From Candidatus Brocadia sp. (GTDB lineage: Bacteria; Planctomycetota; Brocadiia; Brocadiales; Brocadiaceae), in NCBI GenBank assembly GCA_011525665.1, contig WYAU01000015.1, forward strand, positions 1 through 54,240: 54,240 nucleotides of DNA. The letters run 5' to 3'. A program made the translations under genes and the position numbers. Shown piece after piece: positions 1 through 54,240 of the stretch. A model generated the notes under the pieces. The model searched no databases and had not been told where the DNA came from. It saw only the letters and a program-made list of their open reading frames with translations. Each line of letters begins with the position of its first letter. The first letter of the stretch is position 1.

Positions 1-35
1 AGTAAGGCTGTCTTTTGCAAGGCTGTCTTGGAAAT

Positions 36-117
36 GAGACGTCCCATCGGGAGCGTCTCTACATACATCCGTGTTTGTTTAAAGACCCTTTCCTTTGCGT
101 CCCCTGATCACTCAGGG
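36..117. repeat. Two hairpins downstream of the oxidoreductase operon
   Basis: Two inverted repeats lie just past the korC-like stop codon. One pairs 102-107 with 112-117 (CCCTGA/TCAGGG, 4-base loop). The other pairs 36-45 with 49-59 (GAGACG+TCCC against GGGA+CGTCTC, one bulged base, 3-base loop). Neither is followed by a convincing U-run on the minus strand, so they are weak terminator or palindromic-repeat candidates. A direct repeat (AAGGCTGTCTT at 4-14 and 19-29) sits beyond them. Nothing else is seen in 1-124. Confidence 0.35.
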
Positions 118-124
118 TTTGCCT

Positions 125-682
125 TTACGATACTGATTGATGATATGCGGATTCTATCACCTGCATGCCGCTTTCGAGGGCTTGTTTGTTGATGGCAAAC
201 AGATTACCCTTCTTTCCCGTGAGCGTCGCCTGTAACTGATCTAAAATGTGATGTGCAGAAAATAGCTTTTTAATTGCCAGATAGGCGCCCAGCATCACGA
301 TGTTTGAGACCAGTACATTCCCCAGCTTGCTGGCAATCTCTGTCGCCGGCACTTTATAGATTTTAGCGTCAGGGGGTGAGTCCACTTTAATCATGGATGT
401 ATTTACGATAAGCAATCCACGGGGTTTCAACATCCCCTTATATTTTAGATAGGAGGGTTGGTTCATCACAAGAAGGGTATCGGCTTCTTCGATGAGGGGA
501 GAAAATATTTCTTCGCCTGAAACGATAAGGTGATAGACGGCAGTCCCACCTCTAACTTCCGTACCGTATGAGGGGAAATACGTTACATATTTACCATTGG
601 TCATGGCCGCTTGCGCAAGCAATTTCCCCAATAACATCATTCCCTGTCCGCCAAAACCGGCCAAGATTATCTTTTCCGTCAT
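125..682 (-). CDS. korC: 2-oxoacid:ferredoxin oxidoreductase, gamma subunit
   Basis: Gamma subunit (185 aa) of a 2-oxoacid:ferredoxin oxidoreductase, the enzyme that oxidatively decarboxylates a 2-oxoacid to its acyl-CoA with ferredoxin as acceptor, or runs in reverse. The family signature GFGGQGM lies near the N-terminus, followed by the alpha/beta fold typical of the POR/KOR gamma domain. The ATG at 682 is preferred because the fold begins at once (MTEKIILAGFGGQG). An upstream in-frame start at 721 would add 13 unrelated residues. It is last of four subunit genes (ferredoxin, alpha, beta, gamma) and is separated from the beta gene by about 130 bp of repeat-like sequence. The family is firm; the substrate (2-oxoglutarate or branched-chain oxoacid) is inferred. 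Confidence 0.88.
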   Translation of the reverse strand: MTEKIILAGFGGQGMMLLGKLLAQAAMTNGKYVTYFPSYGTEVRGGTAVYHLIVSGEEIFSPLIEEADTLLVMNQPSYLKYKGMLKPRGLLIVNTSMIKVDSPPDAKIYKVPATEIASKLGNVLVSNIVMLGAYLAIKKLFSAHHILDQLQATLTGKKGNLFAINKQALESGMQVIESAYHQSVS

Positions 683-699
683 ACTTGTAAACTGTTCTG

Positions 700-810
700 C
701 CACGAATGAACACGAAACCACACGATTAATAAATCGTTTTACCGGACAAGTCTTCCCTGCTGCAGTATTTTATTTTCATTCAAGTCCATTCGTGATAATT
801 TGTGGTTAGC
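700..810. repeat. Intergenic repeat-like segment (korB-korC gap)
   Basis: This spacer contains ACGAATGAACACGAAACCAC at its left edge and ATTCGTGATAATTTGTGGTT at its right edge. The two are roughly reverse-complementary. Phrases of this type (attcgtg...cgtgttcattcgtg) occur as dispersed intergenic repeats in many bacterial genomes. No reading frame in it looks coding. Confidence 0.35.
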
Positions 811-1557
811 TTAATTTTTACTCTCCCAATCTTTTACCACCCCGAGCGGGAAGGTACCGGACATTTCTTCATCAATATATCTCATCGCTTCATTGGCATC
901 CATTCTCCAGTAAATTGGGCAGGGGGACAGAATTTCTATCAGGGAAAACCCCTTTTTTTCACGCTGTGTCTTAAATCCCTTTTCCAGCGCCTTTTTTGTT
1001 TTACGGATGTTTTCCGGAGAGGAGAGAGAAACCCTTTCCAGGTAACTGGTGCCATCCAGGACAGACAGGAGTTCACAGACACGAATAGGATTTCCATAGT
1101 TTATCGCATCCCGCCCTGACGGTGTGGTGGCAGTTTTTTGCCCTAATAAGGTTGTCGGCGCCATCTGACCATTGGTCATGCCATAAATCGCATTATTGAC
1201 AAAGATAAACGTAATATTCTCTCCCCTGTTGGCGGCATGAATAATCTCCGCGGTTCCGATTGCCGCCAGATCACCGTCTCCCTGATAAGCAAACACGATA
1301 TGGTCGGGATGTACTCTCTTAATACCTGTAGCTACGGCAGGCGGACGGCCATGTGCAGCTTCACACATATCAATGTCAAGATAATTATACGCAAGCACAG
1401 AGCATCCCACGGGTGCAAGTCCAATGGTTTTACCCCTAATGCCCCACGCATCAATAATCTCAGCAATCAGTCTCAGGACGATTCCGTGACCACAACCCGG
1501 ACAAAAATGCGTTGCCGTGTCGATAAACGTTTTTGGCCTTTCATATATGGAGTGCAT
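811..1557 (-). CDS. korB: 2-oxoacid:ferredoxin oxidoreductase, beta subunit (TPP-binding)
   Basis: Thiamine-diphosphate-binding beta subunit (248 aa). CPGCGHG near residue 19 is the cysteine motif conserved in the KOR/VOR beta family. The TPP/Mg motif is visible as GDGDLAAIG followed by VNNAIYGMTNGQ. It begins one base after the end of the alpha gene (stop at 1559), so the two are certainly co-transcribed and probably translationally coupled. Together with the alpha, gamma and ferredoxin subunits it makes a heterotetrameric cytoplasmic enzyme feeding reduced ferredoxin. Substrate choice between 2-oxoglutarate and branched-chain 2-oxoacids cannot be settled from sequence alone. Confidence 0.92.
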   Translation of the reverse strand: MHSIYERPKTFIDTATHFCPGCGHGIVLRLIAEIIDAWGIRGKTIGLAPVGCSVLAYNYLDIDMCEAAHGRPPAVATGIKRVHPDHIVFAYQGDGDLAAIGTAEIIHAANRGENITFIFVNNAIYGMTNGQMAPTTLLGQKTATTPSGRDAINYGNPIRVCELLSVLDGTSYLERVSLSSPENIRKTKKALEKGFKTQREKKGFSLIEILSPCPIYWRMDANEAMRYIDEEMSGTFPLGVVKDWESKN

Positions 1558-1558
1558 A

Positions 1559-2650
1559 TTACTTTACCCCCGCTAATTGTAATAATGTATTGACCGCGCG
1601 GTTATCGGGCACGACTTCCACTATTTTTTTGATTACTTCCGACGACGTGGGTACCCCCCCGCCAGTCCTCCCGTAAAAATGCACCGGACACCTGCCCTCA
1701 ACCGCAAGCCTCACATCCTCAACCATCTGCCCGGCGCTCATTTCAACCGTTAAGATACACTGCACCCTTTCTGATATCTTTCGAATAATTTCTTTCGGGA
1801 ACGGCCACAGGGTAATCGGGCGTACCAGACCAACTTTAAATTCAAGCCGCCTGCTCTTCCTGACGACCTCTTTGCATATCCGTGCTGACGTACCGTAAGC
1901 AACCAGGACAATATCGGCCTTATGAGTATTGACCGCCTCATAACGAACTTCATGTTCTTCTATTGCTTTATATTTTCTCTGCAAGCAGGCGTTGAATTCC
2001 TCCAGTTGTCCCTTAACGGGATAAAAAGATTTCACAATATTCCTTTTTCTCCCTTCCGCTCCCGTCAGCGCCCAATTTTTCGGTGGGATATTTCTTTTGG
2101 GTTTTTTATGAAATTCTACTGGTTCCATTAATTGGCCGATCTGAGCATCACCCAGGATCATGACAGGGATTCTGTACTTATCGGCAAGGTCAAAGGCGTC
2201 ATAAACAAGATCAGCCATTTCCTGAACAGAAGAGGGTGCAAGCACAATGGTATGGTAATCGCCATGCCCCCCACCCTTTACCGCTTGAAAATAGTCTGCC
2301 TGTGATGCCGAGATATCACCCAATCCGGGTCCCCCCCGCTGTATGTTGACAATAACACAGGGAAGTTCACTTCCGGCCAGATAGGAAATTCCTTCCTGTT
2401 TCAGGCTGATACCAGGACTGGACGAGGAGGTCATTGCGCGTCCTCCGGCCGCGGCACTCCCATGCACCATACTAATGGCTGCAATTTCACTCTCTGCCTG
2501 GACAAAAATACCGCCGACCTGAGGCATCCTTATCGACATATAATTGATAAGTTCATTCTGGGGAGTGATAGGATACCCATAATAGTATCTGCAACCCGCC
2601 ACTATTGCCGCTTCTGCCGCTGCCTCATTTCCGGTCAATAACTGTTTCAT
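1559..2650 (-). CDS. korA: 2-oxoacid:ferredoxin oxidoreductase, alpha subunit
   Basis: Alpha subunit (363 aa) of the KorDABC/VorB type. The N-terminal pyrimidine-binding half is recognisable (GNEAAAEAAIVAGC, YYGYPITPQNEL, MTSSSSPGISL), and the C-terminal transketolase-C-like domain follows (VAYGTSARI, VGLVRPITLWPFP). The ATG at 2650 is chosen because AGGGG lies 8 nt upstream and the family fold starts there. A GTG at 2698 would extend the protein by 16 residues. The gene lies between the ferredoxin subunit and the beta subunit. Automated pipelines may call it VorB (3-methyl-2-oxobutanoate dehydrogenase); the two subfamilies are close. Confidence 0.9.
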   Translation of the reverse strand: MKQLLTGNEAAAEAAIVAGCRYYYGYPITPQNELINYMSIRMPQVGGIFVQAESEIAAISMVHGSAAAGGRAMTSSSSPGISLKQEGISYLAGSELPCVIVNIQRGGPGLGDISASQADYFQAVKGGGHGDYHTIVLAPSSVQEMADLVYDAFDLADKYRIPVMILGDAQIGQLMEPVEFHKKPKRNIPPKNWALTGAEGRKRNIVKSFYPVKGQLEEFNACLQRKYKAIEEHEVRYEAVNTHKADIVLVAYGTSARICKEVVRKSRRLEFKVGLVRPITLWPFPKEIIRKISERVQCILTVEMSAGQMVEDVRLAVEGRCPVHFYGRTGGGVPTSSEVIKKIVEVVPDNRAVNTLLQLAGVK

Positions 2651-2698
2651 ACGATATGCCCCTGGCAAATTGTCTTTATAAATAATGGTTTTTTTCAC

Positions 2699-2902
2699 TT
2701 AATTATAAATCTCTATTGCTACGTCAGGACACATTATTGCGCATTTTTTACACCCATCACATTCTGCATCTTCTTTGAATTTTATCGGATGCAGCCCCTG
2801 TTCGTTTATGGCGTCGGATACCACCAACGATTTGTTATGACATACCGGGATACAGAGAAGACACCCCTTGCAATAATTCTCTTTTATTCTAATTACGGCC
2901 AT
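2699..2902 (-). CDS. korD: 4Fe-4S ferredoxin subunit of 2-oxoacid oxidoreductase
   Basis: Small (67 aa) 2x[4Fe-4S] ferredoxin. Two cluster motifs are visible: CKGCLLCIPVC near residues 11-21 and CDGCKKCAIMC near residues 49-59. Its position directly before the alpha subunit, and the KorDABC gene order, mark it as the delta subunit that takes electrons from the TPP site. Its start overlaps the end of the NAD kinase gene by 14 bp, tying it to the dxs-nadK transcript. Confidence 0.9.
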   Translation of the reverse strand: MAVIRIKENYCKGCLLCIPVCHNKSLVVSDAINEQGLHPIKFKEDAECDGCKKCAIMCPDVAIEIYN

Positions 2903-3731
2903 AATTCGGCTGCCCTCCCCAGTTCAATTTTTCGCGCAACACACCGTAAAACGTCCGTGTACCCGTATCAATCATCTGAACCTCAATATCTGACCTTTTG
3001 ACCAGTATCTTATCACCCATCTCCAGTTCGGTGAAGACCTGACCATCTACGGTAAAGCCGGCGCCGCTTAACTGAGACAGGATTTCCATACCGATCTCTC
3101 TATCCCCCGAAACAACTAACGGCCGATTCGTAAGGGTGTGGGGGCATATAGGAACAATGATAAACGCATTCAAATCGGGCGTTAAAAGCGGGCCACCCGC
3201 AGACAATGAATGTGCCGTAGAACCCAAAGGGGTAGATATAATTAAACCATCGGCCCTGTATGTCGCCACGTCTTCCCCGTTGATGGTTAATTTTATGGAA
3301 ATCAACCTTGACAGGGACGAGCGGGAGATTACCCCGTCATTAATGCCTGTAGATTCGTTCACGACTTTACCGGCACGTTCAACACGACATAACAGGAGCA
3401 TTCTTTTTCGTACCTGATAATTCCCGATAAATATTTTTTCCAATGAGGCGCATACGTTGTTTTCCATAAGTTCTGCCAGGAAACCAAATCGTCCCATATG
3501 CACACCGATAATGGGTATCTGATTTCTTCCCAGACCCCTGCACGTCGAGAGGATCGCTCCGTCTCCGCCGAAGACTACGGCTATTTCCGCTCCCGGTTTT
3601 TCAAAATTTTTTTCTTTGGATAAGTCAACAATTTCGGCAATGACATGTTTTTCCAGCCACGGCTTCAAACCGGAAATCGTATCAAAAATCTTTTTCTTGC
3701 TTAAGTCGCCCAGAACCAGAATCTTTTTCAT
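2889..3731 (-). CDS. nadK: NAD kinase
   Basis: ATP-dependent NAD kinase (280 aa, usual length) making NADP+. The catalytic GGDG motif occurs in VVFGGDGAILS near residue 55. The conserved NDG (STGINDGVISR) and the TPLGSTAHSLSAGGP block that binds NAD follow. It starts 3 bp after the dxs stop and overlaps the ferredoxin gene by 14 bp, so dxs, nadK and korDABC appear to form one operon. DXP/MEP isoprenoid synthesis consumes NADPH, so pairing with dxs is biochemically reasonable (inference). Confidence 0.93.
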   Translation of the reverse strand: MKKILVLGDLSKKKIFDTISGLKPWLEKHVIAEIVDLSKEKNFEKPGAEIAVVFGGDGAILSTCRGLGRNQIPIIGVHMGRFGFLAELMENNVCASLEKIFIGNYQVRKRMLLLCRVERAGKVVNESTGINDGVISRSSLSRLISIKLTINGEDVATYRADGLIISTPLGSTAHSLSAGGPLLTPDLNAFIIVPICPHTLTNRPLVVSGDREIGMEILSQLSGAGFTVDGQVFTELEMGDKILVKRSDIEVQMIDTGTRTFYGVLREKLNWGGQPNYGRN

Positions 3732-3734
3732 TCA

Positions 3735-5669
3735 TTATACGGTCAGACGCCGCTTTCCTGTCTTGGTAAATGAGTTGTGGATATTCTTGAACCCCAGTGT
3801 TGCAGCGAATGTATCGGCAATTCCCTCCGCGTCCAAACCCATGTTTTTTAATATCAGATTTCGGGGGCCATGTTCAACAAAACGGTCGGGAATACCCATT
3901 CTCACGATTTTGCCTGCGTCTTCCCGTGCATCAGAGACAAATTCAAGCACCGCGGAGCCAAAACCGCCCATCAGGGCATGGTCTTCCACCGTTAATATCA
4001 ATTTATAGTTCCTGACTAACTCCAGAATAAGTTCCCTGTCAAGGGGTTTGGCGAATCGTGCATTAACTACCGTTACCTCCAGGCCCCTTTCACTCAGCTT
4101 TTCCGCGGCCTGCACGCACCGATACACCATAGCTCCATAGGCAAGAAGGGCGCCGTCTGTCCCCTGTCGCATGACCTCAGCCTTGCCGATCTCAAACGTT
4201 TTGTACGGGAGATTCAGTTTCTCGTCGGGAATGTCCTCTTTGGGATACCGAATCGCAACCGTCCTGTCGGAATCCAGGGCAATCTTCAGCATGGACCTGA
4301 ACTCGTTCCCGTCTTTTGGCGCCATTAAGACAATTTCCGGCAGATTACGCAGATAGGCAATATCGAATACGCCATTATGTGTAGGGCCGTCATTGCCCAC
4401 AATTCCTGCCCGGTCAAGCGCAAACACAACCTTATTCTTCTGCAGACAAACATCATGAAAGACCTGATCATACGCCCTCTGTAAGAACGTCGAATAGATA
4501 GCGACTACAGGTTTTAGCCCGGCGGCGGACAAACCATTGGCCAAACCCACCGCGTGCTGTTCGCAAATCCCAACGTCATAAAACCGTTCCGGAAATTTTT
4601 TGCCAAAAGAGACGACGCCTGTTCCATCAGGCATGGCAGCCGTAATACCCACGATCAAAGGGTTGGTTTTTGCCAACTCCTCAAGGGTATCGCCAAAAAC
4701 CTTTGTATAGGAAATTTTTTTAACGTCGCCCGATGGCTGTTTAATCTTTCCGTTACACATCTCAAAGGCGCCGGCGCTATGGTATTGCGTTGGATTTTGG
4801 CATGCCGGTTCAAATCCGCGTCCTTTTTCCGTTATTACGTGCAAAAGCACGGGTCCCGCCAGGTGTTTCATATCATTGAGCGTCTCGATCAATATCCGGA
4901 AATCATGTCCGTCAATCGGGCCGAAATAATTAAACCCAAGATCTACAAATATCTGGCCCGGCGTAGCCCCCCGTTTCATCAACTCAACAATATGTTCCAA
5001 TGTCTTTTCCACGGGCTTGCCAAATACCGGCAAAAGGTTCAGCAAACTGCGGGCTTCTTTTTTAAGATCGGCGAACAGCGGGGCAGTCCTGATTTTGTTT
5101 AAATATTTTGAAAAAGCCCCCACGGTATTGGATATAGACATCTCATTATCGTTTAATATCACCAGTACATTCTTCTTCAGGTCGCCTGCGTGGTTTAGTG
5201 CCTCCAAAGACATTCCCGCACCTATTGCGCCGTCACCCACAACGGCCACAACCGATCTCTTCTCTCCGAGAATTGTATCGGCGCAGGCCATCCCCAGGGC
5301 AGCCGATATGGCATTCCCGCTGTGACCACACGTAAAGGGGTCGTAGGCGCTCTCATTTTTGTCGGGAAAACCGCTGAGCCCTTTATATTGCCTTAAGGTG
5401 GAAAATTTTGATTTTCTCCCGGTGAGAATTTTGTGCACATATGCCTGATGGCCTACATCCCATACAATTTTATCCTTCTTGAAGTCAAAGCAGTAATGCA
5501 GCGCAATGGTTAATTCAACCACGCCAAGATTTGAAGAAAGATGGCCCGGGTTTTTCGAAACAACGTCCACGATCAATTCACGAATTTCCGTTGCGAGTTT
5601 TGGCAAATCTTCCAGCTTTAACTTCTTCAAATCTTCCGGATATTCAATACAATCCAATAGTTTGCTCAT
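3735..5669 (-). CDS. dxs: 1-deoxy-D-xylulose-5-phosphate synthase
   Basis: First enzyme of the MEP isoprenoid pathway (644 aa, usual length): pyruvate plus glyceraldehyde-3-phosphate gives DXP and CO2, with TPP as cofactor. Motifs seen include DVGHQAYVHKILTGR, GHSGNAISAALGMA, the TPP motif VVGDGAIGAGMSLEALNHAG continuing to NDNEMSIS, and EQHAVGLANGLS in the pyrimidine domain. The C-terminal transketolase domain ends the protein. It is preceded by xseB, as in many bacteria where xse genes neighbour isoprenoid genes, and followed by nadK after 3 bp. Confidence 0.96.
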   Translation of the reverse strand: MSKLLDCIEYPEDLKKLKLEDLPKLATEIRELIVDVVSKNPGHLSSNLGVVELTIALHYCFDFKKDKIVWDVGHQAYVHKILTGRKSKFSTLRQYKGLSGFPDKNESAYDPFTCGHSGNAISAALGMACADTILGEKRSVVAVVGDGAIGAGMSLEALNHAGDLKKNVLVILNDNEMSISNTVGAFSKYLNKIRTAPLFADLKKEARSLLNLLPVFGKPVEKTLEHIVELMKRGATPGQIFVDLGFNYFGPIDGHDFRILIETLNDMKHLAGPVLLHVITEKGRGFEPACQNPTQYHSAGAFEMCNGKIKQPSGDVKKISYTKVFGDTLEELAKTNPLIVGITAAMPDGTGVVSFGKKFPERFYDVGICEQHAVGLANGLSAAGLKPVVAIYSTFLQRAYDQVFHDVCLQKNKVVFALDRAGIVGNDGPTHNGVFDIAYLRNLPEIVLMAPKDGNEFRSMLKIALDSDRTVAIRYPKEDIPDEKLNLPYKTFEIGKAEVMRQGTDGALLAYGAMVYRCVQAAEKLSERGLEVTVVNARFAKPLDRELILELVRNYKLILTVEDHALMGGFGSAVLEFVSDAREDAGKIVRMGIPDRFVEHGPRNLILKNMGLDAEGIADTFAATLGFKNIHNSFTKTGKRRLTV

Positions 5670-5720
5670 ATTTTATCGTTTGGATAAATCTAAAAAGTTT
5701 ATCGAATACTCACTAAATAT

Positions 5721-5969
5721 TCATTTTGAATTGTTACCTTGTGTAGTTTCGATCTGAAAGTCTTTGGTACGGAAGACGCCGTTTTCATCCTTTACCAGGA
5801 TTTGAATCTTTTTTTCTGCATCTTCTAACAGGGTGGTACACTGTTTATACAGCCTAATACCTTCTTCGTATTGTGACAAGGTTTCATCGAGAGACAATTC
5901 TCCTTTTTCAAGCCGTTCTACAATATCTTCTAATCCTTTCAGTGCATCCTCAAATTTTATCTTTGCCAT
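5721..5969 (-). CDS. xseB: Exodeoxyribonuclease VII small subunit
   Basis: Small subunit (82 aa) of exonuclease VII, a single-strand DNA exonuclease that acts in both directions. The N-terminal KFEDALKGLEDIVERLEKGE with LSLDETLSQYEEG is the family signature, predicted as a helical hairpin. It lies downstream of xseA, separated by about 150 bp that holds remnants of a small reading frame, and 51 bp upstream of dxs. Confidence 0.94.
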   Translation of the reverse strand: MAKIKFEDALKGLEDIVERLEKGELSLDETLSQYEEGIRLYKQCTTLLEDAEKKIQILVKDENGVFRTKDFQIETTQGNNSK

Positions 5970-5979
5970 AAATTAAAAA

Positions 5980-6115
5980 TTACGCATGATTTATCTGTTT
6001 TTCTTTAAATTTGTCAATAAAATCTTTCGCAACTTTGACGGCGTCTTTCACTAAAGTTGTATTATATAATAAGGATATCCTTTGCATTCTGTAAATACCG
6101 TAGTGATTCCCTCAT
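5980..6115 (-). pseudogene. Small frameshifted ORF remnant between xseA and xseB
   Basis: Directly after the xseA stop, an ATG at 6115 opens a 17-codon frame (MRESLRYLQNAKDILII, stop at 6062). In another frame, 6087-5980 encodes 35 residues whose C-terminal part (VKDAVKVAKDFIDKFKEKQ) looks like a normal amphipathic helix. The two pieces overlap and read plausibly as one helical protein broken by a frameshift. The first piece resembles the start of small HEPN/DUF5618-type proteins, from memory only. It could equally be chance coding-like sequence. Confidence 0.3.
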
Positions 6116-6117
6116 AG

Positions 6118-7347
6118 TTACTTTATTATCTCAGTTATTGAGGATACAACTCCTCCGCGAAAAAATCGTATCTTTAACTTATCACCCACACTCAATCCTT
6201 CGGCAGACGTAACAGGCGTAACGTCTTCCCCGTGTGTCGTAATAGAATAACCCCTCTTCAGCACTTTTAGCGGGCTTACACTGTCCAGTCTGTTTGCCAG
6301 ACCGGTCAATCGCTCACGTTCTAATTCCACGGTGTGTTTGCCTGCCGTTACGAGCCGTTGCACTATTTCGTCCACATCCTGCTGCAGCCTGAATATCCTG
6401 TCGAAAGGTCTTTTAAATGAAAGACTGCTTTTAATCCTCAGCAATCTGGTTCTGGCAAGCAATATTTTATTATACAATGCTTGTATAAGTCTAGTCTTAA
6501 TTTTCTCTAACGAATCTTTTAGATGGTCATACCGGGGAACGACGAGTTCTCCCGCCTCCGTGGGTGTAAGAGCCCTCTTATCAGCAACCAGGTCTGAAAT
6601 AGTCACATCAATCTCGTGACCTACGGCGGAAATAACGGGAATTTCCGAGGCATATATGCTTCGGGCGACACCTTCTTCATTAAAGGCCCATAAATCCTCC
6701 AAACTGCCTCCTCCCCGTCCCACAATCATAACATCTATGCCGGGAATAGCATTCAAATCCCGAATTGCCTGTGCAATTTCCTGAGCAGCACCTTCGCCCT
6801 GCACCTTCACCGGACAGATGAGGATTTCTACCCGGGCAAACCGCCTGTTAATTACATTTAAAATATCCCTGATCGCCGCGCCCGTTAAAGACGTCACAAT
6901 GGCAATCTTTTTCGGAAGCAAAGGAAGCGGTTTTTTGCGGGCAGGGTCAAAGAGACCTTCCTTTTCAAGGCGCTCCTTCAATTGTAAAAACGCCAGTTGC
7001 AATGCCCCGATCCCTTTTGGCTCAATACGTTCGATGATCAATTGATACTGGCCACGGGCTTCGTAAACGGTGACTGAACCAAAAGCCAAAACCTCCATGC
7101 CGTCTCTTATCCCAAATTTTACACTGTTCGCAACGGTTTTAAACATAACGGCCTGAAGTTGAGCGCCGGCATCTTTTAGTGTCAGATACATGTGCCCGGA
7201 TGTGGGCATCCTTACATTAGACACCTCCCCAACGACCCAGAGATTAAAAAATTCCTGCTCAAGTGAACCCCGTATCTTTCGGGTGAGTTCGGAAATCGTC
7301 AGTATCTTATGCCGGCTTTTTGTTGTATCCGGTAACAAAGGAAACAT
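6118..7347 (-). CDS. xseA: Exodeoxyribonuclease VII large subunit
   Basis: Catalytic large subunit (409 aa, usual length) of exonuclease VII. An N-terminal OB fold (LWVVGEVSNVRMPTSGHMYLTLKD) is followed by the catalytic domain with KKIAIVTSLTGAAIRDILNV, the IVGRGGGSLEDLWAFN block and ISAVGHEIDVTISDLVAD. A helical coiled region comes next and then the C-terminal LKRGYSIT segment. It is paired with xseB downstream. Upstream is a 455-bp non-coding gap; a TATAAT-like hexamer on the minus strand at 7368-7373 lacks a good -35. Confidence 0.95.
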   Translation of the reverse strand: MFPLLPDTTKSRHKILTISELTRKIRGSLEQEFFNLWVVGEVSNVRMPTSGHMYLTLKDAGAQLQAVMFKTVANSVKFGIRDGMEVLAFGSVTVYEARGQYQLIIERIEPKGIGALQLAFLQLKERLEKEGLFDPARKKPLPLLPKKIAIVTSLTGAAIRDILNVINRRFARVEILICPVKVQGEGAAQEIAQAIRDLNAIPGIDVMIVGRGGGSLEDLWAFNEEGVARSIYASEIPVISAVGHEIDVTISDLVADKRALTPTEAGELVVPRYDHLKDSLEKIKTRLIQALYNKILLARTRLLRIKSSLSFKRPFDRIFRLQQDVDEIVQRLVTAGKHTVELERERLTGLANRLDSVSPLKVLKRGYSITTHGEDVTPVTSAEGLSVGDKLKIRFFRGGVVSSITEIIK

Positions 7348-7802
7348 TTGATTTAAAGTTCATAATAATTATAGCTTTGGCGCCACAATACCCCCCGACC
7401 CTCTCCCGCAAGAGGCGAGGGAACTTTTCCTTCCCCTGATGGGAAGGATTAAGGGGCGAGACGTATTTTCATGCCCTTTTGTGAGCCTTCGGCTCATGAT
7501 CGTTCACTCGGTAAAAAATTCTTTTTTTACACATTCACTAAATCTCCCTAAAGGAGGCTTATTCGGTTGCAACTGCCGAGCACGGAGTTTATTGTTGAGA
7601 TTCTTCGGCCATTTCACTCCCTCAGAACGACAGAATAATGCGAAAAAATCTCATTCTGAAGGGGGTGAAAAATCCGTAGTGAGCACAAAAAAAATTTATG
7701 AGTGCGAGGACATCAGCCCGAAGCAATCTCATGGATTGGGTTACTTTGTTGTCGCTCGCAATGACTATTACATGCCAGCTTATTCAAGACGTTCACTATA
7801 AT
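7348..7802. repeat. 455-bp gene-free gap made of dispersed-repeat-like sequence
   Basis: No credible gene is seen. The segment near 7390-7460 has the CCCTCTCCC...GAGGCGAGGGAA...GGGGCGAG composition of common intergenic repeats. The segment 7590-7780 carries phrases such as TCATTCTGAAGGGGGTGAAA and GTCGCTCGCAATGACTA that recur in intergenic repeats of many bacterial genomes. A 120-codon open frame (7439-7801, plus) has the low-complexity Ser/Arg-rich translation expected from such repeats and is not called. Whether it recurs elsewhere in this genome cannot be tested here. Confidence 0.45.
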
Positions 7803-8594
7803 TCAATCACCCTCTTTAACCTCAATTCTCCGTATGCTTTCCGCTATTCCCGTTTGGCTATTCACAACCACCTTCACGCCACTTATCCTGACATCCTTCT
7901 CTGCCACTTCGAATCGGGTGGGCATCTGAGTCACAATTGCCTTTAAAACGCACTCAATCTTTCTTCCCAGGACAGACTCATGAGGGCCCGTCATTCCCAG
8001 ATCACTGATAAATGCCGTTCCTTTGGGCAAGATCTTTTCGTCCGCGGTAGGCACATGGGTATGGGTGCCGACAACAGCGCTTACCTTACCATCCAGATAC
8101 CACCCCATGGCAATCTTTTCTGAGGTTGCCTCTGCATGCATGTCCACAAAGATGATTTTTGTCTCTTTTGAAATATTTTTCAAAATCTCATCGGAAGCCC
8201 GGAAGGGACAATCTATTGGTTTCATAAACACCCGGCCCAATAAGTTAATCACCCCGATGGGATTGCCCAATCTGGAGTTCTTCACAACGTAGCCTTTTCC
8301 TATTGCCAGCGGTGAATAATTTGCCGGTCTCAGGATGCTTTTATTCGTCTCCAGCTCAGGCAATATTTCCTTTTTATCCCATACGTGGTCGCCCGTGGTT
8401 ATAACGTCAACGCCATGAGAAAATAATTCTGCGGCTATTTCTCCCGTTATACCCGCTCCGGCTGCAGCGTTTTCACCGTTGGCGATGCAGAAGTGTATAT
8501 CTTCCTTCTCGATAAATGATTTTAATTTTTCTTTCACTATCATACGGCCAGGTTTCCCCACAATATCACCGATGATCAAGACGTTAATTTTCAT
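7803..8594 (-). CDS. YmdB-family metallophosphoesterase (TIGR00282 type)
   Basis: 263-aa calcineurin-like phosphoesterase of the YmdB family. Bacillus YmdB hydrolyses 2',3'-cyclic nucleotides and affects biofilm and motility decisions. Metal-binding motifs occur in order: GDIVGKPGR near residue 9, ANGENAAAGAGIT, TTGDHVWDKKE, a central VDMHAEATSEK and a C-terminal VGTHTHVPTADE. Its ATG overlaps the coaD stop by 4 bp, showing translational coupling. The family is clear; the physiological substrate here is inferred. Confidence 0.9.
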   Translation of the reverse strand: MKINVLIIGDIVGKPGRMIVKEKLKSFIEKEDIHFCIANGENAAAGAGITGEIAAELFSHGVDVITTGDHVWDKKEILPELETNKSILRPANYSPLAIGKGYVVKNSRLGNPIGVINLLGRVFMKPIDCPFRASDEILKNISKETKIIFVDMHAEATSEKIAMGWYLDGKVSAVVGTHTHVPTADEKILPKGTAFISDLGMTGPHESVLGRKIECVLKAIVTQMPTRFEVAEKDVRISGVKVVVNSQTGIAESIRRIEVKEGD

Positions 8595-9100
8595 TCAATT
8601 TTCTTTTTATAGATGTGCATATGCTTAAATTTCCCTACCAAACGCCTTTCAACCCCGGGTGGAACAAATTGGCTCACGCGGCCCCCCAGGCTGACGGCTT
8701 CTTTAATGAGTGTAGAATTTAAAAAAGAATATTGCTCGCTCGTCATTACAAATACCGTCTCAACTTCTTTATCAAGTACCCGGTTGGTCAGCGCCCTCTG
8801 AAATTCATACTCAAAATCAGATACCGTGCGTATGCCGCGCAAGATGATATTCGTTTGTTGTTTTTTAAGATAGTCTACCAACATGCCTTCAAAACTGTCG
8901 ACCGTGACATTTTTCAACCCCTGAACATGCTCCCGGATCATCTCCATGCGTTCCTCCATCGAAAACAGCGCGGCTTTTAGCGGATTACATCCCACGGAAA
9001 CGACTAATGTATCGAAGATAAGGCTTCCCCTTTTGATCACATCGAGGTGCCCATTGGTAACAGGGTCGAATGCCCCGGGATAAATAGCCTTTTTCGTCAT
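8591..9100 (-). CDS. coaD: Pantetheine-phosphate adenylyltransferase
   Basis: Penultimate enzyme of coenzyme A synthesis: 4'-phosphopantetheine plus ATP gives dephospho-CoA and PPi. At 169 aa it is close to usual length. The nucleotidyltransferase motif is seen as YPGAFDPVTNGHLDVI (TxGH) at the N-terminus, with SSTLIKE-like NSTLIKEAVSLGG near the C-terminus. It sits 9 bp after lptD and overlaps the next gene by 4 bp. Confidence 0.96.
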   Translation of the reverse strand: MTKKAIYPGAFDPVTNGHLDVIKRGSLIFDTLVVSVGCNPLKAALFSMEERMEMIREHVQGLKNVTVDSFEGMLVDYLKKQQTNIILRGIRTVSDFEYEFQRALTNRVLDKEVETVFVMTSEQYSFLNSTLIKEAVSLGGRVSQFVPPGVERRLVGKFKHMHIYKKKIE

Positions 9101-9109
9101 AACTCTCTC

Positions 9110-11905
9110 TCAAAACCAAAAACGTCTTGACCTTTTCTCTAATCCTCTGGGAGTTATGTCAAATCTGTAGGAACTGTCATTTCTCACCGGATCTAATTCG
9201 AGTGTAAGACTCCCTACCCAATCGTGAAAATAGCGGGATAATACAAAATTTGTTTTCAGGTTTTTCGGTTCATTGTCTGTTTCCCTGTTTCTCCCATCCT
9301 CGATTTCCAGAGACCTGAAGTCATATTTTTCCCCTGCCATGATCCTCCATTTTTCGCTAATCGTGTAATCAGCCCCAATGATAATCGTGGAACTGATATC
9401 CCTGATAAACCGGTGGCCGATAAAAAACTGCCAATCGGGGAGATTAGAAATTTCAAAACCCGAGGTAAGAACATCAAATTGAAATTCTTCCGTATTAAAC
9501 TCATTCCTTTCGGAAACAAAGGCAACGATATCCGTTAGCTGGGATCGAAAATCTATATTGATAAAGTTGTCCCTTCGTATGATAATACCATTAATGCCAT
9601 CATTGTAAATACCGGCGCTTGTAGGAAACAGATAATAATCCACATTAAACTCAACAAAATCTACCGTCTTCTCAAAACCCGGTTCTCCCCGTTTTGTCTG
9701 CAATTTGTTTTTTATCCCGACAACAGCAACCTGGGATGAATCTAAGGCGTCAATCTCATCATAATGATAGAACTCCTGCGGGTCTTCTGTAACGACCGGA
9801 CTATAAGTATACCGCAACTCCGGGACAAAGATATGCCGCAAACGATTTATTTTAAAGAAATCATTGTAGACGCTATAGCTTCTCCAATGCGTCGAACTCC
9901 AATCAAACCCAAAAGAACCGATGAATCGTCCGGTGGCAGGGCCATTTGCTTCATCAACGGCACCGGACGTATCAATGCTTTCCGTGTATCCCGTAACCCT
10001 GCCTTCGACAAACGGATTTATATTGAAAACCCAGGGCTTGAATGGCATGCTCACCCGATTCACACTGTCAACCCTTGCTACAGATCGTGGTTGAATTTCA
10101 GGCTCAATTTGTTCAAAAGAGCCGTCAAAATAGGTCGCTGAAGATTCGGAGGTAAATATCAGCATATTATCCCCGATGGGTTCGCCAATGATTCGATACG
10201 ACGCCTCCGGCAGGCGTTCCGCATATCGCCTTTCCCGCAAAGAATCTACTGTCGTATCAAATCCGTTAAACTGTTCGTTGATCAAAAATGTCTCAGCGGC
10301 GGTGTCATGTATTCTCCGTAAATACAACACCGTCTCACGGTCTTTCTCCTGTTTAAACTCATGCTGAAAATACTCCCGGAGAAACCTCGGGTCACTCAAA
10401 TAGGAATACTCCATGTCCAAACGCCAATCATGAGGCAATTCCTGCCTGTGCCTCCAAAGAATGGTTCCACGATCTTTATTTTCGACCGGCACATCATTAA
10501 TATCGAAATCACCCTGGTCTTTTATGTAATACGTATTGACGTAACCAAACAGATCTTCTCCCTTATACTCAAAATCAAGCCCCGTGCCCAGTCCCCTTTC
10601 TTCCAAATAATCGAGGTTCAAGGTAAGGTCGCTCCAGTCTTTTTGTTTCCCGCCTGTAATGGCAAACAAATCCCAATCCGTCCGGAGAAACGAACCAAAA
10701 CGCGACGAGCTTCCGAATTGCCAGTCTTTCAAAATTCGCTCTCGTTTCCTTACATCGAGCGAGAGATAGGGCAAATAAGCCACGGGGTATTTGTCAATAT
10801 AAAACGAATTATTCGTGGAAGATATGATATTATGGATATCCCGCTGAACCAGCCTGATCTTTTTTCCTTTAAAATGATAGTGAGGATGTCCGTATCCGCA
10901 CGTGCTTATTGTGCCATTTTTTATTTCATATTGTCCCTTGGCAACGTGCTTTATCTCTTCTCCGCCAATATATGCCGGCATCCCTTCAAAAAGGGGCATC
11001 TTGTTTTTTTGCGGATGCGATCTTGGTTCTGAGGCATCGCTTAATTTTGCTTTTTTCTGCTGCTGAATGATCGTTTTTATCTTGCTGTTAATCAGAATCC
11101 CCTTATCCGCCTTTACGTCCTCAAATATTTTATCAGCAATTTGTACATCGTCTTTGCGGCGCATCACCACATTTCCTTCCGCATAAATCTCGCGCAGGGG
11201 TTGTTCCGGATACTGTAAACTATCCGGATCTTTCTTTTCGAACCACAGGATTACGCTGTCGGCGTCCATTGTCATATCGTCTTTTTTGATTTTTACATTG
11301 CCGAGGGCAATAACGATACGCCTGTCTCCTTCCTCCCACGAATCGATACTGTCGGCAATTATGTCAACCATTTCTTCTCTTCGAGAAACGCCAGAGACCG
11401 GAATCTTTTGGGGAACTTCGGTGGATAAATACTCTTCTTGTCCCCGTGAACGAATTTCTTCACCCCGCAGAACAACCTCGGTCTGCCGGCCATCTTCAAA
11501 AGCCTCTATGGGCTGCCCTTCAGGGTTGACTACGATGCCGGTCATGGTCTCAAATCGTAAATATACCTGTTCATATTTTTCGTAGTTTTCGTCCTGCAGG
11601 ATGGTTACTTTGCCTTCGCAATAGACCTCCACGGTTGCCTCAGCGCGTTGTCCCGCATCTTCCTCGTGAAACCAGCAAACGACACTATCCGCCGTAATTT
11701 GAAATGGCCCCTGCAATATCCTTGCATCTTTATCTGCAACAAAAATACGAATCCCTTCTTTTTTCCACGTGCTGATATGGCCGGCCGATAAGGAAAAAGG
11801 CCGCTGCTCTATGTTTCTTACCGCAGAAAGTAAACTTTCTGCATAATTACAGGTATTTATGAAAAATACCACGGCAAGTGCCAAAAAAGCCGGTATTGTT
11901 CGCAT
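9110..11905 (-). CDS. lptD: LPS-assembly protein LptD (OstA-like outer-membrane protein)
   Basis: 931-aa outer-membrane protein that would insert lipopolysaccharide into the outer leaflet with LptE. An N-terminal signal peptide (hydrophobic residues 4-20) precedes two LptA/OstA-like jellyroll stretches (approx. residues 45-150 and 185-270). A long C-terminal beta-barrel region follows, rich in alternating aromatic strands and ending in aromatic residues (SRRFWF), as barrels do. The protein is moderately longer than E. coli LptD (784 aa). It implies a true outer membrane with LPS-like lipid. It shares a promoter with the sugar aminotransferase upstream, consistent with envelope glycan synthesis. 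Confidence 0.87.
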   Translation of the reverse strand: MRTIPAFLALAVVFFINTCNYAESLLSAVRNIEQRPFSLSAGHISTWKKEGIRIFVADKDARILQGPFQITADSVVCWFHEEDAGQRAEATVEVYCEGKVTILQDENYEKYEQVYLRFETMTGIVVNPEGQPIEAFEDGRQTEVVLRGEEIRSRGQEEYLSTEVPQKIPVSGVSRREEMVDIIADSIDSWEEGDRRIVIALGNVKIKKDDMTMDADSVILWFEKKDPDSLQYPEQPLREIYAEGNVVMRRKDDVQIADKIFEDVKADKGILINSKIKTIIQQQKKAKLSDASEPRSHPQKNKMPLFEGMPAYIGGEEIKHVAKGQYEIKNGTISTCGYGHPHYHFKGKKIRLVQRDIHNIISSTNNSFYIDKYPVAYLPYLSLDVRKRERILKDWQFGSSSRFGSFLRTDWDLFAITGGKQKDWSDLTLNLDYLEERGLGTGLDFEYKGEDLFGYVNTYYIKDQGDFDINDVPVENKDRGTILWRHRQELPHDWRLDMEYSYLSDPRFLREYFQHEFKQEKDRETVLYLRRIHDTAAETFLINEQFNGFDTTVDSLRERRYAERLPEASYRIIGEPIGDNMLIFTSESSATYFDGSFEQIEPEIQPRSVARVDSVNRVSMPFKPWVFNINPFVEGRVTGYTESIDTSGAVDEANGPATGRFIGSFGFDWSSTHWRSYSVYNDFFKINRLRHIFVPELRYTYSPVVTEDPQEFYHYDEIDALDSSQVAVVGIKNKLQTKRGEPGFEKTVDFVEFNVDYYLFPTSAGIYNDGINGIIIRRDNFINIDFRSQLTDIVAFVSERNEFNTEEFQFDVLTSGFEISNLPDWQFFIGHRFIRDISSTIIIGADYTISEKWRIMAGEKYDFRSLEIEDGRNRETDNEPKNLKTNFVLSRYFHDWVGSLTLELDPVRNDSSYRFDITPRGLEKRSRRFWF

Positions 11906-11920
11906 GAGAAAAATTTCCCA

Positions 11921-13027
11921 TTATCGCTGTGAAATGAAATTTTTTATGTGATAAATCACATAATCCTGCTCTTTCTGAGTAATCTCAGGAAAGACAGGGA
12001 GGGCGATCGTTTCGTTTGAAGCTCTTTCTGACTCGGGCAGGGCGCCGCGCTTGTACCCCAAGTACTCAAAACATTTTTGCAAATGAAGGGGAACCGGATA
12101 ATAAACTGTCGTTTCTATCCCCTGACTTTCGAGATATTTCATCAATGCATCCCTGTCTGATGTGGCTATGACATACTGATGAAATATATGGGTATTATAA
12201 GGTGCTATTTTGGGTAGCCGCACGGGTAACCCCTCTAAATGCTCATGATAATATGCGGCAATTGACCTTCGTTTCTCGGACCAGCCATCCAGGTATTTAA
12301 GCTTTACCGACAGGACCGCAGCCTGTATGGCATCCAACCTCCCGTTAATGCCGATATGAGAATGACAATACTTCATTTTCGCCCCGTGGATTCTCAAGAT
12401 CTTAATCAACTCTGCCAATCTCTCATTATTGGTTGTTACGAGCCCGCCGTCTCCATAGCCGCCAAGATTCTTTGTGGGGTAGAACGAAAAACACCCCACA
12501 TCCCCAAGAATGCCCGCATTTTTCCCTTTATAAACCGATCCTATGGCCTGTGCGGCATCTTCAATGACCATCAAGCCGTTGGCGCTCGCAATCTCACGGA
12601 TACCATCCATATCGGCACATTGTCCATACAAATGGACAGGAAGAATCGCCTTCGTCCTTGTGTTCACGAGAGGCGCAATCTTATTCACATCAATATTGTA
12701 GGTAAAGGGATCTATATCCACAAATACAGGAATAGCCCCTAACCGTGCAATGGAACCGGCCGTCGCGAAGAAAGTAAAGGGCGTCGTTATAACCTCATCG
12801 CCGCGTGTAATCCCGCATGCCATTAAAGCCAGCAATATTGCATCCGTGCCAGAGGACACCCCAATGGCATGTTTGACATGACAAAATTTTGCTATGCTCT
12901 GTTCAAACGATTCAACGAAAGGGCCGAGGACAAAGGACTGGCTGGCTATTACTTCTAAAACAGCTTTATTTATTTCCTCTCGAATACCTTCATACTGCCG
13001 CTTTAGATCCAGAGAACTTATTTTCAT
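11921..13027 (-). CDS. DegT/DnrJ/EryC1/StrS family sugar aminotransferase
   Basis: PLP-dependent aminotransferase (368 aa) of the family that adds an amino group to nucleotide-linked keto-sugars for LPS, capsule or glycan synthesis. Motifs: VSSGTDAILLALMA, TTPFTFFATAG, LPVHLYGQ, VIEDAAQAIG, and the Schiff-base lysine in SFYPTKNLGGYGDGG. The ATG at 13027 is used; the codon before it is an in-frame TTG. It is the first gene after a perfect-consensus promoter and precedes lptD by 15 bp. The sugar substrate (for example a UDP-3-keto sugar, as for WbpE) is not determinable from sequence. Confidence 0.9.
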   Translation of the reverse strand: MKISSLDLKRQYEGIREEINKAVLEVIASQSFVLGPFVESFEQSIAKFCHVKHAIGVSSGTDAILLALMACGITRGDEVITTPFTFFATAGSIARLGAIPVFVDIDPFTYNIDVNKIAPLVNTRTKAILPVHLYGQCADMDGIREIASANGLMVIEDAAQAIGSVYKGKNAGILGDVGCFSFYPTKNLGGYGDGGLVTTNNERLAELIKILRIHGAKMKYCHSHIGINGRLDAIQAAVLSVKLKYLDGWSEKRRSIAAYYHEHLEGLPVRLPKIAPYNTHIFHQYVIATSDRDALMKYLESQGIETTVYYPVPLHLQKCFEYLGYKRGALPESERASNETIALPVFPEITQKEQDYVIYHIKNFISQR

Positions 13028-13100
13028 CAAGGGAATAATAAGTAGGGTGTGGGCGATAAAATTTTAATTCCTAAGTTTGCTTATCCACTATATTTGCATC

Positions 13101-13129
13101 ATTATATTTCTTTAAACCGGATTTGTCAA
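13101..13129 (-). promoter_or_regulatory. Perfect-consensus sigma70-type promoter for the aminotransferase-lptD operon
   Basis: On the minus strand TTGACA (13129-13124) and TATAAT (13106-13101) are separated by exactly 17 bp. Both hexamers match the consensus 6/6. Transcription would start near 13094 and give a leader of about 65 nt before the aminotransferase ATG. Confidence 0.85.
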
Positions 13130-13231
13130 TGAAAAAAGGCAGTTCACGATACCCTGTTTTAAATGAGCAGAAATTTTGCGGCAATTTAGTTTTTTGAAAA
13201 AGTATCCGGAGGCCTCATCTATATACCGTGC

Positions 13232-13292
13232 CGGACAAATTTTAAGATGCACGTATAATTAGGCTTGACACCGCAAGAGATATTTGTACTAT
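13232..13292 (+). promoter_or_regulatory. Tandem sigma70-like promoters for the 13.4-kb plus-strand cluster
   Basis: Two candidates lie in tandem in the divergent spacer. P1 has CGGACA (13232-13237), 16 bp, then TATAAT (13254-13259). P2 has TTGACA (13265-13270), 16 bp, then TACTAT (13287-13292). P2 would start near 13299 and give a leader of about 135 nt. The rest of the 405-bp gap (13031-13435) holds no gene; the leader has a small AACAG...CTGTT hairpin near 13331-13353. Confidence 0.6.
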
Positions 13293-13435
13293 GTAATCGT
13301 TATCTTTAGCAATATCCGCAGTTCTCACTGAACAGCCCGTTTTGCTGTTTTCCAGGGGGATAAGGTGGCCGCGGTGTGAAAACCGGTCCTTTTACCCGAA
13401 AACGAGAATAAAGACAACGAAATTCTTTTTCACCC

Positions 13436-14308
13436 ATGACAAATAAAATTAACCAATCCTTACAACCGGAGAAAATACCCGAGCCTCATTCTCCCCCAAA
13501 ACCTCTCAATACATGGAAACATCTGGTAGCCCACCTCTGCATATGGTTCCTGGTTGTCGTCCTTGTTATGGTTTATTTTACCTCAACCGGTTCGCCGCAG
13601 GCCGGCCTTTTAGAGGTCGGGATATCTGCAATGATCTTCGTTGTTTTGTTTCATCTCGTCATGAAATTCTTCCCCGTGGTTTCCAAGATTATCACTTCCG
13701 TGATCGTAATAGGATTTGGAATTGCATTGATCTTCGTGAATTATCACTATTTGAAAGTGGTAAAAAAAGATGCTTCCCTGGAACAATTATTAGTGGGAGA
13801 CCTGTTCGTTCATAAGATTTTAAAGACCGTTAAAAAAGAGCCGGCCGTTTTTGTAGCCAGGGAAGAAATGCCAAAAACAGTTACCAAACCAAAATACGAA
13901 ATACTGCAACCGGAGATATTCCTCGATCAACTGGAAACAACAATCGCAAAACCGGTCCTGGCTGATGACGATTTGACGTCACTCCCCCTAAAAACACTTG
14001 CACCCATGATTAAAACAGTCATAGCGCGTGGGGGAGAAAAACGTGTGACGGAAGCGGCTGCTTATGTACAGGCTGAAGAAATTTCCGGCTTGCTGTTTAC
14101 AACAAAAAACTGCAAGCCAATAATCCAGCCGGTGATGACAATACAGGACATTCCCTTCGTATCACGTCAGAATTTCATTCAGGAAACAACACTTGTGCAA
14201 TTACAGAGTCATAAGATTCAATCTCCTCTTTCTGAAATGGTTGAATGTCAAAATACCATGATAGATTTGAACGGCCCTTTAACAGAAGGCCATATTCCGG
14301 TTAATTAA
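13436..14308 (+). CDS. Membrane protein of unknown function with three N-terminal TM helices
   Basis: 290-aa protein not recognised as any family. A proline-rich N-terminus (residues 10-24) is followed by three hydrophobic helices (approx. 30-49, 57-76, 81-103). A hydrophilic domain of about 185 residues rich in Thr, Val, Lys and Glu follows, with no catalytic motif that I can see and only two cysteines. No clear Shine-Dalgarno precedes the ATG. It is the first gene of a plus-strand cluster with a TPR protein, phosphoesterases and a kinase-like protein, so a role in the same envelope-associated process is a guess. Confidence 0.7.
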   Translation: MTNKINQSLQPEKIPEPHSPPKPLNTWKHLVAHLCIWFLVVVLVMVYFTSTGSPQAGLLEVGISAMIFVVLFHLVMKFFPVVSKIITSVIVIGFGIALIFVNYHYLKVVKKDASLEQLLVGDLFVHKILKTVKKEPAVFVAREEMPKTVTKPKYEILQPEIFLDQLETTIAKPVLADDDLTSLPLKTLAPMIKTVIARGGEKRVTEAAAYVQAEEISGLLFTTKNCKPIIQPVMTIQDIPFVSRQNFIQETTLVQLQSHKIQSPLSEMVECQNTMIDLNGPLTEGHIPVN

Positions 14309-14336
14309 TTACGGCAGGACATCAAAGGAGCAACGT

Positions 14337-15068
14337 ATGAAAGCGTACATGATGATATCGTTCATGTTTTTTGTTTTCGCAAGCACAGGTTATGCCCAGG
14401 ATACTGACAAAGATGAGTTTCTGGATACAGCAATCAGGGAATTCCGGCGGGCGGTAGAAAAGAACCCTAATTATGCCGAGGCGCATTATAACCTGGGAAT
14501 TGCTTATAGCGAAAGGGGAATGCTGGAGGATGCTGCTGGAACATACAAAAAAGCGCTGGAGATCGATCCGAATTTGATAAAGGCGTACAACAATCTTGGC
14601 GTGGTTTACTACGAAATGGGGAGATTCGATGAGGCCGTTGAAACCCTGAAAAAGGCCATTGCCGCATCACCGCAATATGTCGAGGCATACTACAATCTGG
14701 GAATCGTTTATTATGGGAAAAAACACTACCAGGATGCCGCGGCTGCCTTTAAAAAGTCCGTGGAACTTAATCCGAAGTTTGAAAAGGGATATTATAATTT
14801 AGGCGTCACATACGCCGCCCTGAACGCCATAGACGAATCCATTGTCGCTTTCAAAAAGACAGTGGAGATTAATGCAAATAATCCGGACGCCCATTATAAT
14901 TTGGGAATTGCTTATGCAAAGAAGGATCTCCTGGACGTGGCTATTAAGTCGCTGCAAAGAGCCATAGAACTCAACCCGGCTGACGATAAGCCTCATTTTG
15001 CCCTGGGCGTAATCTACCAGGCAAAAAGAAAGCCAAAAATATCGGGAGGAAAAGCGGAAAAGCCATAA
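14337..15068 (+). CDS. Secreted tetratricopeptide-repeat protein
   Basis: 243-aa TPR protein with an N-terminal signal peptide (residues 1-21, ending GYAQ). About six 34-residue TPR units run from residue 29 to near residue 232, each with the YNLGIAYxxxG...A...KAIELNP pattern. Such proteins are scaffolds for protein-protein contacts, here probably in the periplasm or an equivalent compartment. AAAGGAG lies 7 nt before the ATG. It follows the three-helix membrane protein by 28 bp and is likely co-transcribed. Confidence 0.88.
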   Translation: MKAYMMISFMFFVFASTGYAQDTDKDEFLDTAIREFRRAVEKNPNYAEAHYNLGIAYSERGMLEDAAGTYKKALEIDPNLIKAYNNLGVVYYEMGRFDEAVETLKKAIAASPQYVEAYYNLGIVYYGKKHYQDAAAAFKKSVELNPKFEKGYYNLGVTYAALNAIDESIVAFKKTVEINANNPDAHYNLGIAYAKKDLLDVAIKSLQRAIELNPADDKPHFALGVIYQAKRKPKISGGKAEKP

Positions 15069-15234
15069 GCATCCTGACCGGTGAAACCACCGCTGTCACT
15101 AAAAAGATCACGTTTTTTAGCAGGCATGAATCAACGTAAGGGCTGGAAAGCTTTTTCATCCCTTATGAAAGATTCTCGGTGTGTCGTTTGTTTTCAGGCC
15201 ACTGCTATACGATATGAACTGAAGGATGAAAAAC

Positions 15235-16464
15235 ATGCGTAACCAAATAAAAATATTTTTTCTTGCCGTTCTCACTGTTGTTCTTTTTTCACAAAAGCTT
15301 TATGCCCAACCCTTGCATTTCATTGCCTATGGTGACACCCGGAGGGATATGAAAACGATGGACAAATCTCAGATAAAACATAATGCCATAGCGAGGGCCA
15401 TACGGGATTTGGATCCTGATTTTATCTTATTTTCCGGGGATATGGTCTATTACAATGAATTTGATAAGTTTCGGGAGGTAATTACCCGAAACTATACAGG
15501 AAACAAAATGATCCCCCTTTATCCGGTCATTGGCAATCATGAGGTTGTATTCGATGAAAAAACAGATGTCCTCGTGAAAGAATTGCTCGAAAAAATTGGG
15601 GTTGTTAATAAGTCCGAAGGGCAAGTATCTCCCCCGTCGGGCATCTTGAAAGAAATAGAATTATTACGGGGTAAATTATATAAGGAAATCGACTCCATTG
15701 CAGAGGCAAAATTAAAAAAGAGGAGCCGGCAGGTTTTATGCGAAGAAATATGCGATAAGCTGGACGCCGCATACATATCCTATTTAAAAGAGTCGTTATG
15801 TAAAACGACGCACGGACAGTCCTGGTATTCTTTCGCTGGAGAAGCTGACGGGATAAAAGTAAAATTCATTGCCTTAAACTCCTCTTTGCCGGACGATGAA
15901 GAGCAGTTTCACTGGTTTTTGGATGAATTAAAAGGATTTTCCGGTCCAAAAATCATTTTCGAACACTATCCGCCGTATTCAATCGGGCACCATGGTTGTA
16001 CCGACATGCTCAATAGCAAATCCAAAGCGGCAAGATTTCGCGACCGCTATACAAAAGTTTTTAACAATGCATCTCATAATATACTCCTGGTTATTAGCGG
16101 ACACGACCATAACTACCAACGCCTCATTAAGACCGATAAAACCGGTGTTATGCAATTACCCGTATATATTGTTTCGGGAGGAGGTGGTGCCGATTTAACG
16201 GGCAACGGGGGATGTGATATCTCCCTAATTCCTTTGGACGGCTTCCAATGCGTGGGACTCGTCACTGCATATCACTTTGTAGATATCACCATGTATGCAA
16301 ATGACAAAAAAAATTTAATCCTGAAAGGCAAAGCGCTTGGACTGCACTGCGATTTAAGCAAAGGATTGCCGGATGACAATACCTTTGAAAGGCTGTTTGC
16401 AAAAGACCGCCTGGAAGTAATCGATGACTTTACTTTAAACTGGAAGACCGGCAATATTCCGTAA
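15235..16464 (+). CDS. Secreted calcineurin-like metallophosphoesterase
   Basis: 409-aa metallophosphoesterase with an N-terminal signal peptide (hydrophobic IFFLAVLTVVLFSQKLYAQ). Metal-binding motifs in order: AYGDTRRD, LFSGDMVYYN, IGNHEV, EHYPPYSIGHHG and SGHDHNYQRL. The first motif is GDTR rather than the usual DxH, as in a subset of purple-acid-phosphatase-like enzymes. An insertion of about 100 residues between motifs 3 and 4 contains paired cysteines. The ATG at 15235 is preferred since GAAGG lies 9 nt upstream; an ATG at 15226 would leave no spacing. Its stop codon abuts the kinase-like gene. Confidence 0.83.
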   Translation: MRNQIKIFFLAVLTVVLFSQKLYAQPLHFIAYGDTRRDMKTMDKSQIKHNAIARAIRDLDPDFILFSGDMVYYNEFDKFREVITRNYTGNKMIPLYPVIGNHEVVFDEKTDVLVKELLEKIGVVNKSEGQVSPPSGILKEIELLRGKLYKEIDSIAEAKLKKRSRQVLCEEICDKLDAAYISYLKESLCKTTHGQSWYSFAGEADGIKVKFIALNSSLPDDEEQFHWFLDELKGFSGPKIIFEHYPPYSIGHHGCTDMLNSKSKAARFRDRYTKVFNNASHNILLVISGHDHNYQRLIKTDKTGVMQLPVYIVSGGGGADLTGNGGCDISLIPLDGFQCVGLVTAYHFVDITMYANDKKNLILKGKALGLHCDLSKGLPDDNTFERLFAKDRLEVIDDFTLNWKTGNIP

Positions 16465-17373
16465 ATGTCCGCCGCAAAAGTACGTATAAATCATGCAACA
16501 AAAGGAATCCGTATTTTATTTCATGAGCCCCGTATCATTGATAAAGATATAAAAGCTTACCATGTCATGTACAGAATTAATAAATATCAATTCGCCGAGT
16601 TTAAGTGCCAGGCAAGTTTGCACAAGTCCAACTACGCCATTTTGATTAACATGCAAGACAAGGGGATAAAATACTCCCCGGACTTCGATTTTTCAGAAGA
16701 ATATTATATCCTGAAGGAGCTCAATCACCCCCAAATACCAACGGCCAGTGATTTCGGACAGGGAGAGTTATTCAGAGACGGGAAATTTTTAATCAAACAA
16801 AATTTTATCGTATTACAGCACATCTACGGATATGACCTTGTGGATTATTTCTTTGAAAAAGACGTTGAGAATACCGAAACCATCGAAGAAGTCGTTCAAG
16901 CGTTTATATCCGTTTGCGATCCCTTGCAGCATCTCCACAATAAGCACTACGTACATTGTGATTTAAAACCCGGACATTTGATTCTTAATCAAAAAACGGG
17001 ATTGATACATCTTATCGACTTTGAATTAGCCATCAAAAGAGGCGGGATTATTAAGGGAATTAGCAGAGAATATGCATCTCCGGAACAGTTGCAGATGCTT
17101 ACCTATCTCAAGGACTTGCCCCGAAAGGTTCATTATGAAGCGCTCTCTTCTTCCATCCGTCTGGACGGCAGGACGGACCTGTATTCTTTGGGTCTCATAT
17201 TCTATCAGATAGTGACGAAGAAATTATGGCAGACAGAAAAAATTCCAGCCGGCAAAGTTAACACTAAAATACCGCAAAAGCTGGAAGAAATTATCCATGG
17301 CCTCCTTGAAGGAAACGTTGCCAATAGAATTCCCACCGCAGAGGAATTAAAAAAGTTATTAAACAACGTGTGA
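16465..17373 (+). CDS. Serine/threonine protein kinase-like protein with altered catalytic motifs
   Basis: 302-aa protein with an eukaryotic-type kinase fold. Recognisable elements: helix-C region and LNHPQIP (residues 86-92), catalytic loop HCDLKPGHL (164-172), DFE in place of DFG (185-187), SPE in place of APE (205-207) and RTDLYSLG (236-243). The glycine loop is not evident. The position expected for the VAxK lysine reads YAIL, and the Asn of HxDLKPxN is His171. The fold is clear but activity is doubtful. The ATG directly follows the phosphoesterase stop (TAAATG), so translation is coupled. No membrane segment is seen. Confidence 0.8.
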   Translation: MSAAKVRINHATKGIRILFHEPRIIDKDIKAYHVMYRINKYQFAEFKCQASLHKSNYAILINMQDKGIKYSPDFDFSEEYYILKELNHPQIPTASDFGQGELFRDGKFLIKQNFIVLQHIYGYDLVDYFFEKDVENTETIEEVVQAFISVCDPLQHLHNKHYVHCDLKPGHLILNQKTGLIHLIDFELAIKRGGIIKGISREYASPEQLQMLTYLKDLPRKVHYEALSSSIRLDGRTDLYSLGLIFYQIVTKKLWQTEKIPAGKVNTKIPQKLEEIIHGLLEGNVANRIPTAEELKKLLNNV

Positions 17374-17427
17374 AACGTACCCATTTTCCCAATAATTACG
17401 ATAATTCGATAATTTAAACTTCAATCC

Positions 17428-17451
17428 CCCCATAAACGCGCGTTTACGGGG
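17428..17451. repeat. Palindrome upstream of the second phosphoesterase
   Basis: A 24-bp inverted repeat with one mismatch contains the perfect 14-bp palindrome TAAACGCGCGTTTA (17433-17446) flanked by CCCC/GGGG. It lies 36 bp before the ATG of the metallophosphoesterase at 17487, in a 113-bp spacer. No U-run follows on the plus strand, so it is more like an operator or palindromic repeat than a terminator. Confidence 0.45.
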
Positions 17452-17486
17452 AGCGAGAGGGGGGGAAGTCGCCGAAGGCCTAACTT

Positions 17487-18410
17487 ATGAAAAACATCAT
17501 CTTGTCAGATATCCATGGCAACGTCGATGCCTTATTATCGGTAGTGAGTGATATTGCTGAAAAGGGAGGAGCCATTGACAGGCTATTAATCGCCGGCGAT
17601 ATTGTTGGCTACGGCGCATCGCCAAATGAGTGTTGCGACGTTATCCGTTATCTGGCCTATGGCAGAAAGAAAGTGGCCCTCGAAGACATGGATAAAATCG
17701 TGAAGCAACCATACTTCACCACCGAACAACAGAAAACCCTGCTGAACGCCCTCGTGTCTTTGGAGAAGAAAGGAATTGCTATCTGCGGAAATCATGACAG
17801 GGAGGCGGTGGGTGAACCATCCCTCACGACCGAAATGAATCCCATCGCAATGACTGCCATTAACTGGACCAGAGGATTGCTGACAAAGGAGAATATCAAA
17901 TTTTTAAAAGGGCTTTCCCTGAGGATGAGATTTGGCAAGGAGGATTTTGAAATCGTGCACAGTACGCCTTCCTATCCGCAAGGTTATGAATATGTCCGGA
18001 ATGCAAGCGTATTACGATACACGAGTCTCCGCTCAAAGGTAACCTTTGGAGGCCATACGCACCGTCCTTCCGCTTATATTTACACCCGGGAAACGAGAAC
18101 CGTAAACGCCTCCGTCCTTCTTCCCGCGGACAATTACGATATGCGACTGATGCTTATTGAAAAGCAGTCAACAAGTAAGTCCGAATCTTTCGATATCGAT
18201 GCAAGCAAGGATTGGAAATATTACATCAACGTGGGTTCGGTTGGGCAGCCGAGGGATGGAAATCCACACGCATGTTATGTGGTATTCGATTCTGCCACAA
18301 AGCATCTTGACTTCAGGCGGACGCCTTATAATACGGAAGCGGCGTCAAAAAAAATACGAGATGCAAAACTACCAAATGAATTGGCAGAAAGGGTATTAAA
18401 GGGTGTTTAG
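17487..18410 (+). CDS. Cytoplasmic calcineurin-like metallophosphoesterase
   Basis: 307-aa metallophosphoesterase without a signal peptide. All canonical motifs are present: LSDIHGNVDAL (DxH, residues 6-8), AGDIVGYGASPNEC (GDxVxYG), ICGNHDREAV (GNHD), VHSTPSYP and FGGHTHRPS (GHTH). The N-terminal pattern resembles YfcE/serine-threonine-phosphatase-like enzymes. AAGG lies 8 nt before the ATG. It ends the plus-strand cluster that begins at 13436, and could oppose a kinase or act on nucleotides; the substrate is unknown. Confidence 0.85.
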   Translation: MKNIILSDIHGNVDALLSVVSDIAEKGGAIDRLLIAGDIVGYGASPNECCDVIRYLAYGRKKVALEDMDKIVKQPYFTTEQQKTLLNALVSLEKKGIAICGNHDREAVGEPSLTTEMNPIAMTAINWTRGLLTKENIKFLKGLSLRMRFGKEDFEIVHSTPSYPQGYEYVRNASVLRYTSLRSKVTFGGHTHRPSAYIYTRETRTVNASVLLPADNYDMRLMLIEKQSTSKSESFDIDASKDWKYYINVGSVGQPRDGNPHACYVVFDSATKHLDFRRTPYNTEAASKKIRDAKLPNELAERVLKGV

Positions 18411-18490
18411 ATGCTTCAAAGATAAATTATTATATTTTCGGCAAAAATATTTTTACAAAACAAAAGGACTTTTTTCCCGATTGGTTCGGG

Positions 18491-18973
18491 TCAGGAATCT
18501 TTAGCAAAAACAAACGTCCCGCTCTTTCCACCCGATTTTTTCACAAGATGGATATCGCTGATTACCATCGCTTTATCTACGGCTTTGCACATATCGTATA
18601 TGGTAATCGCACAAACGGCGGCAGCGGTAATCGCCTCCATTTCCACCCCCGTTTTCCCGGTAACCTTCACTTCCGAAAACACGTCGACTTCATTTACGGA
18701 ATTATTCGTATAATCAATCTTTACACTCGCTAGGTTGAGCGGATGGCACATCGGAACCAGCATAAATGTCTGTTTTGCCGCCATAATTCCGGCCACCCTC
18801 GCCACCTCCAGCACATCACCTTTCTGTATTTTTTTATTCATCATAAGCTGGAATGTCTCAGGTTTCATAACAACCTTTGCATGGGCAATGGCAATCCGAT
18901 CCGTGGCTGCTTTATTACCGACGTCCACCATACGCGATGCACCCTGTTCGTCAAAATGGGTTAACTGTGTCAT
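18491..18973 (-). CDS. moaC: Cyclic pyranopterin monophosphate synthase
   Basis: Molybdenum cofactor biosynthesis enzyme that, after MoaA, forms cyclic pyranopterin monophosphate. At 160 aa it has the usual length. Motifs include MVDVGNKAATDRIA at the N-terminus, AAKQTFMLVPMCHPL and the C-terminal KTGVEMEAITAAAVCAITIYDMCKAVDK. No other moa gene is near. It converges with the phosphoesterase on the plus strand, and the 80-bp spacer has only a weak CCCGA/TCGGG hairpin near 18477. Confidence 0.96.
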   Translation of the reverse strand: MTQLTHFDEQGASRMVDVGNKAATDRIAIAHAKVVMKPETFQLMMNKKIQKGDVLEVARVAGIMAAKQTFMLVPMCHPLNLASVKIDYTNNSVNEVDVFSEVKVTGKTGVEMEAITAAAVCAITIYDMCKAVDKAMVISDIHLVKKSGGKSGTFVFAKDS

Positions 18974-19079
18974 GTGTCTCCTGATTCCTCTCTTTTATCG
19001 GGCTTTTTTGCGGGTCACACAGGTATTTTTCCCTGCATTTCATTTTGATTTATAACATACGGATCGATTGTAAGGCAAA

Positions 19080-21227
19080 TTATTTTCTCGACACAAATGA
19101 TTCAATGAGGAGGATGCACAGCGTAAGAAAGAGGATGGGACCCCAAAGGGTCTTTTTTGCCTCTCCCAGGAGTACGTCGCGCCCTTCGCCGACAGGGGAA
19201 GTTGTTATGGTGAGGTTTGTGCCACCCATATAGGCCGTCATTTCTTTTTGGTCTATTTTGTCGAGATTGGATTCGACGGTATCTACATTTACAGGAAAGG
19301 AGGGTGGAAGTTGCGGATGCGCCTTTCCCTCCACGGTAACATCATAAATGCCCGGCATGTTCGTTTCTTTGTAAGAAAAAGCCTTTTCATTGGTAACAAA
19401 CCGTGGCTCTATAATAATCTTTGCGCCTTCCGGATTGGTTATTTCCAGAGCGTTCAAATCAGGAGGGCAGGGAAACTGCCAATCGTATCCGACCAGAATT
19501 TCTTTTTGTACATCATCTAACACGCTTCCCGACACAAATCTGCATAATTGCTGCATGAGTGGAAGAAAAAAAGGCCTTACGGGTAAGTCCGTCCAGTCCC
19601 TGTCTATCGATGAGGTGAAGAGCACCGTTTTTCCCCGATCAACCTGCCGTTCAATAAGTGCGGGTGTATTATCGGAAAAGGAAAGTATCGTCCTGCAATT
19701 TCCCAGGGGGGTTGGATCAACATAAAATATCCGGTAAAATTTTGCTGATGATAGTGTGTCCATTCGGGTTTCCGGAAGAATGCGCAGGGCAGGGTGTATG
19801 GGTTCCGCCGTCTTCAGGTGAAGTGGCTGTTCTTCTGAAAGGGGGCTGCTCGTGGAAAAAGTTCTTGCCGCGTGGAGTCGATGGGGCAGCAGAGCACCGA
19901 ATGAATTATTGTAATAACCGGCATCTACCTTATTGCCAAGGGTAAAAATGACCGATCCGCCTTCTTTTACAAACATTTCGAGTTCACGGATCTTTTCTGA
20001 TGGCAAGGTTTCAACATTACACAAAAAGATAATATTAAAATTGGAAAAGGTAATGTTATCAACTTCGTGGAGGGAACAGATAAGGGGTTTAATGGGAGAT
20101 ACGTGCTCACGGCCCGGGTTTAATGCCTTCTCGAGATAAAACGTTTCACTTTCGTAGATATTTGTTTTGGGATCGCCATCAACCAGTAAGGTATCCAGTT
20201 TATGGAATGTATTGAGAACGAAATATCGTTTGTTGTCTATACTCAAATTATCCCCGGCAATTTCAATCCAGCCGCGGTGGTATTTTCCTTTTTCTATGGT
20301 GAAGAAAAATTCCTTTGTTTCCGATGCATTGGCATCGACAGTGAAAAAACCTTGAGCTACTCTTTCCCCATTAATGAATACTTGCGCTAAAAGGTCTTTA
20401 GCCGGTGTAGGTGAAAAATTCGATACAGTTGCCTTGATGTGGCCCTCTGCAATCCTTTCCAACATGGTTAGTTTAGGTTCAACGTGGGTAATGGCCCTGT
20501 TGGTGAGCTTTCTGCCCTCCGAGATATCCACGATGTGAATCCTGGATACATGCCTTTGCAGTCTTTCTTGTCCGCTCCTGAACCACGCAGGGTCCCAGCC
20601 ATTTCGTGTCATGTCCGTAAGCAGAAATATCCGTTTCACCGGCGTCCTGGCAGTTGCCAAAATTTCAATTGCCGCATCCAATGCGGGCGCAATCCGGGCT
20701 GGTGTATAACTGAGTCGCGATTGCTCTATAAAGTCCAAAAGGTGTTTTTTGTCGTAATCGAGTTCCGGCAGCGCCTGTGATGCCATGCCGGAGCAGGTAA
20801 TTACAGCGGCCTCATCGTCTTTTGTCAGTGTATCAATGATCTTCATTGCGGCATTTCTGGCTGCTACAAAAAACGGTTCGTGACGGCCTGCGTACTGCAT
20901 ACTGTATGAGTCGTCAATAACAATAACATTACTTGTAGGAATGTTCCTTTCTGCACCACTACCCCCATAGTTTTTTATCAGCGGCCTGGCAAGGGCTACG
21001 GCAAGAAAGGTCAGGAGGGAAGCCCGAAGAATTAAAAGAATCAGCTGGCGAAGTTTGAATTTCACAGAGATGCGTTTTTTGCTTTCTAAGAGAAAGTCGA
21101 TGGCTGCAAATTTATGAGAGATGGCCTTTTTCTTGTTTATCAGATGGATAATGATGGGAATGCATGCGCCCAGGATACCTAATAATAAGAGTGGATTGAG
21201 AAAGGAGAGCATACGGATAAAAGTCAA
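19080..21227 (-). CDS. BatA-like VWA-domain membrane protein
   Basis: 715-aa membrane protein. The N-terminal FLNPLLLLGILGACIPIIIH segment plus a second helix (LRQLILLILRASLLTFLAVA) form the BatA/aerotolerance N-terminal domain. It is followed by a von Willebrand A domain with a MIDAS motif (DDSYSM, near residue 108). A large predominantly beta extracytoplasmic region follows, then a glutamine-amidotransferase-like segment with VDGDPKTN and LEMFVKEGGSVIFTLG. A C-terminal helix (GPILFLTLCILLIESFV) ends the protein. It is the last gene of a MoxR-DUF58-BatA set, a common trio in which MoxR acts as chaperone for VWA proteins at the envelope. Confidence 0.82.
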   Translation of the reverse strand: MTFIRMLSFLNPLLLLGILGACIPIIIHLINKKKAISHKFAAIDFLLESKKRISVKFKLRQLILLILRASLLTFLAVALARPLIKNYGGSGAERNIPTSNVIVIDDSYSMQYAGRHEPFFVAARNAAMKIIDTLTKDDEAAVITCSGMASQALPELDYDKKHLLDFIEQSRLSYTPARIAPALDAAIEILATARTPVKRIFLLTDMTRNGWDPAWFRSGQERLQRHVSRIHIVDISEGRKLTNRAITHVEPKLTMLERIAEGHIKATVSNFSPTPAKDLLAQVFINGERVAQGFFTVDANASETKEFFFTIEKGKYHRGWIEIAGDNLSIDNKRYFVLNTFHKLDTLLVDGDPKTNIYESETFYLEKALNPGREHVSPIKPLICSLHEVDNITFSNFNIIFLCNVETLPSEKIRELEMFVKEGGSVIFTLGNKVDAGYYNNSFGALLPHRLHAARTFSTSSPLSEEQPLHLKTAEPIHPALRILPETRMDTLSSAKFYRIFYVDPTPLGNCRTILSFSDNTPALIERQVDRGKTVLFTSSIDRDWTDLPVRPFFLPLMQQLCRFVSGSVLDDVQKEILVGYDWQFPCPPDLNALEITNPEGAKIIIEPRFVTNEKAFSYKETNMPGIYDVTVEGKAHPQLPPSFPVNVDTVESNLDKIDQKEMTAYMGGTNLTITTSPVGEGRDVLLGEAKKTLWGPILFLTLCILLIESFVSRK

Positions 21228-21283
21228 AAATCGAAGATAAAAAATGAAAAATACTGGTCAAAATGCACAGTGCCTATTCGATG

Positions 21284-22189
21284 TCAATTCTTGCGGAGCG
21301 GGCGCGGGGCAGTTTCTCTTCTGGCCAGAAACCTGATAAGCGCCTGGTCTAGCGGCGTTGAAGAATCAATGAGACAGTAATCAATATGATTTTCAAAGCA
21401 GGATTGCCGGAATCGTTCGATAAAATGATTCATCCCGGAAAGATATTGTTCTTTCACGGATTTAGGGTCTGCCAAAATGCGCCTTTCGTCTTCCAGTGAT
21501 TCAAAAAAGGTAATTGTTTCAAAGGGAAATGTCAATTCATATGGATCGAGTATATGGAACAAGATAACTTCATTTTTTTTGAACAGGAAATATTTCAACT
21601 GGTGGATTATTTTTTTTGTGTCATCGAAAAAATCAGAGATGATAATGATCAAAGACCGGCGGCCAATCTTTTCGACAAATTCATTTAATATGGCGCCGGT
21701 ATCTGATTTTCCCGCAGTCTTTAATGCCGTGAGGGCGTTCAGCAAGGCATGCAAGTGTGTGAGGCGCGACCGCGGGGGGATGTATTGCAGTACCCTGTCG
21801 CTGAAACTGATCAGCCCGACAAGGTCAGATTGTTTTAGTAACAAATACGCCAATGACGCTGTAAGAGTAGCAGCATATTCACACTTACTGATGCCGGTTG
21901 ATTTATATCCCATAGATCCGCTACTGTCGATGAATAGATAACATTTGAGGTTCGTTTCTTCCTCAAACTGCTTGATGTAGTATTTATCTGTTTTTGCCAG
22001 CACTTTCCAATCGATATGTTTTATCTCATTTCCCGGTGAGTATTCTTTATGCTCAAGAAATTCGATACTTGAACCTTTGTAGGGGCTTTTGTGAATACCG
22101 GACAAAACGCCGTCTACCACAAGTTTTGCGCGCAACTCCATGTTGGCGATCTTTGAGAGTGTTATGGGGTCAAAGGGGTTTTCCGCCAT
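21284..22189 (-). CDS. DUF58 domain protein
   Basis: 301-aa protein of the DUF58 family that almost always accompanies MoxR ATPases. The signature EHKEYSPGNEIKHIDWKV (residues 47-64) is followed by a VWA-like segment with LFIDSSGSMGY near residue 90, containing a complete DxSGS metal site. No membrane helix is seen. It lies between moxR (107 bp upstream) and the BatA-like gene (56 bp downstream) on the same strand. Confidence 0.9.
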   Translation of the reverse strand: MAENPFDPITLSKIANMELRAKLVVDGVLSGIHKSPYKGSSIEFLEHKEYSPGNEIKHIDWKVLAKTDKYYIKQFEEETNLKCYLFIDSSGSMGYKSTGISKCEYAATLTASLAYLLLKQSDLVGLISFSDRVLQYIPPRSRLTHLHALLNALTALKTAGKSDTGAILNEFVEKIGRRSLIIIISDFFDDTKKIIHQLKYFLFKKNEVILFHILDPYELTFPFETITFFESLEDERRILADPKSVKEQYLSGMNHFIERFRQSCFENHIDYCLIDSSTPLDQALIRFLARRETAPRPLRKN

Positions 22190-22296
22190 AGAACTGACCA
22201 GAAAAAATGATCGTAGATTTCACTTTGTGATTTACGAATTTAATTGTTGAAAACAAATTATAAATTTTAAATCGCAAATCTGAAATCGTAAATTTA

Positions 22297-23307
22297 TTAC
22301 GTGTGTTCTTTTATGGTGTCGAGTAATTGGTCAATGATATCCAGGGGCGTTTTCCCTTCTGCCTCCGAATTGAAATTCGTGATAATGCGATGTTGCAGTA
22401 TAGGTTTGGCAATTGCCCGTACGTCATTGCAGGTGGCTGCATATCTGCCGTCGAGCAATGCCCGCGCCTTACCTCCGAGGATGAGGTACTGAGAAGCGCG
22501 GGGTCCCGCCCCCCAGCTGATCCATTTTTTAATAAAATCGGGCGCACCGGGGTCTATTGGCCGTGACGCGCGAACCAATCGTATAGCATATTCAATCACA
22601 TAGTCGGCGACAGGTACCCTTGTAACCATGTCCTGAAGGGTCGTGATTTCTGCGGGACTGAAGACTTTGGCCACTGTCGGTTTATAGGGAGACGTTGTAG
22701 TTCGTACAATTTCGATTTCCTCTTCCCTGGAGGGATACTGTACGTTGATCTGGAACATGAATCGGTCCAATTGCGCCTCCGGTAAAGGATATGTGCCTTC
22801 CTGCTCAATGGGATTTTGCGTGGCAAATACGATGAAAGGCAGTTCAAGGGCATACGTGGTGCCGCTCGCGGTAACCTTGTATTCCTGCATGGATTGAAGC
22901 AACGCCGCTTGTGTTTTGGGGGGGGTACGGTTGATCTCGTCGGCGAGGAGTATATTGGAGAAGATCGGACCCTTGATAAATTTAAAAAATCTTTTTCCCG
23001 AGGCATGGTCCTGTTCCAGGATATCGGTACCGGTAATATCGGCAGGCATGAGATCGGGTGTGAATTGGATGCGGTTGAATTTCAGATTCAAAACATCCGC
23101 GAGGGTACTTACCAGTAATGTCTTGGCAAGTCCCGGTACCCCAACAAAGAGACAGTGCCCTTTGCAAAAGAGGGCAACAAGGAGATTGTCGATTACCTCT
23201 TCCTGTCCTATTATAACCTTTGCAATTTCCCTTTTTATCTTGTGTCGTCCGTCAACAATCTTTTCGATGGCCTGGCGGTCTATCTTTTCAATTTCAGCAG
23301 TGGTCAT
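22297..23307 (-). CDS. MoxR-family AAA+ ATPase
   Basis: 336-aa MoxR ATPase. Walker A reads GVPGLAKT, Walker B ILLADEINRTPPKTQAALLQSMQE, sensor 1 is in FATQNPIEQEGTYPLPEAQLDRF and the C-terminal lid follows. It probably acts as a chaperone for VWA partner proteins encoded downstream. The start at 23307 is chosen because upstream codons (to 23421) run through a structured RNA element and do not look like protein. No Shine-Dalgarno is visible before this ATG, since the upstream 20 nt are U-rich. Confidence 0.93.
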   Translation of the reverse strand: MTTAEIEKIDRQAIEKIVDGRHKIKREIAKVIIGQEEVIDNLLVALFCKGHCLFVGVPGLAKTLLVSTLADVLNLKFNRIQFTPDLMPADITGTDILEQDHASGKRFFKFIKGPIFSNILLADEINRTPPKTQAALLQSMQEYKVTASGTTYALELPFIVFATQNPIEQEGTYPLPEAQLDRFMFQINVQYPSREEEIEIVRTTTSPYKPTVAKVFSPAEITTLQDMVTRVPVADYVIEYAIRLVRASRPIDPGAPDFIKKWISWGAGPRASQYLILGGKARALLDGRYAATCNDVRAIAKPILQHRIITNFNSEAEGKTPLDIIDQLLDTIKEHT

Positions 23308-23320
23308 AAAAATAGCACAT

Positions 23321-23408
23321 AAAAAAGAGCGTCGGTGTCGAAGCTGCTCAGATAAGCCCAAAACTGAGCCGGTTACTACCAAGGCTTTTCCCCGGCACCG
23401 ACGCTTTA
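23321..23408 (-). ncRNA. Compact structured RNA, leader or small RNA upstream of moxR
   Basis: On the minus strand, 23405-23396 pairs with 23337-23328 (AGCGTCGGTG with CACCGACGCT, 10 bp). Inside is a GCTCAG/CTGAGC hairpin with a 12-base loop. That loop's GGGCTT can pair with AAGCC in the 5' half, a possible pseudoknot. A T6 run (23326-23321) follows the closing stem, as in an intrinsic terminator. A weak promoter (TTCACA, 17 bp, TAAAAG) would start transcription at the stem's first base. The moxR ATG lies 13 nt after the T-run. I do not recognise it as a known riboswitch, SRP RNA or 6S RNA. Confidence 0.55.
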
Positions 23409-23674
23409 ATACTTTTACCAAAAATCAGACTATTTGTGAACGAAAATTTAAAAAAGTTTTTCCTGTTTGACTAAATTCTCTGTCATCATTCCCCTCCGCC
23501 GTGGTGGGTTTGAACTATTGGTAAATTGGCAAAAGATACGAGGGGTTGTTATTTATTATGGCTGAAATAAGCCGGCAGGATGTTTTTGTATATTATGATC
23601 AAAAATGAATTTTTAAATCCTTTATTGCAAATAGATTAGGGGGGGAAAAATGGAAGAAAGGCAGTAACGAATAA

Positions 23675-23721
23675 GGAACAATGCCAATGTTTTTGACACA
23701 TAATGTCAATGACAATGTTCC
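23675..23721. promoter_or_regulatory. Nested dyad upstream of amtB1
   Basis: An inner inverted repeat TTGACA-N5-TGTCAA (23693-23709) is enclosed by an outer pair GGAACA (23675-23680) and TGTTCC (23716-23721). The arms between are partly complementary. It has the look of a regulator-binding site in the divergent moxR/amtB1 spacer, about 290 bp upstream of the amtB1 start. No regulator can be named. Confidence 0.4.
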
Positions 23722-23817
23722 TGTTGTTTTAAATAAATTATATCTTACTACAAATAAATAACATATGAATAATAAAGCGTCTTGTAAAATGTCTTTATGA
23801 TATTTGTAAGCCATGAT

Positions 23818-23834
23818 AGGAATAAATATTGCTT
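23818..23834 (+). promoter_or_regulatory. Possible sigma54 (RpoN) promoter of amtB1-glnK1
   Basis: GG (23819-23820) and GC (23831-23832) are exactly 10 nt apart, and the -12 element reads TTGCTT, matching the consensus TTGCW. The -24 element is AGGAAT rather than TGGCAC, so the match is partial. Ammonium-channel/PII operons are classic sigma54 targets, which raises its prior. Confidence 0.35.
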
Positions 23835-24006
23835 CTTTTAGATTAGTTTAGTTAAATATTTCACGTTTTTTGAATGTCATTTGTGTAAAAGTTTACGGAA
23901 GGAGGTGGATATAATATCATATAAAATATGCAAAAGAAAAATTATTTAATTTGTTGTAATTAATTTGAATAAAAGGTAGTATTTTGCGAGGAGGGGGATT
24001 GTATTT

Positions 24007-25566
24007 ATGAAATGTGTTGCTAACAAAATAATGGCAAATATATGGGTGGTGTTTATTGCTTTAGGGACATTACTGTTGGAATTGGGGATTGCTGAGGCAG
24101 GAGACCCGAATGGTTCGGCAACTTATACAGACAGTATCGACGGATTGAAATACGCCGTTAATTTTACCTGGACATTGGTGGGCGCTTTTCTGGTGTTCAG
24201 TATGCAATCGGGATTTGCCTTTTTAGGGGGATTTTTAAGGCAGAAGAACATGCTGGGTTACATGGCACATTGTTTTATCGATTCCACGTTTGGTGCAGTG
24301 GTTTTCTATCTCTTTGGATTTGCTTTAATGTTTGGGGGATCTAAACTTGTGCCGGGACTTGAGTACGGTAATTCTTTTATCGGATGGGATGGGTTTTTCC
24401 TTGCCGGAAGGTCCTATGATGTCCAAACCATCATGTTCTGGCTCTTCCAGATGGTGTTTGCCACAAAGACGGTTTCAATTATCGCCGGCGCTGTGGCGGA
24501 AAGGATGAAATTTGTGCCATACATAATTTATAGTTTTCTGATGTGTGGCTTAATCTATCCAATATATGGGCATTGGGTGTGGGGCGGTGGGTGGCTCAGC
24601 ACGCTTCCGATCGGCGCGGGAGTAAAAGACTTTGCGGGATGCGCCTGCGTCCATACCATTGGCGGAATTATGGCGTTTATGGGGGCATGGGTATTGGGTC
24701 CCAGAAAAGGAAAGTATAATCCGGACGGCACCCCCAATGCCATTCCGGGTCATAACCTTGTTTACGTGGTGATAGGGACTTTGGTGCTCGCCTTTGGCTG
24801 GTTCGGTTTTAATGCCGGAAGCACGCTTGCGGCAACTGATTTGCGTATGTCAGTCGTAGCAACGAATACCTTTATTGCGGCTGCTACCGGCGCCTCTATA
24901 ATGCTCTTTGTGCAATGGGCGCTGACCGGTTATATTGACATACCTTTCATTTGCAACGGAGCGCTTGCCGGCTTGGTAGCCATTACCGCGCCGTGCGCCT
25001 ATGTTGCACCCTGGGCTGCTGCCGTTATCGGGCTTCTTTCCGGATTAATTATGAGGGGCGCTTTATGGCTGGTTGAGGTCGTGTTCAAAGTTGATGATCC
25101 CCTTGGCGCTGTAGCCGTCCATGCAGCAAACGGTATATGGGGCATGCTGGCTATCGGTATTTTTGCCGATGGTACGTATCAGGGAGTAACCGGCCTAATA
25201 ATGGGATCAGGATGGCAATTGCTTGCCCAATTTATCGGAACGATCGTTGCCATGGCGTGGGCGTTCGCATGGGGCGCTGCAGTATTCTTTTCTTTAAAAT
25301 ATACCCTGGGTTTAAGGGTTTCGGAAGTAACTGAACATGAAGGCGTTGACGTGCATATTCACGGCTCTCCCTGCTATCCGGTTGAAGAGGAGTTCCTTAC
25401 GCCTCTGACAGGTGAAGCTGTAATTGATCTGGAGCAGGAAAAAGAACAGCTGTCTCTGCTTGAGGAGGCCTTAAGCAAGGACAGGGAGAGGGAGAAGATT
25501 TATTCAGAAAAACTTGGCCGATGGGTGTATGCAAGGATAAAGACGGAAAAAAATAAGATACGATGA
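24007..25566 (+). CDS. amtB: Ammonium transporter (Amt family), long C-terminus
   Basis: 519-aa ammonium channel, a trimeric membrane protein conducting ammonium or ammonia. An N-terminal signal peptide ending IAEAG is followed by about 11 TM helices. Conserved features: pore twin histidines in DFAGCACVHTIGG and DDPLGAVAVHAANG, and the phenylalanine gate/vestibule segments FWLFQMVFA and FGWFGFNAGS. After the usual end (near HGSPCYP) there is an extra 61-residue charged tail with heptad-like Leu/Glu/Lys, absent from the neighbouring Amt proteins. It is followed by glnK, the standard PII partner that plugs the channel. A strong Shine-Dalgarno (GAGGAGGGGG) precedes the ATG. Confidence 0.94.
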   Translation: MKCVANKIMANIWVVFIALGTLLLELGIAEAGDPNGSATYTDSIDGLKYAVNFTWTLVGAFLVFSMQSGFAFLGGFLRQKNMLGYMAHCFIDSTFGAVVFYLFGFALMFGGSKLVPGLEYGNSFIGWDGFFLAGRSYDVQTIMFWLFQMVFATKTVSIIAGAVAERMKFVPYIIYSFLMCGLIYPIYGHWVWGGGWLSTLPIGAGVKDFAGCACVHTIGGIMAFMGAWVLGPRKGKYNPDGTPNAIPGHNLVYVVIGTLVLAFGWFGFNAGSTLAATDLRMSVVATNTFIAAATGASIMLFVQWALTGYIDIPFICNGALAGLVAITAPCAYVAPWAAAVIGLLSGLIMRGALWLVEVVFKVDDPLGAVAVHAANGIWGMLAIGIFADGTYQGVTGLIMGSGWQLLAQFIGTIVAMAWAFAWGAAVFFSLKYTLGLRVSEVTEHEGVDVHIHGSPCYPVEEEFLTPLTGEAVIDLEQEKEQLSLLEEALSKDREREKIYSEKLGRWVYARIKTEKNKIR

Positions 25567-25616
25567 TAGACCAGAGTGCATGTGTGATATTAGGTAATTA
25601 GAGAGTATTTCAATAG

Positions 25617-25970
<354 letters not shown>

Positions 25971-25999
25971 ACTCCCCGTTATACGTTCGGCGTTGTATT

Positions 26000-26040
26000 G
26001 CCGGTATTGTCCCGCTTTTGTCGGGACAATACCGGCAGTT
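26000..26040 (+). terminator. Rho-independent terminator after amtB1-glnK1
   Basis: A perfect 15-bp inverted repeat pairs 26000-26014 with 26022-26036 around a 7-base loop, with a short TTTT run at 26039-26042. It lies 29 bp after the glnK1 stop and only 21 bp before the most likely amtB2 start. It could terminate the first operon or act as an attenuator for amtB2. Confidence 0.75.
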
Positions 26041-26057
26041 TTCTGGTAAATAACAAA

Positions 26058-27422
26058 TTGAAAAGACATATATTCATATTCGCTCTGGCGTGTGGTCTGC
26101 TGGTTTTTTACGTCACCGGTGTGTCCGCCGGCGACCCCAGCGGCGCACATACTTATTCCGAAAGTATGCAGGGGTTGAAATTTTCGGTGAACTTCGCGTG
26201 GACATTGCTGAGCGCTTTTTTGGTTTTTAACATGCAGGCGGGGTTTACATTCCTCGGCGCAGGTTTTATTCAAAAGAAGAATACGCTCAATTACCTGGCC
26301 ATGAGTTTCATAGATTTTTGTGTCGGTGCGCTCGTTTTTTGGCTCTTTGGTTTTGGCCTTATGTTTGGCGGTTCTCGACTGGCCCCCGGCCTCCCGGATG
26401 GAAATCAATTCATTGGGTACAGTGGATTCCTCTTGCTGGGGGATTCCTACGATGTCTCCACATCGGTGCTGTGGATATTCCAGATCATGTTCGCCGCAAC
26501 CGCCTGTACAATCGTTACGGGTGCTACCGCAGAGAGATTGAAATTTCATGCACACGTAATCTACAGCATCTTTTTGTGTGGCGTACTGTATCCCGTATTT
26601 GGACACTGGATGTGGGGCAAGGGGTGGCTTGAACTGCTCCCTTTTGGCGTGGGGGCAAGGGATTTCGCCGGTTCAGGGGTAGTGCATGGAATGGGAGGTC
26701 TGATAGCATTTGTCGCCGCATGGATAGTGGGGCCAAGATATGGAAAATACAATCCGGACGGAAGTCCTAATGTGATTCACGGCCACAATTTGCTCTATAT
26801 CGTAATAGGGACGCTTACCCTGATCTTTGGGTGGTTTGGCTTTAATGCCGGAAGTACGCTTGCAGTTACGGAGCTTCGTGTATCGATAATTGCGGTAAAT
26901 ACCTTTCTCTCAGCAGCGGCAGGCTCTATCACCCTCCTGTATTTGTCGTTTTACAAGACGAAGAAATCGGATGTGATTATGATCTGTAACGGTGCGCTGG
27001 CTGGTTGTGTCGCAATTACGGCATCAGGTGCATATGTGCCCCATTGGGCAGCAATTCTCATCGGAGTTATTGCAAGTTTAATTACAAGGGTTTCTTTGTA
27101 TACCATTGAAACCCGGTTGAAGATTGACGACCCGGTGGGCGCCATCTCGGTTCATGGAATGAATGGTCTTTGGGGCTTGCTTTCAGTGGGTATCTTTTCC
27201 GATGGGACGTATGGTGGTGTAAAAGGTCTGATTACAGGCTCCGGGTGGCAATTATTAGCCCAGTTTATTGCATGTATAACCCTGGTAGCATGGTGTTTTT
27301 TGATAGGTTTTCTGTTTTTCTCTGTCATGAAACGAACGCTGGGGCTCAGGGTGCCCGTTACTATTGAACGTTCCGGTATAGATGTTTACGAGCACGGAAC
27401 AAGCTGTTATCCGGGGATTTGA
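26058..27422 (+). CDS. amtB: Ammonium transporter (Amt family), second copy
   Basis: Second ammonium channel (about 454 aa), of the same subtype as amtB1. Shared features are GDPSGAHTYSESMQGLKF after the signal peptide, twin histidines in DFAGSGVVHGMGG and DDPVGAISVHGMNG, and FGWFGFNAGS. It lacks the long charged tail and ends HGTSCYPGI. The start is uncertain. An in-frame ATG at 25998 would place the terminator stem inside the coding region, so the TTG at 26058 (LKRHIFIFALACG signal peptide) is preferred; no clear Shine-Dalgarno supports either. It has no PII gene directly behind it. Confidence 0.9.
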   Translation: MKRHIFIFALACGLLVFYVTGVSAGDPSGAHTYSESMQGLKFSVNFAWTLLSAFLVFNMQAGFTFLGAGFIQKKNTLNYLAMSFIDFCVGALVFWLFGFGLMFGGSRLAPGLPDGNQFIGYSGFLLLGDSYDVSTSVLWIFQIMFAATACTIVTGATAERLKFHAHVIYSIFLCGVLYPVFGHWMWGKGWLELLPFGVGARDFAGSGVVHGMGGLIAFVAAWIVGPRYGKYNPDGSPNVIHGHNLLYIVIGTLTLIFGWFGFNAGSTLAVTELRVSIIAVNTFLSAAAGSITLLYLSFYKTKKSDVIMICNGALAGCVAITASGAYVPHWAAILIGVIASLITRVSLYTIETRLKIDDPVGAISVHGMNGLWGLLSVGIFSDGTYGGVKGLITGSGWQLLAQFIACITLVAWCFLIGFLFFSVMKRTLGLRVPVTIERSGIDVYEHGTSCYPGI

Positions 27423-27990
27423 TTCAAAAATCATTAAAAATATTGCAAAATTACACTTTAAAATGTATACTTCTCCGAAAATTCTCAATACTCCTTTCTA
27501 AAACACGGAAGAGATTCTTTTGATTTAAATGTAGGAGGAATAAACACGTTTTTTGTTCATACCAGGTTTCTTTCCAAAAATTTCTTTTTTCATTGTAGTA
27601 TCTGTAAGATGTTGATTGCGATTATTATTCAACACCCGTTTTCTATAAAACGGCATTTTCCAGAGATTTCAACCACTCCTTATCCTTCCCCTCGCCAGTG
27701 GCGGCGAATTTAAAAGGGGATATTTTTTGTGCTGCAGCATTAAAAACTCGTATGGTTTAAATCGACCACAGACAAAACTAGCAAATATTGTGCAAAATAA
27801 ATCATATATTTAAAAAATAATCCATAATTGCAATAGATACAAGCTATTATAATGTTGTAATTATTTATAGTGTTTTTTTGGTATCAAAAATGCCCACTAT
27901 GATTGTTCGTAATTGAATTGATACATTTCTCCTGTTGGTCCGGTTGAATATCAAAGCGATAGTGGCAATATCACTGGTGGATTTTTAAGT
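27423..27990. other. 568-bp AT-rich gap between amtB2 and the haem protein
   Basis: No gene is seen. The segment 27675-27725 (CCTTCCCCTCGCC...GGCGAATTTAAAAGGGGA) resembles a common intergenic repeat and can form a hairpin. A TATAAT at 27848-27853 lacks a -35 at suitable distance. A sigma54-like site occurs at 27878-27895. The last 40 bp contain GGTGG before the ATG at 27991. Confidence 0.5.
27878..27895 (+). promoter_or_regulatory. Possible sigma54 promoter of the haem-protein gene
   Basis: TTGGTATC followed by ATGCCC keeps the GG-N10-GC spacing of RpoN promoters (GG 27880-27881, GC 27892-27893). The -24 part TGGTAT fits well and the -12 part has ATGC instead of TTGC. It lies 96 bp before the ATG at 27991. 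Confidence 0.35.
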
Positions 27991-28941
27991 ATGTTTAACC
28001 GTAACTTTTATTTTAATCTGGCGATAACACTGACGGCATTTCTTACGGGACTGCTCCATTTTTCTGTATTTTCCCAGAACTATGTAATCAACGGGATCTC
28101 GGAAAAAAAGGAGCAGGAAATTACCCTCAAAGATAGTATCATACGGAGGGAATCCTTAATTATCAAAGACAAGAGGGTGTATGTCCGATTAGTGCTCGAT
28201 GAAGGCGCCAGGAATATTACCAATCATAAGAGATACAAAGAAACGCTGTATTTGCTTCCCAAGGAAGTTATTTATGACGAAACAAGCAGACGGATTTTTT
28301 ATTATACGGATAATACCGAGATTGAAATAGGAAGGGAGAAAAGCTTTTTTGGTTTCATGCCCTATATTGCTTTGGCGGATGGGGTAACAATCATAAGTTC
28401 CCCTACCGATGCCAAGTTGTTAGTTTCGGGAGGGAAAGACGAGCAGGGAATTTTAAAATCCGTACTGCATTCCGAAGAAAGCATGGAAGCAACCCTGAAG
28501 AAGAAATGCGGCCAATGTCACATACTGGAATATATATTTTCTCATAAAAACTGGGTTGAAGAAGACATACTGCATGCATTTAACAGGATACAGATGGAGA
28601 AGGAAGAAAGATTCACAGAGGATGAACAGAAAATAATCGACTTATTTAAAAAATATCAAAAGGGCGAAATTGACAGAGGAAAACTTGCCGAGTTTAAATC
28701 GTTGAAAGAAATTTCCAAAAAAGATGTTGCCGACTTTACAGAAAACGTATATACGAACAACTGCGTACCCTGCCATAATCCATCAAAGATATCAGACATT
28801 TCGATCTTATACTCAAGACGGAGATGCAAGAGTATCGTTGACCGGATGAAAGAAAAAGAGCCTTCTCTCTTTCTGCAAAAAGACATGGATAGTCTGGCTA
28901 GTTACTTGTGGGAAATAAAGCTCAGGCCGTACGAAAACTAA
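27991..28941 (+). CDS. Dihaem-motif c-type cytochrome-like protein within the amt cluster
   Basis: 316-aa exported protein with an N-terminal signal/anchor (hydrophobic residues 8-27). Two covalent haem motifs are present, CGQCH (173-177) and CVPCH (258-262). Each is followed by a methionine that could be the distal ligand (near 201 and about 35 residues after the second). The first 165 residues form a beta-rich domain without cysteine motifs that I do not recognise. Its setting between amtB2 and amtB3 on the same strand suggests a link to ammonium metabolism or sensing. No homolog with known function comes to mind. Confidence 0.8.
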   Translation: MFNRNFYFNLAITLTAFLTGLLHFSVFSQNYVINGISEKKEQEITLKDSIIRRESLIIKDKRVYVRLVLDEGARNITNHKRYKETLYLLPKEVIYDETSRRIFYYTDNTEIEIGREKSFFGFMPYIALADGVTIISSPTDAKLLVSGGKDEQGILKSVLHSEESMEATLKKKCGQCHILEYIFSHKNWVEEDILHAFNRIQMEKEERFTEDEQKIIDLFKKYQKGEIDRGKLAEFKSLKEISKKDVADFTENVYTNNCVPCHNPSKISDISILYSRRRCKSIVDRMKEKEPSLFLQKDMDSLASYLWEIKLRPYEN

Positions 28942-29094
28942 GTTTCTTATAAGGAAGGGGGTGGTAGGATGAAATAATTCAGATATGTAAAACAGTTGTT
29001 TCATCCGGTGGCAGTTTGTTTTATAGGCAGTACTTCAGTATGCGGTTTTTGTGGTAAAGAGGAGTTAATTTATAACTTTAAAAAGGAGAGGTTT

Positions 29095-30862
<1,768 letters not shown>

Positions 30863-30898
30863 TGTTTTACTGATCCTTTCGTAAGATTGTTGTAAAAG

Positions 30899-30940
30899 AG
30901 GGCGTTGAGTTTTTGCAAAAACTCAACGCCCTTGTTTTTT
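30899..30940 (+). terminator. Rho-independent terminator after amtB3-glnK2
   Basis: A 16-bp stem pairs 30899-30914 with 30917-30932 (AGGGCGTTGAG with CTCAACGCCCT and flanking T/A pairs), followed by TGTTTTTT. It is a textbook intrinsic terminator 36 bp after the glnK2 stop. Confidence 0.92.
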
Positions 30941-30963
30941 CATGAATAAAAAGAAAAATCCTA

Positions 30964-30969
30964 TATAAT
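30964..30969 (+). promoter_or_regulatory. -10 element just upstream of pgeF
   Basis: A perfect TATAAT lies 9 bp before the pgeF ATG. No good -35 is visible at 16-18 bp. If used, transcription would start within a few bases of the start codon, giving a leaderless or nearly leaderless mRNA. This agrees with the absence of a Shine-Dalgarno. Confidence 0.45.
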
Positions 30970-30977
30970 CAAGATGC

Positions 30978-31796
30978 ATGGTCGAAAAGAATATAAACTC
31001 GTTATCGTTATGGTTTTTTCAGCATTTGCTACAGCATCGAGAAATCCGCCATTTTGTATCTACGAGAAATGGTGGCTTTAGTAATCCACCGTATGACTCA
31101 CTCAATTTGGCGTTCCACGCTGGTGATAATCCGGAAATAGTGCTTAAGAACCGAAAGAGGCTTGCATCTGCATCTGGAATTCCCCTGGATACTTTTACCA
31201 TTGCGCAACAAATTCATGGCTGTAACGTGAAAATTGTAACAAAAGAACTGAGAGGCTGCGGTGCATTCAATTACGATACGGCAATAAGTGCCACTGATGC
31301 CATGATAACAGATACCCCCGATATCTGTCTTCTGGTGCTCCAGGCCGATTGTGTTCCTCTTTTATTCTTTGATGTAAAAAAACGGGTAATAGGAGTTGCC
31401 CATGCAGGATGGAGGGGGACGGTCTCCCTAGTGGCACACAACACGGTAAGGGTATTACAGGAAAAATTCCATTGTTCGTCTCAAGATATTCTTGTGGGAA
31501 TCGGTCCTTCAATTGGTCCGTGCTGCTATGAGATTGGTCACGAAACCATTGTTCAGATTAAGAAGGCCTTTCATAATGAGAAAGACCATGTCAATAGCGA
31601 AACCCCTGATGGGAAGGGCTATTTTAACTTATGGGAGGCAAACAGGACGCAACTGGTACAAATGGGTATCCCGGAGAGAAATATAGAAGTCGCCCGGATA
31701 TGCACCCGGTGTAATCATACGGTATTTTTTTCATACCGGAATCAGCATACGGAGACGGGAAGATTTGGAGCGGGAGTTATGCTGATGTATTCCTGA
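30978..31796 (+). CDS. pgeF: Peptidoglycan editing factor / purine nucleoside phosphorylase, YfiH (laccase-domain) family
   Basis: 272-aa YfiH-type protein. Members cleave adenosine and other purine nucleosides and correct mis-incorporated serine in peptidoglycan precursors. Metal-site motifs: FAxHAGW-type HAGWRGTVSLVAH, ADCVPLLFFDV, and GPSIGPCCYEIGHE, plus CTRCN near the C-terminus. It stands alone, facing mtaP, another purine-salvage gene, in convergent orientation. The start has no Shine-Dalgarno. Confidence 0.9.
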   Translation: MVEKNINSLSLWFFQHLLQHREIRHFVSTRNGGFSNPPYDSLNLAFHAGDNPEIVLKNRKRLASASGIPLDTFTIAQQIHGCNVKIVTKELRGCGAFNYDTAISATDAMITDTPDICLLVLQADCVPLLFFDVKKRVIGVAHAGWRGTVSLVAHNTVRVLQEKFHCSSQDILVGIGPSIGPCCYEIGHETIVQIKKAFHNEKDHVNSETPDGKGYFNLWEANRTQLVQMGIPERNIEVARICTRCNHTVFFSYRNQHTETGRFGAGVMLMYS

Positions 31797-31858
31797 ACTT
31801 GCTATGATGAGGTTTGCGCTGCCATGCGTACCCATTTTATTTTGAGATTCTCAAAGGA

Positions 31859-32722
31859 CTATCTAAAATATTTACCGAAAATAACGTTCAGCTTCTCTTT
31901 CGTACTTTCCGGAATAAGGTCTTTATGGGTTACAATGGCATTCTGTACCGCCGTTGCACATGCACACGTCCTCTTTTGTTCAATTTTTGGAATGGCCGCC
32001 TTAAGGATCCGTTTTGCAGTTTCGGCGTTCTTATTTAAATTCCCGACGATCATTTCCAGGGTTACCGGCTCCTCGCTTACATGCCAGCAGTCATAATCCG
32101 TAGCCATAGCCAGGGTGCTGTAACAGATCTCCGCCTCACGCGCCAGTTTTGCCTCCTGAAGGTTCGTCATACCAATAACACTAACCCCCCACTGCCGGTA
32201 TACATTCGATTCTGCGCGGGTAGAGAATAAAGGGCCTTCCATACATAAATACGTGCCTCCCTTGTGCACACGCGCGCCTACCAATTTAGCAGCATTAAAT
32301 AGAGCACTTGCGAGTTCACCGCATATCGGATCGGCAAAACTTACATGCCCCACAATCCCTTCTCCAAAGAATGTACTGATCCGGCCACGTGTCCTGTCAA
32401 AAAACTGGTCTGGAATAACAATATCGAGGGGATGGATTTCCTCCTTCATGCTTCCCACAGCGCTAACGGCAATGATGTGTTCAACACCCAGCTTTTTCAT
32501 CCCGTAAATATTTGCCCTGAAGTTGAGATCTGACGGTAATATCGTATGCCCCCTGCCATGCCGCGGCAGGAAAGCCACCTTCCGGCCTTCCAGAGTACCC
32601 ACCGTAAAACTATCGGAAGGCTTACCAAAGGGTGTATCGACAGATACTGATGTTACTTCTCTGATTCCTTCAATATTATAAAGACCACTGCCTCCAATAA
32701 TGCCAATCATCTGCTCTCCCAT
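31859..32722 (-). CDS. mtaP: S-methyl-5'-thioadenosine phosphorylase
   Basis: 287-aa MTAP/PNP-family phosphorylase that splits methylthioadenosine into adenine and methylthioribose-1-phosphate for methionine salvage. Seen: IGIIGGSGLYNIEG, phosphate-site PRHGRGHTILPS, and the MTAP-type signature TYLCMEGPLFSTRAES followed by GMTNLQEAKLAREAEICYSTLAMATDYDCWH. The aspartates of the last block distinguish MTAP from purine nucleoside phosphorylases. GAGGAG lies 8 nt before the ATG at 32722. Confidence 0.93.
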   Translation of the reverse strand: MGEQMIGIIGGSGLYNIEGIREVTSVSVDTPFGKPSDSFTVGTLEGRKVAFLPRHGRGHTILPSDLNFRANIYGMKKLGVEHIIAVSAVGSMKEEIHPLDIVIPDQFFDRTRGRISTFFGEGIVGHVSFADPICGELASALFNAAKLVGARVHKGGTYLCMEGPLFSTRAESNVYRQWGVSVIGMTNLQEAKLAREAEICYSTLAMATDYDCWHVSEEPVTLEMIVGNLNKNAETAKRILKAAIPKIEQKRTCACATAVQNAIVTHKDLIPESTKEKLNVIFGKYFR

Positions 32723-32811
32723 TTCTTGTCTCCTCTTTTTTCTCTGTGAACTCTGTAATTTATTCTTTGTAGATTATGCGAAAGTGTCCTGAGCGTGTCA
32801 ACAAATAAAAT

Positions 32812-32840
32812 TTGATGTGTTTTATGTCTATTGGTATAAT
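32812..32840 (+). promoter_or_regulatory. Sigma70-type promoter for polX
   Basis: TTGATG (32812-32817), 17 bp, then TATAAT (32835-32840), preceded by TG to make an extended -10. Transcription would start near 32847, leaving a leader of about 145 nt before the GTG start at 32993. Confidence 0.65.
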
Positions 32841-32992
32841 CCACAAGAGTACTCAGATATTTTTATGAATACCCGGCAAAACAACCTTCAGCGGTCAGGA
32901 GCAGGTGTCAATCTGAATGCTGAGGAAAAATCCAGTAAATTCGTTGTTAATTTTGTGTCTTAGTGGTCAAGAGATCGAGGGATACTCCATAA

Positions 32993-34711
32993 GTGAAAAA
33001 TCACGAAATTGCGGCATTATTTGAGCGGATTGCCAACGTGCTGGAACTCAAAGGGGAAAACACCTTCCGCATAAATTCCTACCGCAAGGCAGCACGGGTA
33101 ATCGGGGATTTAACCGAGGATATAGAGGTGCTCGCCAGGGCAGGAAAACTGACAGATATCCCCGGCATAGGTGAGGGTACTGCTGAAAAGATTATTGAAT
33201 ATATTAATACCGGAAAGATGTCCAAGTATGAGGAGATAATGAAAGGGGTTTCCGAAGAAACGGTTGCCCTCATGCAGATACCGGGTTTGGGCCCAAAGAC
33301 CGTTGCCATGCTAAACAGGGAATTAGGCATAGCCAGTTTGAGCGATCTGGAGAAGGCCTTACATGAGGGCACGTTAAAAGGGCTCTTTGGAATCGGGGAT
33401 AAGAAGATTGAAAATATTATGAAAGGAATTGAGTTGTTTAAGACAAGCCAACAGCGCATATCCATCGGTATGGCATATCCTGTTGTGAAAAAAATTATTG
33501 AAGGGTTGAAGCATAATTCCCTGATCAAGGATATCCAGGCGGCCGGCTCGTTGCGAAGAATGAAGGAAACGGTTGGAGACATCGATATCCTCGTCTCCGG
33601 TACAGAAGGTACGGAAATTATCAGGTCTTTTGTGAATATGCGGGGGGTAACGCAGATATTGGCGGCAGGCGATACCAAGGGCAGCGTGCGGGTAGAGGAG
33701 GGTGTCCAGGTAGACTTGCGGGTGGTCCGCGAAGATGAATTTGGAGCGGCGTTGCAGTACTTTACCGGTTCAAAGGAGCACAATATCCATCTCCGTGAGA
33801 TCGCCAAGAAAAAAGGATTAAAGATCAGTGAATACGGCATTTTTAAGGGAGATGTAAAGGTCGGTGGCAGATTGGAAGAGGAAATCTACACGACGTTAGA
33901 CATGGATTGGATACCGCCGGAGTTGCGCGAAAACAGAGGGGAGATTGAGGCTGCCCGGGAGGGAAAGTTACCAAGACTCATTGTGATTTCAGATATAAAG
34001 GGAGACCTCCACAACCACTCCAACTGGAGCGACGGCGCACCTACCTTTGAAGAAATGGCCGCTCATGCGATGAAAATGGGCTATAAATATCTTGTAGTTT
34101 CGGACCATTCAAAGTCACTCCAGGTGGCAAATGGCCTGAAGGATGATGAACTGCTTGAAGAGATTGAGGAGATCGATAAACTCAATAAAAAATTTAAAGG
34201 ATTTACCCTGCTTAAGGCAACAGAGGTGGATATTAAGACTGACGGGTCACTGGACTTTCCCGACAAAATATTAGAAAAACTTGATCTCGTTATAGCCTCT
34301 ATCCATAGCGGATTCAAACAGGGAAAAGAAAAAATTACCGAGCGTATGATCGCCGCAATCCGCAATCCGCATGTGAATATCATTGCCCATCCCACAGGAC
34401 GTTTGATCAGTAAGCGTGAGGGGTATGAAATTGATCTGGATAAGGTCATAACAGCCTGTGCGGAGACGGGTACGGCCCTTGAGATTAACTGTTTTTATGA
34501 CCGGCTTGACCTGAACGACATCAACTGCAGAAAGGCCAAGGAGTCTGGAGTCATGATTGCAATTAGCACCGATGCTCACCATGTTGACCAAATGTGGATG
34601 ATGGAACTCGGTGTGGGAATAGCGCGCAGGGGCTGGCTGGAGGCAATGAACGTGATCAATACATTTTCACTCGATAAATTAAAGGCCTTTTGTAAGAAAA
34701 AAAGGAAATAG
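32993..34711 (+). CDS. polX: DNA polymerase/3'-5' exonuclease PolX
   Basis: 572-aa family X DNA polymerase fused to a PHP exonuclease, used in base-excision and gap repair. Helix-hairpin-helix segments lie at about residues 45-130 (DIPGIGEGTAEKI, IPGLGPKTVAML, LFGIGDKKIENI). The nucleotidyltransferase core is GSLRRMKETVGDIDILVSG with metal aspartates. The C-terminal PHP domain has DLHNHSNWSDGAPTF, SDHSKSL, IIAHPTGR and STDAHHVDQM. The length is usual. It starts at GTG. Confidence 0.95.
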   Translation: MKNHEIAALFERIANVLELKGENTFRINSYRKAARVIGDLTEDIEVLARAGKLTDIPGIGEGTAEKIIEYINTGKMSKYEEIMKGVSEETVALMQIPGLGPKTVAMLNRELGIASLSDLEKALHEGTLKGLFGIGDKKIENIMKGIELFKTSQQRISIGMAYPVVKKIIEGLKHNSLIKDIQAAGSLRRMKETVGDIDILVSGTEGTEIIRSFVNMRGVTQILAAGDTKGSVRVEEGVQVDLRVVREDEFGAALQYFTGSKEHNIHLREIAKKKGLKISEYGIFKGDVKVGGRLEEEIYTTLDMDWIPPELRENRGEIEAAREGKLPRLIVISDIKGDLHNHSNWSDGAPTFEEMAAHAMKMGYKYLVVSDHSKSLQVANGLKDDELLEEIEEIDKLNKKFKGFTLLKATEVDIKTDGSLDFPDKILEKLDLVIASIHSGFKQGKEKITERMIAAIRNPHVNIIAHPTGRLISKREGYEIDLDKVITACAETGTALEINCFYDRLDLNDINCRKAKESGVMIAISTDAHHVDQMWMMELGVGIARRGWLEAMNVINTFSLDKLKAFCKKKRK

Positions 34712-34840
34712 GAAATGGCCGAAAGGCACCTCAGTTAGGGAGAGCCGTGGTGTAAGGTTACTTAAAAGCTGAAAAGGAGTTGCTAACAGAAGCAACCGCA
34801 GAAGAGCTAAACATATCCGGAATTTGTTTGACGAGAAAAT

Positions 34841-35536
34841 ATGCTAAATATCCCGCACAAAGTGCACCTTACAAGCATCCACCGGCTTAAAAACAAGTCA
34901 TACTCCTTCATTCCCGGCATGCTTTTTTTCATAATAATCGGTTGGACGGTAATATCGGTAGTCCACAATACCGCTGCCGTTTCCGAACCGGGAAGAAAGA
35001 CACATTCTGTATATGCATCGGTTATTGGAACGTCATTGCGCCATCTACCGGAGAAGGCTTTGTCTCCTGATGCCGTGCAAGGCATGCTGCGGGAAAAGGG
35101 GTTGTTTGATTCCCGCAGAAATGCTGCCGGCCATGATCTTTCTCATCAGTATGAAATACAGAAAGACGGAAAGGTCGTGTACGACCACACCAGCGGTCTG
35201 ATGTGGCAGCAGGCAGGTTCGCAGAATGATATGAACTGCCGTGATATAAAGGACTATATTGCCATACTGAACGAAGACCGGTTTGCCGGTTATAATGGCT
35301 GGCGTCTGCCAACCCTGGAGGAGGCCGTTTCATTGGTAGAACCGACAAAAAAGAACGGCGATTTGTACATAGATCCGGTATTCGACCCGCGCCAGAAAAG
35401 GGTATGGACGTCTGATTTCAGGAAGGCTGGCATGGCCTGGGTTGTTTGGTTCGACTCCGGCTTTTGCGATTATACATACACAGACAACAACATCAGGCAT
35501 TACGTTCGGGCGGTAAGGAGAAAGGACGCTAAATAG
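34841..35536 (+). CDS. DUF1566 (Lcl C-terminal) domain protein, membrane-anchored or secreted
   Basis: 231-aa protein with an N-terminal hydrophobic segment (approx. residues 28-46) serving as signal or anchor. A C-terminal DUF1566/Lcl domain (approx. 125-230) shows the diagnostic HTSGLMWQQAGS, DRFAGYNGWRLPTLEEAVSL, WTSDF and HYVRAVRR blocks. This domain is common in secreted proteins of unknown role. It stands between polX and the activase gene with no obvious functional link. Confidence 0.8.
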   Translation: MLNIPHKVHLTSIHRLKNKSYSFIPGMLFFIIIGWTVISVVHNTAAVSEPGRKTHSVYASVIGTSLRHLPEKALSPDAVQGMLREKGLFDSRRNAAGHDLSHQYEIQKDGKVVYDHTSGLMWQQAGSQNDMNCRDIKDYIAILNEDRFAGYNGWRLPTLEEAVSLVEPTKKNGDLYIDPVFDPRQKRVWTSDFRKAGMAWVVWFDSGFCDYTYTDNNIRHYVRAVRRKDAK

Positions 35537-35588
35537 GTACGGTACTTTTGTCTTGCCTTGCATGTCTGAAACGGTTAATATTTGAGAC

Positions 35589-36422
35589 ATGGAATTCGTT
35601 GCAGGAATTGACATAGGCTCAACAACCACAAAGATTGTTATCGTGGGCGGGCACACAATAATAGGATTTAAGACATCTTCTACAGGAACCAACTGCAAGA
35701 AAACGGTAAAACTTTTGCTCGATAAGATGCTGAAAGATCACAATCTGAGTGAAAGTGAAATCCGGCACACCGTAGCCACGGGTTATGGACGCAGAATAGT
35801 CCCCGCCCACGAAATTGTTACAGAAATAACAGCTAATGCCAAGGCAGCCACATGGCTCATGCACGGCAAAGTAACGGTAAGGACTCTTATCAATATCGGC
35901 GGACAGGACTGTAAAGTAATTTCCCTGGATAATAACGGCATTATGACAGATTTTGCAATGAACGATAAATGCGCGGCCGGAACGGGGCGGTTCTTAGAGG
36001 TTATGAGCCGTATCCTTGAGGTGGAATTAGATGAACTGGGCACACTGTCTGAAAAAGCAACCGATATACCTCACATAAACAGCCTGTGCACTGTCTTCGG
36101 GGAGTCTGAGGTTATTTCGCTATTGTCCCAGGGGAAAAAGGTGGAAGATATCATTGCCGGCATTCATAAGTCTATTGCCAAGAGGGTGGGTTCCATGGTT
36201 AAAAAAATCGGTATTCAAGAAGCGGTATTCTTTGACGGAGGCCCGGCCTCTAACAAAGGGCTGAAGAGCGCGCTGGAAAAAGAATTGCGCGTCGATTTAC
36301 ATGTCCCTTCAGACCCGCAAATCACCACAGCCCTGGGAGCGGCTATTATTGCTTCCGAACGTTTTGCCCAAAAAACATCACGCAGCACAGTAATAACCGG
36401 ACAATCACCCCTATTGCTTTAA
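35589..36422 (+). CDS. 2-hydroxyacyl-CoA dehydratase activator / BadF-BcrA-type ATPase
   Basis: 277-aa ASKHA-fold ATPase resembling HgdC, the activator that injects an electron into 2-hydroxyacyl-CoA dehydratases; benzoyl-CoA reductase subunits are related. Motifs: phosphate-1 GIDIGSTTTKIVIV at the N-terminus, NIGGQDCKVIS, MNDKCAAGTGRFLEVM and FFDGGPASNKGL. Cysteines in NDKCAAGTG and in NSLCTVFGESEVI match the two residues per subunit that ligate the bridging [4Fe-4S] cluster. No dehydratase subunit lies nearby, so its partner is unknown. Confidence 0.87.
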   Translation: MEFVAGIDIGSTTTKIVIVGGHTIIGFKTSSTGTNCKKTVKLLLDKMLKDHNLSESEIRHTVATGYGRRIVPAHEIVTEITANAKAATWLMHGKVTVRTLINIGGQDCKVISLDNNGIMTDFAMNDKCAAGTGRFLEVMSRILEVELDELGTLSEKATDIPHINSLCTVFGESEVISLLSQGKKVEDIIAGIHKSIAKRVGSMVKKIGIQEAVFFDGGPASNKGLKSALEKELRVDLHVPSDPQITTALGAAIIASERFAQKTSRSTVITGQSPLLL

Positions 36423-36524
36423 CCACGGAAGTCCGGGAGATTTCAACAAAATGAATTTATCCCGCAGAAGAGCCTTTCCCCGCTACAGAACAGACTTCTC
36501 TGAATTGAAAAATAAAGCGCATAA

Positions 36525-36986
36525 CTATTCTTTGCGCTTCTTCAGGAGTCTTTCTTCATATTTTATTATTGTCTCTTCCTGTTCCAATGTCTCGATGGAG
36601 CCCGGCCTCCTCTTGCGTACTTCTACAATTGCCTTTCTCGCGTTACAACCTTTACTTACAAGATAACAGGCCAGCATAGTGCCTGTCCTGCCAATTCCGG
36701 CATCACAATGGACAACGATCTTTTTCTTCGAAAAGATAAGGTTGTTTACAAAGGACACAAATTCCTCTATTTGGTCCTGGGTCGGCGATGTAAGATCGGC
36801 TATGGGTATATGTTTATATTCAAACCCGAATTCTTCTATCAAGGTCTTGGGAAGCGGCAATTCGGTTAACGAAACTATCGCCTCAATCCCGTTATCTTTG
36901 AGAAATTCAAGGTCTGCTACTATTGACAGGGGTCTTGCCATACCGGCAATTTCATCTTGTATAACCCAGCTAAAATTTCTTGGCAT
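36525..36986 (-). CDS. Dual-specificity protein phosphatase
   Basis: 153-aa cysteine-based phosphatase. The P-loop HCDAGIGRTG occupies residues 93-102 with nucleophile Cys94 and Arg100. The general-acid aspartate is Asp64 in PIADLTSP. The N-terminal SWVIQDEIAGMARP resembles the archaeal/bacterial small DSP group. Its start overlaps the maf stop by 17 bp, so it is co-transcribed with maf. It might act on the kinase-fold proteins of this organism, but no direct link is seen. Confidence 0.9.
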   Translation of the reverse strand: MPRNFSWVIQDEIAGMARPLSIVADLEFLKDNGIEAIVSLTELPLPKTLIEEFGFEYKHIPIADLTSPTQDQIEEFVSFVNNLIFSKKKIVVHCDAGIGRTGTMLACYLVSKGCNARKAIVEVRKRRPGSIETLEQEETIIKYEERLLKKRKE

Positions 36987-37575
36987 TTAAATTATTTATC
37001 CCGGTAAAATTGTTTAACATTTCCTGAACTATTTCCAAAGGCAAACCAACTGCATTTGAATAACTACCCTCTATTCTTTCAATAAATTTCATCCCCTCTC
37101 CCTGCACCGCATAAGCGCCAGCCTTATCCATAGGTTCACCGGTTTGAACGTAGGCAGCGATTTCTTCATTGGTCATTTTTTTCATTGTAATACATGTTCG
37201 GCCGATTCGCAATAACTTCTTTTTAGACGGCATATCCATTACACACACCCCAGTAATAATAGTATGTTCCGAATTGCTCAGCAAGGAAAGGATTTTTTCG
37301 GCATCGCGAGGGTCCTTTGGTTTGCCCAAAATATTTTTGTCCCGCACCACAAGTGTATCTGCGCTGACAACTATGGCATCATCCACTTTCTTCGCAACAT
37401 CACTTGCCTTTAAAAAGGCGAGAGTTTGAACCAATTCTGCCGGCAAGACATTGCGTGAAAGGTATTCTTCTACCGTATGCGGTATAATGTCGAAATCATA
37501 TCCCAGCATTTTCAGCAAGGCAATCCGCCTCGGCGAATTTGAAGCAAGCACAAAACGTTTCCCCGGATGTTTCAT
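36970..37575 (-). CDS. maf: Maf-family nucleoside triphosphate pyrophosphatase
   Basis: 201-aa Maf protein that hydrolyses non-canonical or house-cleaning NTPs such as dTTP/UTP. Motifs: LASNSPRRIALLKMLGYDFDI at the N-terminus, VVSADTLVV with the conserved Asp, and DKAGAYAVQGEG...IEGSYSNAVGLPL. ATG 37575 is chosen because the family starts there; the open frame extends to 37656 through the terminator of the ribosomal operon. No Shine-Dalgarno is visible, so readthrough or a promoter within the stem region is needed. Confidence 0.92.
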   Translation of the reverse strand: MKHPGKRFVLASNSPRRIALLKMLGYDFDIIPHTVEEYLSRNVLPAELVQTLAFLKASDVAKKVDDAIVVSADTLVVRDKNILGKPKDPRDAEKILSLLSNSEHTIITGVCVMDMPSKKKLLRIGRTCITMKKMTNEEIAAYVQTGEPMDKAGAYAVQGEGMKFIERIEGSYSNAVGLPLEIVQEMLNNFTGINNLNAKKF

Positions 37576-37580
37576 TTTAA

Positions 37581-37617
37581 CAAAAAAACCCTTCTCCCGC
37601 GTGTGCAGGAGAAGGGT
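37581..37617 (-). terminator. Rho-independent terminator of the ribosomal supercluster
   Basis: On the minus strand the stem ACCCTTCTCC (37617-37608) pairs with GGAGAAGGGT (37597-37588) around a 10-base loop and is followed by T7. It lies 46 bp after the rplQ stop and only 6 bp before the maf ATG at 37575. Confidence 0.88.
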
Positions 37618-37662
37618 ATAAGAATGCTTTTTCACACTCAAAGGACATACAGACACACGTAA

Positions 37663-38223
37663 CTAGACAGAGGTAACTTCCGGTTTTACTTCTTCCGCCG
37701 GCTGTGCTTCAAGCGCGCCCTCAACCAACTCAAAGATTACGCGAGATGCATTATCATTGAGGCGCCGACCTAACAAACGTAATTTTCGATTTCTGCCTTC
37801 CATCGTATATTCGAACTCTGGTATTTTCCCAACGCTACTACCGGACAGAACCCCTAACCTGGTTCCTGACAGTTTTAATATTCTCGTATACCCGCCGTTC
37901 CGGTTCATATATCTTTGAACAAGGCCACCCGTTTCGCGCCACACACCTTCTCCGAACAGCTTCTTCACGACATCGGCATTTCCCAAACTTGTAAGGACCT
38001 GACGATAACAATGAACGTAACCGGGTCTATCTATACTCTTTTTCGATAACCCTTTCTTTGCAGTGGTAATTACTTTTTCCGCAAATGATTTTGTTTCTTT
38101 TGCCTTTTCAAGCGTCGTAATTATCCTTCCATATGTAAAAAGACTATTTGCAATATTCTGCCTTAACGCCTTTCTGTGAGCGGCAGTCCTTGATAAGTGT
38201 CTTCCTCTCATTCTGTGTCTCAT
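37663..38223 (-). CDS. rplQ: 50S ribosomal protein L17
   Basis: L17 (186 aa). The N-terminus MRHRMRGRHLSRTAAHRKALRQNI is diagnostic. The region after residue 130 (RNRKLRLLGRRLNDNASRVIFELVE...) and an acidic tail (EAQPAEEVKPEVTSV) make it longer than the usual 115-130 aa. It follows rpoA by 4 bp and ends the operon before a strong terminator. Confidence 0.95.
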   Translation of the reverse strand: MRHRMRGRHLSRTAAHRKALRQNIANSLFTYGRIITTLEKAKETKSFAEKVITTAKKGLSKKSIDRPGYVHCYRQVLTSLGNADVVKKLFGEGVWRETGGLVQRYMNRNGGYTRILKLSGTRLGVLSGSSVGKIPEFEYTMEGRNRKLRLLGRRLNDNASRVIFELVEGALEAQPAEEVKPEVTSV

Positions 38224-38227
38224 GGAA

Positions 38228-39244
38228 CTATCCTTTCCCTTTTTCCGTTTGTTTAAACACTACAGGCATTCCAATCGACAAACCCAATTGTGATAATTTT
38301 GTCTTTACCTCTTTTAGTGTAGTTTTACCAAAATTTTTTATCTTTAAGAGTTGTTCTTCTGTCTTTGCGACAAGATCCCCCACGGCCGCAATGCCTGAAG
38401 TCTCTAAACAATTGGATGCCCTTACTGATAGATCTAACTCGGTTATTGGCATGCTTAATTTTTTTTGAAGGTCTTCTTCGGATATCTCGGAAACTGATTC
38501 TATCCCCATTCTCTTTTCTACTTGTTGTAATTCGCGGCCTATTTCAAAATATTGTACAAACGGATTCAAATGTTTCCTCATAATCTTCGCTGCTTCAACT
38601 AAAGCCATCTCGGGGGTAACCACTGTGTTTGTAAATATTTCCATAACAAGCTTATCATAATTTGTACGTCTTCCAACACGTGTCTCTTCAATAGCATAAC
38701 GAACATTTCTTACAGGAGAAAACAGAGAGTCCACCGGAATTAACCCGAACTCCTGTTCTTCCGGCTCATTTTCCTCAGCCGTTACATATCCACGACCTTT
38801 TCGCACTTCCATTTCTACAGTAAAATTTATATCCTCGGAGAGCGTGGCGATGTGTAAATCTTCATTTACGATCTCCACGCTGGAATCCGTTATAATATCC
38901 CTTGCTTTTACTTCGCCTTTTTTGCTCGCCTCAATTTTTATCACCCTGGGTTGGTCTGTGTGTAGTTTAACGACAAGATTTTTAATATTTAAAATTATAT
39001 CTGCGACATCTTCCACAACACCGGAAATAGTAGTAAATTCATGGCTTACGCCATCTATTTTGACGGACACAACCGCACTTCCTTCCAGTGAGGAGAGTAA
39101 AATCCTTCGTAAACTATTACCTATAGAGTGCCCAAAACCACGCTCAAAAGGAGCGGCTATAAACTTGCCATAGTTATCGGTCAAAGTCTCTTTTTCCACA
39201 TCCACACGGACGGGAAGCTCAAGACCTCTCCACCTTATTCGCAT
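38228..39244 (-). CDS. rpoA: DNA-directed RNA polymerase alpha subunit
   Basis: Alpha subunit (338 aa, usual length). The N-terminal assembly domain contains FERGFGHSIGNSLRRILLSSLEGSAV, and the C-terminal domain has the helix-hairpin-helix SGIAAVGDLVAKTEEQLLKIKNFGKTTLKEV that contacts UP elements and activators. GGGGG lies 7 nt before the ATG. A 158-bp spacer with no gene and no clear promoter separates it from rpsD. Confidence 0.97.
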   Translation of the reverse strand: MRIRWRGLELPVRVDVEKETLTDNYGKFIAAPFERGFGHSIGNSLRRILLSSLEGSAVVSVKIDGVSHEFTTISGVVEDVADIILNIKNLVVKLHTDQPRVIKIEASKKGEVKARDIITDSSVEIVNEDLHIATLSEDINFTVEMEVRKGRGYVTAEENEPEEQEFGLIPVDSLFSPVRNVRYAIEETRVGRRTNYDKLVMEIFTNTVVTPEMALVEAAKIMRKHLNPFVQYFEIGRELQQVEKRMGIESVSEISEEDLQKKLSMPITELDLSVRASNCLETSGIAAVGDLVAKTEEQLLKIKNFGKTTLKEVKTKLSQLGLSIGMPVVFKQTEKGKG

Positions 39245-39402
39245 ATTTTTCCCCCTAATCCAGTTAATAAGGGATTTTAAATTAAATTAAATGTTGGCCG
39301 TGAATAATAATTATTTCATAAGAAAAACAAAAATCTGTGAGGCACTTTAAAAGCATTCGCTGGTATTACAGTTGTGGAATGAATTGAACCGACTAATTCA
39401 GC

Positions 39403-40029
39403 TTATTTAGAACACAGTTCAACAATTAACTGTTCTTGAATGGGAACTGAAATATCTTCCCTTGTAGGAAGCTGCGTTACCACCCCTTCCAGCACATCGG
39501 ATCTCAATTGAATCCAGGCGGGAAGATTTCTGCCTTTTACCACTTCACTATTTGTTTTCACCATGTTCTGACTTACTTCGTTGTTTCCTGGCTTAATGAC
39601 ATCGCCAACCTTTAAAAGATAAGAAGCAACATCGACCTTTTTATTATTCACCATTATGTGACCGTGCAGAATGAGCTGCCGGGCACTTTTTCTCGATATA
39701 GCAAAAGAAAGCAGATAAACAGCATTGTCCAGCCTTCTCTCAAACATATTCAGAAGATTTTCTCCGGTATTGCCCTTCTGCCTTTCTGCCTTTTCAAAAT
39801 AATTCCGGAATTGTCTTTCTAAAATTCCATAAAAACGCTTTAGCTTCTGCTTTTCTCTAAATTGTATACCGTATTTCGACAATTTACCTCTCCCCCATGT
39901 AAATTGACCCGGAGGATATTTACGCTTTGTAATTGCACACTTTACCGTGTCACATCTCATTCCCTTAAGGAATAGTTTTTCACCCTCCCGCCGACACAAT
40001 CTGCACTGAGGACCTATATATCTTGCCAT
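39403..40029 (-). CDS. rpsD: 30S ribosomal protein S4
   Basis: S4 (208 aa), a primary 16S rRNA binder. The N-terminal zinc-type motif is visible as CRLCRREGEKLFLKGMRC...C (cysteines near 9, 12, 25 and 31). The S4 RNA-binding domain is present (RRLDNAVYLLSFAISRKSARQLILHGHIMVNNKKV). It follows rpsK by 36 bp in the alpha-operon order. Confidence 0.96.
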   Translation of the reverse strand: MARYIGPQCRLCRREGEKLFLKGMRCDTVKCAITKRKYPPGQFTWGRGKLSKYGIQFREKQKLKRFYGILERQFRNYFEKAERQKGNTGENLLNMFERRLDNAVYLLSFAISRKSARQLILHGHIMVNNKKVDVASYLLKVGDVIKPGNNEVSQNMVKTNSEVVKGRNLPAWIQLRSDVLEGVVTQLPTREDISVPIQEQLIVELCSK

Positions 40030-40065
40030 ATTATTCCTTTCCTGAACCTCACCTTTATACTGTAA

Positions 40066-40446
40066 TTATACTCTGCGCTTTTTTCTTGGCCTGCAACCAT
40101 TATGGGGAAGAGGCGTTACATCTTCAATCGCCTTTACGCTCAGGCCAGCGGCTTGAAGCGCTGTAATAGCAGATTCACGACCCGGTCCGGGTCCCTTCAC
40201 CCTGATTTCAATTTCCTGCACCCCACATTTTTGAGCTTTTTCCGCTGCACTTGACGCTGCCTTCTGGGCTGCAAATGGAGTGCTCTTGCGTGACCCTTTA
40301 AAGCCTACCGTGCCGGCACTAGCCCAACATATCGTCTCACCATTAGTATCTGCAATCGTCACATAGGTATTATTAAAAGTTGCTTTGATATTCGCAATTG
40401 CGCGTGCTACATTACGCCTTATTTTTTTCTTACCGACACTTGACAT
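40066..40446 (-). CDS. rpsK: 30S ribosomal protein S11
   Basis: S11 (126 aa). The start at 40446 gives the usual N-terminus [20 protein letters not shown]; a longer frame to 40509 adds 21 unrelated residues overlapping the methyltransferase. The conserved [28 protein letters not shown] and [19 protein letters not shown]-type end ([12 protein letters not shown]) are seen. It is separated from rpsM by the inserted methyltransferase gene. Confidence 0.96.
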
Positions 40447-40480
40447 GATTATTTTTTTATCCTCAACCGAAACAGGTTCT

Positions 40481-41341
40481 TTAACTAATAATTGAACTAA
40501 GGCAATCACTTCGATTCAATTCATATTCATCAAAATAATTCTTTAAAACGAATTCCGTGTTAAACATCTCGTCCAGTTTTTTATATTTTTCCATGTTGTA
40601 ACCACGGCTTGACCTTTTCCTTCGTGCTATAATCATCAAATTTTTGGGGGTATATTTTTGCGATACTATCTCGGTAAGCTTCACATGGTAACCGGCACCG
40701 GAGAGAAATTGCGACCGCAACGCTCCCGTTAAAATGTCAGCAAAACGATACCTCAGTAGCCCGAAATCCGTCAAATCAACCAAAGGGTGTCCTGCCTTCA
40801 ACCGACCCCGTATTTGATTTTCACAACAGGGAACCACAATGATGTATTTCGCCCTCAGCTTAATGCCCTTGGCAATTGTTTCATCGGTAGCACTATCGCA
40901 CGCGTGCAATGCAATCACAATATCAACGGTTTTATCGATCCGGACATCTATTATCCTGCCGTTGATAAAACGCATATTCCGATAACCGAGACTTTCTCTC
41001 ATTTGTTCACACTTCTCTATCAGCACTCCGTTTGTATCTACGCCATAAAAAAAAGTCTCTCTCACACCTCCATTCGCCAATAATATATAATTTAATGCAA
41101 AAGACAAATACGACTTACCGCACGAACAATCAAGAAACACAATCTGTTTGTCCGATCTATACGTTTCTATGATGGGTACAACTTGCTCGCAAAATCCCAC
41201 CACCTCATAGAACTTTTTTACTTCCCTGCTGTCCCCAGATTGATCAACACGCAGGTCGAGAATCTTTAATAACTCTTCGTTGGATTTTAATGTCTCCTCT
41301 ATCGTTCCTTTGTTTTTCACGGTGATCCTTTGCTGCTGCAT
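40481..41341 (-). CDS. SAM-dependent methyltransferase inserted between rpsM and rpsK
   Basis: 286-aa Rossmann-fold methyltransferase. Motif I reads [20 protein letters not shown] (approx. residues 65-84), an acidic motif II is in [16 protein letters not shown], and motif IV is [14 protein letters not shown]. This is the arrangement of the Methyltransf_32 group, whose members are thought to act on RNA or protein. The CC of VPCCENQ is notable. It lies 27 bp after rpsM and 34 bp before rpsK, on the same strand and surely co-transcribed. The target is unknown; ribosome modification is the obvious hypothesis. The ATG at 41341 is preceded by an in-frame GTG. Confidence 0.82.
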
Positions 41342-41371
41342 CACAAGCGATATGGTATAAGGCCGGGAACA

Positions 41372-41755
41372 CTATCCTAATTCTTTTACGCTCTTCTTGC
41401 CTGCTACCGTCTTCTTGCGGCCTTTTCTCGTTCGGGCATTCGTTTTTGTCCTTTGCCCCCTCACAGGCAAACCCACTTTGTGTCTTATCCCGCGATAACA
41501 GTTAATACTTTTCATGCGGGAGATATTCTGCATTTCCTGCCTGCGCAACTGGCCCTCGATAGAATAATTCTTTTCTATATACGCGCCCAACATACTCAGC
41601 TGATCCTCGTGGAGATCTTTTGCGCGCATATTTTCATCAATATTCACGTCTTTCAGTATTTTTCCTGACAAGGCCTTTCCGATTCCATAAATGTAAGTGA
41701 GCGCTACAACGATTCTTTTGTCTGCAGGAATATCAATTCCGGCAATTCTTGGCAT
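41372..41755 (-). CDS. rpsM: 30S ribosomal protein S13
   Basis: S13 (127 aa), located at the 30S head. The N-terminal MPRIAGIDIPADKRIVVALTY and YGIGKALSGKIL, and the C-terminal GLPVRGQRTKTNARTRKG block, are diagnostic. It follows rpmJ by 41 bp. Confidence 0.97.
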   Translation of the reverse strand: MPRIAGIDIPADKRIVVALTYIYGIGKALSGKILKDVNIDENMRAKDLHEDQLSMLGAYIEKNYSIEGQLRRQEMQNISRMKSINCYRGIRHKVGLPVRGQRTKTNARTRKGRKKTVAGKKSVKELG

Positions 41756-41796
41756 GTATATTTTCCTTTCTTAACTTCCCAAAAACAGTCCCAATA

Positions 41797-41910
41797 TCAC
41801 CCTTGCCTCTGCTTATGGCGAGGATTCGAACATATTACGCGAATAACATTTTTTCTTCTTATAATCTTGCAGTTTTCGCAAATCCGCTTTATTGATGCCC
41901 TGACTTTCAT
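41797..41910 (-). CDS. rpmJ: 50S ribosomal protein L36 (zinc-binding type)
   Basis: 37-residue protein read directly from the minus strand between infA and rpsM. It begins [17 protein letters not shown], with zinc ligands Cys11, Cys14, Cys27 and His32, and ends NPRHKQRQG. Length and position are exactly those expected for L36. Confidence 0.96.
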
Positions 41911-41949
41911 GTACGTCACCTTATACAATAATATTTAACAATGAAATGC

Positions 41950-42168
41950 CTAAACCTGTCTATAGATAATTCTACCTTTGTCAAGGTCATAAGGTGACAT
42001 TTCAATAGTCACTTTATCACCAGGTAGTATCTTAATGAAATGCATCCGCATTTTTCCAGAAACATGCGCAAGCACCTTATGTCCATTCTGCAATTCCACC
42101 CAAAACATTGCATTAGGAAGCGCTTCTTTTACCGTAGCCTCTACCCGAATTGGCTCTTCTTTTGGCAT
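41950..42168 (-). CDS. infA: Translation initiation factor IF-1
   Basis: IF-1 (72 aa, usual length), an OB-fold protein bound at the 30S A site during initiation. [32 protein letters not shown] and [21 protein letters not shown] are diagnostic. It lies 24 bp after map and 39 bp before rpmJ. Confidence 0.97.
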
Positions 42169-42192
42169 AGCATATAGTATATAAAATATTTG

Positions 42193-42945
42193 TTAGACTG
42201 TCAAAATATCTGCCCCGTCTTCAGTAACCACAACGGTGTGTTCAAAATGCGCGGACAATTTCCTATCTTTGGTTACTACCGTCCATTTATTATTGAGTAC
42301 CTCGGTATCACAATTACCCGCACATATCATGGGTTCAATCGCAATCGTTACTCCCTGCATCAAAATTTCATCAGCCTCCAGCAAAGATTTGCTTACAAAG
42401 TTCGGCACCTGCGGGTCCTCATGCATACATCTTCCGATTCCATGACCAGTGTAATTACGTACGACAGAGTAACCATTTTTTTCCACATAGTCTTGTATCG
42501 TTCTTGAAATTACGGAAAGCATTTCATTTGCTTTTATGGCTTTAATAGCAAGATAGAGCGAAGTTTCGCAGACATCCATGAGCCGTTTTGCCTCTACGCT
42601 TACTTCTCCTATTGGCAACGTCAAAGCTGCATCAGCGATATATTTACGATAGCCCACACCAACATCTATACTGAGTATATCACCATTTTTAAGCTTTTTG
42701 TTTCCCGGTATTCCGTGAACAACTTCCTCGTTTATTGAAGTGCAGATGCTTTTAGGAAACCCCCTGTAACCTTTAAAGATCGGTATTCCTCCTTGACTTA
42801 TGATATACTTTTCAAGTTCTTCATTCAGGTGGTCCGTCGTTATATCGGTTTTTACGATTTCTTTGGCCAGCCTCAGCGCGCCCGCTGTAATTTTCCCCGC
42901 TGCCCTCATTAATTCTATTTCACGGGGCGATTTCCTTACTATCAA
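42193..42945 (-). CDS. map: Methionine aminopeptidase, type I
   Basis: 250-aa type I metallopeptidase that removes N-terminal methionine. Metal ligands are visible in LSIDVGVGYRKYIADAALT (two Asp), GHGIGRCMHEDPQVPNF (His) and the C-terminal TIAIEP and EHTVVVTEDG (Glu). It begins one base after adk ends. Confidence 0.96.
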   Translation of the reverse strand: MIVRKSPREIELMRAAGKITAGALRLAKEIVKTDITTDHLNEELEKYIISQGGIPIFKGYRGFPKSICTSINEEVVHGIPGNKKLKNGDILSIDVGVGYRKYIADAALTLPIGEVSVEAKRLMDVCETSLYLAIKAIKANEMLSVISRTIQDYVEKNGYSVVRNYTGHGIGRCMHEDPQVPNFVSKSLLEADEILMQGVTIAIEPMICAGNCDTEVLNNKWTVVTKDRKLSAHFEHTVVVTEDGADILTV

Positions 42946-42946
42946 C

Positions 42947-43630
42947 TCAAACCACCCCGTCGCTAATCAAGTCTTTTTTTTTCAAAGCACTCTCAATGCT
43001 ATCCGATATATTTTTTGTAATTATTTCAATGTTCACGTCAGATACTACCTCTTTCAAAATTCCGCTCTTTTTGTAGTATTCAATGAGGTCTTCAGTTTGT
43101 TCGTGATAAACCCTTATCCTTTCCTGTACGGTCTCTAATTTATCATCTGCACGCTGATAGAGCGTACCGCCGCATTTATCACAGATTCCTTCTTTCTCGG
43201 AGGGAACAAACTTTTCATGATAATTTGCACCGCAGCTGCTGCAGATTCTCCTACCCGTTAATCTGAGAACCACACTCTCTTCTGAAACCGCAAAATAAAA
43301 AACCAAGTCCAGCCTGTTCCCCAGTTTCTTTAACATCTCATCCAATACCTTCGCCTGGGAAAGCGTCCGGGGAAATCCATCTAAAATAAACCCACTTTTG
43401 CAGTCATCCCTTAATATACGATCTTTAATGATATCTACGACTATCTCATCCGGGACCAGCAATCCTTTTTCAATATAATCGCGCGCCTTCCTTCCCGTTT
43501 CAGATTTAGTCTCAACCGCTTCTCTTAACAAATTTCCCGAGGATATGTGCGGTAACTTTTTTTCTTTACTAATGATTTCTGCCTGCGTGCCTTTCCCTGC
43601 CCCCGGCGGCCCGAGAAACACTATTCTCAT
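42947..43630 (-). CDS. adk: Adenylate kinase (zinc-type lid)
   Basis: Adenylate kinase (227 aa) that interconverts ATP+AMP and 2 ADP. P-loop GPPGAGKGTQ at residues 7-16; AMP-site SSGNLLREAV and GFILDGFPRTLSQA. The lid carries four zinc cysteines at 130, 133, 150 and 153, the long zinc-binding variant. The C-terminus is about 10 residues longer than usual. It overlaps the secY stop by 4 bp. Confidence 0.97.
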   Translation of the reverse strand: MRIVFLGPPGAGKGTQAEIISKEKKLPHISSGNLLREAVETKSETGRKARDYIEKGLLVPDEIVVDIIKDRILRDDCKSGFILDGFPRTLSQAKVLDEMLKKLGNRLDLVFYFAVSEESVVLRLTGRRICSSCGANYHEKFVPSEKEGICDKCGGTLYQRADDKLETVQERIRVYHEQTEDLIEYYKKSGILKEVVSDVNIEIITKNISDSIESALKKKDLISDGVV

Positions 43631-45009
43631 CCCATTCTTCCTCGAATTCTTGCGCCGCCGCTCAGAAAGCCGCTGTACTGCCTCATAATCATATGTGATT
43701 CTATTCGTTGAACCATATCAAGCGCTACACCAACGATTATAAGTAAACCCGTCCCTCCATAAAAACCAGCTATAGCACGATTAAGCTCAAAACCCCCCGC
43801 TACAAGTTTTGGCAAGATCGCAATCAAGGCCAGAAATGCGGCACCTGCTAGCGTAATTTTGCCCATAATTCCTTCTAAATATTCCGCAGTCCTTTGGCCA
43901 GGCCTGATTCCCGGTATAAAGCTTCCGTAATCCTTCATATTATTCGACATCTCTTTAGGGTTGAACTGAATCGCAGTCCAAAAATAACAAAAAAATGTTA
44001 TGAGAAGTATATAAAGGATAACGTAAATCACCCCGCCCTGCAAAATATCAGATAAACGTGAAGTAAACCAGTATCCAAAACTACCCGGCTCCAGCCTAAC
44101 CTGAATCCCTTGCATAATTGCTGCGGGAAATATGAGAAGAGATTGGGCGAATATAATCGGCATCACACCCGCCTGATTCACGCGAAGCGGTAAAAAGTGC
44201 CTTTGACCCCCATAGACCTTTCTCCCTCGTGTGTGTTTCGCCTGTTGCACGGGGATGCGCCTTTGACCTTGTGTGATGTATACAACCCCTCCAACAATGG
44301 CCAGAAACATACCCAACAGAACAATTAGTTTCACAATCCCAATCTGGTGTTCGGCCGGGGTTACAGAAAATGTAAAATCCTGCATCACTTGTGAGAATGC
44401 CCACGGCAAGCGGTCGATAATACCAACCATGATCACTATCGAAATGCCGCTCCCGATCCCGTGCTCCTCAATTTGCTCTCCGATCCACATTAGTGTCATG
44501 GTTCCTGTTGTTAAGAGGAGTGCTGCCATCGCCTGAAATCCGAAACCCTGAAGATAGACAGGGATTACCGGAACCCCATTAATCTCGACAGTATAAAGCG
44601 TTCGGGTCATCACAAAAGCCTGAAAAAGACAAAGCCCTACAGTAGCCAGCCTGGTATATTGATTAATCTTTTTTCTCCCTGCATCTCCCTCTTTTTGTAA
44701 TCTCTCCAGGTACGGCACTACACCAACCAACAACTGGAAAATGATCGATGCGCTAATATAGGGCATAACCCCCAAACCAAAGATTGCGCCAGAGGCCAAG
44801 GCACCACCCGCGAACATATCCACAAGCCCTAGCAATTGGCCCACACCGGTCTGCGTAAATTGATTGAAATACGACTTCAAAACCATCGTATCGATTCCTG
44901 GTATCGGTATGTAGACCCCGACTCGACACAAGGCAATAAGCCCAAGGGTTATCAACACCTTCTTGCGTAATTCTGGAATTCGAAAAATGTTGCCAAATTG
45001 CTCTATCAT
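43627..45009 (-). CDS. secY: Protein translocase subunit SecY
   Basis: SecY (460 aa), the central pore of the Sec translocon, with about ten TM helices. Recognisable segments: NQFTQTGVGQLLGLVDMFAGGA, LGVMPYISASIIFQLL, the QRRIPVQQAK cytoplasmic loop, and ANNMKDYGSFIPGIRPG-type SNNMKDYGSFIPGIRPGQ. It overlaps rplO by 4 bp and adk by 4 bp. Confidence 0.98.
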   Translation of the reverse strand: MIEQFGNIFRIPELRKKVLITLGLIALCRVGVYIPIPGIDTMVLKSYFNQFTQTGVGQLLGLVDMFAGGALASGAIFGLGVMPYISASIIFQLLVGVVPYLERLQKEGDAGRKKINQYTRLATVGLCLFQAFVMTRTLYTVEINGVPVIPVYLQGFGFQAMAALLLTTGTMTLMWIGEQIEEHGIGSGISIVIMVGIIDRLPWAFSQVMQDFTFSVTPAEHQIGIVKLIVLLGMFLAIVGGVVYITQGQRRIPVQQAKHTRGRKVYGGQRHFLPLRVNQAGVMPIIFAQSLLIFPAAIMQGIQVRLEPGSFGYWFTSRLSDILQGGVIYVILYILLITFFCYFWTAIQFNPKEMSNNMKDYGSFIPGIRPGQRTAEYLEGIMGKITLAGAAFLALIAILPKLVAGGFELNRAIAGFYGGTGLLIIVGVALDMVQRIESHMIMRQYSGFLSGGARIRGRMG

Positions 45010-45449
45010 GATATAACCTTTGCTTCCCCTCCCGCTGCCTTAATCTTTTCCATAGCAACCTTGCTGAACCTGTGCGCTACAACGGTCAAAGACTTTTTAA
45101 TATCGCCATCACCAAGTACTTTTACGCCATCTAAAACTTTTTTGATTATACCCGTGTCTTTTAACCTGTCTATGGTAACCGTTGTTCCTGACTCAAAGTG
45201 AGCGATGTCTCTTATGTTAACGATCGCATATCTCTTCTTAAAAGGATTATTGAACCCTCTCTTAGGCAATCTTCGAAAAAGCGGGGTCTGCCCCCCCTCA
45301 AACTGTATGCTGGTTTCATTTCCCGATCTTGCCGTAGCACCTTTGCCACCCCTTCCGGATGTCTTTCCCATCCCCGATCCCCTGCCACGGCCTACTCGCT
45401 TCCTGCGCTTTCTATGAAACGGCACTGCTTTCACATCTTTAAGATTCAT
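45006..45449 (-). CDS. rplO: 50S ribosomal protein L15
   Basis: L15 (147 aa). The basic, glycine-rich N-terminus (KRVGRGRGSGMGKTSGRGGKG) and FEGGQTPLFRRLPKRGF are diagnostic. It overlaps rpsE by 4 bp, so rpmD (L30), which usually lies here, is absent. Confidence 0.97.
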   Translation of the reverse strand: MNLKDVKAVPFHRKRRKRVGRGRGSGMGKTSGRGGKGATARSGNETSIQFEGGQTPLFRRLPKRGFNNPFKKRYAIVNIRDIAHFESGTTVTIDRLKDTGIIKKVLDGVKVLGDGDIKKSLTVVAHRFSKVAMEKIKAAGGEAKVIS

Positions 45450-45931
45450 CCGATCTTCACTCCCCTTAATGCTTCTATCTCTTCTTTTGTCCTTAATGAC
45501 TTCAGTCCCACCAGAGTCGCCTTAGCGACGTTAAGCGGATTTCTTTTGCCATAACATTTTGTCAGGATATTCTTAATTCCGGCAGACTCAAGCACTGCCC
45601 GCGCCGACGCTCCTGCCTTAATCCCCGTCCCCGGTGAAGCCGGTTTCAAGAATATATTGGCCGCCTTAAACCTCCCCCAAACCTCATGGGGTATTGTATC
45701 ACCTATCAATGGAATTTTAGCCAGCTGTTTTTTCGCTTCCTTAACTGCTTTATTTACCGCGTTCGGCACCTCACGCGCCTTGCCAAAGCCGATACCTACG
45801 CTTCCTTTTCTATCCCCAACGACCACAAGGGCGCTAAAACTCATGGACTTTCCACCCTTTGTAACAGTCGTACACCGATTAACCCTGACAACGGTTTCCT
45901 CTAAATTTAATGGTTCTTCCAAACGCGCCAA
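45446..45931 (-). CDS. rpsE: 30S ribosomal protein S5
   Basis: S5 (161 aa). The double-stranded RNA-binding-like N-domain with RCTTVTKGGKSMSFSALVVVG is followed by GVGFGKAREVP-like GIGFGKAREVPNAVNKA. The C-terminal PASPGTGIKAGASARAVLE block completes it. It lies 27 bp after rplR. Confidence 0.97.
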   Translation of the reverse strand: MARLEEPLNLEETVVRVNRCTTVTKGGKSMSFSALVVVGDRKGSVGIGFGKAREVPNAVNKAVKEAKKQLAKIPLIGDTIPHEVWGRFKAANIFLKPASPGTGIKAGASARAVLESAGIKNILTKCYGKRNPLNVAKATLVGLKSLRTKEEIEALRGVKIG

Positions 45932-45958
45932 ATCTATCTCCTTGTAAGAATCGGTTTT

Positions 45959-46327
45959 TTAGAAACTCAAATTATGATTTCTCGCACCTTCCGCCAACGC
46001 CTTCACCCTTCCATGATACTTGTAGCCGCCCTTGTCGAAAACAACCTTAGTAATTCCTTTACTCTGCGCCTCCTCCGCAATCTTTTTTCCTACAATCTCG
46101 GCGGCCTTCACATTTCCGCCATATTTAATCTGCGACCGTACATCGGGAGATTGCGTAGACGCTGCAGCCAGGGTTTTCCCCTCAATATCATTGATAATTT
46201 GACAATAAATATGTTTTAAAGTCCGGCAGACGCTCAAACGCGGCCTTTCATTCGTCCCTATCACTTTCCGCCTAATCCTGCGGTGACGTCTTTCTCTTTT
46301 CCGTATTTTTTCCTTTATAAGATCCAT
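45959..46327 (-). CDS. rplR: 50S ribosomal protein L18
   Basis: L18 (122 aa), a 5S rRNA binder. [21 protein letters not shown] at the N-terminus and [22 protein letters not shown] at the C-terminus are diagnostic. It lies 23 bp after rplF. Confidence 0.96.
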
Positions 46328-46350
46328 AATAAAGCCATTCTCCTAATCAA

Positions 46351-46914
46351 CTATGCAGCACCCGACGTAAATGCCTTTCCAGCCTTTCTCCTGACAATCT
46401 CTGCCTCGTATCTAATTCCCATCCCTTTATATGGCTCCGGCGGCTTTTTTGCTCTTATTATTGCTGAAAATTGACCTACCATCTGCTTATCAGAACCGGA
46501 AACCGTAAGTTTAGCCGGATTCGTAGGATTGGTGACATCCACCTTTATTCCTTTTGGAATTTCCAGATGCACCGGATGTGTATAACCAAGTGACAATACA
46601 AGATCTTTACCTTGCACTTTGGCATTGTAGCCAAGGCCAACTATTTCGAGATTCTTTGAAAAACCTTTCGTCACACCCAATATCATGTTTGCAATCAGAG
46701 CTCGGGTCAAACCGTGCAAAGCCTTGTGATATTTTTCATCAGAAGGTCTTTTAACGAAAACTTTCTTATCCTGCTGATTATATTCCACAACCATATCAGA
46801 ATGGAATACCTGACTCATTTTTCCCTTTGGCCCTTCAATATTCACCGTGCCACCCGTTATTGACACCTTCACACCGTCAGGAACACTAACGGGTTGTTTT
46901 CCTATTCGTGACAT
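46351..46914 (-). CDS. rplF: 50S ribosomal protein L6
   Basis: L6 (187 aa). ATG 46914 gives the usual N-terminus MSRIGKQPVSVPDGVKVSI; the open frame extends to 46974 into rpsH but the extra 20 residues are not L6-like. The C-terminal PEPYKGMGIRYEAEIVRRKAGKA is diagnostic. It follows rpsH by 28 bp. Confidence 0.96.
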   Translation of the reverse strand: MSRIGKQPVSVPDGVKVSITGGTVNIEGPKGKMSQVFHSDMVVEYNQQDKKVFVKRPSDEKYHKALHGLTRALIANMILGVTKGFSKNLEIVGLGYNAKVQGKDLVLSLGYTHPVHLEIPKGIKVDVTNPTNPAKLTVSGSDKQMVGQFSAIIRAKKPPEPYKGMGIRYEAEIVRRKAGKAFTSGAA

Positions 46915-46942
46915 AACCAAACCCCTATCCTGATAAAACACA

Positions 46943-47344
46943 CTACGATACAATACAGATAAGCTCTCCGCCAATTTTGCGTTTCCTGCATTCTTTGTCG
47001 CTCATTACCCCATTTGATGTAGAATATATAGCCACGCCTATCCCACCAAAAATTTTACTGACTTCCTCTGCTTTTTTATAAATTCTCCGGCTCGACTTGC
47101 TTACTCTTTCTAAATTATTTATTATCCGTTGTTTTAGCGGCCCATACTTCAGATAAATCCTTACTGTTTTTTGGTTATTCTCGCCCGGCATCTCTTTGAA
47201 TTCTTTTATAAAACCCTCTTCTTTCAGTATTTTCAAAATCGACACCTTTAATTTGGACGAAGGGATATCCACACTTTCCCGTTTAATCACACTCGCATTT
47301 CTGATACGTGTAAGCATATCAGATATTGTATCTGTCATACACAT
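46943..47344 (-). CDS. rpsH: 30S ribosomal protein S8
   Basis: S8 (133 aa). TDTISDMLTRIRNASVIKRESVDIPSSKLK at the N-terminus and YSTSNGVMSDKECRKRKIGGELICIV at the C-terminus are diagnostic. ATG 47344 is supported by AAGGA 8 nt upstream; an alternative ATG lies 6 bp further in. Confidence 0.96.
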   Translation of the reverse strand: MCMTDTISDMLTRIRNASVIKRESVDIPSSKLKVSILKILKEEGFIKEFKEMPGENNQKTVRIYLKYGPLKQRIINNLERVSKSSRRIYKKAEEVSKIFGGIGVAIYSTSNGVMSDKECRKRKIGGELICIVS

Positions 47345-47400
47345 GATTACGTTCCTTAATTTTTAGTACTGTTCTCTGATCAAATGCGCCCACGCATTCC

Positions 47401-47586
47401 CTACCAGCTTGCCTTTTTAACTCCGGGTATCTCACCTTTTGAGGCAAGCTTCCGAAAACAAAGCCTGCAAATATTGAACCTTCGATAGTAAGCCCTGCGG
47501 CGCCCGCATAATTTACACCTATTATACCTTCTTGTCTGATACTTAGGTTCCTTCTTCGACTTCTCAATAAGACATTTCCTTGCCAT
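47401..47586 (-). CDS. rpsN: 30S ribosomal protein S14, zinc-binding type
   Basis: 61-aa S14 of the short zinc-binding (type Z) form. Cysteine pairs CKLC and CRLC (near residues 24-27 and 40-43) hold the zinc. [23 protein letters not shown] and the [18 protein letters not shown] end are diagnostic. It lies between rplE and rpsH, its standard position. Confidence 0.96.
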
Positions 47587-47595
47587 TCACACTCC

Positions 47596-48138
47596 CTATT
47601 CTGATCTAAAAGGCATACCTAATAACCGTAATAATTCGAAAGATTGCTCATTCGAATTACCCGTGATTACTAAAGTAATATCCATCCCTTGAACAAATTC
47701 AACGGACTCAACGCTTATTTCAGGAAATACAATCTGCTCTGTAAGACCAATTGTATAGTTTCCACGGCCATCAAAAGACCCCGCAGGAAGCCCTCTAAAG
47801 TCTCTTATTCTTGGCAAAACAATGCTAATTATCCGATCCAAAAATTCATACATCCTTTTTCCACGAAGAGTTACTTTACATCCGATAGCCTGGCCTTTTC
47901 TGAGTTTAAAACCAGAAATCGCCTTTTTCGCCTTCGTAATGAGCGGCTTCTGCCCGGCAATGACTGAGAGGTGCTTAACCCCTTCATCTATGAGCTTTTT
48001 ATTTTCCGTTGCCCGACCTATACCCATATTAACAACTATCTTTTGCAGTTTCGGTACAGACAATCTGTTTCTATGCCTGTACTTTTCTATAAGTTGTGGT
48101 ATTACCTGTTGCTTATACTTTTCCAGCAATCTCGCCAT
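47596..48138 (-). CDS. rplE: 50S ribosomal protein L5
   Basis: L5 (180 aa), a 5S rRNA binder. VPKLQKIVVNMGIG at the N-terminus, LRGKRMYEFLDRIISIVLPRIRDFRG in the middle and the QGMDITLVI segment are diagnostic. It lies 18 bp after rplX. Confidence 0.97.
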   Translation of the reverse strand: MARLLEKYKQQVIPQLIEKYRHRNRLSVPKLQKIVVNMGIGRATENKKLIDEGVKHLSVIAGQKPLITKAKKAISGFKLRKGQAIGCKVTLRGKRMYEFLDRIISIVLPRIRDFRGLPAGSFDGRGNYTIGLTEQIVFPEISVESVEFVQGMDITLVITGNSNEQSFELLRLLGMPFRSE

Positions 48139-48156
48139 ATTTTAAATCCTAAACTT

Positions 48157-48492
48157 TCATTCTGCAGACACAATTTCCGAACCACAATATACACACACAC
48201 GTAGCTTACCGCCACCTTCCATCATTTTCTTCCTTATCCTAACGCCCTTACCGTATTTCTTGCAGCCCTTGTTTTGACAAACTGGCAACACATTCGCTGC
48301 AGATAGAGAAGCCTCCTTCTGTATCCTTCCCCCCTGCGGATTTTTCTGGCTCGGCTTCGTATGCTTATAGACTAAATTTATACCTTTTATTACAACCCTT
48401 TGCTTATCCCGTAAAACTTTGATTATCTTTCCTGTCTTACCTACCTCGTTGCCGGCCATTACAGCAACAAAATCGTTCACACGAACATGCAT
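48157..48492 (-). CDS. rplX: 50S ribosomal protein L24
   Basis: L24 (111 aa). The KOW motif (VMAGNEVGKTGKIIKVLRDK) is followed by VVIKGINLVYKHTKPSQKNPQGG. A cysteine set near the C-terminus (CQNKGCKKYGKG...CVYCG) suggests a zinc-bound tail, seen in some lineages. The ATG at 48492 has GGAGAG upstream; a TTG at 48504 would add four residues. Confidence 0.95.
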   Translation of the reverse strand: MHVRVNDFVAVMAGNEVGKTGKIIKVLRDKQRVVIKGINLVYKHTKPSQKNPQGGRIQKEASLSAANVLPVCQNKGCKKYGKGVRIRKKMMEGGGKLRVCVYCGSEIVSAE

Positions 48493-48534
48493 AAATCTCT
48501 CCAAAGTTACTTATTTTATCCCTCTCCGATTTTT

Positions 48535-48903
48535 TTAAACGACTTCGGCAGCCAAAGATACTATCTTCATAAAATTCTTCTGCCTTAGCTCCCTGGCTAC
48601 AGCACCGAATATACGCGTTCCTCGCGGATTACCATCATTATCGATGATAACTATCGCATTCTTATCAAATTTTAAATACGACCCGTCTTCTCTGCGAATA
48701 TTTTTTTTTGTCCTGACAACAACCCCTTTCACAACATCCCCCTTTTTTACTACACCTTCAGGTATAGCCTTTTTCACCGCGGCAACAATAACATCACCTA
48801 CCGTAGCATATTTTCTTCCTGCCCCACCAAGCACCTTGATGCAAGTGGCCCTTTTTGCTCCGCTATTATCTGCGATATCCAACTTTGTTTGTTCCATTAT
48901 CAT
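48535..48903 (-). CDS. rplN: 50S ribosomal protein L14
   Basis: L14 (122 aa). [25 protein letters not shown] at the N-terminus and [31 protein letters not shown] at the C-terminus are diagnostic. GGAG lies 8 nt before the ATG at 48903. Confidence 0.97.
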
Positions 48904-48924
48904 TTCAAAAACTCCAATTTCAAT

Positions 48925-49194
48925 TTACCGCTTTGCCTTCTCAATGATTCTCACCAGCTTTGTCTTTTTCGTTTTGCTCAATGGCCGGGTTTCTATAATC
49001 TCTACCTTATCGCCGATTCCCGCCTGACTGCTCTCATCGTGAGATTTATAAATGGTAGACCTTTTAACATACTTTCCGTATCTCGGATGCTTAACAAGAC
49101 GCGTGACTTCCACTACGATCGTTTTCTGCATCTTGTTGCCAACCACCATTCCAACAACTTTCCTTCTTCGCCCCCTTGGATTTTCACCATTCAT
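48925..49194 (-). CDS. rpsQ: 30S ribosomal protein S17
   Basis: S17 (89 aa). RRKVVGMVVGNKMQKTIVVEVTRLVKHPRYGKYV and IIETRPLSKTKKTKLVRIIEKA are diagnostic. It lies 8 bp after rpmC. Confidence 0.96.
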   Translation of the reverse strand: MNGENPRGRRRKVVGMVVGNKMQKTIVVEVTRLVKHPRYGKYVKRSTIYKSHDESSQAGIGDKVEIIETRPLSKTKKTKLVRIIEKAKR

Positions 49195-49202
49195 CTCTCT
49201 TT

Positions 49203-49421
49203 TTACTCCTTTGCACTAAGATGCTTATTTACGCCTGAATCCATCTCTCTGAGTATAGTTTCTAAGCGCGCAATATTTCTTCGAATATCCTTTCTCTGAG
49301 CAGGATTCCGGGTCTCACCTGCCTGCCATTGAAAACGAATATTTAGCAATTCTCGTCTACTCGCGTCAATTTCGTCCAGAATTTCCTGCCTGGACTTGTT
49401 TCTGATCTCACTGGTCTTCAA
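49203..49421 (-). CDS. rpmC: 50S ribosomal protein L29
   Basis: L29 (72 aa), a two-helix protein near the exit tunnel. [31 protein letters not shown] and the ARLETILREMD segment fit the family. It overlaps the rplP stop by 4 bp. Confidence 0.94.
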   Translation of the reverse strand: MKTSEIRNKSRQEILDEIDASRRELLNIRFQWQAGETRNPAQRKDIRRNIARLETILREMDSGVNKHLSAKE

Positions 49422-49837
49422 ATCGTCTTTCTCCTCTGAACTAGGCGCACCTTAACCGGCATTTTATGAGCAATTCTGTTAAACGTCAGCCGAGCAACTT
49501 CTTCTGTTATACCGCTGAGTTCATAGAGCATTGTGCCGGGTTTCACTACGGCAACCCAAAATTCGGGCTCACCTTTACCCTTACCCATCCTGGTTTCGAT
49601 CGGCTTTGACGTAACAGATTTATGAGGAAAAACCCGTATCGTTAGCTTTCCTTCCCTCGGAAGATATTGTGAAGCGGATACCCTCCCTGCCTCTAACTGC
49701 TGGGCTGTTATCCAACCTGGCTCCAGGGATTGCAAACCAAACTCACCAAAGGCTACCGTATTGCACCTCGTGGCATTTCCCTTAATTTTCTGCCTTTGCG
49801 ATTTCCTGAACTTCACCCTCTTTGGCATCAGGCGCAT
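49418..49837 (-). CDS. rplP: 50S ribosomal protein L16
   Basis: L16 (139 aa). ATG 49837 ([20 protein letters not shown]) matches the family start and has AAGGAG 8 nt upstream. This places the first 56 bp of rplP inside the end of rpsC, in another frame. The [30 protein letters not shown] block is diagnostic. Confidence 0.96.
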
Positions 49838-50480
49838 ATCTTTTCTCCTTATCGGAACCAATTAGACCTTTATAAATCCATACTTTTACCCCGATCACCC
49901 CATAGGTGGTTTTTGCCTCTGCAAAACCATAATCAACATCCGCCCGTAATGTATGCAAAGGAATGCTTCCAAACGACATTTTTTCCGTTCTCGCAATTTC
50001 AGCGCCACCCAATCTGCCGGCTACCTGCATCTTCACACCCTTTGCGCCCGCATCAACAGATGCGTCCATCGCTTTTTTCATCGCTCTTCGGAAAGCAGCC
50101 CTTTTCTCCAGTTGCTCTGCTATGTTTTCAGCAACAAGCTGCGCATATAACTCCGGTTTGTTAATTTCCTTTATTTTTATAACTACTTCACGATCTATGA
50201 GCTTCTGTATTTCATCTCTCAGTTTATCAACCTCGGCACCTTTTCTTCCAATAATCAATCCAGGGCGCGCAGTATGCAACGTCACCTTTGCATCTTGCCG
50301 CGTCCTTTCAATCTCTATAAAGGGAATTCCGGCAAAACCATAATTTTTCTTTATTATTTTTCTTATCTTCTGATCTTCAACCAACAGGGAACCGAAGTCT
50401 TTCTTATCTGCATACCACAGAGACTTCCACCCCTGTGTAATTCCCAGCCGTAAACCAATTGGGCAAACCTTTTGACCCAT
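49782..50480 (-). CDS. rpsC: 30S ribosomal protein S3
   Basis: S3 (232 aa). [30 protein letters not shown] at the N-terminus, the KH segment [19 protein letters not shown] and the C-terminal [20 protein letters not shown] and [13 protein letters not shown] blocks are diagnostic. Its last 56 bp overlap the start of rplP in a different frame, longer than the usual few-base overlap. Confidence 0.97.
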
Positions 50481-50489
50481 CTTATCTCC

Positions 50490-50849
50490 TCATTTATTCT
50501 TAAATACTTTTTCCCCAGACTTTTCTGATAACACAACTGTGATATGACTCGTTCGTTTCAAAATGCGCGCAGACATACCACGCGGTCTTGGACGTTGCCA
50601 TTTTCGAGTCGGACCAGCATCAACAAGGGCTTGCGTCACATACAGCGAGTCGACATCCACGTCTAAATTTTCGTTAGCTGCAGCTATCGCCGCCCGTATT
50701 ACCTTATCGATCATATAGGATGATCGCTTGTGAGTCACTCTCAAAATTCTCAATGCGTCGTTAACGGATTTTCCCCGGACAAGATCAATAACATATCTTG
50801 CCTTTCGCGGAGATATCCGAGCATATTTATAACAGGATTTAAATTCCAT
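50490..50849 (-). CDS. rplV: 50S ribosomal protein L22
   Basis: L22 (119 aa). YARISPRKARYVIDLVRGKSVNDALRIL and KWQRPRPRGMSARILKRTSHITVVL are diagnostic; the latter is the exit-tunnel loop region. It is separated from rpsS by 64 bp. Confidence 0.97.
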   Translation of the reverse strand: MEFKSCYKYARISPRKARYVIDLVRGKSVNDALRILRVTHKRSSYMIDKVIRAAIAAANENLDVDVDSLYVTQALVDAGPTRKWQRPRPRGMSARILKRTSHITVVLSEKSGEKVFKNK

Positions 50850-50913
50850 TGCAATACGACCTTTCAGCGCTCTCTACAAAAGAAAGAAAAAAAATAAACC
50901 TTATTACAGCTAA

Positions 50914-51198
50914 TTAACCATGGGGAGTTTCCTTCTTTTTAACCCCTCCATGCGCCCTAAAAATCCGCGTTTGTGCAAACTCACCGAGCTTGTGACCAAC
51001 CATATCATCGGTGACAAAAAGTCTTTGAAATATTTTGCCATTATGAATCATAAATGTATGCGATACAAATTCAGGCGCTATCGTACAACTTCTTGCCCAT
51101 GTCCGAATAGGCTCATTACTACCTGATTCTTTTTGTTTCAATACCTTCTTCATCAACTTACTGTCAATATATGGTCCTTTTTTGACTGAACGGCTCAT
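50914..51198 (-). CDS. rpsS: 30S ribosomal protein S19
   Basis: S19 (94 aa). MSRSVKKGPYIDSKLMKKV at the N-terminus and MVGHKLGEFAQTRIFRAHGG at the C-terminus are diagnostic. It lies 28 bp after rplB. Confidence 0.97.
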   Translation of the reverse strand: MSRSVKKGPYIDSKLMKKVLKQKESGSNEPIRTWARSCTIAPEFVSHTFMIHNGKIFQRLFVTDDMVGHKLGEFAQTRIFRAHGGVKKKETPHG

Positions 51199-51226
51199 AG
51201 TCTCTCCTGAGTGCTAATTTCTCACT

Positions 51227-52072
51227 CTATAGATTTCCCCTTGTACCAATCTTCCTTCTCCGCATAATGAATTTATTACTGAGCGCTTTCTTTTTTCTCG
51301 TTTTCCCACCCTTTGCCAACAACCCCGTTCGAGAACAAGGATGCCTTCCGCCACCACTCCTGCCTTCACCACCTCCCAAGGGATGTGAAACTGGATTCTG
51401 CGCAACTCCTCTCACATGAGGCCTTATGCCCTTCCATCGATTTCTGCCTGCCTTCCCTATCCTGACATTATTATGGTCAGAGTTCCCGAGCTTCCCTATG
51501 GTTGCTCTGCAACCGTAAAATACCTTTCGCACCTCTCCCGAGGGAAGAACTATGTGTGCATAGTTCGCTTCCTTTGCCATCAATTTTGCCGAATTGCCAG
51601 CAGAACGAACCAACTGGCCTCCCTGCCCTACGCGCAATTCAATATTGTGTATCTCAAAACCTAACGGTATATTTTTTAAAGGCATACAATTACCAATTTC
51701 AGGCTCTACTTTTTCCCCAGACAGCACAATCCGTCCTACTTGCAAAGTTTCAGGCGCAAGTATATATCTTTTTTCGCCGTCTGCATAATGCAACAACGCA
51801 ATTCGCGCAGAGCGATTAGGATCGTATTCTATGCTTGCAACTTTTGCCGGAACATCGTCCTTCCTTCGCTTAAAGTCAATAATTCTATAGTGACGCCTGC
51901 AGCCTCCTCCTATATGCTCTGCCGTTATTTTACCTTCAGAATTCCTGCCGCCGGTTTTTTTCAAAGGCATCAATAACGACTTTTCAGGTTTATTTCTGGT
52001 GATCTCTGAAAAATCGGAGACGCTAGCAAATCTTCTTCCCGCAGTTACCGGTTTATAATAAACAATACCCAT
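51227..52072 (-). CDS. rplB: 50S ribosomal protein L2
   Basis: L2 (281 aa), needed for subunit association and the peptidyl-transferase centre. [51 protein letters not shown], and the catalytic-loop histidine region [24 protein letters not shown] are diagnostic. It lies 43 bp after rplW. Confidence 0.98.
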
Positions 52073-52115
52073 AAATATCCGCCCTCTTCACAATGTTTCG
52101 GCTTACTTAATTACC

Positions 52116-52397
52116 TTAATAGCCAAGATCTATAGTTGATCCCTCTTTCAACGTAACGATGGCCTTTTTCCAATCCTTCGTCCTCCCCAATTTAAACCTC
52201 ACCCTTCTCTGCTTTCCTTTCCTGATGAGAGTCCTGACAACATTGACCTTTACGTTAAAGAATTTCTCGACCGCCTCTTTAATCTGAATTTTATTCGCCC
52301 GCAAATCAACCTCAAAGTGGTACGAGTTTGTACTTTCCCCATCCGCAACACTTTTTTCTGTCCGCAGGGGCCTTTTTATTATCTGATAACTATTCAT
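52116..52397 (-). CDS. rplW: 50S ribosomal protein L23
   Basis: L23 (93 aa), at the tunnel exit and a docking site for SRP and trigger factor. [11 protein letters not shown] at the N-terminus, [24 protein letters not shown] in the middle, and [16 protein letters not shown] are diagnostic. It lies 14 bp after rplD. Confidence 0.96.
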
Positions 52398-52411
52398 AAA
52401 ACGCGCAACTC

Positions 52412-53023
52412 CTACTTTATAGTATGCAAAGCTTCCTTTGTAAGCAGTATTTTTTTTGGCTTCAACACCTCGTATGCATTCAGGTCAGCACTGGTCATTA
52501 CTTTCACAGAAGGAATATTTCTGGCAGATTTCCACACCATCTTATCGGCTTTTGGCATAACGATCAGACAACTTTCTCCTAATATTCCGAGCGCTTTCAA
52601 AATTCCAACCATGTTTTTGGTCTTGGGTGCATCGAAATCGAATTCATTCATAACAACCAGTTCATTGTCTCGAATCCTGGAAGCCAGAGCAGAAAAAAGC
52701 GCCTTCTTTCTTGCCTTTTTTGGAATAGCGTAGGAATAATCTCTTGGCCGAGGACCAAATGCCACACCGCCGCCTTTCCAGAGCGGGGAACGGATACTCC
52801 CGGCCCTCGCCCTGCCGGTGTGTTTTTGCACCCACGGCTTCCTCCCGCCTCCGGCAACCTCTCCCCTTGTTTTTGTGCAGGCAGTTCCCTGTCTTTTATT
52901 TGCCTCATACATTATGACAGCGTCACGAAGCAAAGTTTCTCGTACAGGACCACCAAACTTCTCATCTTCCAATTGTATGCTGTCTATCTTTTCCCCTATT
53001 TTGTTGTATACCGGTATATCCAT
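52412..53023 (-). CDS. rplD: 50S ribosomal protein L4
   Basis: L4 (203 aa). [47 protein letters not shown] is the diagnostic tunnel-loop region. In enteric bacteria L4 represses its own operon; whether it does here is unknown. It follows rplC by 4 bp. Confidence 0.97.
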
Positions 53024-53027
53024 AATT

Positions 53028-53669
53028 TCATTTACCTATCTTTTTCGTCATTACTTTATTCACTACAAGATAACTTCCTTTATGCCCCGGAACGGCACCC
53101 CTGACAAACAACAGGTTCCTGTCTTTATCTATTTTAACAACATCAATATTTTTTATCGTTACACGCTCCCCGCCCAACCTTCCAGCCATCTTCTTCCCGC
53201 GAAACACCCTTCCTGGGTCTGTATTTGAGCTTATAGAACCGGGGGGCCTATGCCTGGTTGACCCATGAGTATTAAGACCACCTTTAAAATTCCATCTTTT
53301 CATCACACCGGCAAAACCCTTCCCCTTTGTTGTACCAATCACATTTACCTTTTTGACGTCATTAAATATATCCACAGTGATACTTTGCCCCAATTTAATA
53401 TCAGCACCCGTCTCAGGGCTTACTTCACAGACAAAGCTCTTTGGATCCGCAGAGGCCTTCGCTGCATGGCCGATTTCCTGTTTATTTGCATTTTTCTTTT
53501 TCTTATTATCAAACCCTAACTGAACAGCCGCATACCCATCATTTTCAACGGTTTTTATCTGCAAAACATTACAGGGCCCCGCATGGATCAGCGTTACCGG
53601 AAGCAACCGACCATCCTCTGCATATATCTGAGTCATCCCTATTTTTTTCCCAAGAAAACCTTTTAGCAT
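53028..53669 (-). CDS. rplC: 50S ribosomal protein L3
   Basis: L3 (213 aa). [32 protein letters not shown] at the N-terminus, [22 protein letters not shown] and [28 protein letters not shown] are diagnostic. It lies 43 bp after rpsJ. Confidence 0.98.
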
Positions 53670-53712
53670 CCTTTTTTCACCTCAATCCTATGAAAGTAAT
53701 ATCTCTTAATAT

Positions 53713-54021
53713 TTATGCTTTTATTTTAATTTCTATACCAGCAGGCATATTTATCTTGTTTAACGCATCCATAGTCTTTGCCGTAGGTTCAACGATATCA
53801 ATCAATCGCTTATGCGTTCTTATCTCAAATTGTTCTCTGGATTTTTTGTCAACATGCGGCGACCGGAGCACGGTATATCTCTCGATGCGCGTGGGCAAGG
53901 GGACAGGCCCAAAAACCTTAGCACCGGTGCGTTTCGCCGTTTCCACTACTTCCAAAGCCGACTGATCCAAAATCCTATGGTCGTAAGCCTCCATTCGTAT
54001 TCGTATTTTCTGATCCAGCAC
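53713..54021 (-). CDS. rpsJ: 30S ribosomal protein S10
   Basis: S10 (102 aa, usual length), also a transcription antitermination factor (NusE). The GTG start at 54021 is chosen because GGAG lies 7 nt upstream and the protein then begins [20 protein letters not shown], as expected. A 14-residue upstream extension is open but not family-like. [33 protein letters not shown] is diagnostic. Confidence 0.96.
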
Positions 54022-54072
54022 TCTAATACTCCAAAAATGAAATGAATAAACCTTTAGTTGCAAAAGGGAATG

Positions 54073-54100
54073 ATGTTAACACATATTTAATAAAAGTCAA
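54073..54100 (-). promoter_or_regulatory. Candidate promoter for the rpsJ ribosomal operon
   Basis: On the minus strand TTGACT (54100-54095), 16 bp, then TAACAT (54078-54073), in the 94-bp tuf-rpsJ spacer. The -35 is 5/6 and the -10 is 4/6. It could give rpsJ and the following genes a promoter separate from tuf. Confidence 0.45.
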
Positions 54101-54115
54101 CATTAAAATGCTATT

Positions 54116-54240
54116 TTATTCAATAATTTTTGTAACGACACCGGCGCCGACGGTCTTTCCGCCTTCCCGGATAGCGAACCTCAGCCCCTCATCCATTGCT
54201 ATCGGCGTCAACAACTCCACATTTATCTTCACATTGTCAC
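54116..54240 (-). CDS. tuf: Translation elongation factor Tu (C-terminal end, truncated by window edge)
   Basis: The last 41 codons of EF-Tu. The visible end reads [18 protein letters not shown] then [17 protein letters not shown] and TKIIE, the canonical third-domain C-terminus. EF-Tu carries aminoacyl-tRNA to the ribosome. It precedes rpsJ as in the str-S10 arrangement. The rest lies beyond the window. Confidence 0.97.

Follow-up and report, generated by a model that had tools for sequence, protein, structure and literature searches.

The window analysed here, a stretch of 54,240 nucleotides from Candidatus Brocadia sp. (contig WYAU01000015.1), carries on its minus strand a structured RNA followed by moxR, the first gene downstream of the RNA, and then by genes encoding DUF58 and BatA/VWA proteins (Table 1). 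Divergent from this RNA-moxR unit, a cluster on the plus strand (24007-30435) encodes three ammonium transporters and, at 25617-25970, a PII-like protein. The minus strand also presents a c-di-GMP-I riboswitch at the extreme end of the contig (13-133; RF01051, 44 bits), and the gene under its control would fall past the contig end.

Table 1. Features of the RNA locus, with positions numbered along the window.
Feature	Position	Strand	Basis
Putative -35 element TTCACA	23435..23440	-	conserved in 30 RNA-bearing Brocadiaceae loci
Putative -10-like element TAAAAG (extended TG; spacing of 17 nt to the -35 element)	23412..23417	-	predicted start at ~23406
Whole RNA, 86 model positions including the terminator U-tract	23321..23406	-	covariance model R1 match, 104.4 bits, E 8.7e-25
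Closing stem P1, 5' strand, 16 positions, one C-A mismatch in this genome	23390..23405	-	covariation
Proposed pseudoknot, 5' strand AAGCC	23383..23387	-	pairing in 99.5% of cells
Hairpin P2 with loop UUUUGGGCUUAU	23345..23370	-	stem 23369-23364 / 23351-23346
Proposed pseudoknot, 3' strand GGCUU, within the hairpin loop	23354..23358	-	pairing in 99.5% of cells
Closing stem P1, 3' strand, also the terminator stem	23328..23343	-	covariation; U-tract directly after
U6 tract, end of the intrinsic terminator	23321..23326	-	direct sequence
moxR, AAA_3 ATPase, downstream neighbour outside the RNA	22297..23307	-	Pfam AAA_3, 1.8e-60

The main elements of the fold outlined in a preliminary description of this DNA were all recovered on the minus strand. 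The 10-bp closing stem is present as part of P1 (23405-23396 with 23337-23328), which continues past the C-A mismatch as CGGGG:CUUCG (23394-23390 with 23343-23339), and the internal 6-bp hairpin corresponds to the stem of P2, where an additional flanking position (23370/23345) is paired in other genomes. The P2 loop spans 12 nt, and the RNA offers an unpaired UUUU and a 12-nt linker of variable sequence. The run of six T residues does lie, as had been reported, 13 nt before the moxR ATG at 23307. The predicted minimum free energy of the RNA is -39.7 kcal/mol, compared with -31.2 +/- 3.2 kcal/mol in dinucleotide shuffles (z -2.67).

A BLASTN search with a 131-nt stretch against 59 genomes, comprising that of the window and its relatives, returned matches with 82-94% identity in other genera of the same family and, for the core, with 78-84% identity in another family of the order. 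A total of 44 homologues were extracted and 39 of them aligned, after which a covariance model was built. This model detected exactly one copy in each of 47 of the 62 genomes of the order, with E values ranging from 1e-15 to 1e-26. These copies are distributed among three families: the Brocadiaceae, which include Brocadia, Kuenenia, Jettenia and Loosdrechtia (family f1; 30 of 33 genomes), Scalindua and its relatives (f4; 15 of 17) and Anammoxibacter (f5; both genomes). The model did not detect the RNA in the two other families of the order, f2 (0/9 genomes) and f3 (0/1), and weak matches in f2 were discarded as chance-like sequences devoid of the core.

Beyond the order, none of 13 further genomes from the class contained a match, and a sample of 392 genomes from the phylum yielded no credible match. 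The two weak matches in this sample were rejected as homologues, one (G271) for lying antisense within an ORF and the other (G246; 26 bits) for being without the loop half of the core and the greater part of P2. A scan of 84,980 species with the core pattern identified 36 stretches, all of which (36/36) belong to anammox genera or to records assigned to the Planctomycetota, and three matches from a pattern scan of viral contigs were dismissed as chance occurrences without the structure. On the evidence of these searches, the RNA is deeply conserved and found only in anammox bacteria. Its presence does not track anammox capacity, since hydrazine synthase is also encoded in the RNA-less f2. The RNA is hence tied to three families rather than to the anammox trait and, given that an anammox family lacks it, anammox as such can proceed without it.

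Comparative sequence data provided extensive evidence for the two stems. In a model-fitted alignment of the 47 copies, pairing is maintained in 93.6% of cells, and 14 of the 23 pairs show changes on both sides (11 of 16 in P1 and three of seven in P2, where 94.8% of cells are paired). Cells with both sides changed number 93, against 31 +/- 6.5 in shuffles, and the covariation score is 0.305 against 0.195. As a control, sliding the partners by one to three columns reduced paired cells to 37-44%. A MAFFT alignment, which is not fitted to the structure, is in agreement (66 double-changed cells versus 20, in 13 pairs), and parsimony on a tree derived from the RNA itself recovers 17 compensatory events. 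The preliminary description had named an absence of compensatory changes among related genomes as grounds for abandoning the structure; such changes are plainly there. Together with the identity observed across genera and the single strong match per genome, the compensatory changes in both stems confirm the structured RNA at 23406-23321 as genuine, far beyond chance.

The nearly fixed letters of the RNA are GGGGAAA(A)GCCUUG, AGUUUUGGG and AGUUUUGGGCUUAUCUG, as well as the tip of P1 (GGGG:CUUC), and its least conserved part is the exposed linker. The loop pairing put forward in the preliminary description is feasible, AAGCC being able to pair with GGCUU, but the aligned homologues contain no double-sided compensatory change for it. 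Two of them (L030 and L042) carry a one-sided change that preserves a G-U pair, and another (L036) breaks the outermost pair. The predicted pseudoknot is thus consistent with the data and remains unproven, because the letters of the core are nearly invariant. RNAalifold suggested an alternative hairpin for the GGGG strand (CGGGG-AAAAG-CCUUG), which was rejected in favour of P1, because its stability is lower in 10 of 11 sequences and because the 14-69 pair covaries with P1.

The preliminary description had also proposed a weak promoter placing the start of the transcript at the stem, and a TTCACA-N17-TAAAAG arrangement with this property is indeed found. The match in this sequence alone is weak (9/12, equalled by 13% of shuffles), and the case for a promoter consequently rests on conservation within the Brocadiaceae, where the promoter-like block AAATTTTCRTTCACAAA-N-TTTTTGGTAAAA is maintained and the predicted start falls at the foot of P1. 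An AT-rich stretch immediately 5' of the -35 element (AAATTTTCG, 23449-23441) is conserved too, and the exact 17-mer AAATTTTCRTTCACAAA has a single occurrence in the genome. Just upstream of the RNA in three genomes of the Scalindua family, strong promoter-like TTGACA-N17-TACAAT/TAGAAT/TAAAAT motifs precede the copies followed by truA (L035) or cobS (L038 and L041), and these are equalled by none of 200 shuffles. In the Anammoxibacter family (L043 and L044) and in several Scalindua genomes the promoter is not convincing, and none was seen in L044. At the other end, P1 and the U-tract provide the RNA with its own terminator in this genome and in most homologues, and three copies (L030, L038 and L044) lack the U-tract and retain an intact core. 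These features suggest that transcription runs from the foot of P1 to the U-tract.

The gene downstream of the RNA is co-directional with it in all 46 readable loci, and its identity depends on the family. It is moxR in each of the 30 Brocadiaceae loci, whereas among the copies in f4 and f5 it is truA in 14 and cobS, or cobS-cobU, in two, with one f4 copy located at a contig end. The upstream gene varies widely between loci. The gap between the RNA and moxR ranges from a dozen to about 200-260 nt and holds unrelated sequence in some genomes; in the Brocadiaceae, the U-tract often lies less than 25 nt from the moxR ATG. No MoxR orthologue was found in the f4 genomes tested, which keep the RNA and in which the best MoxR reaches at most 51% identity. 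The f5 genome G039 does encode a moxR orthologue (72%), unlinked to the RNA, and orthologues (72-78%) are also present in f2 and f3, where the RNA is absent. The association with moxR is therefore not general across the families that bear the RNA.

Three Brocadiaceae genomes of a single genus, g10 (G027, G029 and G031), have neither the RNA nor the moxR orthologue, with best MoxR matches of 44-49% and one fragment at 54%; the two may have been lost jointly or may both have been missed in the assembly. In f2, moxR (L147-L150 and L178-L182) is preceded by a different conserved promoter (CTTGCAA...TTTGATA), an unconserved leader and a strong Shine-Dalgarno sequence. The possibility that this leader is a diverged copy of the RNA was discarded on the basis of its own promoter and Shine-Dalgarno sequence and its lack of a conserved core. 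In the window, the absence of a Shine-Dalgarno sequence before moxR had been correctly pointed out, yet it says little, since under a loose criterion only 13 of the 40 long ORFs of the window have one. In Scalindua (L031-L037, L039, L040, L042, L084 and L085), a conserved CACCACTTGTRGRAAYTTCTC directly precedes the GTG start of truA, with an inverted repeat 5' of it in several genomes, and this stretch may constitute a separate truA leader.

Taken together, the data incline us, by a modest margin over doubt, towards a self-contained structured RNA that would act in trans through an invariant, predicted pseudoknotted binding site. Transcription would start at the foot of P1 and stop in the U-tract that follows the 3' strand of this stem, releasing an RNA of some 86-90 nt. 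In this molecule, the 16-position rod formed by P1 would hold a compact core in which the P2 loop pairs with the strand leaving P1 (AAGCC/GGCUU), and the core would serve as the binding site for a fixed partner, either a protein or a small molecule. Such a partner is suggested by the fact that compensatory change preserves the shape of P1 and P2 while the letters of the core barely vary. In the Brocadiaceae, moxR is probably expressed by read-through of the terminator, given that it sits directly behind it, and this arrangement would represent local wiring rather than a conserved function. Control of a single downstream gene is unlikely to be the selected function, because the same core stands before three unrelated genes, persists whether or not a U-tract follows, and occurs in genomes that have no moxR orthologue. 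Against a self-contained RNA stand the strict co-direction with the downstream gene, which in the Brocadiaceae is always moxR and often less than 25 nt away in a leader-like arrangement, and the three g10 genomes that have neither the RNA nor the moxR orthologue. The unconvincing promoters in f5 and several Scalindua genomes, the lack of double-sided changes in the predicted pseudoknot and the absence of the RNA from f2 also count against it.

The co-direction, the tight moxR spacing and the double absence in g10, together with the riboswitch-like invariance of the core, keep a cis-acting sensor among the candidates. As an orphan riboswitch or protein-sensing attenuator, the RNA would set read-through of P1 into moxR, truA or cobS, and in approximately two thirds of the Brocadiaceae loci there is no room for another promoter before moxR. 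We regard this explanation as rather unlikely, on account of the three unrelated downstream genes served by one copy per genome, the spacing of up to about 200-260 nt, partly filled with unrelated sequence, and the copies that preserve the core without a U-tract. Moreover, no antiterminator could precede P1, whose 5' strand begins at the predicted start of the transcript, and the only alternative structure that might couple the core to expression, the short CGGGG/CCUUG hairpin, does not undo P1 and spares most of the stem. The preliminary description had offered two readings: a riboswitch-like leader coupled to a terminator, and a small RNA that carries a terminator itself. The second is supported by the single copy per genome, the predicted promoter at the 5' end, the terminator at the 3' end and the unrelated downstream genes; the first is weakened by the lack of any upstream element able to compete with the terminator stem and by the conservation of the core without a U-tract or moxR.

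A free-standing unit of putative promoter and terminator would also suit an antisense small RNA acting in trans, which would base-pair with mRNAs through the conserved loop or through the linker, and both the single-stranded UUUU and the variable 12-nt linker would be available for this purpose. This is an improbable role for the RNA, given that the fixed letters take part in structure, mostly in the predicted pseudoknot and the tip of the stem, whereas the exposed linker is its least conserved part. The locus might otherwise be merely the terminator or promoter region of a neighbouring gene, with an incidental fold, as its terminator-like stem and U-tract would allow. This is very hard to sustain and, as far as sequence allows, is refuted by the covariance matches and by the conservation and covariation of P2 and the invariance of the core, neither of which a terminator needs, as well as by the homologues without a U-tract. 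Finally, the moxR frame stays open across the RNA back to a TTG at 23421 in this genome, and is likewise open in L007, L022 and L027, but an N-terminal extension of MoxR is a negligible prospect, refuted by stops in every frame among 42 homologues (15 to 39 of them, depending on the frame), by the indels and spacers that separate the RNA from moxR and by substitutions that track base pairing rather than codons.

Returning to the self-contained RNA, its wider interest derives from the organisms that carry it. Anammox bacteria convert ammonium into nitrogen gas, and a large part of the nitrogen lost to the atmosphere is due to them. Hardly any letter of the core differs between Brocadia, Kuenenia, Jettenia, Scalindua and Anammoxibacter, and such conservation of a single-copy element points to very strong selection, with the consequence that the RNA should show up in existing transcriptomes. 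It also provides a concrete handle on anammox biology, through pull-down and probing. The chances are about even that the RNA represents an undescribed class, private to three anammox families, in which a pseudoknotted receptor core serves a dedicated partner in trans, a partner possibly tied to the unusual physiology of the anammox cell. The results further advise against letting the closest gene decide the name of an RNA, since here the neighbour changes between families and the RNA does not.

The claim that the RNA belongs to no known family holds against Rfam 15. The cmscan search suggested in the preliminary description returned no family at gathering score for the RNA locus, and a permissive scan produced only chance-level matches, the best of them at 15.8 bits. 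In the open-access papers searched, no description of this RNA or of any lineage-specific anammox RNA was found. Nor was one found in a Kuenenia transcriptome paper (PMC7438415), in which structural-RNA reads had been removed. Within the scope of Rfam 15 and open-access text, it is thus an undescribed family of bacterial structured RNA.

Among known systems, 6S RNA resembles it in being small and housekeeping-like and in combining a long closing stem with an open internal region, but the anammox RNA is half as long and shows no sequence match. An identity with 6S RNA (RF00013) was rejected, the sole match in the genome being on another contig. This match (genome G000, contig C97, 66923-67103) corresponds to a probable 6S RNA, its 44.4 bits falling just under the Rfam cut-off of 46.4 bits. 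The bacterial small SRP RNA is comparable in its length of about 90-100 nt, its rod-like form and its single copy, but the anammox RNA lacks the SRP apical loop motif, and an identity with SRP RNA (RF00169) was likewise rejected, with a clear match (65 bits) on a further contig (C64). With intrinsic terminators it shares a G+C-rich stem followed by a U-tract; unlike them, it has within this stem a conserved core of 46 nt that includes a covarying hairpin. Orphan riboswitch candidates, compared by general description, differ from it in several respects. It has no Rfam match, a single copy per genome and downstream genes that are unrelated between families, so that moxR, truA and cobS-cobU do not make it the leader of genes of one pathway or response; its closing stem is itself the terminator, with no antiterminator, and its core is kept without the U-tract. 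It nonetheless shares with these candidates a position near the predicted 5' end of the transcript and a short, conserved and putatively pseudoknotted core within a variable closing stem, in the manner of compact pseudoknotted aptamers such as those of the preQ1, SAM-II and fluoride riboswitches.
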